Below, piece by piece: positions 1 to 64,000 of a DNA stretch of 64,000 bases. Location of the stretch: contig JAHLEZ010000011.1 of assembly GCA_020726505.1 (NCBI GenBank), positions 186,001 to 250,000 of the forward strand, in the 5' to 3' direction. This DNA comes from Leptodontidium sp. MPI-SDFR-AT-0119 (taxonomy: Eukaryota; Ascomycota; Leotiomycetes; Helotiales; Leptodontidiaceae). The notes beneath the pieces are model-generated. The model was given only the letters and a program-made list of their open reading frames with translations. It searched no databases and was not told the origin of the DNA. A program made the translations under genes and the position numbers. Within the stretch, counting starts at the first letter, position 1, and every line of letters begins with the position of its first letter.

Positions 1-19
1 AGCTTATAACTGGATGTAG

Positions 20-193
20 GACTCCGAGCTGAGGTTGGAGTTGAGGATTGTTGGTCTGGCTATGGGATGGGCCGGCAGCTGTTCCACGCACGTCCTGTAT
101 CCATACATGCAGGATGCGAATATCTCGCACCCGGCTAGCGTGCAGCACGGTGCATCTGAGATCGTACGATTCTATGCCGCTAGGCTGGGGTAA
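20..193 (+). CDS. Possible last exon of an unknown gene (5' part outside window)
   Basis: A frame open from base 20 to a TAA at 191-193 encodes 57 residues ending in HGASEIVRFYAARLG. It is preceded by TAG at 17-19, which can serve as an intron acceptor after a TTATAAC branch-like sequence, so this would be the 3' exon of a plus-strand gene lying mostly outside the window. I do not recognise the family. The support is only the open frame and a plausible acceptor; chance is not excluded. Confidence 0.3.
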   Translation, partial: DSELRLELRIVGLAMGWAGSCSTHVLYPYMQDANISHPASVQHGASEIVRFYAARLG

Positions 194-3100
194 ATAACCT
201 GGTCTGGAAGGAATTGAGGGATGGGTTCAGGGGGGTCATGGCTGAGATCTTCGCACGCGAGGCTAATGCTAGGTTTGGAGATCTTATCTGATATTGGAGT
301 ATTTTTTGACCGTAAATTTACTCGATTTTGTGTTGAGGGGGGTTAAGAGCTGCAGGAGAAGTCCCATCCTTTCCTTTCTAGATCTCCCTTCGTATTTGCA
401 ACTTTTTGCCAATAATAGTATAGAGCAGTATGAATATGGCCCGAGGATTGCCGTACATTGACAAGAAGTTGGTGAGTTGGTGAGTTAGTGTACTGGAAAA
501 CCAACATTTCGGAGGAATCGACGGATGCCACAGCCGGTTCGAATCGACAAAGTCATCCATCTATCTACTTCGAAGTAGCCAAGTCATCCAGCTACTCCGT
601 ACAGGGGACAGCAAACGTTAAATGGTTGAGCCAATTAAAGCGCAAGATCTAATATCCCGACTCGATGATTGGTCTGTACAAGCACATAGCCCCACCGCAT
701 CTGGTGACATTTAACATTTACCATGGCCTGTAGGTAGTAGCCATAAATCTCCGTCCTAGCTCACTTTCCAAGAAAGGGGAGTGGAGGGCAGGGGGGGAAC
801 GTGACCGAGCGGAACGGGAAGACCAACAGAAAAACAGAGTTTGGGCCAAAAAAGCCCGATCGAACTACCCATCTCGGTGGAAAGTTAATCGGCACCTACT
901 TGACTTACTGCGATACTCCGCTGGCCGTGGGCAGCCAGTGGGACCCCCGTACGAGTGCCAACGATTTGGAGGTCCTGATCAGACGTCTGATCGCGGACTC
1001 GTTTAGGTGTTGTTATCCAGTCAGTGCCTGGGCTTTGGAATAATATAATTGATGTGAAACTGTTGCTCCGATGCGATGTCGATTTTGACGTTGACACTGA
1101 CATGAGAGTTGCAGTGCTTGGATCTGTTTTGTCTTGAATGTTCGATGGTTGATGCTTGTAGATTGATGATGCGGAGGAGATGAGATGAATTTTCCCCTTA
1201 GTTCTGAATCTTGATGGATAGACTTCGCTGTCTCGACTATCTGTCAGTTAGGCTAAAGACTATTTGTTTAGTGTGATGGCTAGTGTTACTAGTGAAATGT
1301 TAAATGAGACGACTTTCTTGATGCTCAATTCACGCTCAACTGCTTTCTGAATGGCTCAAGGTGATGCTGTAGCCAACGAAACATGTCAACAATAAATTAT
1401 GAATCCCCAAAAACTTATGTACCTCATCTCGACTTAACATTAAAAGAATCGGCGATCTGATCTCATCTCCAAATCACAGCATCGCCAACACAACCCACGG
1501 ATAACCTCCACGGAAACAATCTCTTGAAGAGGAATCCTGCGCCGTTGTATAGTGAGATCTCGCGCTCGGAGTGGATATCATGATCTGGATGGATCTGAAG
1601 TCGTACGACTTCAAGCGGGGGGGCTAGATCGTAAATTACCGTAGGGTTCTTTGGCGAGGTACGATGGTAAGGGGATACAGATGGATACAGTTAGCTGTTT
1701 TCAAGATCTTGGCTTGCGGGTATGATGTGAACGCCACCGAACGTGAACGCCAACGTGGACCCGTTGTGGAGTGGAGTAGGAAGGTGGAGTTTGATTGTTT
1801 TTTGATCGAATTGGATTGGATTGGATTGTGAAGGGGGAAGGGAGAACAGGGTCGATCCTTGGATATCGCGTGCTGTGGTGGGCGAACCTGAGCCTCTGAC
1901 AGCTGCGGGTGGGCGGTCGAGACGACGGCTGGCTACTTTGTTGTGTTGCGCTGTTATGCTCAGTTGGTGGGGTTAACAACTTGACAGTTGACGATTGACA
2001 ACTGGGTTTGAAATAATTGTTGACTTTTATTTATTTATTGATTTGTTTGTTAGTTGTTCGTGTATGGTTATAACGCTGCTCATTCCACAGAAGAAGAAGC
2101 GGCTTTGCTGGAATTCAATATTCACCACACGGAGAAATAATGCATTAACGGACGCGTGGATGGATGGATAGATGCGGCACTCCTCTCTTGTCCTCTCCAT
2201 TCCAGCCCAATCCAATCCATTGCATAACCATACCTACCATGCCAACCCCTTCCGTCCTGACTGACAGCGGGAGACCGCAGAGCCTTGTACTCTGCACGGT
2301 TGAATGGGCGTCGCGTTTCCATTTCAGGCGCTGTGATTTGATGGCCAGGCTGCTTTGTGAGCCTTGTTATGCATAAGGGCTCGGGGACATGCATTTCTCG
2401 ATCTTGGTGTAACGGTTCATTGAGGACGAGATCCTGCGGCTTTACTGGCTAGGTATTGCTCCTAGTCCAGGTGGTATATTTGCGTTTGGTCACTCTGTAC
2501 GGAGTATGCCAGAGACTGCTGCGTCGGCCGACAGCTAAACAACTACCATCCATCCATAGTACGGAGGTACAGTAAGAATAAAGCATAATCCAAACAATCC
2601 CATTATCCCCTCCCAGCAGACCAAGACCCAGGGACGGGAAGCGCAGAGAATGAGCATGAGAAGGAGCTTTGAGTGCGCAGACGAGTGAGAGATCTCGATC
2701 ACAGAGAACGGGTCGCTTGTATTATGTTCCCGACCCGAGATATGCAGTGCGATGCGATGTGATGTGATGCGATGTACGGGTGCAGTGCTGTCAGATTGGA
2801 ATTGGACGTGGAATGGTGGGTGCTTACTTGCATTATCTACGGAACCGCTATGTCTTGTCATCTCACCCCAGGGACGAACGGTAATGGATGGATGGATACG
2901 GATATAAGCCAATGAGGGAGGGGAGCTCGTACGTGTATTATTGTGCGGGGGAGGTGGAAATATTATAGTTTTTATTCACATTTACTTACGTTTACGTTTA
3001 TTTACGCCTCCTCCATACTCGCTGTGAAAAGCGAATATCCGTAGCCTAGGGAGGGGTGGACTCTAGCTCGATGGGAATTTATGGCTGTAAACAGGTGAGT

Positions 3101-6100
3101 GAGCCCAGGGCAGCAGCGGCGGCGGCGCTAGAATGCGAGGCGATGATCAGGATGTGAGGTCGCTAGCGAAAGAAGTAAGTTTCGACAAAGACCGTTGAGC
3201 CGTTGGGGCGTTGAGGTAAGTGATATATCACATTCTTCCCTTCCCCTCCCTTTCTAGATGAACCTAATTTTTACCTAATTCCTGTACGGGACCCGTGCCG
3301 GTATTGCAATGTTTGATGGGGATCTTCTTTGAGGTTACATTCGGGGCGGAGTTTTTAAACAAAAGCGATGGCAGGGTAGGGGAGGGGATTGGGAATCCGG
3401 ATTCGGCTGAATTTTGTAGTGGGGGGAAGGGGGGTGTGGGAAAACTTGGGAAACGCGTTGAAACGAAACGAAACGGAACGAGTCGAGAAGATCCGAGATG
3501 CCCTGGCGTGTCCAGAAGGGAGGGGGAGGGGAGGGGAGACGATGTGACCCTACCTACTCTCTTGGGATTCGATCGATTGATTGGGAAGTGATGGGAAGAT
3601 CTGAGATGGGACAGTCAATTAATGTGCATACTGTATGCAAGCTGTGTGGGCCGGTGGTGGGGTCACAACTCTGGAGTTCAGAGATGTTGAGACTTCGAGG
3701 TTTTTTGACAGTGGAGAGGAGTTTTAGTGGGGAAGGATATGTTTGTGTTTGGGTGTTCGGTAGGCAGATAGGGAGGGAAGACCAGAGTGCTGGTTATGAA
3801 GTAAATAGGTAATTAGGAGAGGGGAGATGTTGGTAGCGGTCTTGTACGGTATTCTACTGTATTGTATTACGGTAGTATTTATGGCGTTGGTCACTTGCCT
3901 ATGAGAGTCATAAGAGATCGGGTGGTTATGCAAAGTCCCAGGGAGCTGGTCTGCGACACAATACAGCACCAACACAACACCCAGAGGTTTCCGTATAATG
4001 TGACGAGAGGACTGACGAGCCATCGTAGCCTAGAACTTACTTCCTTACCGATGGACGTTACATTCAATTCGGGTTTTCCTGACACTTCTCGAAATGGGTT
4101 TCGTACCTGGAGTGAGTACTGTAAGCAGCGATCTCCCAAACCGTATAAATTTACCCCATAAGGAATCTAGCTAGAACCAAACCACGGTACTCCGTAATTC
4201 TCATTTCGTCCTTTTAATTCGAGAAAACCAAATCCTCCTCGTATGGAGCACACTTCTAGCTTCGATCTTCGAAAGGCTAACCATGAGGTGAAGCCCCCGT
4301 TGCCGTGGCGTTTCCTATTCCTATTCCGTATCCATCGATGACCATATGCGTATGCGCCACGTCTTAATCGAGATGTTATTTCCCTTCTTTTTTCTTTACT
4401 TTTTTCGAATTTTCTTGTCATTTTCCCTTTCTTGTTCTAGATGGGATAGGAGGGGGTGTGAGAGAGGGAAGGATTGGACGGGTCGTGGAGTAGTGGAATG
4501 GTGTGGGAGGCAGGGGGTGGGTGGGGGAAGGATCTGGCGAGGTTTTATCTGTTTGGGAGGGAGGGTTGGATGGAGGGTTGTTGGTTTTGGGGGGGATGGA
4601 GACGAGATATGTATGGTAGGGAGAGGATAGAGTTGGAGAGAGAGATGTTAAGATATTAGGACAAGTTGTGAATCTTTACTTTGGGCTCTTATTCGTACGG
4701 AAGGAGATACAGCGAGATGTAGCAGTAGCAAGATGCTGATGTAGATGCAGATATCTGCAGATGTACAGTAGTGGGGTACAAAGTGGATTGTGCTGGTACG
4801 TACGGTATGGGGTACAGCATCGTGGCTCGCTGCTGTGTGTCGTTAACTTGGTCATGCTTACTGTTTACCACCTACCTACCTACTAGCGGGTCTGGAGTAT
4901 GGATTGTCTAGAGCTATTTGCGCCAGTTAACCGTACAGACTGACTGACTGCTGTGTTATGGATTATGTTGTGCCTTGCTAGGTTGGGTTGACATTGCACG
5001 ACTGACTAGACGACTGACTAGGCCGCTGTCGTGATACTCGAGCTAGCATGTAGAAACAAGGAGTCGATGGCTGGTTTTGACGAGGGAAGGGTGGCTATTC
5101 GTCCACCTACTCTTGGGAGATGGTAAATTACCGTATGCATGCGCGAGCGTGAGATCTGAGGAGGTGAGGTATGCGAAGGTAGATGCAAGTGATGATGATG
5201 TTGCTGTGGCTGACTGGCCTCGTGATGAGGCGAGCGGAGGTTAGTTGGGAAGTGAGGATTCAGGGGGTATAGCAGGACGTAAAGGAGAGGGTGAGTTTCT
5301 TGCAGGTTTGCTTGGACTTTACAAATCTGGGTCTTGGTTGGTGCTGGTGCTGGTAAAGTTACTGCGTGTTGAGGTTTGGAGGAGTGAAGTGGTGGGAAAA
5401 GGAGAGAGTTTACAGGGCTTGTGAGTTCGTTGGGCTGGTGCGAACGGTTTCCATTTGCATGGCATGGGTTGAAGTGTAAGATGAGTGAGTTTTGCAGATC
5501 AGATAGACAAAGAGAGAGAGGAATGGACAGATACGGTAGATGGATAGGCAAGATTGTGTTTTGTGACTACTTTTTCCCACACCACCCCACAGACAGACCC
5601 AACTCAAGTACAGATCTCCGTGGAATCAAGATAAGGAGGACAGAGCATTTATTGTCAGGGTGAGAATAACCGAAGATCTCGCTCGGAAAGATACTCGACT
5701 AGTATTATCGAGATCTGGACAGACCTTGACAGAGGGATAAAGTGAGATCTAAAGTGATAGTTCATGTACCTCGTACAGGTACGTACATCATACTTTCGGC
5801 ACTTATTTGGAAGGAAGGAATGTGTAGTACCCAAGTACAGGATCTGATAGAGGTGGTGTTTGATGAACGGGGAGAAAAGGATGGAGATGCTGATGCAGAT
5901 ACGGAACTCGGACAAGTTACAGGATTGACAGGGAAGTAGATTGATTGATTGATCGATCGATCGATTGATTCACTGATTGATTGATAAAGGATAGACTGGA
6001 TTGATTGATGTTTCTCGCAACGGGCAAGCAGGGGCAGGTAGTGTAGGGAATGGTGTGGGTTGAAGAAGACAAAACAAGACAAGACAAGACAAGACCAAGA

Positions 6101-9100
6101 CGGAGAGGAGAAGGGAAGACAGAGCGGACAAGAGGAGGATGGAGATCGCGTATTGACTTTGGAAGTGAGATCGTTTGAAGGGTAGGCGGGAGGTACCGAT
6201 GGCTGTGACTAGGTCTAGGTAAATATCAGGGGTGATGTTTCTTGTTTTTTGTTTTTGTTTTTGTTTGGGAAGGGGGGCATGTGTTGAAACTCGGTACTTG
6301 TAAATTGATTCCTTCCTTCACTCACAGCCGTTGAGGTCCAGCCGTTGAAGTCAATAAGCTTCGAGCCTCTAGTCTCCCTTCGCTTGAAACAAAACGTCAC
6401 TCAACTTCCTAATGGCTCGTGGCTCGTGCCCCGGGTAACACAATCGAACACCGAAAAGAGTTAGTAAAGCGAGATGCACAAAAAAAGAAAAGAGAGAAAG
6501 ACATATCTATTTCCCGATTGAGTTTAATCTGGTGGAAAAACAAGGGTTTGGGGTCCATGTGCACAGGGAGTCTAGCTGGAAGTGGTTTAAAGCTGAGCCT
6601 TTCGTCCCTCCCCGCCAGCAGCCTAAGGAAATAGGGCACGATCTATCATCTCGATCGTCCTTCTGGGCGCTCTGCTGGGCCCTAGTTTGGGACTCGTGTA
6701 CTATGCCCTTTCTTGGTTAGGAGGGACCCTGGACCGGCCAGTTGATGTCACCCGCGTGTCGAAGGGAGAAATGATGTTCGCGTTCGCGTGGGAAGGGAAG
6801 GGAAGGGAAGATCTGGATGTTCGTATCTGCATCTGTAGGGCTAATTATTGGGTTTAGTTGTTGTTTTTATTTTTGTTTTTCTTTTGCCTCGGTTCGGTTC
6901 GACTCGATTCGGTGTTGTGTTCGATAGACAATCTGATAGCTTCTTCTTCTCGTCTCCAACTCAGACTTGTATGGAGCTGTAAAACAATTCAATTGTCTTG
7001 GTCTTCCAGTCACGCTTCACATCCTCGACCGCAACGCAACGCCCAAGCTTCCTACACCCCTGGTATTAAATACTTCGTATCCCTGCGACACCCAACCCTT
7101 CCAATCCTTCCATCTCTTCGGAAAAAGCTCAGTGCATCCCCTGCCCTGCCCTGGTGTGCGATCACCACACCCACACACACACCCATTCCCCTCTATCCCC
7201 TGCTATGTTTCTCGACCCTTGCTATCGAATCTCTGGAAGAGATTCCACGCTGCACTTCCTAATCGGGATGAAGTTCGATGAGACAGGACAGGTTAGGATG
7301 GGATAGGATAGGATAGAAAGGCGCGGCGCCGGCTTCATCGTGATGAGTGAGATCAGATCTGGAGAGCTATTCTATGTAGTGTAGGCTAGGTTGAGGTAGG
7401 TTAGGCTGGCTTTGAATTGTTTTTAAGATGGATGGTGGGTTATTCGTGTGTTGGTTTGAAGAGGAGAGGGGAGTGAGGTACTGATTATCATATACTGGAA
7501 TGGCTTTACTTGAGCATTGGTAAGTAGAAAGGGGTAGGTAGGGAAGTGAAAAGAAAGAGACAACTGGAATGTATAGAAGTTTGATAGCACGCACCGTTGA
7601 GAGGGATAATACTGTTTTGAAGTTGTGCTCTTTTTCCATACATACATGCATACATACATACATACATACATACAGGCAGGAGTCAAGTCAAGTCAACTCA
7701 ACAAACAGAGTAGGTGTGAGATGTGGTTTCAATAAGCAGACCACTTTTACGGCACTGCACTGTAACGTTGGATTTCGTTTCATTCTTCTTAATCCTATGC
7801 TGCTGCCCTGTCTTCTCTGCTCTGCTCTGTTCTGTTCATACAGGGCAAAGCAGGGCATCACGGCTTCAGTTCAGGGTCTCTGTCGCTGTCACTGTCGCTG
7901 TCTCGAGCTGTGAGCTTGGCCTTGCGATCCCACCCACCCTACCTGACTTGACCCCATCTCAATCGAACCGTCCACTTCTCTTCTCTTCCGCTGGTCTGTC
8001 TGTCTGCCCTTGCCCCTTGCTCATGTTCATGTTCATGTTCATGCCCACCCGCGCATGCTCCATCCATCCATGCCTGCATCGACCACCCATGCTCACCATT
8101 CATTACCCACACCCATCGCTCCCCCATCGCTCCCCACCGCAAGCCCACTGCTACCCTGGGTCATGCTGAACCCTGGCCATACATGGCATGCCCTGGCTGC
8201 TGTGCCCTGCACGCACGCACACACGCACGCATCTCGCAGGAAAGAGAGTTCAAGCCCGCCCTTCCCATCCCATCCCATCCCATCCCATCGGCCAGGACCA
8301 ACAACCTTGCTCCTTTCCCCATCAGTCGTAGTCCCTGCCAGCCAGCCTGCCAGCCCGCCCGCCCGTCAAGCAGCAGCTCGTGCGAACCCATCTATCTACT
8401 CTGTATCATACCTCCCTACAGTACCTACCTACCTATACCTACTTTAGATACTTTAGACATCTTACGGCTGCTCCAGCTTCAGCTCCGGCTTGCTTCGTGA
8501 TCCAACTGCAGTCCACCAAGCAGCGCGCACGCACGCACGCACTATCTATCTATCTACACCACTACCACTCCCTACCCACCGGCTCGCGCCATCCGCACCT
8601 GTCACATACTCACAGACCAAATACCTACCTACTAACTAGCGTACAGTACAGTACATACATACAATACTATTGTCTGTCTGTCTGTCTGTCAGATATCTCG
8701 CCTTGTCTTGTCTTTTGACCGCCCAAACTCTAATTACCGCCTCCCTTTCCCTGTCTGTTCTGCACAGCGATCGGTCGGTCCGGTCTGGTCTGGTCAGGTT
8801 CTGCCCTGCTTCACTCCACTCTTCACCTCGGCCGGCTTCCCTCCCCCAGATCCAGATCCAGAGTCAGATCCACCCACATCCACTGCATCCATACCCACCA
8901 CATCACGCACACACAGGCCACACACAGGGAGGAGAGAGTGTCCGCAGACAGAAGAAAGGGAAAGGAACCGAAGAACGACAGACATTACCACACTCGCTCA
9001 CTACCTACCTACCTACCTACCTACTACCTACCTACCTACTGTACCTCATACATCAGAGGCGCTGCTGCTGTTTCTCACTGACCTAAACAAAACTATTTCC

Positions 9101-10061
9101 TTCGATCCTTCGCTTCCAACCCAACTTCTCCAACAAGAGATCCCCGATCTATACCCGCCTGCCCGCCCTCGAGCCATCCTCCGTCCCAAGGACAGTCAGT
9201 TCCCGTATAATTACGAATTCCACGCCGCATCACCTGCATCTACATCAGCATCTTGCATCCAATCCCGTGGTGTCTTCCATCCCAGTCAGAAGTCTCAACC
9301 TTCAATCCTCGCCACTCCCCTTCATCTCCCCTCTTCCACATTTTCGGCGTCGCCATCACATCTTTAAGACACCAACCGCGACCAATACCTTGAGACAACC
9401 TCAACATTGCTCCGAATCGAATCGAAGATCTCCTGCACTCCCGTATATGCAAAACACCCAGTAGGTGATCGCGGGAAGCAACCTTAGCGAATCGAGCGCC
9501 TCATCTCTGGATCTGATCTGATCTTATTCGCAACCCATTGTGCCGCCCAGCTGGCGCGCAGGAGCAGCAGCAGGAGCAGCAGCAGAACGAACAGAAGGAG
9601 AAGCACAACGCCACAATCATACATATTTTTAGGGGTTGTGTCTTGGATAGCAAAAACAAGCCAGAGAGAGTCGAGCAAATCCAACAACTATCCCGTGGGC
9701 ACGCTCATCCTGCTTTTGCTTCTTTGGTTGACTTGACGATCAATCACAACCGATTCGAATATTTCGGCACTCCTCCATCTCATCTGCCTCTGTGACGCCT
9801 CGAAGGTCCAGCTGCCCAGTTCATACTTTATAACCGCTGCGCATTCCTGTCCAGTCCAGTCAGAACACACCCACCCACACCTCGCTCACGGAGCACACAC
9901 TCCGATACTCGAGCTGAGGGGCCACTTGCAGATGTTTGGGTGAACTGTGTTACGGGAACACGCCTCGGGAACGGCAGCAGCAGCACGATATTGCCTGCCG
10001 CACACGCACGTTTCCCGAACCTCTTAACTGAGGATCCATCTTCCCTTCTCCAGATCTTGTA
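194..10061. other. Gene-free region of about 9.9 kb upstream of nsdD
   Basis: I find no convincing gene here. Open frames are short or low-complexity products of strongly strand-biased DNA. The plus strand is purine-rich at about 2.9-6.2 kb and pyrimidine-rich at about 6.9-9.5 kb; the pyrimidine-rich part ends at the nsdD start and looks like a fungal promoter plus long 5' leader. Microsatellites include an ATTG/ATCG tract (about 5940-5990), CATA units (about 7638-7675), CCCAT units (about 8265-8290) and CTAC units (about 9000-9042). Long upstream regions are common for master developmental regulators, and a long nsdD leader is known in Aspergillus. The transcription start cannot be placed from sequence. 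Confidence 0.6.
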
Positions 10062-11694
10062 ATGGACAAATTGGACGGAAGCACCAGACAAAGGTAAGTC
10101 TGCCCTTTCCTCCCCGCTATTACTGACGATGTTTGCGCCATGTCTAACTTTTAACCTGCAGTGGCATACACTCGATCATTAATCGCGAGAAAGTCGAATA
10201 CAACAACGATCGCCCGTACTCTACAACTTCTACAATGGCTGCGACAGCGGTAGTCAGTCCTACCTCAATGTATTCGCAACCTCCTCCGCCATATTCCTGG
10301 GGTGGGCCTGGTCCTTCAGTCTCAGGCTTGATCTCCCCTCCAGAATCTCGACGAACTTCAGACAACAAGACAGAACCCCCACCACCAATACAAACCTCAC
10401 AGCCACATCGCCAATCCCTCCCTTCAATACACGAAGCTCTCAGCAGCGGGCCCAAACCAAGTTTATTTACATCTCCAATTTCTGCCTCGGGGCAACATCC
10501 TCAGCAATTACCATACGGGCAACAAGGGCCGCAAATACCTCGATCATACCCCCCACCAGAGCATTCACAATACCAAACACAACCCGCTCCTTCGCAAGCA
10601 AGGCAGCCCTCTCCACCTCAACCAGCCTATCCACAATCAGTTCCATTCTCCCGACCTGAGCAAGGCCCAAATACTTTCTCGGAGATTCCAAGACATCCAT
10701 CGTTAACAGCTCTTCAAACAGCCCCAGCTCCCCATAACCCATACGCTCCTCGATTCGAGCCAGCAAGATATGAGCAAGATCCAAGAGCTCAAGAGCGGGC
10801 TCCCAATGGATATCAACACCCCCCTCCTCCGCAACCTCCCTACAATTATGGGCCGCCTGGGCCTGGTCCCATGCCACCAGCAGGTCCCCAACCAATATTC
10901 AATCAACCACGTTACCCACCTCAAAATTCTCGTGATATGAAAGAACCTTGGGGTACCAGAGAGGAAAAGCCCGCCGATCAGTTTAGACAAGGGTTGAAGA
11001 GACATTTAGAGGTGTGGGATTTTGAGAACAGCTTGGCCCAGGTATGTTATAACTTTCTCGTGGGGTAGGCATCAACAATTGACGTTTTCAGATCAACAAC
11101 AGCAGTTCGGCAATCCAAATATGGTCAGCACGCTACAATGCCATTGCTCAAGAACAGCAGCAATCCGTTAACACCATCCCGGACAGAATGCCGACTATGG
11201 AATCAGTGGATGATATGATCCGTCACAATGAAGCCATGGCTCGCGACCTTCAAGAGATGAAAGCTATGATCTACGAGCAGGCCCAACATACCGCTCATCA
11301 ACGCATGCGTGAGCAAGGTGGTCGAGGTCCAGGCGACTACGATGATGATGGCATGTATGATGACATGAAGAGCCACGGGGGTTATGGATCGGAAAGCAAG
11401 AAGCGTCGAGGGGTAGGTCCGAAATATCTTTCTCAATGCAAACCATTGAACCCCGTACAATGCTGACCTGATTTTTCACAGAGAGCCGCACCCCCAGGCC
11501 GCTGCCATAGCTGCAATCGAGCGGAAACACCAGAATGGAGACGAGGTCCGGATGGAGCCAGGACGTTGTGTAATGCCTGTGGATTACATTATGCGAAGCT
11601 AACGAGGAAGAATACCATGAAGAATTCGCAGGGTTCGAATGGGGGTCAGTTGAGGCCTTTGAGCAAGGATGGACTTTCGCCGAGGCCGATGTGA
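10062..11694 (+). CDS. nsdD: NsdD-type GATA transcription factor (orthologue of Ltf1/Nsd1)
   Basis: Four exons: 10062-10093, 10162-11041, 11092-11412 and 11482-11694, giving 481 aa. Introns of 68, 50 and 69 nt have good donors (GTAAGT, GTATGT, GTAGGT). The N-terminal 270 residues are rich in Pro, Gln and Ser. The C-terminus carries one GATA zinc finger, Cys419-X2-Cys422-X18-Cys441-X2-Cys444, with the cores ETPEWRRGPDGARTLCNAC and GLHYAKLTRK that typify NsdD. The 18-residue loop separates it from the 17-residue AreA-type fingers. NsdD acts in the nucleus to control sexual development, repress conidiation and, in Botrytis (Ltf1), shape light responses. ATG at 10062 was chosen because exon 1 splices in frame; a second in-frame ATG at 10235 (Met36) could give a shorter form. 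Confidence 0.93.
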
Positions 11695-12018
11695 AGACCT
11701 TGACATGAGGACGAGAAGAGAACATGAAAGAAGAGAAGAAGAATTTGTACATGTATACCCAGCCGCCAATCCCCGCCCTATCATGGGATATTTCGGATTT
11801 GGTGGCCAACAGTCGACGAGAAGAATAGGTGGAGAAGAGAAGATTTAATAACGGATTTGGCCTAGCTGCAGAAGAAGAAACAAGAGAGGAGAGGCAGGCC
11901 ATTCGCCTATCAGGGTGTAAGAAAACATTTTCGGCGGCGACACATTTTTTCTTTCTCGGTATAACAATATCATCAACCCCTATCAGGGGGTCGCGAGCAT
12001 ACGACGGGCGGCATTTTG

Positions 12019-12042
12019 GCATGCATGCATGCATGCATGCAT
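12019..12042. repeat. (GCAT)n microsatellite, self-complementary
   Basis: About six tandem GCAT units. Because each unit is part of a palindrome, the tract is fully self-complementary and could form a hairpin in the nsdD 3' flank or 3' UTR. Confidence 0.85.
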
Positions 12043-12631
12043 CTTTGGGAATTTTCTGGCGTTTGGGAATGGGATGGACAAGAAGACCGGATTTGAGGGA
12101 TCAGACATATATACAAATGGTTTCGGTTTTCGGCTTCGGTATGTGGCTTAGGGAACGGCTGTGATAAGGTGGGATTTTCAAAGAATTGACTTTTAGGTGG
12201 GGTGAATTGGTGGGGTTTATAGGAGGGGAGAATTGGGTGGCTTTTGCATGTTGTGGAGTTCATTGCTTTGTGCACAGGGATTTATATCACCAGGGACTCT
12301 TTGGAGATCTCTCGGGCTTGGGATGGCGAGAGGAGGATTTATAGATGGGGGATGAATTGGTGGAGGAGGGATGGCTTTGTGTGTTTGATTTTGGCTGGGA
12401 GAATTTTTCTCCATGAGATGATGGATGGATTAATGCGTGGGGAAATTTTAGGAACATGGAAGCTTGTCTGTTTTTCTAACAGAAGAGAAGCTTCTTTGAA
12501 GCTATTCAGAGCATTACATGGGGAAGGGGAAAGGAGAAAGAGAAGAGAAAACTCCACAACCCCGGAGCCTTTGAGCTCTAATTATGAGAAGAAAGAAGAA
12601 ACCTTGTAGGGTAGGGAAAAGATACCTTGGT

Positions 12632-12647
12632 GGGGGGGGGGGGGGGG
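12632..12647 (+). repeat. Poly-G run of 16
   Basis: Sixteen consecutive G residues directly followed by (TGAG)-type units. Mononucleotide tract of unknown role; its length is uncertain for technical reasons. Confidence 0.85.
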
Positions 12648-13426
12648 TGAGTGAGTGAGCGAAGAGAAAAGCCGAAGAAATAAATAAGTTCTGCTTATCA
12701 AAATCCGCCAAAAAAAAATTCAAAATTCAAAAATTCAAAAGTTCAAATAAACAATTTTAATTTTGATCTCCGCTTCCTCCTACTGTATTGGTATATGCAA
12801 TCATCATCCCACCTTTCTCACCCTCCACCCCCCCAAACACACTTCTTATTTTATTCTCTCGTTTCTCACTTTGCATTTTTCTCTTCATTATCCTGTCCCT
12901 GTATCTGTATGTATTATGTGTATGTATGTAAAGCGAACGTAAGATGAACCTCGGAACCTTCGCTTCGTTTTCTTATACACTAGCACCAACCACACCCACA
13001 CCTCACCCTCGTCCAAAAAAAAAAAATTTCTCGAGCTTATTTTATTGTTTGTGTGTGTGTGTGTGTGTGGGTATGTATGTAGGTGTTGCGATGACGGAGA
13101 TTGAGCTGGGAGGGGGTTGGATGGAGGTAAGGGGAGGGGAAGTAAGGGGGATTTTCTATGTACATGAGTGTACATGGACGAGCTGGCTGGGGATTTGAGA
13201 TTAGGATTTAGGGGATTGGGATTGGCTGGGGGGGATCAGATGAGTTGAGAGGGGAGGGGATGAGATGAGGTCTGGGGTGTTAAATAGAAATGGGGGAGAA
13301 ATGAAGAAGAATGGGAAAGGGGGTTAATAGTGGCTCGTGGCTCGTGGGTACAGTACAAAGTATCATGTATTGGTTGATTCATTGGTTGGTTGGTTGGTGT
13401 TTTGTTCACGAAAGTTACTTCTTTTA

Positions 13427-13462
13427 CCCCCCCCCCCCCCCCTTTTTTTTTTTTCCCCCCCC
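13427..13462. repeat. Homopyrimidine tract C16-T12-C8
   Basis: Thirty-six consecutive pyrimidines with mirror-like C-T-C layout, followed by more CT. Such homopurine/homopyrimidine DNA can form triplex structures in vitro; any role here is unknown. The run length is also prone to sequencing and assembly error. Confidence 0.85.
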
Positions 13463-16400
13463 TCTCTCTGCATGCATATTATGACATGACATGACATGAC
13501 ATGTATGATTTTGCAAGCTTTGGCCTTGGGATCGAATTTACTTATTTATACTTACCCTAGCGAGGGCGAGGGCGTGGGGGATTTACGATCACGATCACGG
13601 TTATAGGTAAGCAAGCTAAGATGGGATAGGTGGATTTATTCCTTGAGTGAGTGAGTACAGCACAGTACAGTATTTCGAATATGTGTTTTTTATTTTGTAC
13701 GTGAAGAGGAAAGAAAAAGATGGAAGGGATGAGTAAGTAAGTGGGTAGGCGAACACGGTAATCGGGTCGGGTAGCGGTGAAGTGAAAGTGAGGTGGGAGG
13801 GGATTTGGGGATTGTTTTTGTAGATAAGGGATGTATTTGGAATAAAATACTGTCGATATATTTGATGTTGGTATATTAGACGGTGACTGCATGACCGCTT
13901 TGATATCTTTTCAGGGGTAGGGAAGGGAGATGTTGGTGGATGGATGAATGGATGGCTTGTTCGATACCGTTCCAATGAGTAAGTAAGGTAAGGTAAGGGA
14001 GGAAGAAACGAGAGGGTCTCGGCGAGAAGAACGGTTACGTGATTATGGGAACGGTGAGTTTGAGAGCGGATAATGGTGTCGTGTCGTACAGAGTCCCTGT
14101 TGTCGTGATATGCATGGAAACAATCTACTGGTTGGTAAGATTGGCTTCGGAGGTAATGTAAATGAAGTCGGAAAGAGGAAGAGGGCTAGGGGCAGAGATG
14201 TAATATCTTGGAGGAGGGAGTGGCATTTTTGAGCTTCTCCGGCCCTGTGGTTCTGGCTGCGAGTGGAGAGGGGAGAGGAGGGTAATTGAAGGTGGAAGAA
14301 CGCCGAGGAGCCTGGGGAATTGATGGGTGTTTACCGCTGTTGACTTCTGTTTCACTTTACAGTATCTCGTTTTGGTATCTTATTTTTCATTTCTCAAGGA
14401 AGGAAAAGAAAGAACTACAGTATCTTATCTCTTATTTACTAGTAAACGGACTTGCGTCTTTTATCTTGTTTCGTCTCGGAAGTCAGGTTTTAAAGTCGAG
14501 ACAGAAGAGACAGTGGGGGAGGAATGCAGCCGATTATCAAACAAGACACCCATTCCTCGAGAACAGGGTTTTGGGGATTCCTCTGGGCCGAACTCTTCTC
14601 CTCTTCTTTTCGCTTAATATTGCTTATTTACCCCCTCTTTCAAGTCTAAGTTCCTTTTTCATCCCACGTTGTTGGTTCGTTGGAATGTACCGAGTAAGTG
14701 AAGTGGATACGGATGGTCACTCGTACCGTACCGTACCGCACCGTACATGCGAACATGTCTCAGATGGAGACAGGTGAGATCTCGATCTCGATCCCGATCT
14801 TGATCTCGGAACGTAACATGACGAGTCGATTTGTCTACTTGGGTATTATGGTACTAATTCAGGATTATGAGATGTCATTTTTTTGGATGCTTTTTTTTTG
14901 GGTTACTCATTCATGCTCTGTGTTTGGTAATGAGCTACGCCTCATGTGATGACTTCACGTCTCGTCTTGTATACGTGCGAAGACGGAGGTAAGGCGAGAC
15001 AAGGGGGTTTTGGCGAGTTGTCTTTTCTTGTCTTTGTCTTACATTCCACGCTTATCTTGTCTCAGTAGGAATTCTGAGGCATTTGGAGCTGCTCGGGTCT
15101 TTTGACCCCTTTGGGAGATACTAAACTCCAGGAGGCTTTATATTCTCGTTCTCATTCTCATTTTAGATTCCGAGAGCGGAGAATCAGAATGAGTCTTGCA
15201 TGGTATGTATGCATGATGGGATGTTGTGTTCCCGTTGGTTCTTTCTTTCCTGCTTGCTTACTTTCTTTGACTTCACTATACTACACTGAATCACAGCATC
15301 TGCAGGTGGTCTAGTGAAGCTACTTGTATTTTTGATATAGACCTGCTTAAACAGATATAGACACAGAGCGAGAACTTCATCCTACTGTAGTGTGTTCTAC
15401 TGTGTTGTACTGTACGACGTCGCACATGCCGTGTAAGTGTTGGTGTTCCTTATCCGAGGGCTCTGTATCGATTCCCAGGGTGTCGATCGGGTACGTGCAT
15501 AAGGTGAGCTATGTGGGTTGTTCTGTCCACGAGGAAGGGACGGGAAAGGCGGGTTAGGTTGCGTTGGGTATCTGACGAACGGGTCGATCGGGAGGAGGCA
15601 GAGATCGGGATCGGGTGAGTTTGTGGGGATTTGAAATGTGAGATATGAGATGTGATGGATTTACATGCATGGGGGGAGGGCGGTGAAACCTGGGATCGTA
15701 CGAGGAGGATTGGCTATAGGTAGGTGGCGCTTGACCGTGTAGTGGTTGGTAGAGGATGTCGTTTGCGGGTGGTGTAAAAAGACGCAAGGGGGGTGAAAAA
15801 CGTGGCGATAACTACTTTACCTGATTTTGAGTGCGAGAGAGAGGGATCTAGGGTCGATATATGCAATGCGATACAATGCAAGTGAGATCTAGTTTGCAGT
15901 TCCCTGGAACTAGGACTGGGGTGCGAGGATTTGCTTTTGTTGAAGGGCTGAGAGGTAGGGAAGGGAAGTGAGCCAGTCACTTGACGATAACGGTGTCATG
16001 CAGTGTGTTTGGCTACCGGTTTCTCGTTTTTCGCTGATTTTCTTGCTCCAAAAGAAAACATTAGTAGAAAGTCAGGAAGAGGAGAGGGCGCGGAGCTGTA
16101 GAGGATGTAGGTAAGGCTGGCCATAGATAGGAAAGTATATATCTGACACAAACCAGCCTGTCTACTAAGCAGTATAGCAGATATACTATACAATGTACGG
16201 CGCAAGCAATACCCAGAGCTTAGTTCCATCACCATCGTAAATGAACGAAGGAAATGAGTTCCTATGAGCCTCGTGATTCAACCGCACACCTACATCTGCA
16301 TCGCACACAGCATCTGCACGCATGCTCATACAGAGAGTAACATTCTCCTACTACTTTATACCTTTCCTTTACACAATTTCGGGACCAAGGCAGTTACAGC

Positions 16401-17178
16401 TGCATAGATTAGTACACGTAACGCACGTGTATAACCATCTTAACGGACCAGCAGTCCCAATTCTCTCGCCTTTCCCAACCGACGGCACACAAAGGAGATC
16501 ATGCACCTCATGTCATGTTGTTTGTCTCTTACCGCCTTGCCTTACCCTGTACGCTCCCGATTCGCTTTGCCTTGCTTAATGAAAGGTATGTAGGTACGGT
16601 TGGGAAGTACCAACACGCTTGCCTGCTTCCGCATATGCATGCACGCATGCTGGCGGACAGACATGCTGCATGCATCTGCTCCCAACTACCTGGTCGTGGT
16701 ACGGTGGGTTGGTAAGGAAGGAAGTAGATTGCCGTGGTTGGGCTGATCGTTGGTTAGTGGTATGCTGGTGTTCGGAGGTTATCTTGTGGTTGATGCTTGA
16801 TGGAAGGTTATTCCGATGGGTTCGGGAGAAAGAGGTGTCGTGTGGTAGGACGAGATCGGAAGAGAGATAAGGTTTTATTAAGAACGGGAATTGAAAATGT
16901 AGTACTTGATGAGGCGGGGGTGGAGCGATGTTTGCAACTGTCTGTACATGACTTCGCTTGGATGCTTAGTAACAACACTGTTGAACAGTTCATCAAGGGT
17001 TTACAACTGGATTGAGATAACAGTGGAGACGACAATACCATTATTTGGTCTTTTTCACTTAACTGGCATTTGGACAGGTTAATTTAAGTCCTGTTACTGT
17101 TGTTAAGTATAAGAATTCAGTTAAAGAAGAGACGAAATCTAGTATCGCTGTGGTGGTGTCGATCATCCGAAATAAGCT

Positions 17179-17678
17179 TACAATTGCTTGCATAACGTGT
17201 GTCAGCGTCACCCCCTCACTTTTTCGGGCCCTCACCAAAATCCTAGAAAACCCTAGAAACGCCCCTAAATATTACTTTATAACCACAGCTTTAATTCAGC
17301 TAGTAATTACATGCAATTAATTGTTACATGTTAATCTTGGATTATTTCTATTTTTTTATATTACTTGAGAGCTTGTTTGTAGAGTTGGAAGAGGGGGCCA
17401 AAATCGTAGGTTTGCGGCTCAAATTTGCGACCGAGAGCCAGCTCGCGAGGCTGAAATGCCATTTTCGCCCTTTTGTAATTCACACCTTTAAATTACCTTT
17501 ATAACACTTAAAAATATAATGCATATACTAAAATTATGTTGAATTTTCATTATATCAACTTTTTTTAAAGCTTTAATAATTAATTAAGGGGCGGGGGGAG
17601 GTGCCTCTTCGCGAATTTGAGGGTTTGTGAGGCTCGCTAAAATCGGTGACGCTGACACACGTTATGCAAACAATTGTA
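17179..17678. mobile_element. MITE with 32-bp TIRs and TA target-site duplication
   Basis: The left TIR is 17181-17212 and the right TIR is 17645-17676 in inverted orientation; they match at 31 of 32 positions and begin CAATTG. Each end is flanked by TA (17179-17180 and 17677-17678), as expected for Tc1/mariner/pogo-type insertion. The 430-bp interior is AT-rich and has no transposase frame, so the element is non-autonomous and would need transposase in trans. It lies between the nsdD 3' flank and the truncated NmrA-like gene. Which superfamily supplied the transposase is inference from the TA duplication. Confidence 0.88.
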
Positions 17679-18013
17679 ACCCGACCCCTGACTCTCGCCA
17701 GCGGAAGCGAACGATTCAACCTCTCCAACCGTTTTCTGCTTTCCATCAGCCGAGAATTCCCCTTGACGTGCCGAAAACCCCACCAAGCCGTTATTGGGAG
17801 CGTTATTGTTATTAAGAGTGGTGGCCGCAAGGGCGTTAAGGATATTGAGACGTTTCTTGGCAAGGAGATTGGTGGGTGTAGTGATGAGTAGATTTGATGA
17901 GTGGAGTTTGCATGGATGGTAAGTGGTTCGTTGGTTGGTATCTGGATCTGGATATATGGGTTGATGGTAGATAAGAGCGTGGATCTTGAAGAGAGTAATA
18001 TGATCCAATTATA
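17679..18013. other. Coding-like fragment abutting the MITE
   Basis: On the minus strand about 190 bp (roughly 17680-17870) has exon-like codon choice in two frames: one reads ADGKQKTVGEVESFASAGES, the other ends near LERLNRSLPLARVRGRV. The reading runs directly into the right TIR of the MITE, so it may be what is left of an exon interrupted by the insertion. I cannot name a family and no start codon or splice site is convincing. Confidence 0.25.
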
Positions 18014-18526
18014 CTACCTAAACGGGACCAGTTCATGCGAGGAGCGGAGATAAGACTCTGCTTCACGAAGGTCGTTGTAGATGTAGGAGTTGGCGCAGTA
18101 GAGGATGTTGAGGATAAGTTTGGGTGTGTTAGACATTAGGTTGTGGTCTAGGGATGCGGAGGAGAAGACGATAAGTTTGGGGAGGTGGGGGGTAGGGTGG
18201 TTTTCTTTTTTGAGGAGGGAGAGAGCGGATACGACGGCGTGTGCGGTTTCCTGGGCGATGGAACAGCCTGGTTTGTTTGATACTTCTGCTACGGTAAGGA
18301 AAGCTGCTTTGGCTCCACGGAGACAGTTCGCTAGTAGAGAGGTGTTTTGGAGAGAGCCTTCGAAGACTTGTACTTGGGTGCTCGAGGCGATGGTTGGGGA
18401 TAGTTTCGTGAGTTTTTCTTTGGAGCGGCAGTAGGCTTGGATTTTGTTGTCTGGTGATTCGAGGAGAATAGTGAGAAGTGCTTGTCCCACGCTGCCTGTG
18501 GCTCCTAGGAGTGCGAAGATTGGCAT
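18014..18526 (-). CDS. NmrA-like NAD(P)-binding reductase, C-terminally shortened
   Basis: The frame encodes 170 aa from an ATG at 18526. The N-terminus MPIFALLGATGSVG has the GxxGxxG dinucleotide-binding motif of atypical SDR/NmrA-like proteins, and the middle (KLIVFSSASLD) fits the strand carrying the active-site region. Family members usually have about 270 residues; here the frame stops after HELVPFR, where the substrate-binding C-terminal third should begin. Either an intron with donor GTAGTA at the stop (18015 downward) leads to an exon I cannot identify, or the gene has lost its 3' end, possibly linked to the MITE 340 bp downstream. It is divergent from the DUF1772 gene. Confidence 0.6.
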   Translation of the reverse strand: MPIFALLGATGSVGQALLTILLESPDNKIQAYCRSKEKLTKLSPTIASSTQVQVFEGSLQNTSLLANCLRGAKAAFLTVAEVSNKPGCSIAQETAHAVVSALSLLKKENHPTPHLPKLIVFSSASLDHNLMSNTPKLILNILYCANSYIYNDLREAESYLRSSHELVPFR

Positions 18527-19027
18527 TTTGATAACTTTGAAATAAATCGTTTATATGACCCGTGAAGTTGTTACAGCACTTTAAAAATTGAAACATGTTT
18601 GCATATATTCAGATACAAGAACATCTACGTATGAGCGGCATGATCATCATCGTCACTGATCTATGTCAAGCTTCAAAGAAAGTCAAAAAGGAAGCCAGGA
18701 AGCCCCCGAAAACTTCTTGGCCAACCACATTTAGTCACAGCGGACAGCGAAGAGGAGCCCGATCCCGTTCATCAATGAATCGCCTATGGTTTCTTTACGA
18801 CGTTAAGTACGATCGATGACGTTGATGGAGTTTTGGTCAAATGTTGTCCGAGACTAATCATAACAGGACAAACAAAGTCACCACGAAGCGGATCTTGGCG
18901 AAATCGACCCCGCAGTATGTAAATAAACCCCCCTGGCGCCTCACTCAACATCTAGTATCCAACATTAGCTGTCTCCTAAACACCAAAGAAAAAAAGATGA
19001 GAAAACAAAACTGAAAGGGCGTGCAAG
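18527..19027. promoter_or_regulatory. Shared 5' region of the NmrA-like and DUF1772 genes
   Basis: About 500 bp between two divergently oriented starts. No gene is seen. The pyrimidine/adenine-rich stretch just before 19028 resembles a fungal 5' UTR. No specific operator is recognised. Confidence 0.4.
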
Positions 19028-19585
19028 ATGCATATCCTCTCCGACTCAACATTCCTCAAGACCTTCGCGGCATTCAACACCATATATCTCGCCGCTCTCG
19101 CCGGAGCAGCACACGGAATGTACTTATTCAGCATCCCCATCATCAAGAATAACTCCTCAACTCTAGGCATGCTACGGCAATTCCATCAGCTCATCACACT
19201 TGGGGCGAGATACATGCAAGGTAGCAGCCGGATGCAAGGGGTCTCGCTAGCCGCGCTCACTTACCTGCTGTATCGTTATCCGGATCTGGAGATTGCGAGG
19301 AGGTGGAAGTATTTCGCTGCAGCGTTAGTAGTAGGGATCCAGGTTGCGTGGTATGAGGTTGTGTTTATTTTCCCGACGAATGATAGGTTGGTGGAGATGG
19401 AAGGGGAGTTGAAGAGGGAAACAGGGGGGGGGGAGGAGGGAAAGAGAGAAGGGGAGAAGGCTAGGGATCGGGAGATGAGGGGAGAGGTTTTGAGGCTGTT
19501 AGAGCAGTGGAGACGGTGGCATGTTGGACGGATTATCGTGCCTTTGGTGTGTACTTGTCTTGCGGTCTGTGGTCTCATCTTCTAG
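19028..19585 (+). CDS. DUF1772 (anthrone-oxygenase-like) membrane protein
   Basis: Single exon, 185 aa. The N-terminus has the family signature FNTIYLAALAGAAHGMYLF, and there are four predicted hydrophobic segments at about residues 11-35, 66-82, 93-115 and 163-184. This is the DUF1772/anthrone-oxygenase-like fold; some members oxidise anthrones in polyketide pathways, many are uncharacterised. Residues about 130-152 form a charged Gly/Glu/Lys/Arg loop encoded by a G-rich, slippage-prone stretch, which is unusual for the family. No polyketide synthase lies nearby, so a biosynthetic role is not supported here. Confidence 0.75.
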   Translation: MHILSDSTFLKTFAAFNTIYLAALAGAAHGMYLFSIPIIKNNSSTLGMLRQFHQLITLGARYMQGSSRMQGVSLAALTYLLYRYPDLEIARRWKYFAAALVVGIQVAWYEVVFIFPTNDRLVEMEGELKRETGGGEEGKREGEKARDREMRGEVLRLLEQWRRWHVGRIIVPLVCTCLAVCGLIF

Positions 19586-20632
19586 AGAGACAATACTCAG
19601 TGTCTAAGTATCGAAGACAGGGAGACAAGGTGATGGTTGGAAATGTTTGCAATGATAGAAAGAATTGAGAAATATCGATCTTGGTCATGGTGTCAACACT
19701 GTGCACCGTCTGAAATATTCACTGGCAAATAATAGATGAACCTTAGAAGACTCATCCAAGGCATAATGAGCACTTGCTAGCCGAGCCCCTGACGAAGTGA
19801 TGGCCTGGAAAGGCTCAATCCCCTCGCTGTCCTCTTTCTTCAACTGATCGACTATATTTTAACCCATGTAGTAATTTCAGACACAATGGAGATATTCCTG
19901 ACGAGCCCTTCCCCCAATTATCCCGTGACTGGATTAGTTTAGCGAGGAAATATCTTCAATACCCTCCTTTAATTACAGTCCCTCTCGAGATAATTGTTAT
20001 TCGCTACAACTTAGGTGGCATTGTACTCTTGAATATCATTGAGTGAGGTAGCGAGCGCGAAATTCGGCAAGGAAAGGGGTATATGTACTGAGCGAGATTC
20101 TGGTCGACGAGCTCTGCAACCGTGGAGCTCGCCGGTTGTGACAGACAACGGTTCGAGAAAATAGGTGCTCAGATAAAAGATGTGGAGTTGAGGTAAGCTT
20201 CATTAGCTAAATAATAGAGGATCGTAGGACCGTGAAAGAATTTGGCTCTGTAGAATTCTGGAGCTGCTCAACTGAAAGTAAACAAAGGGAACAAAGGAAA
20301 ATGACAACAAACAGTACCCTTGACAGCAATGAATGCTAGACTGGACAATGCAAAAAACAACAGGAAGATTGAACGATAAAAGCGGCTAGTGACCTTTAGC
20401 AATGGAAATTCATCAAGTGTTTCTGAATTCGCTGCAATGGAAGGTGAACTTACCAGTACCTGTATTCATTCACCTCGAGCGTTGTCAACCCTACCCAACC
20501 CCCGCCGCACATCTCCAATTGTCCAAAAACCGCTTCCTTCGTACAAAACCATCGTCCGCGCAAGAGACAAACGTCTTCTTGACAACCAACCCACAAACCA
20601 CACTCCGAAAGCAAATCCAATCGTAGCAAAAC
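19586..20632. other. Intergenic, no gene seen
   Basis: About 1 kb without a supportable coding region; contains 3' sequence of the DUF1772 gene and the promoter of the following small gene. Purine- and AT-mixed, no repeats of note. Confidence 0.5.
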
Positions 20633-21134
20633 ATGTCGTCTCCAAGGTTGTCCTTCAAACCCCCTGGCTTGGCCACTGCCGAGAGCCCTGTTTTCATCAG
20701 TGTAAGTACCGTCTCCTTTCCCCCGACAATATCACCGTACTGACAACGAATAGAGCTCTCCTGTCTTTGAGATCCTCTCACCGAGGCCAATCCGACGAGT
20801 CTCCATGGTGTCGGTCATGCACCTGGCCGGCATCATGGAAGCCAGCGTCGTCCCTCCTCCTCCTCCTCCTCGGGCCACTACTACCACCACCATCCGCCGC
20901 CGCCCTGTCCCCAACAAAGTCAAAAGCGACCTCCCTCCTCCTCCAACGAGGGCCACCACCATCACCACCATCCGCCGCCGCCCTGTTCCCAACAGGGGCA
21001 AAACCGACCTCCTATCTGGCTCGGAACCAGCCTACGACAACGGAGCGAGATTCGGGGTAATTGGAGGAGAGCGCAGAGTAAAGACAATCGGGGTGACTGG
21101 TGGTGAGTGGGGACGGAAGTGGGAATCACAATGA
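20633..21134 (+). CDS. Small Pro/Arg-rich protein with a duplicated 26-residue unit
   Basis: Two exons, 20633-20701 and 20754-21134, joined by a 52-nt intron (GTAAGT...CGAATAG), give 149 aa. The splice is in frame (VFIS/SSPVFEIL). Residues 57-83 and 84-109 are tandem copies of one unit, PPPP-RATTTTTIRRRPVPN followed by a K/D end; the DNA units are 81 and 78 bp (20853-20933 and 20934-21011). No signal peptide or membrane segment is evident and I do not recognise a family. The opposite-strand frame at 20491-20790 is considered a shadow. The gene may be real but rests on one intron and codon continuity. Confidence 0.55.
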
Positions 21135-21432
21135 AAGGGGTGGTGGAAAGGGGGAGAGGGATACAGATGACAGAGAGCAGAGGGCATAGGACAATGATAC
21201 CCATACGCCGCGAATAACTGTGTCTGAACATTGAACGATGAACACAACTTTGCCACGACAAGGTGAAGATGCGGCTTCCTCCCATAAAACCCCTCTCCGC
21301 TTGGGCTGTTATGTCACCCCCTCATGTATCCTCCAAGCTCCAAAGCAGCCGCGCTGCCAGCTGTGAGCTCGAAACGTCCTCTATCTTAACCAAGTCGGCC
21401 TTCTGATTAATACTTTTTGCACCTCTCCAAGT

Positions 21433-23607
21433 TCATCCCTTCAAGAATGCCCCGTAATATGTGTCCAGCCAGCGGACAGCTTCAGTCCCTGCTTCCGGCA
21501 AATGTGAATTCCACCTCCCAATGCTTCCAACGTATCCATCCGGTCGAATATTGACAATCCCCACTTCGCCTTCCATCAATGGTCCTATCCACTTCTCCGT
21601 TGCTGTCGGCATCCGCATCAAGTTATCCAGATAGAACGTCCACCTGCTATCCTGCAACAAAGGAGGAAGATCCGCGATCTCCACGCGCGCCTTCGGCATC
21701 GTCGTCACCATCGCATAGGTGACCAGTTTTGAGACGGGCACATATCTCTGAGGCTGAATGAACGAGTCCATTTCTGTTTCTGGCTGTCCTTTCACTTTGT
21801 ATGACGCGTTCGCCGCGGCTGTTGCTCGTCCCAGGACCGTCCTCGAAGAAGAGACCTCCGCGCAGACAGTCTCGAGGAAAGGCGACGCTATCTTGATGTT
21901 GTCGGTGAAGAAAAATACGCGGAACTGGCCAATCATTGGGATCTCAAGTTGGAGGTTTACGGGATTTGCGTCGATGTATCGCGTTACTCTTGCTGGTACC
22001 ATCAGACATCCTGGTTGGAGTGCCCCTCTCCGTACCTTCTCTGGCATATTGAGCGCATTCTCAGCATACTCAGCCCCAACACCAGAGATGAAGCGGATAT
22101 TCTTTGCGAAGTTCTCAGCCAGCGCTTTGGGATCGCCGGTTGCGAACGCGGTGGCGTGGCCATAATCGAAGTCGATCAAGTCTTGGGCAATTTTCCTCCT
22201 CTCTTGTTCGTAGGTTGAGAGGAGACTTGCTGGTGCCAGGCCCCGAACAACCAAGTTGAGCTTCCAGGAGAGGTTGAAAGCGTCGTGCATACTGACGTTC
22301 ATACCTTGAGCTGCTTTTGGAGAGTGAGAGTGTGCTGCCTTGAAGGTTGTTAGTATTTAGAGTGTTGAAAGGAGGTGTTGGAAGGGGAAGGCACGACTCA
22401 CGTCTCCTGCAATGAATACCTTCTCCGATTCACTGGAGAACTTCTTTGCTACTCTTTGTCCGACCTTGTAAATACCAAACCATTCTGACGGCGTGAGTGA
22501 GATTCCTGTTGCTGTCTTTGGAGAAGTTGACTTACCAATAGTTTTCCAGGATAATTTGAAGGGAGCCATGATTGCCTTTGCTCTTTCCATTACAAACTCT
22601 TCAGTTGCCGCTTCTGAGGACATTGGCGCTGACCCCGGATGGAGTTCGATGTACAACCGTGTCATATTCTTCTCTCGAGGAATACACAGAATCGAACCTT
22701 CTGTCTCTGAGCTTATTACCGCTTTACTCCAGAGATCTGGAAAGTCTGTATTGATCACACCTGAGTCCGATTAGCAATCAATTTACCCCACAAACGCTTG
22801 TGTACTCACCATCCAAAACACCCCAAGCCGAGTTCGATCTTTCGCCATCATACGTTGCATTGAGAAGAGACTTTCGAACTTTCGAGTGCGCACCATCGCA
22901 ACCCACCATATACTTCGAAGTAAATAGCTTTGGCTTTCCACTCATCAAGTCATCGCATTCGATCTCAACACCAGCTGCGGTCTCCTTGTACTGCGAGAAC
23001 GGCGTGCTTCGGACCACTTCAACACCACGAATCTTTAAGTCATCCAAGAAGACATCTTCTACCATGCCCTGATGGACAAGAAGAATAAACGGATCTTGTA
23101 CATCGACAACTCCTGGAGGATAATGGATTTCGCGACCTATCCGACGCAGGGGTTGGGTTGCTGTTCCATTCTGTGGGTTTTCATGAGCAAAGGTGGTCTT
23201 GCAAGTGCATTTCAATATGCCGAAAGGAACACTCATACCCAGAAACAGATGTCATATATCCTAGCACCTTTCTGCAGCAGTGGTCCTGCTAAACCCAGTT
23301 GCTTGAATGTCTCAATGGTCTTCGGTTGAAGGCCATCAGCTCTGCCTGTGGAAGTCTTGTCTGGCCGATCATCAAGAATTGTTGTCTTGATGCCATACCG
23401 CACTAAATTTGATCTGGCAGTACTCGTCAATAAAATGCCTCGTATAGCTGGCTATCCTGTGCCAAAAACTCACGCCAACATCAGGCCAGCAGGTCCTGCA
23501 CCAATGACCGTCACGTGGCTGTCATTCTCGCCCGACTCCGAACCGGACTCGATTCCGTTTTCCATGGGATCATCACGGAAGCCCTCGTTGTCCATTCCAG
23601 GCGACAT
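21433..23607 (-). CDS. hxnV: HxnV-like FAD monooxygenase (phenol 2-monooxygenase family)
   Basis: Six exons in transcript order: 23607-23474, 23413-23239, 23170-22810, 22760-22536, 22484-22402, 22338-21433; 627 aa. All five introns (49-68 nt) keep frame. FAD motifs are complete: GAGPAG (residues 36-41), CDGAHSK (about 194-200) and GDAAHSHSP (325-333). The C-terminal thioredoxin-like region of PheA/TfdB enzymes is present ([10 protein letters not shown]). In Aspergillus, HxnV hydroxylates 2,5-dihydroxypyridine to 2,3,6-trihydroxypyridine. A generic phenol hydroxylase would look similar, but its neighbours hxnW, X, R, T and S support HxnV. Met5 is an alternative start. A 950-bp promoter region separates it from the hxnW 3' end. 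Confidence 0.85.
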
Positions 23608-24557
23608 TCTTGTTTGCTTTTTCTTTCGTGCTTGGTATTACAACACGGATTGTGCGACTCTTTTCTTCGATCTTGCAGTCCAAGGAGGCGAGAAGTTCTC
23701 TCATGGTTTACCTTTCTTAATTAATTAAGCCTTCAGCGTAGTTCCATGATTATGAGTGAGTCTGGCGTCGCAAGACCGGCCACAACGGACGTGCTGGATC
23801 AGCTCAGACTACTGTAGATCGGACAAGATCAGGCGATAGGGGGGTAAGAGTGGAGGGGTTAATGGCATGATTCGGAGAAATCAGTCGATAATCAAGGATG
23901 GGGTCTAGATTAGATACCGCGGCATGACCTTACATTGGGCAGCTTTACGGGGATGGATGACAAAATGGTTTCGCGGCTGCAGGTGGGCACTGGGCATCGT
24001 GGCAGCTGGTGAAGTCGGAGATGGAGCAGGTGGCCAGTCAAGGGGTGGCTGGCAGTTGTAGTGACATTCTGGTGCATCTTCAAACGGAAAGTTACAGGAG
24101 ACCATTGCGACGGGTGGTGCACACTTGGCAGACTATTTGCTGCCTTCAACCCCAAACGAGAGTCACGGTATGAAGTTCTCGAGATCATCTACCTCAGTCC
24201 CTCCCCTGGGTAAGTAGAGAGGGAGATTCCGTCAAGCCACGACTCAGCACAAGCGTAGCTTTGTCAAGTTAAAAATTAACTCTGATTTGTCCTCCAGCCC
24301 CCAACTTTGCTCCAAGCAAGCACAGCACTCTATTTTGCCGTTTGGATTTGCCATCCTTCACCCGCAGTCCTCCGCGCAACAAATCACGCATCACTGCCGG
24401 TAACCGCACAGCGAGAATAACTTCCGCTTCTGTTCTGTACAGTAGCTGGACAAGGACAACTGTTTTCAATCCAGCCCCGACAAGACCAGAAGGCAAAATG
24501 GAACAAACGGAAAGTGTTTGATGCATCTCTGAATTTTCTATATTTGGTCTACATAGT
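23608..24557. promoter_or_regulatory. hxnV promoter region and hxnW 3' flank
   Basis: About 950 bp with no convincing gene. It holds the 5' region of hxnV and the 3' flank of hxnW, both on the minus strand. Open frames here (for example 24269-24526) lack domains. HxnR and AreA sites would be expected, but I could not identify an HxnR consensus. Confidence 0.4.
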
Positions 24558-25580
24558 CTACCATTTCGTCACTCCTCCATCAATACAGAGATCCTGTCCT
24601 GTCATGTAAGAACTGGCATCGCTAGCCAAGAAGACACAACCACCTCGAATATCATCCGGTGTCGCTACTCTCCCATTCATAATCTCGTCTTTCCAGCTCT
24701 CGAGAAGATCGGGGAACTTTTCATTCATGTTAGCGTTGTTCGATTCTCATCCATTCATCGTCATCTTCAATGAGCAAGCCAAACTCACCGGAGCTGTCAT
24801 CTCAGTCCTCACATATCCCGGAGAAATCGAATTAACTCTAATTCCCTGTAACAAAAATCAGTACAATATTCAAATGCATCCACCAGTCCAAAACCAGGAA
24901 TAAAATAAAAATACATACATATTCCACCAACTCCTTCGCAATCCCGGGACACATCGCTCTCACCGCACCCTTGGTCCCACAATACGCACTGCTCATCTGA
25001 CTCCTGATAGCCATATAACTAGCAATACTTGCCACGAGCACAATACTCCCCTTCTTCGTTCCATTAGCAATCATCTGTTTAGCAGCTAGCTGTGCAGTAT
25101 GATAAACACCCATCACATTGACACCCAGCAATTTCTGATGCTCCTCAAACGACGTCTCTAGGAACGATAGGTGCCGATTGATTCCCGCGCAGGGGACGCA
25201 GATATCTAGTTTTCCGTCGAAATCTTTGGAGAAATCTGAGAAGCCTTTGGTGAGGGATTCCATGCTGCTCACGTCGACGCTGGAGGTTGTCAGTGAGGGG
25301 GATGTAAGTCGTGGTCACGTGTTCTGGGATATACTTGCAGGTAGTGAGCGGTTCTGACGCCGAATTTCTTCTCGATCTCGAAGAATGTTTCGACGGGTGG
25401 GATTACGTCGAAGATGGCTACGTCTGCTCCTGCTTCTGCGAGGCCTTCTGCGAATGCGAGGCCGCAGCCTCGAGCTCCGCCTGTGATGAGAGCCGTTCGG
25501 CCTTTGAGAGAGAACTGTGGTTCTTTGTTAGTGTTGTTGTTCTATAAGTGATGAGGAGTCTTTCTTACTCTGTCCATCAT
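24558..25580 (-). CDS. hxnW: HxnW-like short-chain dehydrogenase/ketoreductase
   Basis: Five exons: 25580-25569, 25514-25339, 25279-24919, 24845-24789, 24716-24558; 254 aa, typical of classical SDRs. TGGARGCG (residues 15-22) is the NAD(P)-binding TGxxxGxG motif, AGI at 94-96 fits the NAG position, and Tyr162-CGT-Lys166 is the catalytic YxxxK pair with serines at 147 and 150. The C-terminal [10 protein letters not shown] and [10 protein letters not shown] motifs are standard. Intron 2 (25280-25338) is of the rare GC-AG type. In A. nidulans HxnW reduces a ring keto group during nicotinate breakdown together with HxnT. The start offers two adjacent ATGs. hxnX is divergent from it, 900 bp away. 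Confidence 0.85.
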
Positions 25581-26483
25581 TTTTGTTGTTGGTATTGTTT
25601 GTTTACAGTGGGATTTTCGCCCTATGTTGCCTTTGTAGTCTCTCAGGATCGGACAGACAGTATGTTGATTCAACCAAGAAGTGTAGATAGAAGACAGCTA
25701 GCTAGCTACGAGCCAGCCAACAACACACCCTTCATCCTATCCCATCCTATCCCATTTTCGTCTCGTCTCGAATTACACAGTCCACAAAAAATGCCCGTAT
25801 TCCCTATCCTCAAAATACCAGTAATAAATTCCGCATCCAGCAAACTCAACAACCTCTCCCCCTCCTCATGGCAATAACCGCACATCGTTATCAGCCCCCA
25901 CCCCCACTTCTCTCCTCTCTTAATGTCATCAATCCACGTTCCCACTTCTGCAAGACCGAAAGACTACAAGTGCCGAAACCCAATCGCAGGCACTACATTT
26001 GCACTACTGCATTATTGCATAGGCAGCTAACGAAGTACGACCATCCATGTTTTCGACAGATAACGACTAAGGTACGACAACGACTTATCTGCGCTGCCCA
26101 GCCGAGCTGCGTGGGAAGGCCGAACTTTTAATACGGAAAGAATGGGATGGGAAAGGATAGGATAGGAAACATGGGGTTTGGATTTCGGAACCAATCATTA
26201 CATGCATGCATACATGCGGATGGACTGTAGGGTGGGCTTTTGATGATATGGGCTCCATGTTCGACTCTGATGCTTGGGCCTGAGCTTGATATTGACATCG
26301 CTACTGGGCCACTTGTCAATAACCTCACGACATCTGGCGATTTCTGAGCTCTTTTGTGTCTGTTGTCTGGCTAGGAGCAGTTTATTGTACTGTGCTAGAT
26401 TTTGTCTGATTAGTTGATTTTTTGTTCCCCTTCTAGCTTTGGCTTCAGCTTTCGGATTTTTCTGGTTTGGATACTGGAGATTC
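25581..26483. promoter_or_regulatory. Divergent hxnW-hxnX promoter region
   Basis: About 900 bp between divergent starts. Two AGATAA-type HGATAR motifs, the consensus of the nitrogen regulator AreA, lie in opposite orientation at 26058-26063 (+) and 26085-26090 (-). Nicotinate genes are subject to nitrogen control in A. nidulans, so paired sites fit, but short motifs arise by chance. No gene is seen. Confidence 0.4.
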
Positions 26484-28289
26484 ATGATGGAGTCTGGATA
26501 TATCGCTCCGAAGCAGAAGATAGTGCGAGGTGATGATACGAAGCTGAAGGTGGGTTGACCTTTCTCTTTAAATTATCCTGGTCTCATCTTATCTTACTTA
26601 CCCCAAGATTGAGGTTAATGTTAAGGTTAAACAAGATGATTCTGGACAACTAACTAACTAACTCATGAACAGGTAATAATAGTAGGAGCAGGCCTTGGAG
26701 GTCTCGGAGCAGCAATCTCAATCCTCCTCGCAGGCCACGATGTTCTCGTCCTAGAAGGTGCATCCGAAATCGCTGAAGTAAGTCTTCCCACAAATCCCCC
26801 CCTTTTAATTCCCCTCCATTTCCTCAACCAGAACTCCACAAACTCACAATATCCCAGGTCGGAGCCGGTATCCAAATCCTCCCCAACAGCAGCAGGGTGC
26901 TTCAACAATGGGGCATGCTCAATTCCCTCTCACGCTACGCTACGCGCCCAAAATGCGTCAACATGCTCAGCTGGAAAGGCACGCTAATCTCCTCTCTCGA
27001 CTTCGCTTCCTCCGCGGTCCAATACCCAGGGACATTCTACTGGGATTTCCACCGCGCGAATCTGCACACATGCTTGCTCGAGCGGGCGGTAGAACTCGGT
27101 GCCGAAGTGCGATGTAAGGCGCGCGTCGTAGGCGTGCGAGTCGATTCCGATTCCGATTCCAATTCCAACCTAGGCAGTCAAGTAGTTGGAGGCAGAGATG
27201 GAGCGACAGTGGTCCTCGAAAGCAGCGAAGAGATATGGGGAGATTTGGTAGTAGGCGCCGATGGGATAAATTCCCGATTGCGAGAACTCCTCCTCAAGCG
27301 AGCTGATCCTCCAACACCGACTGGGGATTTGGCATATCGACTTTTACTCTCTACATCGTCCATGTTAGCTGATCCCGACTTGGCGCCGCTGGTTACGGAT
27401 CCGCAGGTGAATTACTGGTTAGGACCGGATGCGCACGCGGTGAATTACGTGTTGAAGGGTGGGGAGCTGTTTAATATGGTTCTGCTCGTACCGGACGATA
27501 TGCCTGCCGATGGGGCGTCGACGCTGGAGGGGAATGTGGTTGAGATGAGGAAGTTGTATGAGGGGTGGGATCCGCGGATTGGGAAGCTGTTAGGATTGTG
27601 TGAGAGCGTGTATAAATGGAGATTGTGTATTAGGGGGCCGATGGACAGGTGGAGTCATGAGAGTGGTGCTTGGACTATGTTGGGGGATGCGGTGCATGCT
27701 ACGCTTCCTTATTTGGCTTCGGGGTATGTTGAGATTTGTTTGGTTTCTTGCTTTCTTTCTTTGCAATTTTTTTGGGCACATATCTATATCCCACCCAACT
27801 GTCCTCAAATAGTCAATAAACTTCCTCCAGCTAACACCCCCCGCAGCGCAGGCATGTCCCTCGAAGATGGCGCCGTCCTCGGCGAATGCCTCTCCCGGAT
27901 CTCCTCTAAATCTCGCTCATCCAAACGACACGCCCTAAAGATCTACGAAGAATGCCGCAAGGAGCGTACGGAAATGGTGGTGCAGAGGGGGAATCTACAG
28001 CAGTATCTTTATCATTTACATGATGGACCTGAGCAGGAAGAGAGGGATCGGATGATGAGAATGGTTCCTACACCAAAGGGCGAGGCGCTTGCGTGGAGAG
28101 ATCCGGAGCTGGCGCCGAGGTTGTTGGGGTATGATGCTTTGAGGGATGTGAGTAGTTTTTTTGTTCTGTTTTGAGGTTTGGTGTATATGAGCGTGTGAGT
28201 TAGTGAGTGAGTAACTGTACTGACGTGTAAGATAGGTCGATGAGCATTGGACGAAGGAAGAGAAGGACGCAGTACAGTGTAGATTGTAA
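26484..28289 (+). CDS. hxnX: HxnX-like FAD monooxygenase (6-hydroxynicotinate 3-monooxygenase type)
   Basis: Five exons: 26484-26549, 26673-26777, 26858-27723, 27847-28147, 28236-28289; 463 aa. It is a salicylate-hydroxylase-like class A flavoprotein: GAGLGG (27-32) binds FAD, GADG (190-193) is the DG motif, and GDAVHATLPY (from 333) is the GD motif. In A. nidulans HxnX converts 6-hydroxynicotinate to 2,5-dihydroxypyridine and is peroxisomal. The last exon ends in Cys-Arg-Leu, which fits the PTS1 pattern [SAC]-[KRH]-[LM] and supports the same location here. A Ser/Asp/Asn repeat (about residues 152-162) is a local expansion. The 3' end converges on hxnR with 126 bp between stops. Confidence 0.87.
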
Positions 28290-28415
28290 ATACGAGGATA
28301 ATTGGTATAAAGTCCAGCCAGAGCTGAAGTCAAAGTCGTGTAGCAAGAATGAAACATTACATATTCATCAAAGTCATCACTCATCTCACATCCTCTAATC
28401 TCATCTCATGCTATA

Positions 28416-31400
28416 TCATCTAGTCTTCCCCACAAGTCCCTTCAAAACAAACATACCTTCTTGCACAACAGCCCATCGTATTCTTGCCAGATGCTTAGCC
28501 ATAACCCTCGGCAGATCACCCGTCCGATATTTCCCAGCCACCTTCCACAAATCCTCGAGATTCGAGCGCGTCATCGCACTGATGAGCGCATTCATCTCTG
28601 CTCTGGCATCCCAATCGTTATCCTCCTCGTCTTCGCTTAGATCTCTAGCTTCGCCACCTTCATCACTCTTGCTACACATTTGGAAAGCCCAGCAAGTCAA
28701 AGTGGCGAGATACAAACACCAAGGATAGTGAAAGTAGTCTCCCGCATCCCAGTCTTTCAGCTTACGAATACCATCTCTTAGAATCCTCGCAGCGTGCGAA
28801 CTAGCTTTCGCAGCTGCCATGGAGCGGTGTTTAGCCCACTGTTCGATACGCTGACAAGAGCGATCTTGGTCGGCTTTCATGACTGGGCGGCCAATAATAT
28901 GGCTTGCGCCTGCGTATATTTGAAGATCGTTGATCTCGACGTGGAGGATGATGTGTGCAGCGTGGTAGATGGCAAGGTTGGCGACGCAGAAGCGTTGGAA
29001 TTCACCTCTTTCGGACTCGTTGTCTTCGAGGGTTTGGAGGGTTTGCTTACTGTAGTTGTCGAAGTCGGATTTCCAGGCGTCGTAGGAACGGGCGATGCGA
29101 GATTGCCAGGGCTCTTCTTTGCCGGACATTGAGAGGCCTATGGTACGTTAGTCTGGTGATCTGTGGTGAGAGAGGGAGGTGCTTACCTAGGGAAGTTTGG
29201 TCTCTTCGGTTGAGATCCCATGAGACGGACATGAGTCCATGCAGCATCAACACCCGGGATAGAGCGTTCAGGGGCCTCATGTTGACGTCGGATCGAGGAT
29301 TGATATATTTCTTTAGAATGGAAAGGTATTGAGGTTGTGGTTGTTCTGAAGCGTTGATACTGAGCCATTCCTCTGCAGTCTCGGCTTCCCAGAGCGCTTC
29401 GTTCCAGGGGAGTGTGAGATTCAACTCTGCTGCACTCATGCATAGAGATTGAGAAAACAACACGGCATGCTGGGTATCCCACATGAAGCAAAGAAGGGCC
29501 AGTCTATTCTAAAGTCAGCCTTGTAGTGATTGCTCATTCGGTTTAGAACCTGCCTCCTCCGCTGCTCAGCGTCCACCTCAGCCAGCCATCTATGATTAGG
29601 ATCATTGTATTCACTCGAAATTTGACATCGAGCAGATTGACAATCGCTTCTTCGAATGAGACTACGTGTGCTGTTAATTGCAACTCAGGAATAACCAGGA
29701 GACACAAATCAAACAGCCAAAGAAACTGGGGACTCACTTGATGAGTAAACCGTGAAACAAGTGTGACATGTCATGCTGCATTTGACCAGCGCGAGACTTG
29801 CCGAAGCATTCGACGAGTAAAATGGTCTGCAGAACCCATAGCATCGGCCGAGTGTTGAAGGCCGCACTTCCAAATATCTGAGCTCGAAGAGTATCGTGGA
29901 TGCAGACAGCTACGAGATGCGATTCTTTAGTGTCGTAAGTTGCACCCAGGAGAAGAACGGAAATCAGGAGTAGAGGATCAACACTCGCAGGTTCGAATGT
30001 AGCTTGATGAAGTAGGGGGTAAGAGGCATTAAATCTCTTGAAATAGAGGTCGCAGTACTCCTGTAAGACGGGGAGATCTAGAAGCGGGTGGTCTGCTGTG
30101 ATTTCACAACCGTCGGGCGTTTTGGGTCCAGCTCGGTGAACCAAACCCAGGACTCCTTGTCGAGCAGTTTCGTTAACAAGCGGTAGCTTCCGAATAGGTT
30201 TTGGTTGGCTGGGATGGGGATACAGTTCTTGACCAGATCCAGAAGTTGTCGGTGTTGGGAAGAATCCCGGACTAGCCGATACAGGTCCTTGGTGGTTCTT
30301 GGGGCTTTCAGAGACTGCACTGTTATAGCCAAGGCTCGAGGCGAGATTGTACTCGGCCATCTTGGACATCGCCAGAATTTGGTTGGCTGCTGAGGTCTCC
30401 GGATTGGGCTCATCCTGAGATTGGGTAGAGTAGTCAGACGCGGCTGCGGGCATTCCATATCCGAATTGTGGTTGCTCATATTGCTGCCTAGTATTGCTGT
30501 AATCACCACTTGTGCCTAGATAGTCGAGGCTTAGAATCAGTTTTTGCTTCGTATCCGCATATGAAGACAAATCTCGAATGTCTGAGGACAACTTGACACA
30601 TGTGGTCTTCATCGAAGTGCTTATCAAGACAGATTGGCCAGTGGGAAATAAACACTTACCAGAACTGTTGGAAACACTGAATCCCCTAGAGTCAATACTT
30701 GAAGGAGGTTGAGGCACAGCATTAGCATTGCCCATCATGCTGAACCTCGGATCGATTGCGGCCGGATCGAGGTCAACATCTGGCCAGTTCTCGTTTCCAA
30801 ACAGCCAGTTGTAGTAATTTGCAGTTGTAAAAGGGTTATTGAAAGAGCTGGCTGTAAGAATGTTATTGAATGTGCTGAAAGAGAGTGGTACTTTTGAACA
30901 CTCACCTGTGTCAGGCGCAAAAAGATCATTGTACAGTAGATCAGTACCGGCATTCTCCTGAGGTTTAGATCCCCATGAAGCGTTTAGTAAGAAGTCGTAG
31001 GATTCTGGCAGGGAATCATCGCCTGGGAAGGTGACGTCTCCGACCGGCCATGAGTCCTCTGAATGCCCATGACCTGCGCCAGATGTATCCATGGAATCCG
31101 GTCCATTCGAAGCATGGTCTTCCATTGACCCGGGAGGAGATAATGGCGCACTCTCATGGTTGAAGTAGGTATTTGTCTCGATGCCGGCGGTTTCCTTTCG
31201 AGATGTCCTCTTGGTCCTCGTAGAGCTCTTGGGTTTTTCGAGTTCTGGCCTGAGTGAGCTCGGAGTTAGTATTACCCTTTCAAATTAACGTATTTTAAAA
31301 TACTGAGATCGCCTTGGGACATTCGAGTGCAAGAGAAGCCCACCTCCGCTTGGCCACTACAGTGCCATTTGAATCGCGCCACAGCCGTTTTCGAGTCTGT

Positions 31401-31790
31401 AACTTCCCCATTCCCTCTCCTCCAGCTTCGGCGTCTTTCTCTCTATGTCGAGACGTATGTCTATCTATCAGACAGTGAGCATAGGGACATCTAGCCAACT
31501 CTTTCAGGGCATTGGCATTCCACAATGTCATCTTGTAAGTCGCCAAATTAATTGGTGACATTCGAGAGCACCCACTCACCTAATAAATCCTTCCGCTTGA
31601 AAACAGCATTGCACCTCTCGCACGTATTAACCCCCTTGGTCTCATCGTGGTTCAAAGCATGTCGATGAAGGTGTTCCGCACGTGAGAAGCTCTTCGTGCA
31701 GGATCCGAATGTGCATTGGAACTCCTTCAGTGACGAAGCCGCCGCCGCTGTCAGAGAAGACGTCGCAGTGGCATCGACAGCAGCCGCCAT
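28416..31790 (-). CDS. hxnR: HxnR-like C2H2 transcription factor with fungal regulatory domain
   Basis: Six exons: 31790-31580, 31464-31344, 31249-29738, 29670-29554, 29503-29187, 29137-28416; 999 aa as drawn. Residues about 25-70 form two C2H2 fingers, CX4CX12HX4H and CX2CX12HX4H; the second is split by intron 1. A basic stretch follows (KRRPELEKPKSSTRTKRTSR). The C-terminal half matches the fungal_trans domain found with C2H2 fingers. HxnR is the pathway-specific nicotinate activator in A. nidulans and has this architecture. A 54-nt segment in exon 3 (GTGAGT...TTACAG, about 30855-30908) is probably a further in-frame intron, which would give 981 aa. Intron 4 (29504-29553) best fits a GC-AG intron, giving RRRLALLCF. 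Confidence 0.83.
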
Positions 31791-32516
31791 TGTTGTGACG
31801 GCAACTCAAGACTTCGAGAATGGGGACGGCAGGCGAGGGCGAGGGATATGTTGGGTGCATGCAAAAGTGGGATGAATGCGAGTCCCTCGGTTGATTGATT
31901 GATTGATCGTTATCAATTTTGCTACAGTAAGGGAAGCACAGTGCTGAGAAGTTCCTGGGCTTGGGTATTTGTCAGAACGCTTTCCAAAACTCAATTCGTC
32001 AGTTGGGAGCATCTCAACTGTGGAAAACATATCCATCCAGCGGAAGAAACCTCGGCCCCTTCACACCAAATCGACACTTGTTTCGATCAAGCCACCAGGA
32101 GGTTGATAACTATCTTAATACCAGAAGGCGATCGAGACTGGCTGATGGGATTCGCCAACCACGACCACACTCGAGCTGATCCCTAGCCTTTGGAACGGAT
32201 ACTACCTAGGTAGAAACTGCAAATCATCACGTTCATACTAATTATCAACATCGTATGGACTACTTTGCTCGCGAGTTGGATTGGGAGTAGAATTGGGAGC
32301 AGAATTTCTGTCGAGATGGTGGCGGTACCTGTTTGTTGACTTTTGGCGACACTAGCACCAAGTTCACTTCCACACCTCCTAACGTTCAACAACATCAGTC
32401 TCCTCAAACGATACTCAGGTAGAAAGAGGAGATCTCAGCGTCAGGCGTAACGAAACCAACATTTATTTTCCATGAAAGTTCTATTCTATCTTCTACTTCT
32501 ACCCTCTACCGGTCAC
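31791..32516. other. hxnR promoter region and hxnT 3' flank
   Basis: About 725 bp without a gene. It carries the 5' region of hxnR (minus strand) and the hxnT 3' flank. A short TTGA/ATTG repeat occurs near 31890-31910. Confidence 0.4.
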
Positions 32517-33877
32517 CTACACAGCAGCAAGCTTGCTCTCCTCATAAAAAGGATAATCAGTATAGCCCTTGGTAGGTGGATCCGCACCATAGAACGACGA
32601 GCGGTCATACTGTGTCAACGGCAAACCCTCCCTCAACCTCTTGGGCAAATCTGGGTTCGCAATGAACCATCTCCCCATCACAATCGCATCCGCCTCCCCA
32701 GCCGCAACCTTCGGCTCTGCATTATCCCTATTGAAGTTACCCGCCGCGAGGAACTTGATGCCGGCCTTGGCTAGGATGCGCTGGAATGGGACGAGCGAGT
32801 TGACGCCTGCTTTGGCGGTGATGGCCTCGTCAACGCTGGTCTTGGAGTAGGCGGCTAGCGCCTCCATCTTGGCTGCCTCGTCGAGATTCTCGTCGAAGCG
32901 AGGCTCGATCATATGGACGTACGAGACGCGGTTCTCAGCTGGGAGAGAGGCGATCTGGTTGCAGAGGTATGCCCAATGCGTGTTGGGGTCTGAGTCTTTG
33001 GTGTCTTGGTAGTAGTTGTATGGGGAGAGACGGATGCCGACTTTGTCTGCGCCGATGGCGGACGTCACGGCTTGGATTACTTCGAGAGGGAAGCGGCATC
33101 TATTCTCGACCGAGCCGCCGTAGGCGTCGGTGCGGAGGTTGACATTGTCGTGGAGGAATTGCTCGAGGAGGTAGCCGTTTGCTCTATGTCATCGGTCAGA
33201 ACATCTACCTCTGAAGTAATGAGAATTGAGCGAACTTACCCGTGGATTTCAACTCCGTCGAAACCAGCTTCAATGCATCTCTTGGCTGCCTCTGCAAAAT
33301 CCTTTGTGATGGCGTGGATCTCCGAAATTTCCAAGGGTCTGGGAGGGTGGCTGGCGTAGTCGGTTCCATCGACAGCAGGGCCTGTGATTGGGATATTCGA
33401 AGAGCTGACAGTCTGCTTGCCCTCGAGGAGAGCATCAGAAGAAGCTCTTCCAACGTGCCAGATCTGGCAATAGATGAAACCACCCTTGGCGTGAACGGCA
33501 TCTGTTACACGCTTCCATCCTGCACTTTGGCCTGGTGTGAAGATTCCTGGAATACCTGGGTATCCGGAGGCCTGGATGTAGTCAGTACGGTACGGTACAA
33601 TTAATATCAAACATCCAAAACGCTGGCAACGTACCAGTCTTGAAATGTTGGTTGCTTCGGTGAGCTGCAGACCACCCTTGCTTGCTCTTTGCCCGTAGTA
33701 CTCAACAGCGATATCTCCTGGTGCCCATACTCCGTCAGACTCCTTCACACCTCGCATGCGAGTCAGAGGAGACTGAATTATTCTATGCTCCAGCTTCAAA
33801 GCGCCGATTTGAATTGGAGTGAAGAGAGCGGTATCTGCGAGAGGCTTGAGCCCCTCTGAAATCTTGGAAGGCGACAT
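32517..33877 (-). CDS. hxnT: HxnT-like Old Yellow Enzyme (NADH:flavin oxidoreductase)
   Basis: Three exons: 33877-33635, 33571-33240, 33183-32517; 413 aa. Intron 1 is 63 nt, a multiple of three without stops, so it can pass as coding; removing it restores the family sequence ([19 protein letters not shown]). Motifs are FTPIQIG near the N-terminus, QIWHVGR, the active-site group [14 protein letters not shown] and [11 protein letters not shown] near the flavin phosphate. His191, Asn194 and Tyr196 fall at the same numbers as in yeast OYE1. In A. nidulans HxnT reduces the ring double bond with HxnW. ATG at 33877 (context CACAATGTC) was preferred over an in-frame ATG at 33922. It is divergent from hxnS. 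Confidence 0.87.
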
Positions 33878-34712
33878 TGTGAGGAGTTGAATGTGTTTTT
33901 GTAAGAATGAGACAATTCTCATTCAATTTCGAAGATGGTATTGATCTGGTGGAATAATAGAAGGAAGGAAGGAAAGAAAGAAAGAAGGACGGAAAGGAGC
34001 AAGAAGAGGTAGGGAAGAGCAGACAGAGAATTCTCGAGTGGTACGAGTAGGTAGGTACCTGACAAAGTAGAGAGCGCTCCCCCACCATGCCCCTCCATTC
34101 TGGAAGGCGGTAAAGCCGCTTCCCGCCCTGCCTACAAGAGTGAGAGAATGCAGGGTTAATAGCAGTATCATCATTATTTACCCTCAGAATAGTAGTTTAA
34201 GCTTCACTCGGTATCATACATAAGGTACATCCTGCAGTTGCATAAGTGGGAAAGAGTGAAAGAATGGGGGTGGGTTTAGATCCTTATCTGCTGGGGTGCT
34301 GATCATGGAAGCCCCCAGCGCAGGCTAGACCCCTGAAGTTCGCCTGCATCTGAACCTCCCTCAACCACCAAACGCACTTACTCGGGTGGCACAGGATTGC
34401 AGCCTCCATTCGCTTGGTTCTCAAACCATCCCACCTCCCATTCCACACCGGTTAGTGATTCAGGAGGAGGCAATCCGAGTGGCCGGCCTTGTCTAACTCT
34501 CTCCTGCACGGTGATACCAATCAATTCTGAATGAGGTGGGAGCTCGGGAGGGAGTGGGCATCCGAAAAGAACGGTGACGAACAGTTATTCCTTCAATCCG
34601 TTGTCAGTCTCACCACAGTCAGTGTCAGTGTCAGTGTCAGCTACAGTTTGTAGCTTCGCTTCACACCGATTTCTTCTCCAAAACTTCATTACATTTCATC
34701 CACAGTATCACC
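33878..34712. promoter_or_regulatory. Divergent hxnT-hxnS promoter region
   Basis: About 835 bp between divergent starts, matching the hxnT/hxnS arrangement known in A. nidulans. One AreA-type motif (TTATCT, minus-strand AGATAA) lies at 34284-34289. TCAGTG units repeat at about 34605-34640 in the presumed hxnS 5' UTR. No gene seen. Confidence 0.4.
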
Positions 34713-37700
34713 ATGGAGCTATCTCCGGCAATCCAATCTGTCTTCAAGGAGAGTTCCTTGGATTTCTATCTGAATGGGACGAGGATAACTCTGAAGAATG
34801 CTAATCCGCAGTGGACACTTCTCGATTTCATTCGATCCCAGCATGGCCTCAAAGGCACCAAGCTTGGATGTGGGGAGGGAGGATGCGGTGCTTGTACAGT
34901 TGTTTTACAGGTTTTAGATAATATTGCAGAGCAGAAAGGACGAGTGAAGCACCTCGCAGTCAATGCGTGTTTGTTTCCTTTGGTTGGAGGTATGTCCTAC
35001 CCCATCTTCGACATGATCATGTTTGAAGAATATCTTTGCCCTGCAATGAACTGAGAGAGCTGATATCATGCAGTGGTGGGCAAGCATGTTATCACAGTTG
35101 AAGGAATTGGAAGTCTGGATAATCCGCATCCACTCCAAGAGCGCATGGCAAAACTCCATGGATCGCAGTAAGTTATGACCAGTCATCGAAGTGCCCAATC
35201 TTGCTGACGACATTGAATAGATGTGGTTTCTGCACTCCTGGAATCGTGATGTCCTTGTACGCTCTAATCAGGAATTCGTACAACCCGATTACCGATGAGT
35301 ACCACCTATCTGCCAGTGATATCGAGTTGGAAGGTCACCTCGATGGCAACCTTTGCCGGTGCACAGGCTATAAACCAATTCTGGAAGCGGCGAAGACTTT
35401 CATAACCGAGGACTTGAAGGGGAAAATTGCGTATTCTTGTAACGAGATCGAAATATCCCCCAAAGACAGCACAAAAGAAATCCCATATCGGTCAGAAAGC
35501 AATTTGGATGGACCTCTACGAAGCAATGGTTCCTGCGGGAGACCAGGAGGCTGTTGCAGAGACCCACCGAAAACTTCAGCACGGGAGCAATTATCAAGCG
35601 AGGACTCGTCTGACAAGATCTCTGATGAGTCCTCCGAGGCTGCAAGCACATCTGAAAGTGGAATCAGCAGTCCTGATGAGAGCGAGACACCAATGAATGG
35701 GACTTCGTACGGAAGGCCGATGAAATCCAACGAAGTCAAATCCGGATCTGAGACACCCGTGGAAGGAACGAAAGTCACTTCTCAGCTCGATACATCAGCG
35801 CCCAAAATCAAATCCAGTGTACCACAATTTGTGTTCAAACCATACTCTCCGAACACTGAGCTTATATTCCCCCCAGCGTTGAGGAAGTACGACAAGACTC
35901 CGATTCTGTTCGGCAATGCAAGCCATGTCTGGCTCAGGCCGACGAGTTTAGAACAGCTGCTCCTCATCAAGGACGCATATCCTTCTGCAAAACTAGTTGG
36001 TGGGTCGAGTGAAGTTCAGGTCGAAGTCAAATTCAAGAACTCCTCGTTTCCGATATCTGTCTATGTCTCCGATATTGAGGAACTTCGTGGCATCATTGTA
36101 CCAAAAGATATCAGCAAAATGGAAGAGCTTGCGATTGGCGCAAATGCGCCATTGACTGAAGTCGAGAGCGTTTGCAATATACTCTCTGTCGAATTGGGAC
36201 AACGAGGCTCGGTTTTAGAAGCTGCCAGGAAACAGCTGAGGTACTTTGCGGGACGACAGATTCGAAATGTGGCTTCCCTCGCAGGCAACATTGCGACAGC
36301 ATCTCCAATATCCGATATGAACCCAGTTCTACTGGCTTGTGGGGCTACCCTGACAGCACAAAGCCTCTCCAAGGGAAAATTCGACTTACCCATGTCAACA
36401 TTCTTTACCGGCTATCGGGCGACCACACTTCCTCCCGATGCCGTGATCACTCATATCCACATCCCTCTTCCACCACCCGAAACAAGAGAGCTCACGAAAG
36501 CATATAAACAAGCCAAGCGAAAAGACGATGACATCGCAATCGTCACGGCTGCCTTCAGGATTCGTCTTAGTACCGATGGAACTGTATCAGAAATTTCCTT
36601 GGCATACGGTGGCATGGCACCGAAAACAGTCGAAGCAAAGGAAACGATGAAGTTAATCCTTGGCAAGAAATGGGAAGTTCGAGCAACTCTTGAGGGGTGC
36701 ATAGAATCTCTAGCTCAAGAATTCGATCTCTCATTCGGTGTTCCAGGAGGAATGGCTACATACCGAAAGACTCTTGCCCTGTCCCTGTTTTTCCGATTCT
36801 GGCACGAAACTATTTCGGATTTCGGATTGGGAGAGGTTGACCCAGATTTGATCAATGAGATACATCGAGACATATCTTTTGGGTCACGAGACAATTACAA
36901 CCCGCATGAGCAGCGTGTTGTCGGCAAGCAAGTCCCACACTTGTCTTCCTTGAAGCAGAATACCGGAGAGGCAGAATATATCGATGATATGCCCCCGCAA
37001 AACAGGGAGCTGTTCGGGGCTCTGGTGCTTTCGAGTCGAGCACACGCCAAACTGATAGATGTAGACTGGACGCCTGCTCTCGAGCCTGGTCTTGCCCTCG
37101 GATATGTGGACAAGAACAGCATTCCCAAGGAAGCCAATATCTGGGGATCGGTAGTGAAAGACGAACCATTCTTCGCGGATGGTGAGGTCTTCTCACATGG
37201 CCAACCGATCGGTCTCGTCTACGCCGAAACTGCTCTGCAAGCACAAGCTGCAGCTCGAGCTGTAAAAGTTGTCTATGAAGATCTACCTACCATTCTGACA
37301 ATTGATGAAGCAATCGAGGCCAATAGCTTCTTCAAGCATGGCAAGATATTGAAGAAGGGAGATGCACTTGAGGATAAGATGGATGGAGTCTGGTCGAAGT
37401 GCGACAAAGTGTTTGAGGGTGTTTCGAGAATAGGTGGTCAGGAGCATTTCTACCTGGAGACAAACGCCGCCTTGGTAATTCCGAACAAAGAAGACCGATC
37501 TTTTGAAGTCTGGTCTTCTACCCAAAATACGTAAGTTGCTCCTCTGAATTGCATGTCTGATGACTGACATCTTGGTGCAGCATGGAACCCCAGGAATTCG
37601 TATCGCAAGTCACCGGCGTACCCAGCAACAAGGTCAACGTCCGAGTAAAACGTATGGGCGGCGCATTCGGCGGGAAAGAGTCTCGCAGTGTACAACTAGC

Positions 37701-39362
37701 TGCCATTCTAGCCGTGGCGGCCAAGAAAGAATGGAGACCTATGCGATGCATGCTCAACCGAGACGAGGACATGATGACTTCAGGCCAGAGACATCCTGTG
37801 CAATGTCGGTGGAAAATCGGAGTGACGTCCGATGGAAAGCTCCTCGCTCTCGAAGCTGATGTCTACGATAATGGCGGCTACTCGCAAGACATGTCTGGTG
37901 CAGTCATGGATCGATGCTGTACACATCTGGAGAACTGCTACGAGATCCCTCACGTTCTTATCCGTGGACATTGCTGTAAGACGCACACTCACAGCAACAC
38001 AGCTTTCAGAGGCTTCGGAGGCCCACAAGCGATGTTCATTGCGGAGAGTTATATGTCTGCTGTCGCTGAAGGACTTAATATCCCCATCGACGAGTTGCGC
38101 TTCAGAAATCTCTACAAAGTCGGAGGACATACTCCCTTCTTACAAAAGATCGACGAGGATTGGCACGTTCCTATGATGCTAGAACAAGTCCGAAAAGAAG
38201 TCGACTACGACAACCGTCGTGCTGCAATCGAGAAGTTCAACTTGGAACACACGTGGAGAAAGAGAGGGATTTCCATGATCCCAACCAAATTCGGGTTGAG
38301 TTTCGCGACAGCATTACATCTGAACCAAGCCACAGCGAGCGTCAAGATTTTCGCCGATGGAAGTATTCTTCTCCATCATGGAGGTACTGAAATGGGACAA
38401 GGACTCTACACAAAGATGTGCCAAGTTGCTGCACAAGAACTCAACGTCCCACTCGACTCAATCTTCACTCAAGACACCACGACCTACCAATCCGCCAACG
38501 CCTCTCCCACCGCCGCATCATCTGGCAGTGATTTGAACGGCATGGCCATTAAAGACGCTTGCGACCAACTAAACGAGCGCCTTAAGCCCTTCCGAGAGAA
38601 ATACGGCGAAGATGCACCCATGAAGACCCTCGCTCATGCAGCTTATCTCGAGCGTGTGAATTTAGTCGCTAGTGGATTCTGGAAGATGCCTAGGATTGGT
38701 TACGTCTGGGGAAATTACGATATGAAGACTGTCAAACCGATGTATTACTACTTCACACAGGTCAGTACCCCCACCCCCCCGTCTTTCTATCTGATTAGCT
38801 AGGGAAAGACTAACAAAACAAAATACAGGGTGTAGCAGTCTCCGAAGTCGAACTCGACGTCCTAACAGGCTCTCACACCGTCCTCCGCACCGACATAAAA
38901 ATGGACATCGGGCGCTCCATCAACCCCGCAATAGACTACGGGCAAATCGAAGGCGCATTCATCCAAGGGCTCGGTCTCTACACAATGGAAGAATCCCTCT
39001 GGACACAATCCGGACAACTCTTCACGCGTGGGCCAGGGACGTATAAAATCCCAGGCTTCTCCGACATCCCGCAGGAGTTCAATGTGAATTTCCTGCAGGG
39101 CGTGGATTGGAGTTCCCTGAGGAGTATACAGAGTAGCAAGGGGGTTGGGGAACCGCCGCTTTTCCTCGGGGCGACGGTGCTGTTTGCTTTGAGGGAGGCG
39201 GTGAGGAGTGCCAGGAGGGACAATGGGGTTGAGGAGCCTTTGGTTATGGATAGTCCGGCGACTGCGGAGAGGTTGAGACTTTTGGTTGGAGATGAGATTC
39301 TGAAGAGGGGGACGGTTGTGCCGAAGGAAGGGGAGAGGAATTTCTTTGTTAGTGTTGCGTAG
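34713..39362 (+). CDS. hxnS: HxnS-like molybdenum hydroxylase (purine hydroxylase II / nicotinate hydroxylase)
   Basis: Five exons: 34713-34989, 35074-35167, 35221-37530, 37581-38760, 38829-39362; 1464 aa, longer than usual xanthine dehydrogenases (about 1330-1400). The order is two 2Fe-2S clusters (Cys53/58/61; Cys125/128 with Cys169/171), a Ser/Glu-rich linker (about 200-305), an FAD domain (QIRNVASLAGNI) and a molybdopterin domain (GGQEHFYLET, GGAFGGKESR, GTEMGQGLYTK, GVGEPPLFL). Both catalytic-site glutamates are kept, but the residues aligning with bovine Arg880 and Thr1010 are His1024 and Ala1136. This argues against ordinary xanthine dehydrogenase and for HxnS, which makes 6-hydroxynicotinate. 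The cluster neighbours support that. Canonical hxA must lie elsewhere if present. Confidence 0.87.
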
Positions 39363-41021
39363 CTGTAGACGGAAATTGACATGAATGCTTGTTGGGCGTA
39401 TATCAATGGAATGGCTTCTGATCAGCTTAAACTGTAAAGAATTATCTTGGACCTTCAATCCTGCTAGATCTTTCCATGCGTGACTTTCATGAATTAAAAC
39501 TCAAATAATGAAGAACAGCGAATTAATTGAATTAAAATACTTTTTACCTAAGCTACTTTTACTCTCCTCCACCAAACCCTTTTCGGTCGTTCGAACGACA
39601 AAGATTTCAACGTTCCGCACATCGTCCGCAGCCGATGTTTACTTACTTCCACTTTCGGACACCTCCTCACAATCAATCCAATCAATCGCGATAAAGAAGC
39701 GAAATCGTAATCGCGAACCCACCAGATCTTTCCCCCTCCATCCCGCATCTCATACATCTCAACAGCACTGCACCAGGCCAAAGCCTGTACACCGTTATTT
39801 CAGCACTCGCTCATTCATTCACGCTTCTTCCTCTTGTGTCCTGTGTGCTGCACCCTTGTGCCTCTTGACAACATCAAATACATTGCATCACATCGCATCC
39901 GTTCTCTCCGTATCTGAGAATTTCCAATTTTCGCTCTGCGCGCCTGGAATAGTGCACGTCCCGCCTTGATTATGGCTTTAGAATTTGTGTGCGGTTTCGA
40001 GATGGCGCGGTCGAAGAATAAGGAGAGGTATTTCAAGCCTGTTGATGGCGAGTTGGCTGGGACTGAACAGGGTGTGGTGGAGGGTCCTGTATGTAGTGCG
40101 AGGGATACTGTTGTGCGGACTGAATCGGCCGATGGGATGTTGAGGATGATGCTGTGGGAGCTACTTCTGCGAAGGAAGGAGCTGTGAAGGATGGCGCTGC
40201 GGAGGATAGTGGAGTTTCGACGGATGGCGCAGAGCCAACTTCGAGTAACGAGAAGACGGATGATAACACTGAGGTCTGAGGACCTGCTGCTGGTCCTGAT
40301 ATTCCTCAGGTATGTTGTACTTGATTGACATCTCAAGTCTATCCTACCGCACTCCTCACGCACTACTTTTAGGACATGAGCGCGAACTCACAGCCCGATA
40401 AAGCAACTGGTTTGCGCCTTCACATATTTAAATTCTTTCAATTAGTTGCTGTCTCGATCAGAAGCAAGAACTTCCATCTCATCCAAGTTTTTCTCTGCAA
40501 CCGTTCGTTTGTATGTGCGTCGGGGTATGGCAACAAACTGCTAGAATAACCTATCATTGCTTCGAAACTTCCAAGGTTTCATTCGCTTTGTTTGTTTACA
40601 CTGCTGATGTGTTATCAATGGAGACCAGAATGTTCCAGTTCTGCCTCAATCCCAGTCGATTCCTTTCGCGAAGTCCCAGCGGCTGTCGCTTACCGAAGTA
40701 AACAAAGAATCTTTGTACATCCCTACCAAGGACAACAAGCTTACACAACTTGAAATACTCAGAATAAATTCGCAACTTTCCCCCAACTACTTTCCCCGCA
40801 GCATCCAACTGTCATCATTTGCTTTACTTCAGAAACCTACCAATTTAGCCCGAAAATAGGACCAACACCAGCCAAAATTGCCAGCCAACCTGCCAAAACG
40901 ACCGACGAGGGCGCATCGATGAAGGAGATATCAGCCAAGATAGCATTCTCCCGAAGGTTCGTTGTCCGGGCATGAGTCTTTCTATGCCTCGCAGATCAGT
41001 GAGCTGACTTGGATTTTCCAG
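39363..41021. other. Intergenic region between hxnS and the SET gene, with a possible small ORF
   Basis: The region holds the hxnS 3' flank, one weak acidic ORF (39972-40279, listed separately) and the unresolved 5' end of the SET-domain gene. Between 40280 and 40900 I see no clear gene. Confidence 0.4.
39972..40279 (+). CDS. Possible small basic-then-acidic protein
   Basis: ATG at 39972 opens a basic N-terminus (MARSKNKERYFKP from Met11). A candidate 56-nt intron (GTATGT...GTTGAG, about 40091-40146) would join it to an acidic Ala/Glu/Asp-rich tail ending DDNTEV at TGA 40277-40279. Beyond that stop the same frame stays coding-like to a good donor (ATTCCTCAG/GTATGT), so the TGA may be a mutation in a longer gene. 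No family recognised; weakly supported. Confidence 0.25.
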
Positions 41022-42341
41022 GGTGCAAACGCAACGCCTAAAGTCTCCTCGATTCAACTGGGAAGTGGTAGTACGATCAGAGGAAGCACAAAAGCTGAGC
41101 GTAACATATGCAAGAAAGAGAACCTTAAAAAGCGTAAAGCCGAAGCAAGATCGAAAGTGGAAGAGGAGGAGCGTCTACTCAACGAAATGTCTTCTCTCGC
41201 TCTCCAGGAAAAGATAGAGGGAAATGTACAAGCAAGCCCCAATATCTCCAATACAAATGAATGGCCTATGCCAGCAGAGCCTGTCCAACCCAAGACATTT
41301 GGCTCTTATGGTCGCGCAGCTGGCAACGCAAGCATCCCAGGTATGAGTTTCACACCCTCTGTTCGAGCTGCAGGGCATGCCATTAATGTTCTCGCAGACA
41401 CGCCACCCGAACTTCTCTCCACATTCAGAGAGTGCCCAGACAAAAGAGGAATCGGAGCTTTTGCGCGTGGTGCTATCAAGAATGGTACCGAAATCCTGAT
41501 TGAAGAAGCTATAATACGAGACGTTCAGGAGTGGGTATCTAAAGAAGCTCTTTTCAAAGTGCTGTCCAAAGACAAGCAGGACGCGATCTTGGCTTTACAA
41601 AGCCAGTGCACCTGCAAAGCTTCGCCCTGCTTGGAAACCCCCCTTATGAAAGTCTGGAGTGTCAACGCCTACGAAGCAGTCACAGGTCCAATGTTGTATT
41701 GCCTAGCTTCTCGATTCAACCACGATTGTTTCCCAAACATCGCCCGTGGCTTCTCCAAGGAGGATTACATTATCTTCCGCGCAGCACGAGATATTGAAGA
41801 TGGAGAAGAACTCACCATCAACTACATCTTGAGCCCAATTTCTTCCGAAGCCAGACGAGCCCTACTTCTTGACAAGTTCGGCTTTGTCTGCGAGTGTTGG
41901 GGTTGTAAGAGCAATCGTGCCTACACAGTTTCTGATCTCGTCGACTCCATCCTACTTCCAGGGGTCGAGACAAAGTCACTGGCCATCGGCAAGTACACTA
42001 GAGAAGAGATTGCCACACGAGCTGAAGTCAAAGCCTGGTCTGAAGAAGTCAAGACCGAAATGCAGACAATTCAAGTGAGGTTGTACAATCACTTGAAGAG
42101 GCTCGTTGACGCGGGGGATCATTCAGTTTCTGATAGGAACGGTCGAGCTGCTATTGTTGAGCAGTCAATACGGTTTATCGATAGATACTTGAAGGGGAAC
42201 AACAAATTTGGTTTTGATGATGCTTTCTTCTACAACTATCGAGCTCGCATTACACAGTCCATGATTGACCTCACGGAGTTGAACTTCATCAGAATACTGG
42301 TGGATTTGGAGGAGCTCAGGGGAAAGGGAATCGCCACTTGA
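41022..42341 (+). CDS. SET-domain protein (SMYD/SET5-like, no MYND finger)
   Basis: The supported exon starts after an acceptor TTTTCCAG at 41014-41021 and runs 439 codons to TGA at 42339-42341. The 5' exon(s) and ATG are unresolved: a weak donor GTTCGT at 40957 would fit the frame but no ATG is open there. SET motifs are clear: KRGIGAFARGAIKNGTEI, the catalytic-core RFNHDCFPN, DGEELTINYI, and a post-SET cysteine group (CECWGC). A Lys/Glu-rich coiled segment (KAEARSKVEEEER) precedes the domain. Proteins of this class methylate lysines on histones or other proteins; the substrate cannot be read from sequence. Confidence 0.8.
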   Translation, partial: GANATPKVSSIQLGSGSTIRGSTKAERNICKKENLKKRKAEARSKVEEEERLLNEMSSLALQEKIEGNVQASPNISNTNEWPMPAEPVQPKTFGSYGRAAGNASIPGMSFTPSVRAAGHAINVLADTPPELLSTFRECPDKRGIGAFARGAIKNGTEILIEEAIIRDVQEWVSKEALFKVLSKDKQDAILALQSQCTCKASPCLETPLMKVWSVNAYEAVTGPMLYCLASRFNHDCFPNIARGFSKEDYIIFRAARDIEDGEELTINYILSPISSEARRALLLDKFGFVCECWGCKSNRAYTVSDLVDSILLPGVETKSLAIGKYTREEIATRAEVKAWSEEVKTEMQTIQVRLYNHLKRLVDAGDHSVSDRNGRAAIVEQSIRFIDRYLKGNNKFGFDDAFFYNYRARITQSMIDLTELNFIRILVDLEELRGKGIAT

Positions 42342-42570
42342 GGTTGATTAGAATGGTTGTTTGTGGGCAAGAACCTCTTTCCCTGGTTAGTAGTAGTAGT
42401 ATTCATGGATCAGAATTGCTACCCACTGACAAGTCTTCACAGAGGATGGGATGGCTGCACTAGGTATTGGAACTTCGGTCTTTTCTTTAGTCTTCCATGC
42501 TAGATTGAATGGAAGGAAAATACATTATGGATAAACCTGGTATCTGCAAAGTAGAATTCAACAACTGCAG

Positions 42571-43548
42571 TCAAACATCTTTCATTTCCAAGTCTCTCCA
42601 GAACTTTGCAGTCTCCGCCGGGTATGTAGTATTCTGCAATTTGATCTCCCACTTCTCCGGATCCTTCTCATATCGATCGCACCATTCATTCAGAAGCTGT
42701 TCCCGGGGATTGATCCCCGCCAAATGGACCAGTAAATCACCACCTCGGACCTGGTCCGGCTTCAACTCCTTATCCTTCTCGTCTTTGTAGGCATTGAACC
42801 AGCGTTGTGGTACTCGGACAGTGTGCTTCGCATATTTCGGCTGCTTGAGGAGAATCTCCATGGCGCTTTGGTCTTGGAATGTGAGGGTGGTGTTCGGCTG
42901 AAAGTCGCGAAACGATGTGATGCTGGTAAAAAGTTCCACGGCCCATGGGTCGACGCGTACGAGGAAGACGCCGTTGTTGAGACCGTTCCAATCGTCGGTC
43001 ACTAGGAGGTGTATGTCGTTGTGCTCGGGAGGAGGCATGAAGATTTCGATGGGGATGTTGTGATTGAGTACGACCGTGTCGGCGTCTACCCAGAATAGCC
43101 AGGAGAGGCGATCGTCTTTCTCCTTGCCGAGTTCCAGGAGGAGGAGCGAGAGAATGTAGGCCGGCTTTGTCCAGTACCCGTCTAGAATGCCGTGTCGTAG
43201 CAGATGCATTCGGTAGTTATGAATCCGGTTGTGCTCTTCGTGTGTCTTCAGCGCCCTTTCGTACGCTGGCTTCTTATCTCCGTATAGGATACTGACTTTG
43301 CCAATATATTGCTTGCTGCTCTCGGGGATATGGGCATCTGGGCCTCCGAACAAGGGGTTCAAAGAGATGATTTTCGACTGCCAGGTGTCGGAGCCGTGGC
43401 TACTGGATTGGATGTCGCGTAGGAGGGCTATTAAAGAAGCTATGATGGCGAAACAGAGAATGAGGATGACGATCCGTGACTTTTGGACATTGCGTGAGAG
43501 GTTTGAAAAGATGTGCCGTGGCAAGTTGATGTGGTCAATGAGGGTCAT
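42571..43548 (-). CDS. Golgi type II glycosyltransferase, GT34 (MNN10/GMA12) family
   Basis: Single exon, 325 aa. A short cytosolic N-terminus is followed by a signal anchor at about residues 26-43 (VILILCFAIIASLIALL), the layout of Golgi glycosyltransferases. The catalytic domain has WLFWVDADTVV with the metal-binding DxD at 155-157, then DWNGLNNGVFLVR and a C-terminal HLAG motif typical of GT34. Fungal members add alpha-linked mannose or galactose to N-glycans or mannan. Which sugar is used here is not determined. It is convergent with the SET gene (229 bp between stops). Confidence 0.85.
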   Translation of the reverse strand: MTLIDHINLPRHIFSNLSRNVQKSRIVILILCFAIIASLIALLRDIQSSSHGSDTWQSKIISLNPLFGGPDAHIPESSKQYIGKVSILYGDKKPAYERALKTHEEHNRIHNYRMHLLRHGILDGYWTKPAYILSLLLLELGKEKDDRLSWLFWVDADTVVLNHNIPIEIFMPPPEHNDIHLLVTDDWNGLNNGVFLVRVDPWAVELFTSITSFRDFQPNTTLTFQDQSAMEILLKQPKYAKHTVRVPQRWFNAYKDEKDKELKPDQVRGGDLLVHLAGINPREQLLNEWCDRYEKDPEKWEIKLQNTTYPAETAKFWRDLEMKDV

Positions 43549-45651
43549 GGTGGAAGAAGATTGAAGACAGATTTTTCCCCCCGACGCAGCAACAGTGTAT
43601 GGTAGCGAAACTTAATAGGGCAGAACAATAGAAGCTACTGAGGAATTCCAGAATATACGGCGGGTAGGAAAAATAAAGTACTGGTTTCTATTTGGTTTAA
43701 TGCTATTTCTGGACCCAGAATCACATCCAACACCGTATCTAGCAATTGGAAATACATTTCTCCTTAGCGAACTTAATGTCCATCATTACCATGACCTTGA
43801 TATGTTTTCAAGTGACGAACTTAACAAGGATTTGATAACTCTTAGTGAGCTCGGCAACCTTTCAATCCTTTGCCCTGGGAACGGAGACGGCATCCAAACA
43901 TATCCTTGCATACGATGGCCTTTGACCGTTTCTTGGCAGATGAGTACGCGTCCTTTTCAGAAGAGGATGGAGGAAAACATAGACATCTCGTATAGAGCGG
44001 GGGCCACAACTGGCAGGGGAGATTGCTGGAGAATTCCAAGAATAACCGGGCTCTTGAGAAACGAAGGTCCTCTTCCGTGCCAAAGGTAGGAATAGAAGCA
44101 ATTTTTGAAAGAAAGAAACAAGTCATTTGATTAAAGGATAAAGGTTGTTGTATCGGTTTATACACTTGTCATGCCAAGAATCTCCGGTAAGATCCAGAGG
44201 GCTGGTTCACTTGCAGTTCACGGATCATCCCCACGAAAACTCCAAACAAATACAAACCACTTTTCGATCGAGGCTTTGACAACTCTAAACCTTGAATTGA
44301 CCCACAGTATCTGCTTTCACTAACCAGTTCAACCCTACATTAAGCTTCTCCGTTGTTTCAAATATATCCTTGCCAGGTCACCAACCACATGGCACCATAT
44401 TCGCAGGCAAGACCCATCCCATCTTCTCCTTGCTGCATTTCTTGGTTGTTCCGGCTCCGCTCACGCTTTATAGCACTTTTTTTATGGGTCACCCACTGGT
44501 CACGATGAACTAGCAGAACTGTGGGGATGATTTAGATCTCTGGCATCTGAACTTGGGGGCATATTCCCATGCGATGACGTTTACTTGAGCATTCTTGAGC
44601 AAGCCACTTCTCTAGAGTGAGCTGAGTCGTACTTACATCAGCGCTGCATAGGCTTCTGCTAATCTGATAAGTGGATTCCTACCAGGCAAATGATCTGTCT
44701 CTGAAGGACTCACCTATCCAGTAATCTGCTTCATCTAGCCCGAAACTTGTTTGTATATGTGACATGTCGTCTGGAGATCAAAGTTTCCGTCAAGCAAAGA
44801 CATCGGGCCTTTAAAGATGCGAATACTGTGTTGAGTTGTGCTAAATACTAATTCTGACAAAGCTCTTCCTAGCTGCAAATCTCCATCTAGGATGTCACGC
44901 TCGGTGTTTGGGACTTTGCCCCGGATTTCAGGTACAGAAGCAGAACGCCAGCGTATCCCAAAGATATGACATCGATCCCTTTGGCGGAAAGTTTGTCCTA
45001 AACCACAGACTACTTGCCGTGGTAGTAGGGGAGCGGGAAGCGGCCCCTCAACAAGTACCGCCAATGAATGAGCAAAAAAAAAACAGAAACAGATCCTTTA
45101 GCGAGGTAAAGAAAGAAAAGGGGGAAACTCTACAGAGGTACAATTCACTGTCTATGGATATACTCCGTCCTCCGAGAATGAACAGTTAAAAGCTATGAAA
45201 CATCGCGTTTCCACGCCTCTGGTTCTAGAAGCATTCCCAAGAGATTCTAGTCAGTCAGGTCTACTGATCAGATCTGCCCCACATAACTATAACGTTATGC
45301 TTCTTTACAGGAATAAGGCTAGCCCCCGATCTGTGCGTTGGGCTTATCCTCGACCTCGTATCCGATTCTTTGGGACAGCAGTTCATAACAGGGGGTACGT
45401 ACTTCGCTTATTGTAGAGTATACAGTCGGGTAGTTTGACGGCCGCCTCGCTTGCGGTCCCTTTTGGAGGAGAAGTTTTTCGGCATGCGCCAAGAGCAAAG
45501 CTTAGACTCTTATGTTTACCTTCGTCTTGGTAGACCTTCCTTTTTCTTTCTAGGTATGTCGTAGTATGCCAAGGCTTGAGTGCGTACGTTCCTGTCCCAA
45601 GGTTCTGTCAGATCTCACCTTACGCTCATCAGGACAGTGCACTTGCATATT

Positions 45652-45683
45652 GACCAGCCTCTCGTTCTGGTCAGTAACGAGAG
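45652..45683. repeat. Two overlapping, mutually exclusive hairpins
   Basis: GACCAG (45652-45657) pairs with CTGGTC (45667-45672), while CTCTCGTT (45659-45666) pairs with AACGAGAG (45676-45683). Each stem uses the other's loop, so only one can form at a time. No gene of known function is adjacent. Confidence 0.7.
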
Positions 45684-46018
45684 AGTGCGTACAGTAAAGA
45701 ATACAGCGGGGTATAGTAAACACCACAATTCGCCTATGACGTGAATAGGTAAGTTAATGGAGTCACGGGACACTGCGTAGGTAAGGTTCACTGTCGAAAA
45801 TCATCTCCGATAAACTTCAAACTGTGTGCTAGGTTAATCAAGCACGACCCCGAAAGCTCCTCTCTTCAGCATTGGTATTCTTCTTAATCTAATACTACAT
45901 CAAGGTACTTAATGAATACAATACTTCCAAACCGGTTACAAGGCACGCTAGCCCCGCCCCTCAGATTCCCCTCACACCCCCACTTCGGGGGTGAAGAGAG
46001 CGAGGTACGAAGGTACGG

Positions 46019-46170
46019 AAGGGGGTTTGCAGTGGGTCTCGTACACCCTTGCAAGGCAGTAAGGTTATCTTTCCAATCAACAGTCTGAAATTCTAGAATT
46101 TTCTCCATAAACTTCCTCAAGTGTTAAGGCAGAATACTTGGGGTGTACGAGACCCACTGCAAACCCCCTT
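46019..46170. repeat. 30-bp perfect inverted repeat around a 92-bp core
   Basis: Left arm 46019-46048 and right arm 46141-46170 are exact reverse complements (30 of 30), with imperfect pairing for another 15 bp outward. The 92-bp core has no open frame of note. A 7-bp GC hairpin (CACCCCC/GGGGGTG, 45974-45992) lies just upstream. It could be a very small MITE or a structural relic; no target-site duplication is obvious. Confidence 0.85.
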
Positions 46171-46812
46171 ACGTACGATGGTACGATCGCTTCTCTTGCT
46201 TTCGGAACCTTTAATTGGTCCCCGTCAAATGGAAGTCAACAGCCCCGTTATATACAAATCTCGGTGTGCCGCCTCGCGGCAGCGTTAAGCCCTCTGTTCG
46301 GTCGTGCCTCCTTGCTTTCGGTATAAAGCCATTTTGGATTTGAATAAGTGAGACTTCGAGGTCACCTTGTGGAGTTGTCCCTACACAAATTCCAGAACCG
46401 CCTGCCTGAAGTACTTTACGTGCCTGAGGCCTTCAAAGAAGGAATCCTGACCTCAAGCTCTACCTACCTAGGTATGTTTGCACCGAACGGAGACTAGATT
46501 TCTAAGGATTGATGACGTTTTCCCCAGATGAACACGAAAAGAACAGGGATCTGATCTGGTGCGATATAATTCAAGCAAAAAAGGCTGCACAGCGGCGTGT
46601 TTCAGATGTAGACTTACAGTAGAGGTAGATCCTTGAATGAAGAATGCCATTAAGAACCAAAATAAGCTTTCCCCACTTACACGAGAAACACGTTTCTCTC
46701 CTCCGCCAGGTGGAGAATTGTAACTTGCGTCTCACTCTGTGGACCAATCCCCTGAGTTATAGAAGTCAATTGTTCTATTAATAAGCATAAACACAAGTCC
46801 TCTAATCCAGAA

Positions 46813-47961
46813 CTATCTGGTCCCTCTAGCACCAGCTGGCGCGTCCGTCCTTCTCCTCTTCAACAATGTGCCTATCGCGTCTCGAACTTCCGGATCACTT
46901 TGTATCGTGTTCTGAACCAGCCATTCCTTCATCTTGCCCTTTACTTCTCCAATAGCCTGTTCGTCGCCCATAAACGGACTTAGTTCCAGTTGTACGGCTC
47001 GCGTGGCCTCGACATCCACAATCTTCGCCGTAGCTTCTAATCGGTCTAACTGTTGCTTTAATTGCACTTCTGGGCTCGCATTCGATGCTATGGTTGTAGG
47101 CGGCTCCAGGTGCGGTCCTATCTGCGAAAACGCGATATAGAGTGTAATGCAAATTTTCCTTCCCAGTTGGATGAGTTGAAAAGGTAGGTATGGTGGGTGG
47201 GCGGTAAAGTTGGTGAGGAGCGGGTTGACGATTTTGGCGGCAAAGGAGGGGAAATGAGGGCGAGAGATGGTATATAATTCGAAAACGCAAAATCCAACCA
47301 GCGTGACCCACCGCCAGTATTTGCCCCATTCCAAATATCCCAACATGCCGAGAATGTACATGAAAATCGCCGCGGCGCCGTAATAGGGGAGGATGGCCTG
47401 CAGACCATGCAGAACGAAGTCGCGGATGCCAGAACAGCGCTGCCACTGTGTAATTTCGGGTCCGAATCGCTCATATGCAAATCTCTTTGCGGGGTTTAGG
47501 AGGGTGTCTTGGGCGAGTTTTAGGTGAACGAAATATCCTTCGCTGGAGGGAGAGGTGGAGGACACTTTGTCGGGATGGTAGATAGCTGCTAACCGCCGAA
47601 ACCTGGACTTGATCTCCCTTTCTGTCGCAGTATATGGTACTCCCAAGTCTTGGTAAAAGTCGCTAGCCCGCCGTATCTCCCAGTCTGCTTCATATATTGT
47701 GTAGAGGAGGTATGCCGAAACTACTATGATGTGTATGCGCCGGCGGTGGGCGATGTAGCGCGGAGAGCCTGGTTGGGGTTTTGGATCGCCGGCTCGGATC
47801 ATGATTCCATAGTATATCGTTTGGAGCCATCCTGTGACAAACTGGTCAAGTTGTCAGTATATTTTCTTAAATTTTGCGGGAAGTTTGCCCATCTCAAAAG
47901 TGGCGCTTACGTTTGGAAGAAATGTCCAGCCGGCAAGAGAGAGCAAATTGCTAGTAGACAT
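46813..47961 (-). CDS. ER membrane J-domain protein
   Basis: Two exons, 47961-47911 and 47841-46813, joined by a 69-nt intron (GTAAGC...GACCAG); 359 aa. Adding the first exon supplies the N-terminus MSTSNLLSLAGWTFLPN. A hydrophobic segment at about 52-68 precedes a J domain (about 78-142) with the HPD motif at 106-108, which stimulates Hsp70 ATPase. Further membrane segments follow at about 160-185 and 190-205. The layout resembles membrane-anchored J proteins of the ER that recruit BiP/Kar2 for translocation or folding. It is divergent from the RPA43 gene with about 300 bp between starts. Confidence 0.82.
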
Positions 47962-48258
47962 GATGTGCCTTGAGCTCTAAAAAATTGCTCAAGAGATATC
48001 ATGAAGCAAAAAAAAATGGTCGGTGAGCGAGGAGGAGGAGGAGGAAGTGGGAGGCAACAACAACTGTCCAGAACTTCAACAAGTCGCGAGGCTCAACCTG
48101 TCCACATCGCGACGCCGCCTCCGAGTCCGAGGCAGCAAAAAGGCGTTTATGCACGCTAGCGGCCGCCTTGCCTGTCAGCCTTTGAGGCGCAAAAAAAGCT
48201 ACATTTTAACCTTAACCCGAGACAGCTGAAGCAAACCTCCCCTCGAAGCCTTCCCAAT

Positions 48259-49224
48259 ATGTCAATTGAGACGACAAACCCTTCTCAAACAGCTACGATG
48301 GGATCCGAAAAGCACAGATCGAAGTCGGACAAGAAGTCGAAATCCTCACACGGCGAGAAGAAGCGGAAAAGAGACCATACGGAGGAGGGACCGAAATCGA
48401 AATCGAAGAAGCAGAAATCAGATTCGAGAGCTGTAGAGTCCGAGATCTTGGAGACACCAGCTACGGTCTCGCCATTCCATCTGCAAACCTCGTCGTTATA
48501 TCTGCCACTGGCGCCTGTGTCGCAAAAGTATCCACTCGAGGGAATATGCGCCGAACATCTCTCGCCGCTCCTCCTTACATACTACCCACCTTTCAACGGT
48601 GTACTACTCTCATACAGTAATCCTCGACTATCGGAGAAGGCATTCGGAAATGATGGGGAGGAAGTTTTACTGCAGAACCACGACGAGTATGCTGTTAGTT
48701 GGACTTGGCTTACCGCGGAATTCCTGCTGTTCAAACCGGAGAAGGGAGCGTGGTTGGAGGGTTATGTCAATTTACAGAACGAGGGACATCTGGGATTGGT
48801 GTGCTGGAATCTTTTCAATGCAAGTATAGAGCGGAAACGACTCCCTAGCGACTGGAAGTGGAAGGATGTGAGCGACGCGAGAGAAGGTTGGGAGGGCGAG
48901 GGAGAGACATATGCCGAAGAAGGAGCGGGGTACTATGTCGATGGGGAGGGGAAGAAGATTGAGGGGATGGTGAAATTCCGGGTCCGAGAAATCGAGTCAA
49001 GCCATGATAAGGAGAGAGGATTTCTGAGTATCGAGGGCACGATGTTGAGCGAATCGACAGAGAAGAAGCTAGTGGAGAGCGAGAAGGAAGGGGCAGAAAA
49101 TACTAGAGATACTGCTGGAAGACGGCTTGGTGGATTGAAAGGCCTTGGAGCTACGAGTCTGGGGGTTACTGCTGAGCCGGATGCGATGAATGCGGAAACC
49201 AGGAAGCACCGACAGAGGTATTGA
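48259..49224 (+). CDS. rpa43: RNA polymerase I subunit RPA43
   Basis: Single exon, 321 aa. A Lys/Ser/Glu-rich N-terminus (residues about 17-58) with nuclear-localisation-like clusters is followed by the RPB7-like N-terminal domain (VSPFHLQTSSLYLPLAP, about residue 72 onward) and an OB-fold region (GAWLEGYVNLQNEGHLGLV) typical of RPA43. The acidic/charged insertion GEGETYAEEGAGYYVDGEGK is within the OB domain, as in filamentous fungi. RPA43 with RPA14-type partners forms the Pol I stalk that binds Rrn3. Met14 (48298) is a possible alternative start. Confidence 0.85.
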   Translation: MSIETTNPSQTATMGSEKHRSKSDKKSKSSHGEKKRKRDHTEEGPKSKSKKQKSDSRAVESEILETPATVSPFHLQTSSLYLPLAPVSQKYPLEGICAEHLSPLLLTYYPPFNGVLLSYSNPRLSEKAFGNDGEEVLLQNHDEYAVSWTWLTAEFLLFKPEKGAWLEGYVNLQNEGHLGLVCWNLFNASIERKRLPSDWKWKDVSDAREGWEGEGETYAEEGAGYYVDGEGKKIEGMVKFRVREIESSHDKERGFLSIEGTMLSESTEKKLVESEKEGAENTRDTAGRRLGGLKGLGATSLGVTAEPDAMNAETRKHRQRY

Positions 49225-49678
49225 TGAGTTTGGGCTTTGGAGTAAAGGATATAATGTCGGCGTCTAGTGGGCCTCATGGCAATTTAAATGCACTGCTTTC
49301 GGATCGTGTTTTCTCAGAGCAATGCTTGATTCCTTGCCATCTTCCTTCATCTGTTGGTGATATGGCTATTCCAGATACGTCCACAACGAAGAGCTGCACG
49401 TTCCAGTACTACATGATCGTGGAACTTCCAGTTTGATCTTCCGATGGAATTGCTAAACCCCTCATAAACAACAAATCAACCAACACATCGCTTAAAAAGC
49501 AACCCCTTCACACCCCTGAATCCAGAAATGAGCTAATATCACGTGGTCGCCTACCAAATCGCAAACCATGACAAACCTCCTTCCATGACTCTCCACTTCC
49601 ACAATCTCCCAAAAATCCACAGCTGGCACATATTCCCCGTTTAGAACCTCAGAAATACTTCATCTTCTAGTCGAGAAA
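49225..49678. other. Intergenic, no gene seen
   Basis: About 450 bp containing the RPA43 3' flank and the promoter of the next gene. No features of note. Confidence 0.5.
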
Positions 49679-50662
49679 ATGGTACAGTTAATATCCCCTT
49701 TTTCGTGGTTGAGGGAGGGTTGTTGGATTTCAGAAACTGAGAGTGGAATAGGTTCACGCGGATTCGTCGAATTTCGCCTCCGACATAACGAAAGAAGAAG
49801 CCTATAAGCAAGTCTTAGAACAAGCTGAGGCGCTTTTTGAGGGGCAGAGGAATTGGGTATGTAGTATTTCAACTCGTTACTCTTGCACTGTTAATGTTCA
49901 AGTGAATATAGTACCTGCTAACACGTCGACCAGGTCTGGTATGTTTTTTTGATATCCGCCACATGTGGAACGACATGTGAGATGAGAAGAAAGATGCTGA
50001 ATTTGAAAACTGGACAGCAATCTCGCGAATACTGCTTCGCTGCTATGGCATGCCTATAAATCCTTGCCTTCGCCTTCAGCAGAGGTGAACTGGACTGGTG
50101 CGTACCTTGTGTTCTTTCCCCTTTGCTTCTCGCTTTCCTCTTACCACACACTAACACATCTTCAGGATTCTACGTCCTCGACAACAAGAAACCCTCTTCC
50201 TCTTCCTCAACACCAAAACCCCAACTCATCCTTGGCCCCTTTCAAGGCAAAGTAGCATGCCAGACGATACTTTTCGGACGGGGTGTATGTGGGACCGCTG
50301 CATCCTCGAAATTGACGCAGTTGGTGCCAGATGTTGAGGCTTTTCCTGGTCGTGAGTGAATTCTATTTTGAATCTTCTAAATCTGACTTTGAACCTCAAA
50401 CCAATTTGCGTTATACTTGCGAGACGCTTGGACATAGGTGGCCAGATATGGGGGAACTTGGTGTTGATTCGAGTGCTGACTTGATGTAGATATTGCGTGT
50501 GATGGCGATTCAAAAAGCGAGATAGTGGTTCCTATCTTGAGTGGGGACGAAGTTGTTGCGATTATCGATGTCGATTGTGCGGAACTAAGTGGATTTGATG
50601 TGGTCGATCAGAGGTGGTTGGAGAAACTGGCGGTGTTGCTTGGAGGGGCATGTGACTGGTAG
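49679..50662 (+). CDS. Free methionine-(R)-sulfoxide reductase (GAF domain) with a 5-nt microexon
   Basis: Six exons: 49679-49681 (the ATG alone), 49752-49856, 49934-49938 (5 nt, GTCTG), 50018-50097, 50166-50351, 50490-50662; 183 aa. The splices restore the family sequence MVHADSSNF...NWVCNLANTASLLWHA, close to yeast YKL069W (fRMsr). The catalytic cysteines are Cys96, Cys106 and Cys130, with the same spacing (10 and 24) as yeast Cys91/101/125. The enzyme reduces free Met-R-sulfoxide using thioredoxin. Without the microexon the reading frame is lost, so correct splicing decides whether the protein is made. Confidence 0.9.
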
Positions 50663-51131
50663 GATCTGACGAGAGGCGACGAGCGCGAATGAGAAAAGCG
50701 TGGTCAAAATTGGATTGCATGGCATGCTACAGCAGCTCATATTTAAGTCTTCAATGTGTAAGTAGAATCTGAGCTTCTACCTACCCTGGATTGGGGCACG
50801 GATGTGTGGATGTGTGTTTTCTACGCTTTATAAATGTGCGTCGGGAACAAGGACAAAGGTATAAATATGTATAACATTCATGTAGCGTGTGTGTTGTACG
50901 TGTGATTCTAATACAAAACAGCCCTGTAAGTGTAAATTTACGCGTGTGCCTGTAATCAAAATTACAGGTACCCTGTAGATCTCACGTGGTGGGTACCTAG
51001 GCTGAAGCGCTGAACAGGTGTACCTAGGTAACCAGACCACCCGCCAAACATGAGACTGCCATCCATTGTCCTCTTTTTAGTCCCCTAACAATGCGCTCAC
51101 TCATCCGTCCGATTTTACCTACAAAAGAATA
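50663..51131. other. Intergenic, no gene seen
   Basis: About 470 bp. Contains short inverted repeats around TACCTAGG-type sequences (about 50993-51030) and no coding region. Confidence 0.5.
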
Positions 51132-52534
51132 ATGCTGTCAAGGTCTATGCCGTCTTATGCTCCTAGACGCGTTCTTAGAGGCACCCATTGGAATTACCGC
51201 ATCATCGACACTGTCTCAGGAGACAACACTCACACGTCCTTCGCCTTCAAAGCCGAAGTCATTCCACTTGAAAACACTCTTAATATCCCCCGATGGTTCG
51301 TTACGATACTTCAACCTCTTCTTAAATCCGAAGACTAATTCTTGACAGGGCTTTTATCAAAGGGGCGCCGGTCAGCGATGTAACAGCCATGGAGAACCTA
51401 GACCGTGAATGCCGGAGCTACAGAATTCCTGGTGTCGCATCTGCAGCGTGTTTCCGGAGAATGTGCGATGTGATAGACACACATGATAGCGAAATGTATA
51501 TCGCTTTAGAATGGCTGGATACCACGCTTGCCCAGCTGAAATACCTTCCTAATATGCGAACCTACGCTATCATCGCGACATTCCTAAATGCAGTGTTGGA
51601 GAGTTGTGTCGTTCTGGAAATCCAAAAATATGTGAATACTGGTATGTACTATCTAGTTCTGAAGAGCGGGCATCCGCCAACCAGCCTAGACTACAAACCC
51701 GTCAATATCCTGCTATCGAGCATTGCGACTGCTGTTATAACCGCCAAAGTTGGAGACTTGGGACTTGGTGAGCAAGCATTGACAAACAACACAGGCGGTC
51801 TTTTATTAACGCGCACATAGTGTTTCCGGCCGATCATCGTTATGAAGCCCAACCTTACGCTATGCGTGCTCCTAAGGTATTCCTAGGCCACGCGTGCACT
51901 GAGTCATCGCAGGTCTAGGCAGTTGCTGCGATGCTGCTGTGTTGGATTAAACCTGGTGTCTTGGGTGCGTGGGACAGCCCTCATTTCTTGATCAACACGG
52001 CTTGGTCTATGGCAAAGATCAAGCGGCTCTTCCCAAGCCCAAGTTCTTCCATCTTGGAGGCAAACTCCTCAAACCTGACTTTAAGTGCCACAGCCGATCC
52101 AAGCTTCGCCACAACCACAACCACTACCACTGCCACTCGCACTGCAATTTTAGCGTACGCTCACATGTACGAGGGGCATAATTTCAGATTCTAGAGATGC
52201 CAATTGAAGCCTCAAGGAGGAGAGAGAGAATAACTGAACGACCAAATATTGTGAATATCTTTGAAGCCCCAAATGGAACATTCCGACTCCTGACGAGGTT
52301 GAGGGCGAATCCTTTAAGGCCGCAGTTAGATCTGCTAGACGAATGAGTCAAGAGGAACCAGGCCTGCAAGCGATCTTGCCATTGGAAGAGGAGATACGTG
52401 GGGTGGACATGCCGCAACAGTTAAGTGACCTTCTTTGTCTCATGCTCGTGGTCGATCCAAGCGAAAGGCCTTCTGCCTCATCAGTGCTAGCGTTAAAGGA
52501 ATTTCGAGCGTTTCAAACGTTCAGTGGGGTATGA
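51132..52534 (+). pseudogene. Protein-kinase-like gene with a premature stop and an inserted segment
   Basis: Kinase-like coding sequence can be followed through several exons: MLSRSMPSYAPRRVLRG..., ALEWLDTTLAQLKY, then (after an intron at about 51642-51689) DYKPVNILL in place of the HRDxKxxN loop and KVGDLGLG in place of DFG. The frame then meets TAG at 51916-51918, where context (SSQV-stop-AVAAMLLCWIKPG) suggests a former Trp codon. Downstream, about 230 bp of extra low-complexity sequence (about 52040-52270) precedes a kinase C-terminus (MPQQLSDLLCLMLVVDPSERP). It belongs to a fungal-specific kinase-like group with many copies. It could still be expressed as a short product. Confidence 0.6.
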
Positions 52535-52974
52535 TTAGCTAAACTGTAGGATCGCTTATGTACCTCCACGTTTCTGTGGTTTGTGTCGAGTTACTAAAAT
52601 TGGCTTGATAGCAACGGTCAGAAGGATCCTCGCCTGGGTCGCTGCGTGGCGGCTCCCCAAAGCCCAGCAGCAAGTGAAGCAAAGCGGCCCATAAGGTTGT
52701 TGATTTTAGTGAAGAGTATCCCAATAAGCAGGTAGGAATAGCTTCACGTCGGGGCCCATCAGAACGAGATGAAACATTCATACGGTATCGTTGGCTCGAA
52801 ATTTGAAATCGTGAACTTCAGTCAAATATATAAAGGCGTTCATCAGCACCCTAGACGTCCTGCAAGCAGATCCTCATAATCGCTTTCCTAACCTTCCCAC
52901 CAAACTACGAACGCTCTCGGTATCGAATCCACTTTCAAACCCAAATCTCAAATCACCCAGGCAACGTAGGAACG
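52535..52974. promoter_or_regulatory. Promoter of the 70-aa gene with TATA box
   Basis: A consensus TATATAAA lies at 52827-52834, about 140 bp before the ATG, followed by a C/A-rich leader typical of expressed fungal genes. A strong TATA is uncommon among genes in this window and suggests regulated or high expression (inference). Confidence 0.5.
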
Positions 52975-53187
52975 ATGTCTCTCATCGGTCACGTTTTCAA
53001 CAGAGCTCTCTCCAAGAACATTGCCGTTTACGTCTCCGAATCTGGAGAGGGTTTCAGACGCCCGGCTGGCGCCATCAATCATGATGTGAAGGATGCAGCT
53101 CTCGCAAAAGTCAATGATAGCTTTGAGAGCGGCAAATTGTTCAAGGACGATGACATGATGCAGATGGAACAAGTTACAATTACGTGA
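52975..53187 (+). CDS. Small 70-aa protein, unknown function
   Basis: Single exon, starting MSLIGHVFNRALSKN and ending MEQVTIT. It has a slightly amphipathic N-terminus, a central segment DVKDAALAKVNDSFESG and an acidic C-terminal part. No signal peptide, membrane segment or cysteine is present, so it is not a typical effector. The upstream TATA box and leader support a real gene. I do not recognise the family; a stress-induced small protein is only a guess. Confidence 0.55.
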   Translation: MSLIGHVFNRALSKNIAVYVSESGEGFRRPAGAINHDVKDAALAKVNDSFESGKLFKDDDMMQMEQVTIT

Positions 53188-56100
53188 GGACCTAGATCTT
53201 CCACCTAGGTAGGCGTATGTTTTGTGGTATTGGGTTGTATTTTGTTCCCATGGCAGCGACGCTTGTAGCCATGAACTGGCCATATGTGTTTCAGATTCAG
53301 AGAAAATCTGGGTCGCATTGGTGAATCGACAGGGGGCTTCGCCTTTTTGGCTTAGTGACAATTCTTGTGTTATCTTCACGCTGGCATACTTAGCCTAAGC
53401 CAGCTGTGTTTCTTGGATCACATTTTCCTGAGAACAGAAAGTGAGAAGGCAGCAAAAATAACATTCTCTAAGGATTGCTCCGAAGATCTTTTTACACATG
53501 TGAACAGAAATATGAGAAATGAGAAATTGCTCCTTTGTAGTATCGCGGTAGGTAGAGGTTCCTCTGAACAACCGCAATACTGATGCAAATGCTATAAAAG
53601 CTAAGGATGTCTCTCAGGCATGAAATCCATGGCACATTGCCGACTGACGTGCAGAGCTCAGTGATTCACTGAACGGAGGTGATTCCACCCCTTGTCCCCC
53701 AAACCTCAAGGCTTTTTCTTCAGCGATAGCTCGCGACTTTGAAACTAGTTTATCGCTGTCGCTGTCCCCTTCAGGACACACATACTTCTCTTTCCACCCG
53801 AAGAGTAAGCTAAATCAGCGCTCCACTTCACCTCTCTTGAATTTTCGAAGTTCTCTGACATCAGATTTGCACTTCCACGCCCCTTTAATCCATGTTTCTA
53901 TCCCCACAATATCTATCACACCGATCTCATCTGACTGTATCTCATCTCACTCCCATCTCAATCCAGGATCCAACCCGACGCAGCGGCGCACTAAGAGCCG
54001 CCTGAAACAAGAACACAATAATCGACACGAGTGTATTTAATGCTGGCCGACTCGAGTAACACGAAGTTCGAGTTTCCTGACGGGTGGGTGCATGCTTGAG
54101 ATGTATGTACCGACGGTAGGTACAGTATGTGCGTTTATAAATTACAATAAAGCGGACGCGGTTGTGTACTGTACGTGGGCAGGGACATGACATTACATAT
54201 CAGTCACCTGCCTCGCGGTTTATATGAAATAATGAAGAGACTTAGCAAGAAATCCATACCGCATTTCCCCCCTTTCCTAACGTCTTCAGAAACAAAAGAC
54301 AGGAAGGCAACGGAAATGCACATCGGACCAGCAAACGCCAACGCCGGGAATGAAGGGGATATCACAAGCAAACAAACAAACGAGAGATACGGGATTGACT
54401 TCCCCGTCATGACCTATCATACCGATGACTCGAACAGGCAATCTTCTCGAATTCCAAGCTTACTACTACTTACTCGTCACCGACGAATGAACAACCAACC
54501 CCTGAAAAGAATAGTCAGCCAGTACCTTGATCTTCGCGATCAGATACCCACTCACCCACTCATCACAACTAGCCCAAGTAGGCAGTATTCTCGAAGCTTC
54601 TTCTTTCCCCAACAAATGAAAAAACAGGGAATGAAAATTTAATATCGAGAACATTTCAGCCTGAAATAGGCAGGGACTGCAACCCCTCTTCGATATCGAA
54701 TAATGAAGAGGACATGGATCAGATCACGATCACTTGAACCCTTCAACCCCTCCCCTTCCCCCTCTCGTCAAAAAAGCCACAAAACTCTCCCCTCAAAACT
54801 GTCAAGCCACGCAGGACAGGAGAGGACAGGACAGGACAATAGCATCCATCCATCCAACGAAGTCCATAGAGAGGGGGGAAACGCCAGAACTTAAACTTGG
54901 ACTCAAACTCGAACAAAGTATAAAATTTAAATGGATGCGACGAGTAAAAGAGCGATGCAAGCAAGCAAGCCCGCCACACAATTTGAATTGAGGGTCTAGA
55001 ACCAGCCATCACCAAGAAGAATATTCCTGGAGAAATACCTTACGGTAGCATAAAGCGAGAGGCCTCAGCTATCACTTGATTGAAGGAGAGCGAGCGTAGT
55101 CTGCGGGAATGAAACGTGCCATCTCAGCCCTCTGTGAGGCTAGCAGCCAAGTTATTCCAGCTTCCTGATACTGTAAGAGTACGGGCGGAATTAATGAATG
55201 AATGGCCTGTGGGTAGTGTAGTGTAGTATTGTAGGGAGGCGCATGCAGGTAGGCGCACAACATGGAAATCTCCGAGAGAGATGCCATGCCATCCATGCTT
55301 TGTGTGAGTGAATAAATACCATATAGGACAGGAGCTGGGTAGGGCTGGGCCTGGGCCTGGGCAGTCCTGGGAAACAAACAAAGGAACGGAAACGCGCATT
55401 GCGATCTATCCCAGGCCGGTGTGTTGGGTTTGAGAGGTGCATGATTCGGTAGGGTGGATTGATGAGAGGAAGGGCTTCTAGAAGGTGTGTGTGCTTGCTT
55501 GATGGATGGATGGAATGGTTGGATGGAAGGTAAAGGAACGAAAGGAAAGGCTGAGAGAAAAGCGCAGCGCAGCCTGGGTAATCTCCTGACTCGGTGTAAT
55601 GATAAAAGGGGAGCCAACGATAGATCGAATGTTGATGCAAGTGATATGATATGTTGCTGAAGAAGAGAACGCCAGACCTCGTGGTTGTTGCTGGCTGGCA
55701 CCAGGACAATGGAGTGAGGAGTCAGGAGGTCAGGAATCCCCGTCTTATGTTCTCGGTTAGACGAGGAGATTTATTATGGTTGCGGGAGTCTCGCTTCTGC
55801 TCCCTTTCCCCCTTTCCGCTCCATCCCTAGTGCCTGCAAAACGGAAGCATCGTTACGAGGGAGCTCCTCCTCTCTCTTCAGCCAGGAACACCACGCTCCG
55901 CTGCCTAACATCAGCACCAGCATCATCAACAACAAATCAAGCTCACGAACCCCTCCAGTAGTCCACAGCCCGCAGTTCTTGAATGTGTTCCCCTATCCAG
56001 CCAGAGATCAACATCGGCACTTCCGGAAGCTCTGAGTTTTGTCGCCATCCTTGACGATCACGACGATCGCAGGGCAGAGCTTCCACAGCTCTTCCAGAAG

Positions 56101-58145
56101 GTCGTCAGCAGGATCCCGGCTTTGCAAGCTTTCGCAGCAGGCACAAACACGTTTTTGCTCATTTCACGCGGAGCCGACAGCCCGATTGTTATTGGTACGC
56201 CGATTTCCCGGGTGGTGGTGACCGTGTTTGGAGAGATCGGCATGCCTATTCAGGCTGGGAATTGGGGAGGTAGGGGTATGTTATGGGCATGGGTATGGGT
56301 GAGGAGGGTGCGGTGCGGAAGCTGCAGTGTCTGGGCTGTGTTGAAACCTGACGAGTTGTCGCTACACATCTCTTGGAGCCTTCCCTTCCCTTGCCTGGGC
56401 ATCGTTTGATTTCCACATGGCAGCACAGCACAGTCACGAAACAGAAACAGGAACACCACGTAGCCTGAATTTCGTAGTTCGAGTTCATGGCTTTGTGCAG
56501 AGTTGTACAGAACAGAACAGTGCAGAAAAGATGGCCCAGAAAAGACAGAAGACTCGGCCATTGCAGGCGCTGGAAATAATGCTGGAGCGTGCCAAGGGGT
56601 ATATTCCCGTCAACGCCTCAACCATCAATCAAGCAAGTCTGGGTTGGGTCTGCGACGGCGGATGACCTAAAGAAAAAGCTGGAAGAGTCCGGCTGGACAA
56701 GAAGACTTTGACAGGTTCAGGTTCGCGCCAAACGCCAGCTTAGGTTCATAGCGGCTAGCTGGCTTGCCCAAGTGTCCTTCAAGCGCTGCAACACCCTGCC
56801 GTGTTTCCCTAGCCTACCATACCAGGCTCGCACGGAGAACTCTTGCACGGGCCAAAGTTGGTTCATTGTTGGTTACATTTGAGATCATCGTGGCAGTTGA
56901 AAGGTGTTGCTCTAAAAGTAGTTGGTCCTCGGATCCAACAGTTCCCAGGACCAGAGATTCGGTGCCTGGCAAGTGCATTACAATATTCTGGGTCGGTGTA
57001 AGGCTGGATCTGGGAGAGGAGTGTGGCAAGAGCAGAAGGAAAGCCGATGCATCCTGCATCGTATCGCGGAGAGAAAACCGGGACGTAAGCGAACCTGAGC
57101 AAGGGGTTGACAACACCCCACCTTTTGGCAGTGAGTCTTGTGGCATTTGCAAATTAAATGAATCGTATGCGGAATTCCTTGTTCTTTGCTCTTAGTAGTT
57201 TATACGACAGTTGATGTCTGATTGGTTGTCATCTCATGTCGACATGTGATGGCTGGATGTCTTATCCATCCAGTGTTTCCTGTGGCCGGGCCGAAACAGA
57301 AGACAGGCATCCCATGATCCCAAGTACCGCTCTCCCAGAAAGCGCCAGGGAGTACAAAGCTAAAGCTATGACCGTCATCGGCCTCTCATCTCATCTGGCA
57401 TCCCTGCGTTGCCTCCTCCGTGCTGGCAGCCTGGTCTGTGGTGGAACAGAATTTGCATCGGGCGGCCTATGGGCGCAGCAGGATGAAGCCACAGCTTGCA
57501 TTCTGCCTCGGATATTTGACTGATCGAGTCTAGAAGACATACCTGGACATGTCCAGGACCAGGCATACCCTTCCATCAACCACACCCAGGTGCGTGCCCA
57601 GTCGCCCAGAGCTTCTAGCGGACCCATTCTGACCCATCAACAATCACCCTGCCGTCCGCCTGGGTCTCGCTTCCATTGGTGTGTGGCCCGCGCCCGCCAT
57701 CTCGATCCTGGCTCCTGGGCCAAACTACTGCTGTTGATGCTGCTGGTGCTGCTCTTCTGCAGACTCAGTCTTCTCCTCTCGCCTCCACACTTACTCACTT
57801 ACTCCCACTCACAACTCTCACAGTTCCACCTCCACCACCTTTACTTACTCAGGAGACTCGACCTCCGCCATAACTCACCACCACCCAGCAAACAAAATTA
57901 CTTCCACTACCCGTGCGTTTACATTGCAGATATACTCCACCATCGACGCCCATCCGAGCGCAAACACGAGGGACCAAGGAACGTCACCTCACTGCAGCAG
58001 TTCTCAGCTCTTGATTCAGCCACGGCGTTTCGTGCACACCTCCGAATGGACTCATAATCGCTGCCACTCCCCGATCTCCATTCCAGCTACACACCTGGAT
58101 GTTTCTGGACCGTTGATAGAATATCGAGTCTCATCATCAATCACG
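53188..58145. other. Gene-poor region of about 5 kb
   Basis: No complete gene is supported. There is one coding-like stretch at about 55930-56272 (listed separately). Pyrimidine-rich DNA on the minus strand at 55.1-55.7 kb produces long low-complexity frames that I reject. The last part (about 57700-58145) is a CT-rich leader of the next gene. Confidence 0.45.
55930..56272 (+). CDS. Coding-like exon of unknown gene
   Basis: One plus-strand frame is open for over 110 codons with exon-like codon choice and a non-repetitive sequence: ALSFVAILDDHDDRRAEL ... LQAFAAGTNTFLLISRGADS ... EIGMPIQAGNWGG, followed by a possible donor near 56272 (GTAGGG). No ATG is open upstream of Met at 56122, and I find no matching flanking exon. 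The reverse strand is also open for 61 codons. This may be a gene remnant or the middle exon of a gene I cannot assemble. Confidence 0.28.
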
Positions 58146-59048
58146 ATGTTCGAGCACTTTACCTTTGGTGCCCAGGCACAAACGAGTTATCTGGAACCAG
58201 AAGACATCTCTGCATCCCCAACAGATTGCTCATTCCCTCTCACGTCACCGCCTCCGACGTCTTACTTCCCTCCTACAGGCCCAAAACCTCCCATGCATGA
58301 TATCGCCGACAAGTTCTCCCAGCAGACTTTATATCCTGACGAAGCACCCCATCGCTCTATATGGAGCGATTCGCTTCCCAGTCCAGACTTCTCGGACAAC
58401 AACACATCGATCGACGATGAATCCACACCCGAGGAGATGTGCTACGTCTCAATAGCACGCGGGACATCCACCATCCCATCAACATCCTCAATATCCTCGA
58501 CATCTTCTCTTCCCAACTTACCACATCCCCGAGCAAGCACCAACACTAACACGGTAGCTTGTCGGCGTCTCCAAAGACAACTAAACGTCCAACTCCAATC
58601 CTGCAACACGCATATCAAAGGCATATCCACCCTCGTCGAAGACATGCTCACGACCAACACGCAATGCCGCCTGCACAAAACGCCATCACGACCATACTTC
58701 TCCACCCCACCACCGAGACTCATCCCCTCCAGCAAAGCCGAGCTCGAAGCCGAGCTGGCCATCGAGTCACCACCCTCTGTCGACTTTTCGAACAGGGAAA
58801 TAAGTCCCGACGAGGACGAGGGCTTTTCCGAAATGGATGACCCGTTTGGACTTCTGGCGTTCGAGGAGGAGATGAGTCTGAGGAGGGCGAGTGCGCCGAG
58901 TGGGATTCGCAAATATAATCTTGGAAGGTGGAGGAAGAGCAATGAGTGCATTGGGAGTGGGAATGGAGGCTTGACGGCCGTGGCGAGAACGAAGGTTAGG
59001 AGTGTGCCGAGGATGAGGAGGAGGAAGGTTGAGACTGTGGTTGAGTGA
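58146..59048 (+). CDS. Conserved-looking Ser/Pro-rich fungal protein, unknown function
   Basis: 300 aa from ATG 58146 (context CACGATGTTCG), chosen because the open frame upstream is low-complexity CT-rich leader. The N-terminus MFEHFTFGAQ is followed by Ser/Pro/Thr-rich disordered sequence (to about residue 135), then a short helical segment (ACRRLQRQLNVQLQSCNTHI, about 138-157) that may be a coiled coil, an acidic stretch (ISPDEDEGFSEMDDPFGLLA) and a basic C-terminus (RSVPRMRRRKVETVVE). No enzyme domain is visible. The layout suggests a nuclear or regulatory protein, but this is inference. Confidence 0.6.
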   Translation: MFEHFTFGAQAQTSYLEPEDISASPTDCSFPLTSPPPTSYFPPTGPKPPMHDIADKFSQQTLYPDEAPHRSIWSDSLPSPDFSDNNTSIDDESTPEEMCYVSIARGTSTIPSTSSISSTSSLPNLPHPRASTNTNTVACRRLQRQLNVQLQSCNTHIKGISTLVEDMLTTNTQCRLHKTPSRPYFSTPPPRLIPSSKAELEAELAIESPPSVDFSNREISPDEDEGFSEMDDPFGLLAFEEEMSLRRASAPSGIRKYNLGRWRKSNECIGSGNGGLTAVARTKVRSVPRMRRRKVETVVE

Positions 59049-62000
59049 GTCAATGGGTTGGTTTGGTTTAATGGATGGGGTGTTTGGTGTATGAGTTTAC
59101 TGTTGCTGGTTCTTTGGAGTATCATCATGGCGATGGGTGGGGGTTTTAAAAACGGTATCGGCTGGGTTGGGCTGGACTGGGTCAGTCTGGGTAATCATAG
59201 CATGGTAGATGGCGTCTTTGACTTAGTTGGGGTTTGGGGTTCGGGGAATAGCCTACATTAGCTTTTACTTTGGGGGCAATATAGCACATCTCCATGGGAA
59301 GGAAGAACAAAGGAGAAGGAAGGTCACACGGCCGGCAATTTGAAAGAAGGAAACGGATAAGGCTCGGGCCTGGAAACATGTACAGAGATCCACTGTGATC
59401 TAGTGTTTGGCATTCGTCGTTGTCATCGGTTCGGTCATCTACTGCAGCATATTTAGCGTCATGATTGATTGATTCGATGAATGCAACGAATATAATATCA
59501 CCATTTATGTAACCATTTGCATACCACTGCACTGCGCACATCCCGTCAACACAAGTCCCATCCCATCATCTATCTATCTATCTATCCCTCCCCATTCTTC
59601 TCATAGTGCCTCGCTCAGTTTATTTCACCTACTCACTGACCGTTACCGTTCTTGCTGTCCAAGTGGGTACTAATACAATACCCACTCAAGCAAAGTATAA
59701 ACCATCTCCTCCCCATGCACACACGAACACTCTCTATAGTGAAACCTACCAACGAGTGGCTAGTTCACACTTGTGAGGTGTTAGTGTTAGTGTTAGTGTT
59801 ACTTTCCTTTCCATATAGCTATAATCATAATTATCATATCAACTACCATTATGTAGCTACACAGGCTTGACCCTTTTCACCAACGCATTTTTTGCTCCAT
59901 ATGCGATCCTTCCATATGCGATCTCTGCTCGTTAGCTCGTCTTGAGTTATAATTTCCAGTTTCGGATTTCGGCCGGTGATCATTGGTGAGAGTTGATAAT
60001 AAATAGTGAGTCGGCAGTTGAGAGGGAGATGACAACGACACACACTCTCAAGTTCCTCTGCGCATCCTTGGGGAACTCAGTCCAGGATAGATAATCAACG
60101 CCGCCAAGAAACAAACAAGCCAATCGTGCTCCAACAGCTAACCCTTGCAGCTGTACTTTGTTTGAAGCTGAAGTGATATCCTCATCCACTCAGCATCCAG
60201 TTCGACAAATATGCTATTTTATTCTGTGATGGTGAGCTTTCTTTACATGTAGTATGAGGAGGTTTTATACTCTTCTGGAGGCGGTAGATTGGGGGGGGGG
60301 GGGGTTCTTTTCTGTATACTGTATGCTGTAGAGATCGTCGAAATGGTGTACTTGATGAGGGATGTGTTTGAAGTAGTTTTGGTAGCTTTGTTGTGGAGTT
60401 TTTACTTCTGATAGTAGTTTCTAGTGTTGGGAGAGAGAGGTATATAAACCCACTCTTATACACTGTACAATCGACAAGTAGAACGCACAGTGATGGTTAT
60501 TCGGTTGGCGATGGTGGGCCTGGAAGATAAGACTAGCTAGATTAATAGATCTGTATATTAGCAAGGAGTTAACTTTCTGTGTATATCTCTTCTTTTGAGT
60601 CTCAGTTCTAGACTGCTTGGTCGGTTGTCGGGTGTGTAAGTCTCTTCGCCTACTATTGTTCCACGGACGAGATAAGGTAAGAGAAGATAGGACGAGTAAA
60701 AGGTTGACAATAGGAGAGGTTCTGGGAGTGAGTTTTGAGATTATAATCAGTAAATATTAGACGGTGTTGATGACTCTGAACGTAACACATTGCTCCCCTG
60801 AAAAGTGCTTCAGAAGTGCAGATGGAGATGAGTAAACAAACCGAGGCAGCTAGTTACCTATATTTGGTACGTAATAATACGAAGCAGATCGATGCTATAT
60901 TGCCACCTTAGCATGACCTTCTGCTATTTCTATAATGTCAGTGTTGGATGATTTTGGGACGAGGGTGCATATTTATGCGGTCATGGAAGAACTAATCAAG
61001 AAAGAACTAGCTCAGCTCGGTTATTCAATTTTCCAAAACAAAAACAAAATCGAAAGATTCTCTTTTTGGTGTTTACGTGAACTAAAAGTGAACTGCGGAT
61101 TTGACACACTCGTCAAGCTGAAAGTTATTATTAAAAGATGAGTCTGAACTTGAACTTGAGCTTTAGGGGTATAAATTCTACTACTACTCGGTGCGCTGTA
61201 CCACATCTGTAGTATCAGAGCTTTACGCAAATATGGCAAGGAAACAAACAGGAGACCGCATGGGAAATCAACACTCGGGGAGATTTAAGCTTCCAGAAAT
61301 GCTGCATTCTTTCCTCCCTTTCGTCTGTGAGGTTTAGTTAGTTATTGATGGGTTGTCTTCGGCATCAAAGCTCAGAACAACCTGCCGGGTAATGACTAGG
61401 AAGTGAGTGACTGGGAAGGTGTTGAAAGCGAACGCAGGGTTGACAACATGCCTTCTCGTGAAACTTCGACGCAGCAGTCTGGCTCCCACTTGAGGATATT
61501 TATGCTAGCGAAAACAAAGAAGCCACGGTTTTGAGACCAGAAATTGAGATGTATTTCCGCGTGGAGATTAGGACCAAGTTAGTAAAAATCTAATAACCGG
61601 AACTGACTATTGCCTCCTTTCTGGTTGATATATTGTTCTCCGCCAAGAACCGCTGACCTTGAGGGGGTGATTTGTAGAAGGACTGGATAAATACTCATAT
61701 TATGTATACAAAAAAGAGACCACCCATAATCCAAAAGCATCAACTCCCCGTGTACTGGATTGAGCTGACAACTGCAAACTACGGGGTAATATTTCCCCGA
61801 CGATGACTCAATGAGTAACGAAACCCCGAGAGTCACAGCACTGCCCTCCCGTCACTTCGGAAAGTTTTCAATTCACTTCTGGGGAACAATTCGGTCTTGA
61901 CTCCGAAAGACTTACTAGGTATATATGCCCCATACTCCTCGTAGAATTTTGAAAGCAGACATTTCTTGAAACCTAGACACTACTTGATGAGGATTGGAGC

Positions 62001-63794
62001 TCTGGCAGTAAAATCTTGGAGCCATGAAATAACCACAGATGAAGGCGCAGCTCGTGCATAAAGTTTGGGCAACGAACTTGAAGTCATCTCACTCACTCCT
62101 GAACCTTTTGTTGTAAGAAGGGCTCCAAAGAACAGTGATGAAAAATCGACAGCAGAAATTCATCTGACAATCAAAATTGAATTCCCACCATTCTTAGCAT
62201 TGCGACATATTCTCTTGTATGTTTGAACTGATAAGTTGATTGTGGAAACTGACCGAGATTTAGAATATGAGAGACAGCTCAAGATGGGTGTTTGTTACTC
62301 CGTGACGCCAAAGATGTGCGACTCATGCCCCCACTGAGTGCGTCTTGCTGATGAGCATTTGATCTTAGTTCAAGATTGTCTAGAATCAAGGTTAGATTTT
62401 ATACTCTTTCGTAGAAAACGAATCTCGAGCGGAATAAAGCGATGAGAGACATCAGCACCGTCACTTTAGCTCCAACCGTCCCATCAATATTCGATCCTGG
62501 TCTAGTCCGCGTTAAATTGAGCGACCATCCTCAAGGCTTTTCCAGATATATTTATGGAGACTCTACTTCTTAAAACTGATTGGAATCTCCTGGACAAGGA
62601 ATGGATGAGAATGAGAATCAGAGTGCTGCTTTTTTAGTTGGATTATTCTGGACGTGAGCAATTTTAAAGCATCCAAGGATGAGCTTCTGAGGATCCTGAT
62701 TTATTCACTGTAGGCTTGGAAATATTTGAAAGAAAGCTAAATTTGGGAAAATTGAATGGAGGTGACAACTTGATATGCCATGACAACACTCGTTCACGAT
62801 CCTTTTGTATTCAATAAATCCTAGGACTGGCAAATAAAAGAATTGGGCGGGGAGAGAAGAAGAGCTTTTTGTAGTGCATTCTGAGCTACTAACGTAAATT
62901 CAGCCGTATCAAATAGACTGCCACCTCCAGACCACAGAGTCTTTCATGTTGGTGGGATCCCTTCTTACTCCGCAATGAGACCCCATTTCTGACGCGAAGA
63001 ACTCTTATATACCTCTCCCTGACATACCCAAAATTCACGCAAGTTACGCGCTTACATTATGAAAATTGACATCTGGGTGAATGCAGCAGTAAAATATATC
63101 ATCTAGATCAGAACCGCATTCACAACCACCCCTTCCATCCACCTCTCTTCTCTCCACTCCACATTACAACGGGGTCAGGGTATTTATACCCCCCTCTTAT
63201 ACTCTAAGAAATCTCGCAAAGAATCCAGATTCGCATCGTCAAGAATGGATGCGCGGTGTTCTGCGTAGGCACTACTAGCAGACAGGAGTGAAGGTTGTTT
63301 GTTTGTTTACTTTCGGTTAGTGGATGTTTCGGCTAAGTTGTTCACTCCCGTAACCTTCCTTCCCTGGGGTACTTCGAGTGAGTTGCCTATTCCAGGAGCC
63401 CAAACTCATGGGTGGGAGAATAGCGTTGGCAGCAGTAATGAGAATGGCAATGGAAGTGTTTTTTTTTCTTTTTCATTTCTCCCTCTTTTTTTCTTTTAAT
63501 TTCCTCTCGGTTCCTCCATTTGGAATTTTTCTGTTATATTCGACCCGCACTTCGTGGTAGGAGAGAGAGAGATATTGGGCTTTAGTTGAAGATTCCAGAA
63601 ATGGTGGACAGGCAAAACATTCTGTGTACTCTGAGTCTCCCATTGGTTGTATCTTACTGTTCGTGGTTCGGGCAGTGGCTTCATTATTATACACTCTCCC
63701 AAGAGATTCACAGGCCCCAAGAGAAGCCAGGAATCCTTTTGACAAGAGTGAATAAACGAGCTACCAACCCCACTCTTTCTATCTCATGCAAGAA
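59049..63794. other. Gene-poor region of about 4.7 kb
   Basis: No supportable gene. A G14 run lies at 60291-60304. Sequence at about 61.5-63.2 kb is moderately AT-rich with frequent stops in all frames and no recognised relic. ORFs such as 60935-61141 and 63299-63499 are short and without domains. Confidence 0.5.
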
Positions 63795-64000
63795 CTACGC
63801 CGAAGTAATCTCAAACCCTTCTAATCCACCATTCTTACGCCATTCCTGTAGAATTCTCGCATACGACAGATATCCCTGACCCCAGATCGAAGCACGTGCA
63901 AACCCAGCTTGTTGCTCAGGAGTCATCTTATCAGTCGCCCCCTCAGCATTAAAATAACTAGGCGTACACCCAGCCATAGTCGCCAGCATATGAGCTCTCG
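63795..64000 (-). CDS. Baeyer-Villiger-type flavin monooxygenase, C-terminus only
   Basis: The minus-strand frame enters from the right edge and ends at 63795. The last 67 residues include the segment GCTPSYFNAEG and GYLSYARILQEWRKNG, which match the C-terminal end of class B flavin monooxygenases of the Baeyer-Villiger group (CTPGYYNNEG-type segment followed by a final helix). The catalytic and nucleotide-binding parts lie outside the window, so the substrate cannot be inferred. Confidence 0.72.
   Translation of the reverse strand, partial: RAHMLATMAGCTPSYFNAEGATDKMTPEQQAGFARASIWGQGYLSYARILQEWRKNGGLEGFEITSA

Follow-up and report, generated by a model that had tools for sequence, protein, structure and literature searches.

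The closest described systems are the hxn nicotinate-catabolism clusters of filamentous ascomycetes, which encode a known route for the degradation of nicotinic acid (vitamin B3) by moulds. In Aspergillus nidulans, the regulon comprises eleven gene types in three separate clusters (1/VI, 2/VI and 3/I), including hxnZ, hxnY, hxnP, hxnM and hxnN along with divergent hxnT/hxnS and hxnW/hxnX pairs (PMC5746545, PMC8478523, PMC9304392). This split is reported as the derived state, with an inversion account for Nidulantes; single-block hxn clusters have been published, some with all 11 genes, and are known in a Eurotiomycete and a Leotiomycete (PMC8478523). Cyphellophora europaea and Hymenoscyphus repandus harbour single 11-gene clusters (with hxnV/W/X/M/N on the hxnR side in C. 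europaea), in which hxnW is divergent from hxnM (PMC8478523). The nine-gene cluster of A. terreus holds V/W/X and R/T/S in one block with M and N elsewhere, V/W/X adjoining hxnS and Z/Y/P being present (PMC8478523, PMC7842363).

The locus described here lies in a 64,000-nucleotide stretch of the Leptodontidium sp. MPI-SDFR-AT-0119 genome (hereafter the window; C3:186001-250000), in which positions 21433-39362 carry six intact adjacent genes, all with introns (Table 1). The original prediction of six neighbouring genes of the hxnV, W, X, R, T and S families is borne out by their domains, sizes and published residues, while gene models and domains confirm a C2H2/Fungal_trans regulator beside an old yellow enzyme gene divergent from a molybdenum hydroxylase gene. 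Similarly, R-T-S is joined to X as anticipated, through convergent hxnX- and hxnR-like genes separated by 126 bp. Gene models were built by script and by hand; in the hxnV-like model, an alternative in-frame ATG lies 12 bases upstream and an alternative acceptor of intron 2 adds residues.

Table 1. Positions of the hxn-like genes and of the two divergent intergenic regions within the window.
Feature	Position	Strand	Description
hxnV-like	21433..23595	-	Phenol-2-monooxygenase-type flavoprotein, predicted 2,5-dihydroxypyridine monooxygenase; 623 aa, 6 exons
hxnW-like	24558..25580	-	SDR, predicted 5,6-dihydroxypiperidin-2-one dehydrogenase; 254 aa, 5 exons, one GC-AG intron
W/X intergenic region	25581..26483		Divergent, candidate shared promoter; 903 bp, 4 HGATAR and 3 GHGGGG sites
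hxnX-like	26484..28289	+	Decarboxylating flavin monooxygenase, predicted 6-hydroxynicotinate 3-monooxygenase; 463 aa, 5 exons, C-terminal CRL
hxnR-like	28416..31790	-	Two C2H2 fingers and Fungal_trans; 933 aa, 8 exons, one GC-AG intron
hxnT-like	32517..33877	-	Old yellow enzyme, predicted 2,3,6-trihydroxypyridine reductase; 413 aa, 3 exons
T/S intergenic region	33878..34712		Divergent, candidate shared promoter; 835 bp, 1 HGATAR and 2 GHGGGG sites
hxnS-like	34713..39362	+	Mo-hydroxylase, predicted nicotinate 6-hydroxylase; 1464 aa, 5 exons

As compared with A. nidulans, the block has six of the eleven gene types, both divergent pairs, the HxnW length and the diagnostic residues of HxnS, HxnX and HxnV in common, whereas V-W-X here meets R-T-S via convergent X/R instead of being dispersed over separate clusters. 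The one-block state is shared with C. europaea and H. repandus, and the position of V/W/X on the R side with C. europaea; however, hxnM, N, P, Y and Z, all included in those two clusters, are not detected in the window, and W is divergent from X rather than from M. As in A. terreus, V/W/X share one block with R/T/S and M and N are no part of it, but X adjoins hxnR instead of hxnS and a search of the window shows no P/Y/Z. The cluster is ordinary in kind, a single-block arrangement being already known from other fungi, and its content (five redox enzymes and a regulator, with none of hxnM/N/Y/P/Z detected in the window) is mildly unusual. Judged from sequence, the block is very probably the redox core and regulator of the known hxn regulon of filamentous ascomycetes, since the diagnostic residues, domains and gene order (rather than phylogeny) place it there.

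Gene structures, domains, diagnostic residues and order are direct observations, and the per-gene domains match HxnV, HxnW, HxnX, HxnR and HxnT in Pfam and HxnS by a MoCoBD_1 match. In the hxnS-like product, all 10 of the published HxnS residues that were tested recur with a single constant offset, including FATAL-H, Pro and Ser-Gly (the FATAL insertion, Pro1008, His1069, Ser1137-Gly1138, Glu856, Arg934, Phe968, Phe1064 and Thr1066), and five of these (the Ala insertion, Pro, His, Ser and Gly) separate HxnS from HxA (PMC5746545). The genome yielded a single further gene of the xanthine-dehydrogenase type (C3:882743-883498), which shows the HxA motif FTAL-F and Ala-Ser at its readable positions, with Glu833, Arg911 and His985 outside the fragment. 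At the place that we take to be Ile478 (bovine numbering), read by eye, an aliphatic Leu is present in the hxnS-like product and Phe in the HxA-type paralogue.

The hxnX-like product, with a FAD_binding_3 domain, matches 7/8 HxnX active-site positions at one constant offset, the exception being Gln59, where Met77 stands at that offset, though a Gln63 occurs in GAGIQI. Its PTS1-type end reads CRL in place of SRL; Cys at -3 of PTS1 is classed as non-canonical, yet a working CKL is cited in yeast (PMC12316961). In the hxnV-like product (FAD_binding_3, 242 bits; Phe_hydrox_dim, 60.5 bits), an alignment to 2dkh, counted by eye over Asp65, Lys231, Leu243, Ile245, Tyr255 and Ile126, retains five of the six HxnV positions (the Asp, Leu, Ile and Tyr ring contacts and Lys), the sixth being Phe where A. 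nidulans has Ile.

The hxnW-like product (adh_short_C2, 184 bits) displays the TG(X)3GXG motif and Ser147, Tyr162 and Lys166 at the published numbers, with Asn at 117 against the published HxnW Asn119. These residues are generic to SDRs, the exception being length, which equals the 254 aa of A. nidulans HxnW (PMC8478523, Table 1); 3awd, named as one closest structure to HxnW, is among 21 chains found at E up to 1e-30 and is not the best. In the hxnT-like product (Oxidored_FMN, 285.7 bits), the His191/Asn194 pair and Tyr of the C-terminal FY motif are equivalents of HxnT His183, Asn186 and Tyr372; being generic to old yellow enzymes, they lend HxnT identity weak support, and other old yellow enzymes of the genome share at most 47% identity with it over long matches. 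The hxnR-like product has two C2H2 fingers followed by PF04082 (Fungal_trans, 144.6 bits, residues 445-716), as expected of HxnR. Both fingers are legible in the model, although Pfam lists the second alone, below cut-off (20.0 vs 25.2 bits), and the basic stretch that follows them, LQTRKRLWR, is similar to the published NLS; the next best gene in the genome is 30% identical over the domain. In protein searches with the R, T, V and X products, each proved to be the sole close copy found in the genome.

AreA- and HxnR-type sites showed no significant enrichment over shuffles, either in the W/X and T/S regions or in the overall totals of 12 vs 8.4 (p 0.12), 6 vs 5.0 (p 0.37) and 27 vs 20.9 (p 0.08). 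HGATAR upstream of R gave p 0.03, the sole result at that level among 15 uncorrected tests.

The substrates, induction, peroxisomal import and use of unlinked hydrolases that we infer for the block would run as follows. By analogy with A. nidulans, HxnS would convert nicotinate to 6-hydroxynicotinate, whose carboxyl would be replaced by hydroxyl through HxnX, probably in the peroxisome, to give 2,5-dihydroxypyridine; HxnV would hydroxylate the latter, ring reduction by HxnT may yield 5,6-dihydroxypiperidin-2-one (the inducer), HxnW would oxidise this to 3-hydroxypiperidine-2,6-dione, and HxnR would turn the hxn genes on (PMC9304392). Unlinked genes would encode the enzymes of the two later steps, an HxnM-type imidase to open the ring and an amidase to hydrolyse the amide.

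The absence of hxnY, P, Z, M and N from the window, as originally predicted, agrees with three kinds of scan, none of which detected them. Genome-wide family searches relevant to hxnM/N/Y (PF01522, PF01425 and PF03171, with at least 15, 82 and 27 matches listed) name no place inside the window; 15 of its ORFs, scanned with Pfam in the flanks, include no hxn family; and a crude scan for hydrophobicity, run over all frames of at least 60 aa in the window, gave 3 frames, none MFS-like by reading. One of these three is an anthrone-oxygenase-like ORF. The genome-wide MFS family search, in which 9 of 891 candidates were scored, was uninformative on transporters. The expectation that the missing partners lie elsewhere was answered in part: an HxnM candidate was found, and none of N/P/Y/Z was assigned. 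This best HxnM candidate is unlinked, on contig C34, and matches 3qbu, named as the closest structure to HxnM, over 262/262 query residues (380.5 bits).

Several other placements were considered and rejected. Remnants of hxnN in the V/W gap, or of hxnM in the W/X gap, were sought by tblastn with the C34 candidate and frames of at least 120 aa from loci L005-L073, which gave no gap match at E<=1e-3, a weak test, as these queries are not true HxnM/HxnN references; the best gap match had E 0.05, and the single match at E<=1e-3 (1.2e-5, 42712-43020) lies outside the cluster. A second hxn block (hxnY and hxnN) was considered on contig C67, where PF03171 and PF01425 matches lie 2 kb apart, but the ORFs read by eye as a nucleobase-type permease, a 2-oxoglutarate oxygenase and an isochorismatase-amidase fusion, and therefore suggest a different nitrogen-catabolic block. 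As for an hxnP-hxnY pair, two of the 27 listed PF03171 loci (about 1.5 kb of flank each), L051 and L067, have MFS-like frames that are convergent with the oxygenase, not divergent; this hydrophobicity scan is insensitive, a stricter setting having given nothing and missed L051. Apart from these, contig C2 carries an SDR-CE4 fusion gene, and among the bacterial neighbours of its CE4 domain (9 loci), a similar SDR occurred in none of the fetched flanks.

A speculative and rather unlikely proposal is that of a minimal hxn core, in which the block, running from nicotinate to 3-hydroxypiperidine-2,6-dione and including HxnR, would both form and use up its own inducer, with transport and both hydrolytic steps uncoupled, ring opening falling to an unlinked general-purpose HpPgdA-type imidase or to the C2 SDR-CE4 fusion; in its boldest form, the route would stop at the dione, its role being detoxification rather than the provision of nitrogen. 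It is quite improbable that the pathway is a truncated one for detoxification or scavenging, stopping at the same dione for want of a dedicated HxnM/HxnN pair, with the unlinked HpPgdA-like gene being just the widespread paralogue. Such a version would fit the lack of hxnM/N in the window, the lack of an amidase beside the C34 candidate in the fetched sequence (the nearest listed on C34 being about 0.7 Mb off) and the report that paralogues of HxnM believed to have no link with nicotinate occur generally in dikarya (PMC8478523). Nevertheless, the C34 candidate lies close to the cyclic imidase family, amidases are many (at least 82 PF01425 match pieces), M and N of A. nidulans are unlinked from the main cluster and still in the regulon, and the hxnN deletion in that species is described as leaky (PMC9304392).

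It is highly improbable that the block breaks down some other compound (an aromatic acid or an N-heterocycle), X then having a substrate of the benzoate type. The nearest PDB relatives of X are indeed benzoate decarboxylative hydroxylases (a 4-hydroxybenzoate decarboxylase chain, 343.5 bits; vanillate 1-hydroxylase, 295.8 bits), and Pseudomonas NicC (6-hydroxynicotinate 3-monooxygenase; 5eow, 8uiq), alike in flavoprotein fold and predicted reaction, scores far lower (about 149-151 bits; 149 bits for 5eow). Against this reading stand the HxnS-specific residues in S, the 7/8 HxnX positions in X (of which, by eye, the 4-hydroxybenzoate decarboxylase chain has 5 of the 7) and the fact that HxnX is itself assigned the replacement of a carboxyl by a hydroxyl. 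Finally, the original interpretation holds for an hxn core in one block, but its further element, in which two groups separate by ancestry were recently fused, as the separation in A. nidulans would favour, has the direction wrong and is scarcely credible, a new fusion event being rejected on the published one-block clusters and the derived split of A. nidulans (PMC8478523).

Read as an hxn redox core with its regulator, the locus adds a cluster of unusual content to a family used for studying the formation and break-up of eukaryotic metabolic clusters. Unless linkage is confined to hxnR and the five redox genes, the finding would amount to routine annotation. If these six alone stay linked, it would bear on the idea that toxic intermediates favour the retention of linkage (PMC8478523), because 2,5-dihydroxypyridine would be both made and removed within the block.

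Six complete genes, spliced by script and by hand, stand side by side in the window (C3:186001-250000), which belongs to a fungal assembly of 77 Mb in 69 contigs, and the expected domains are present in all of them (V, W, X, R and T by Pfam; S by a genome domain search). The naming of these genes as hxnV, hxnW, hxnX, hxnR, hxnT and hxnS in the original prediction is borne out by these domains and by the residues discussed below; the cluster is real and is another instance of the already known hxn cluster type. The models of W and R were set by hand, while that of V needs one extra short intron, its start and one splice site being uncertain. Apparently, W and R contain one GC-AG intron each (donors GCAAGT and GCAGGT, respectively), which a standard gene finder may overlook.

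Features of the hxn block, its flank and related loci, with lengths of the A. nidulans counterparts (PMC8478523 Table 1, PMC5746545)
Feature	Position	Length (aa)	A. nidulans counterpart (aa)
Six-gene block	window 21433-39362		
V		623	620
W	window 24558-25580	254	254
X	window 26484-28289	463	461
R	window 28416-31790	933	865
T		413	388
S		1464	1396
NmrA/NAD_binding_10 ORF	window 18014-18550		
Anthrone-oxygenase-like ORF (PF08592)	window 19001-19585		
SDR-CE4 frame on contig C2	L012:532-1851 (C2:1393897-1395216)	440	
HxnM-like frame on contig C51	L078 (C51:9868-10230, minus)	121	
Permease-like to amidase block on contig C67	L074-L077 (C67:834349-840846)		
Oxygenase pair with MFS-like gene on contig C68	L051 + L062 (C68:2698844-2705718)		

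The best evidence for the putative hxn identity is provided by the residues of the predicted S protein, which agrees with the published HxnS at 10 of the 10 positions compared, the FATAL motif setting a single offset for all of them. A second Mo-hydroxylase gene lies on contig C3 as well, at a distance of 657 kb; it displays FTAL-F and Ala-Ser, i.e., the pattern of the xanthine-dehydrogenase type (HxA), and shares 55% identity with S over a 552-residue overlap.

Residues of the remaining proteins point in the same direction to varying degrees. Seven of the eight positions named for HxnX are kept in X (C-terminus CRL; HxnX Gln59 is without a match at the same number), as are five of the six published HxnV positions in V. 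The published active-site residues are present in T and W, but these are common to their families, and HxnW Asn119 has no match in W at the same number. In R, PF04082 occurs together with a pair of C2H2 fingers and a basic stretch containing TRKR. No close second copy of R, T, V or X was found in the genome: the next matches display 30% identity for R, 42-47% for T, 38% for X and 42% over 424 residues for V (elsewhere 51% over 161), while the fingers of R alone are 49-59% identical to a gene on contig C4. The best PDB matches of X are decarboxylating benzoate hydroxylases and not NicC, the enzyme used for structural comparison in the literature (343.5 bits for 4-hydroxybenzoate decarboxylase vs 149 bits for NicC). 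Such a match is compatible with the HxnX assignment, since the reaction assigned to HxnX is also a decarboxylating hydroxylation; nevertheless, it shows that family membership by itself is insufficient for the assignment. The promoters of the cluster show no significant enrichment of predicted AreA or HxnR sites.

The genes are arranged V<-, W<-, X->, <-R, <-T, S->, so that the convergent hxnX/hxnR pair links V/W/X to R-T-S, as had been proposed. The accompanying view that two separate groups were fused here has the wrong polarity, as hxn clusters in one block have been published for C. europaea and H. repandus and the split in A. nidulans is explained by inversions (PMC8478523). In A. terreus, V/W/X adjoin hxnS, whereas in the window they are joined on the hxnR side (PMC8478523). 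A description of the exact six-gene content was not found in the main-text passages on hxn consulted, and it is not claimed to be unpublished. Left of the cluster, an anthrone-oxygenase-like ORF adjoins an NmrA/NAD_binding_10 ORF.

The absence of hxnM, hxnN and hxnY from the window is supported, as genome searches with PF01522, PF01425 and PF03171 list no match there. On contig C3, the nearest among the matches listed lie ~173 kb left of the cluster (PF03171), ~711 kb right (amidase) and ~1.84 Mb right (PF01522). Family membership alone does not single out HxnN, HxnY, HxnP or HxnZ among the numerous related genes. The suggestion that such functions are encoded elsewhere gained a candidate for hxnM on contig C34, which matches 3qbu, the structure named as closest to HxnM in the hxn literature, across the entire 262-residue query piece; a frame on contig C2 is a weaker match (135 bits, spanning 146 of the 150 residues in the query piece). 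In the C2 frame, which is uninterrupted, an SDR (PF13561) is followed by a CE4 domain of the HpPgdA/HxnM type (PF01522), so that the enzyme types of the consecutive hxn steps W and M are naturally fused in it. Its SDR part is 25% identical to W over 203 positions, and no similar SDR occurs in the fetched flanks of nine prokaryotic CE4 relatives. Apart from these, a 66-residue stretch within the 121-aa frame on contig C51 is 62% identical to the C34 candidate; no more parts were seen in the 2.2 kb examined (contig, 42 kb), and it is a partial or decayed paralogue.

Contig C67 carries what looks like another nitrogen-heterocycle catabolic block, in which a gene resembling a permease adjoins a 2-oxoglutarate oxygenase (PF03171) and an isochorismatase-like plus amidase (PF01425) frame (permease and isochorismatase parts judged by eye). 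Contig C68 has a pair of 2-oxoglutarate oxygenase genes together with an MFS-like gene (MFS by eye), all within ~7 kb.

From family and residues, we infer a pathway for the block in which, by analogy with A. nidulans, S, X, V, T and W would convert nicotinate to 3-hydroxypiperidine-2,6-dione (PMC9304392), while ring opening and ammonia release would depend on M- and N-type enzymes encoded at other loci. The inducer, 5,6-dihydroxypiperidin-2-one, would be the product of T and be consumed by W (PMC9304392); the block would therefore contain the enzymes that make and remove the inducer as well as its sensor.
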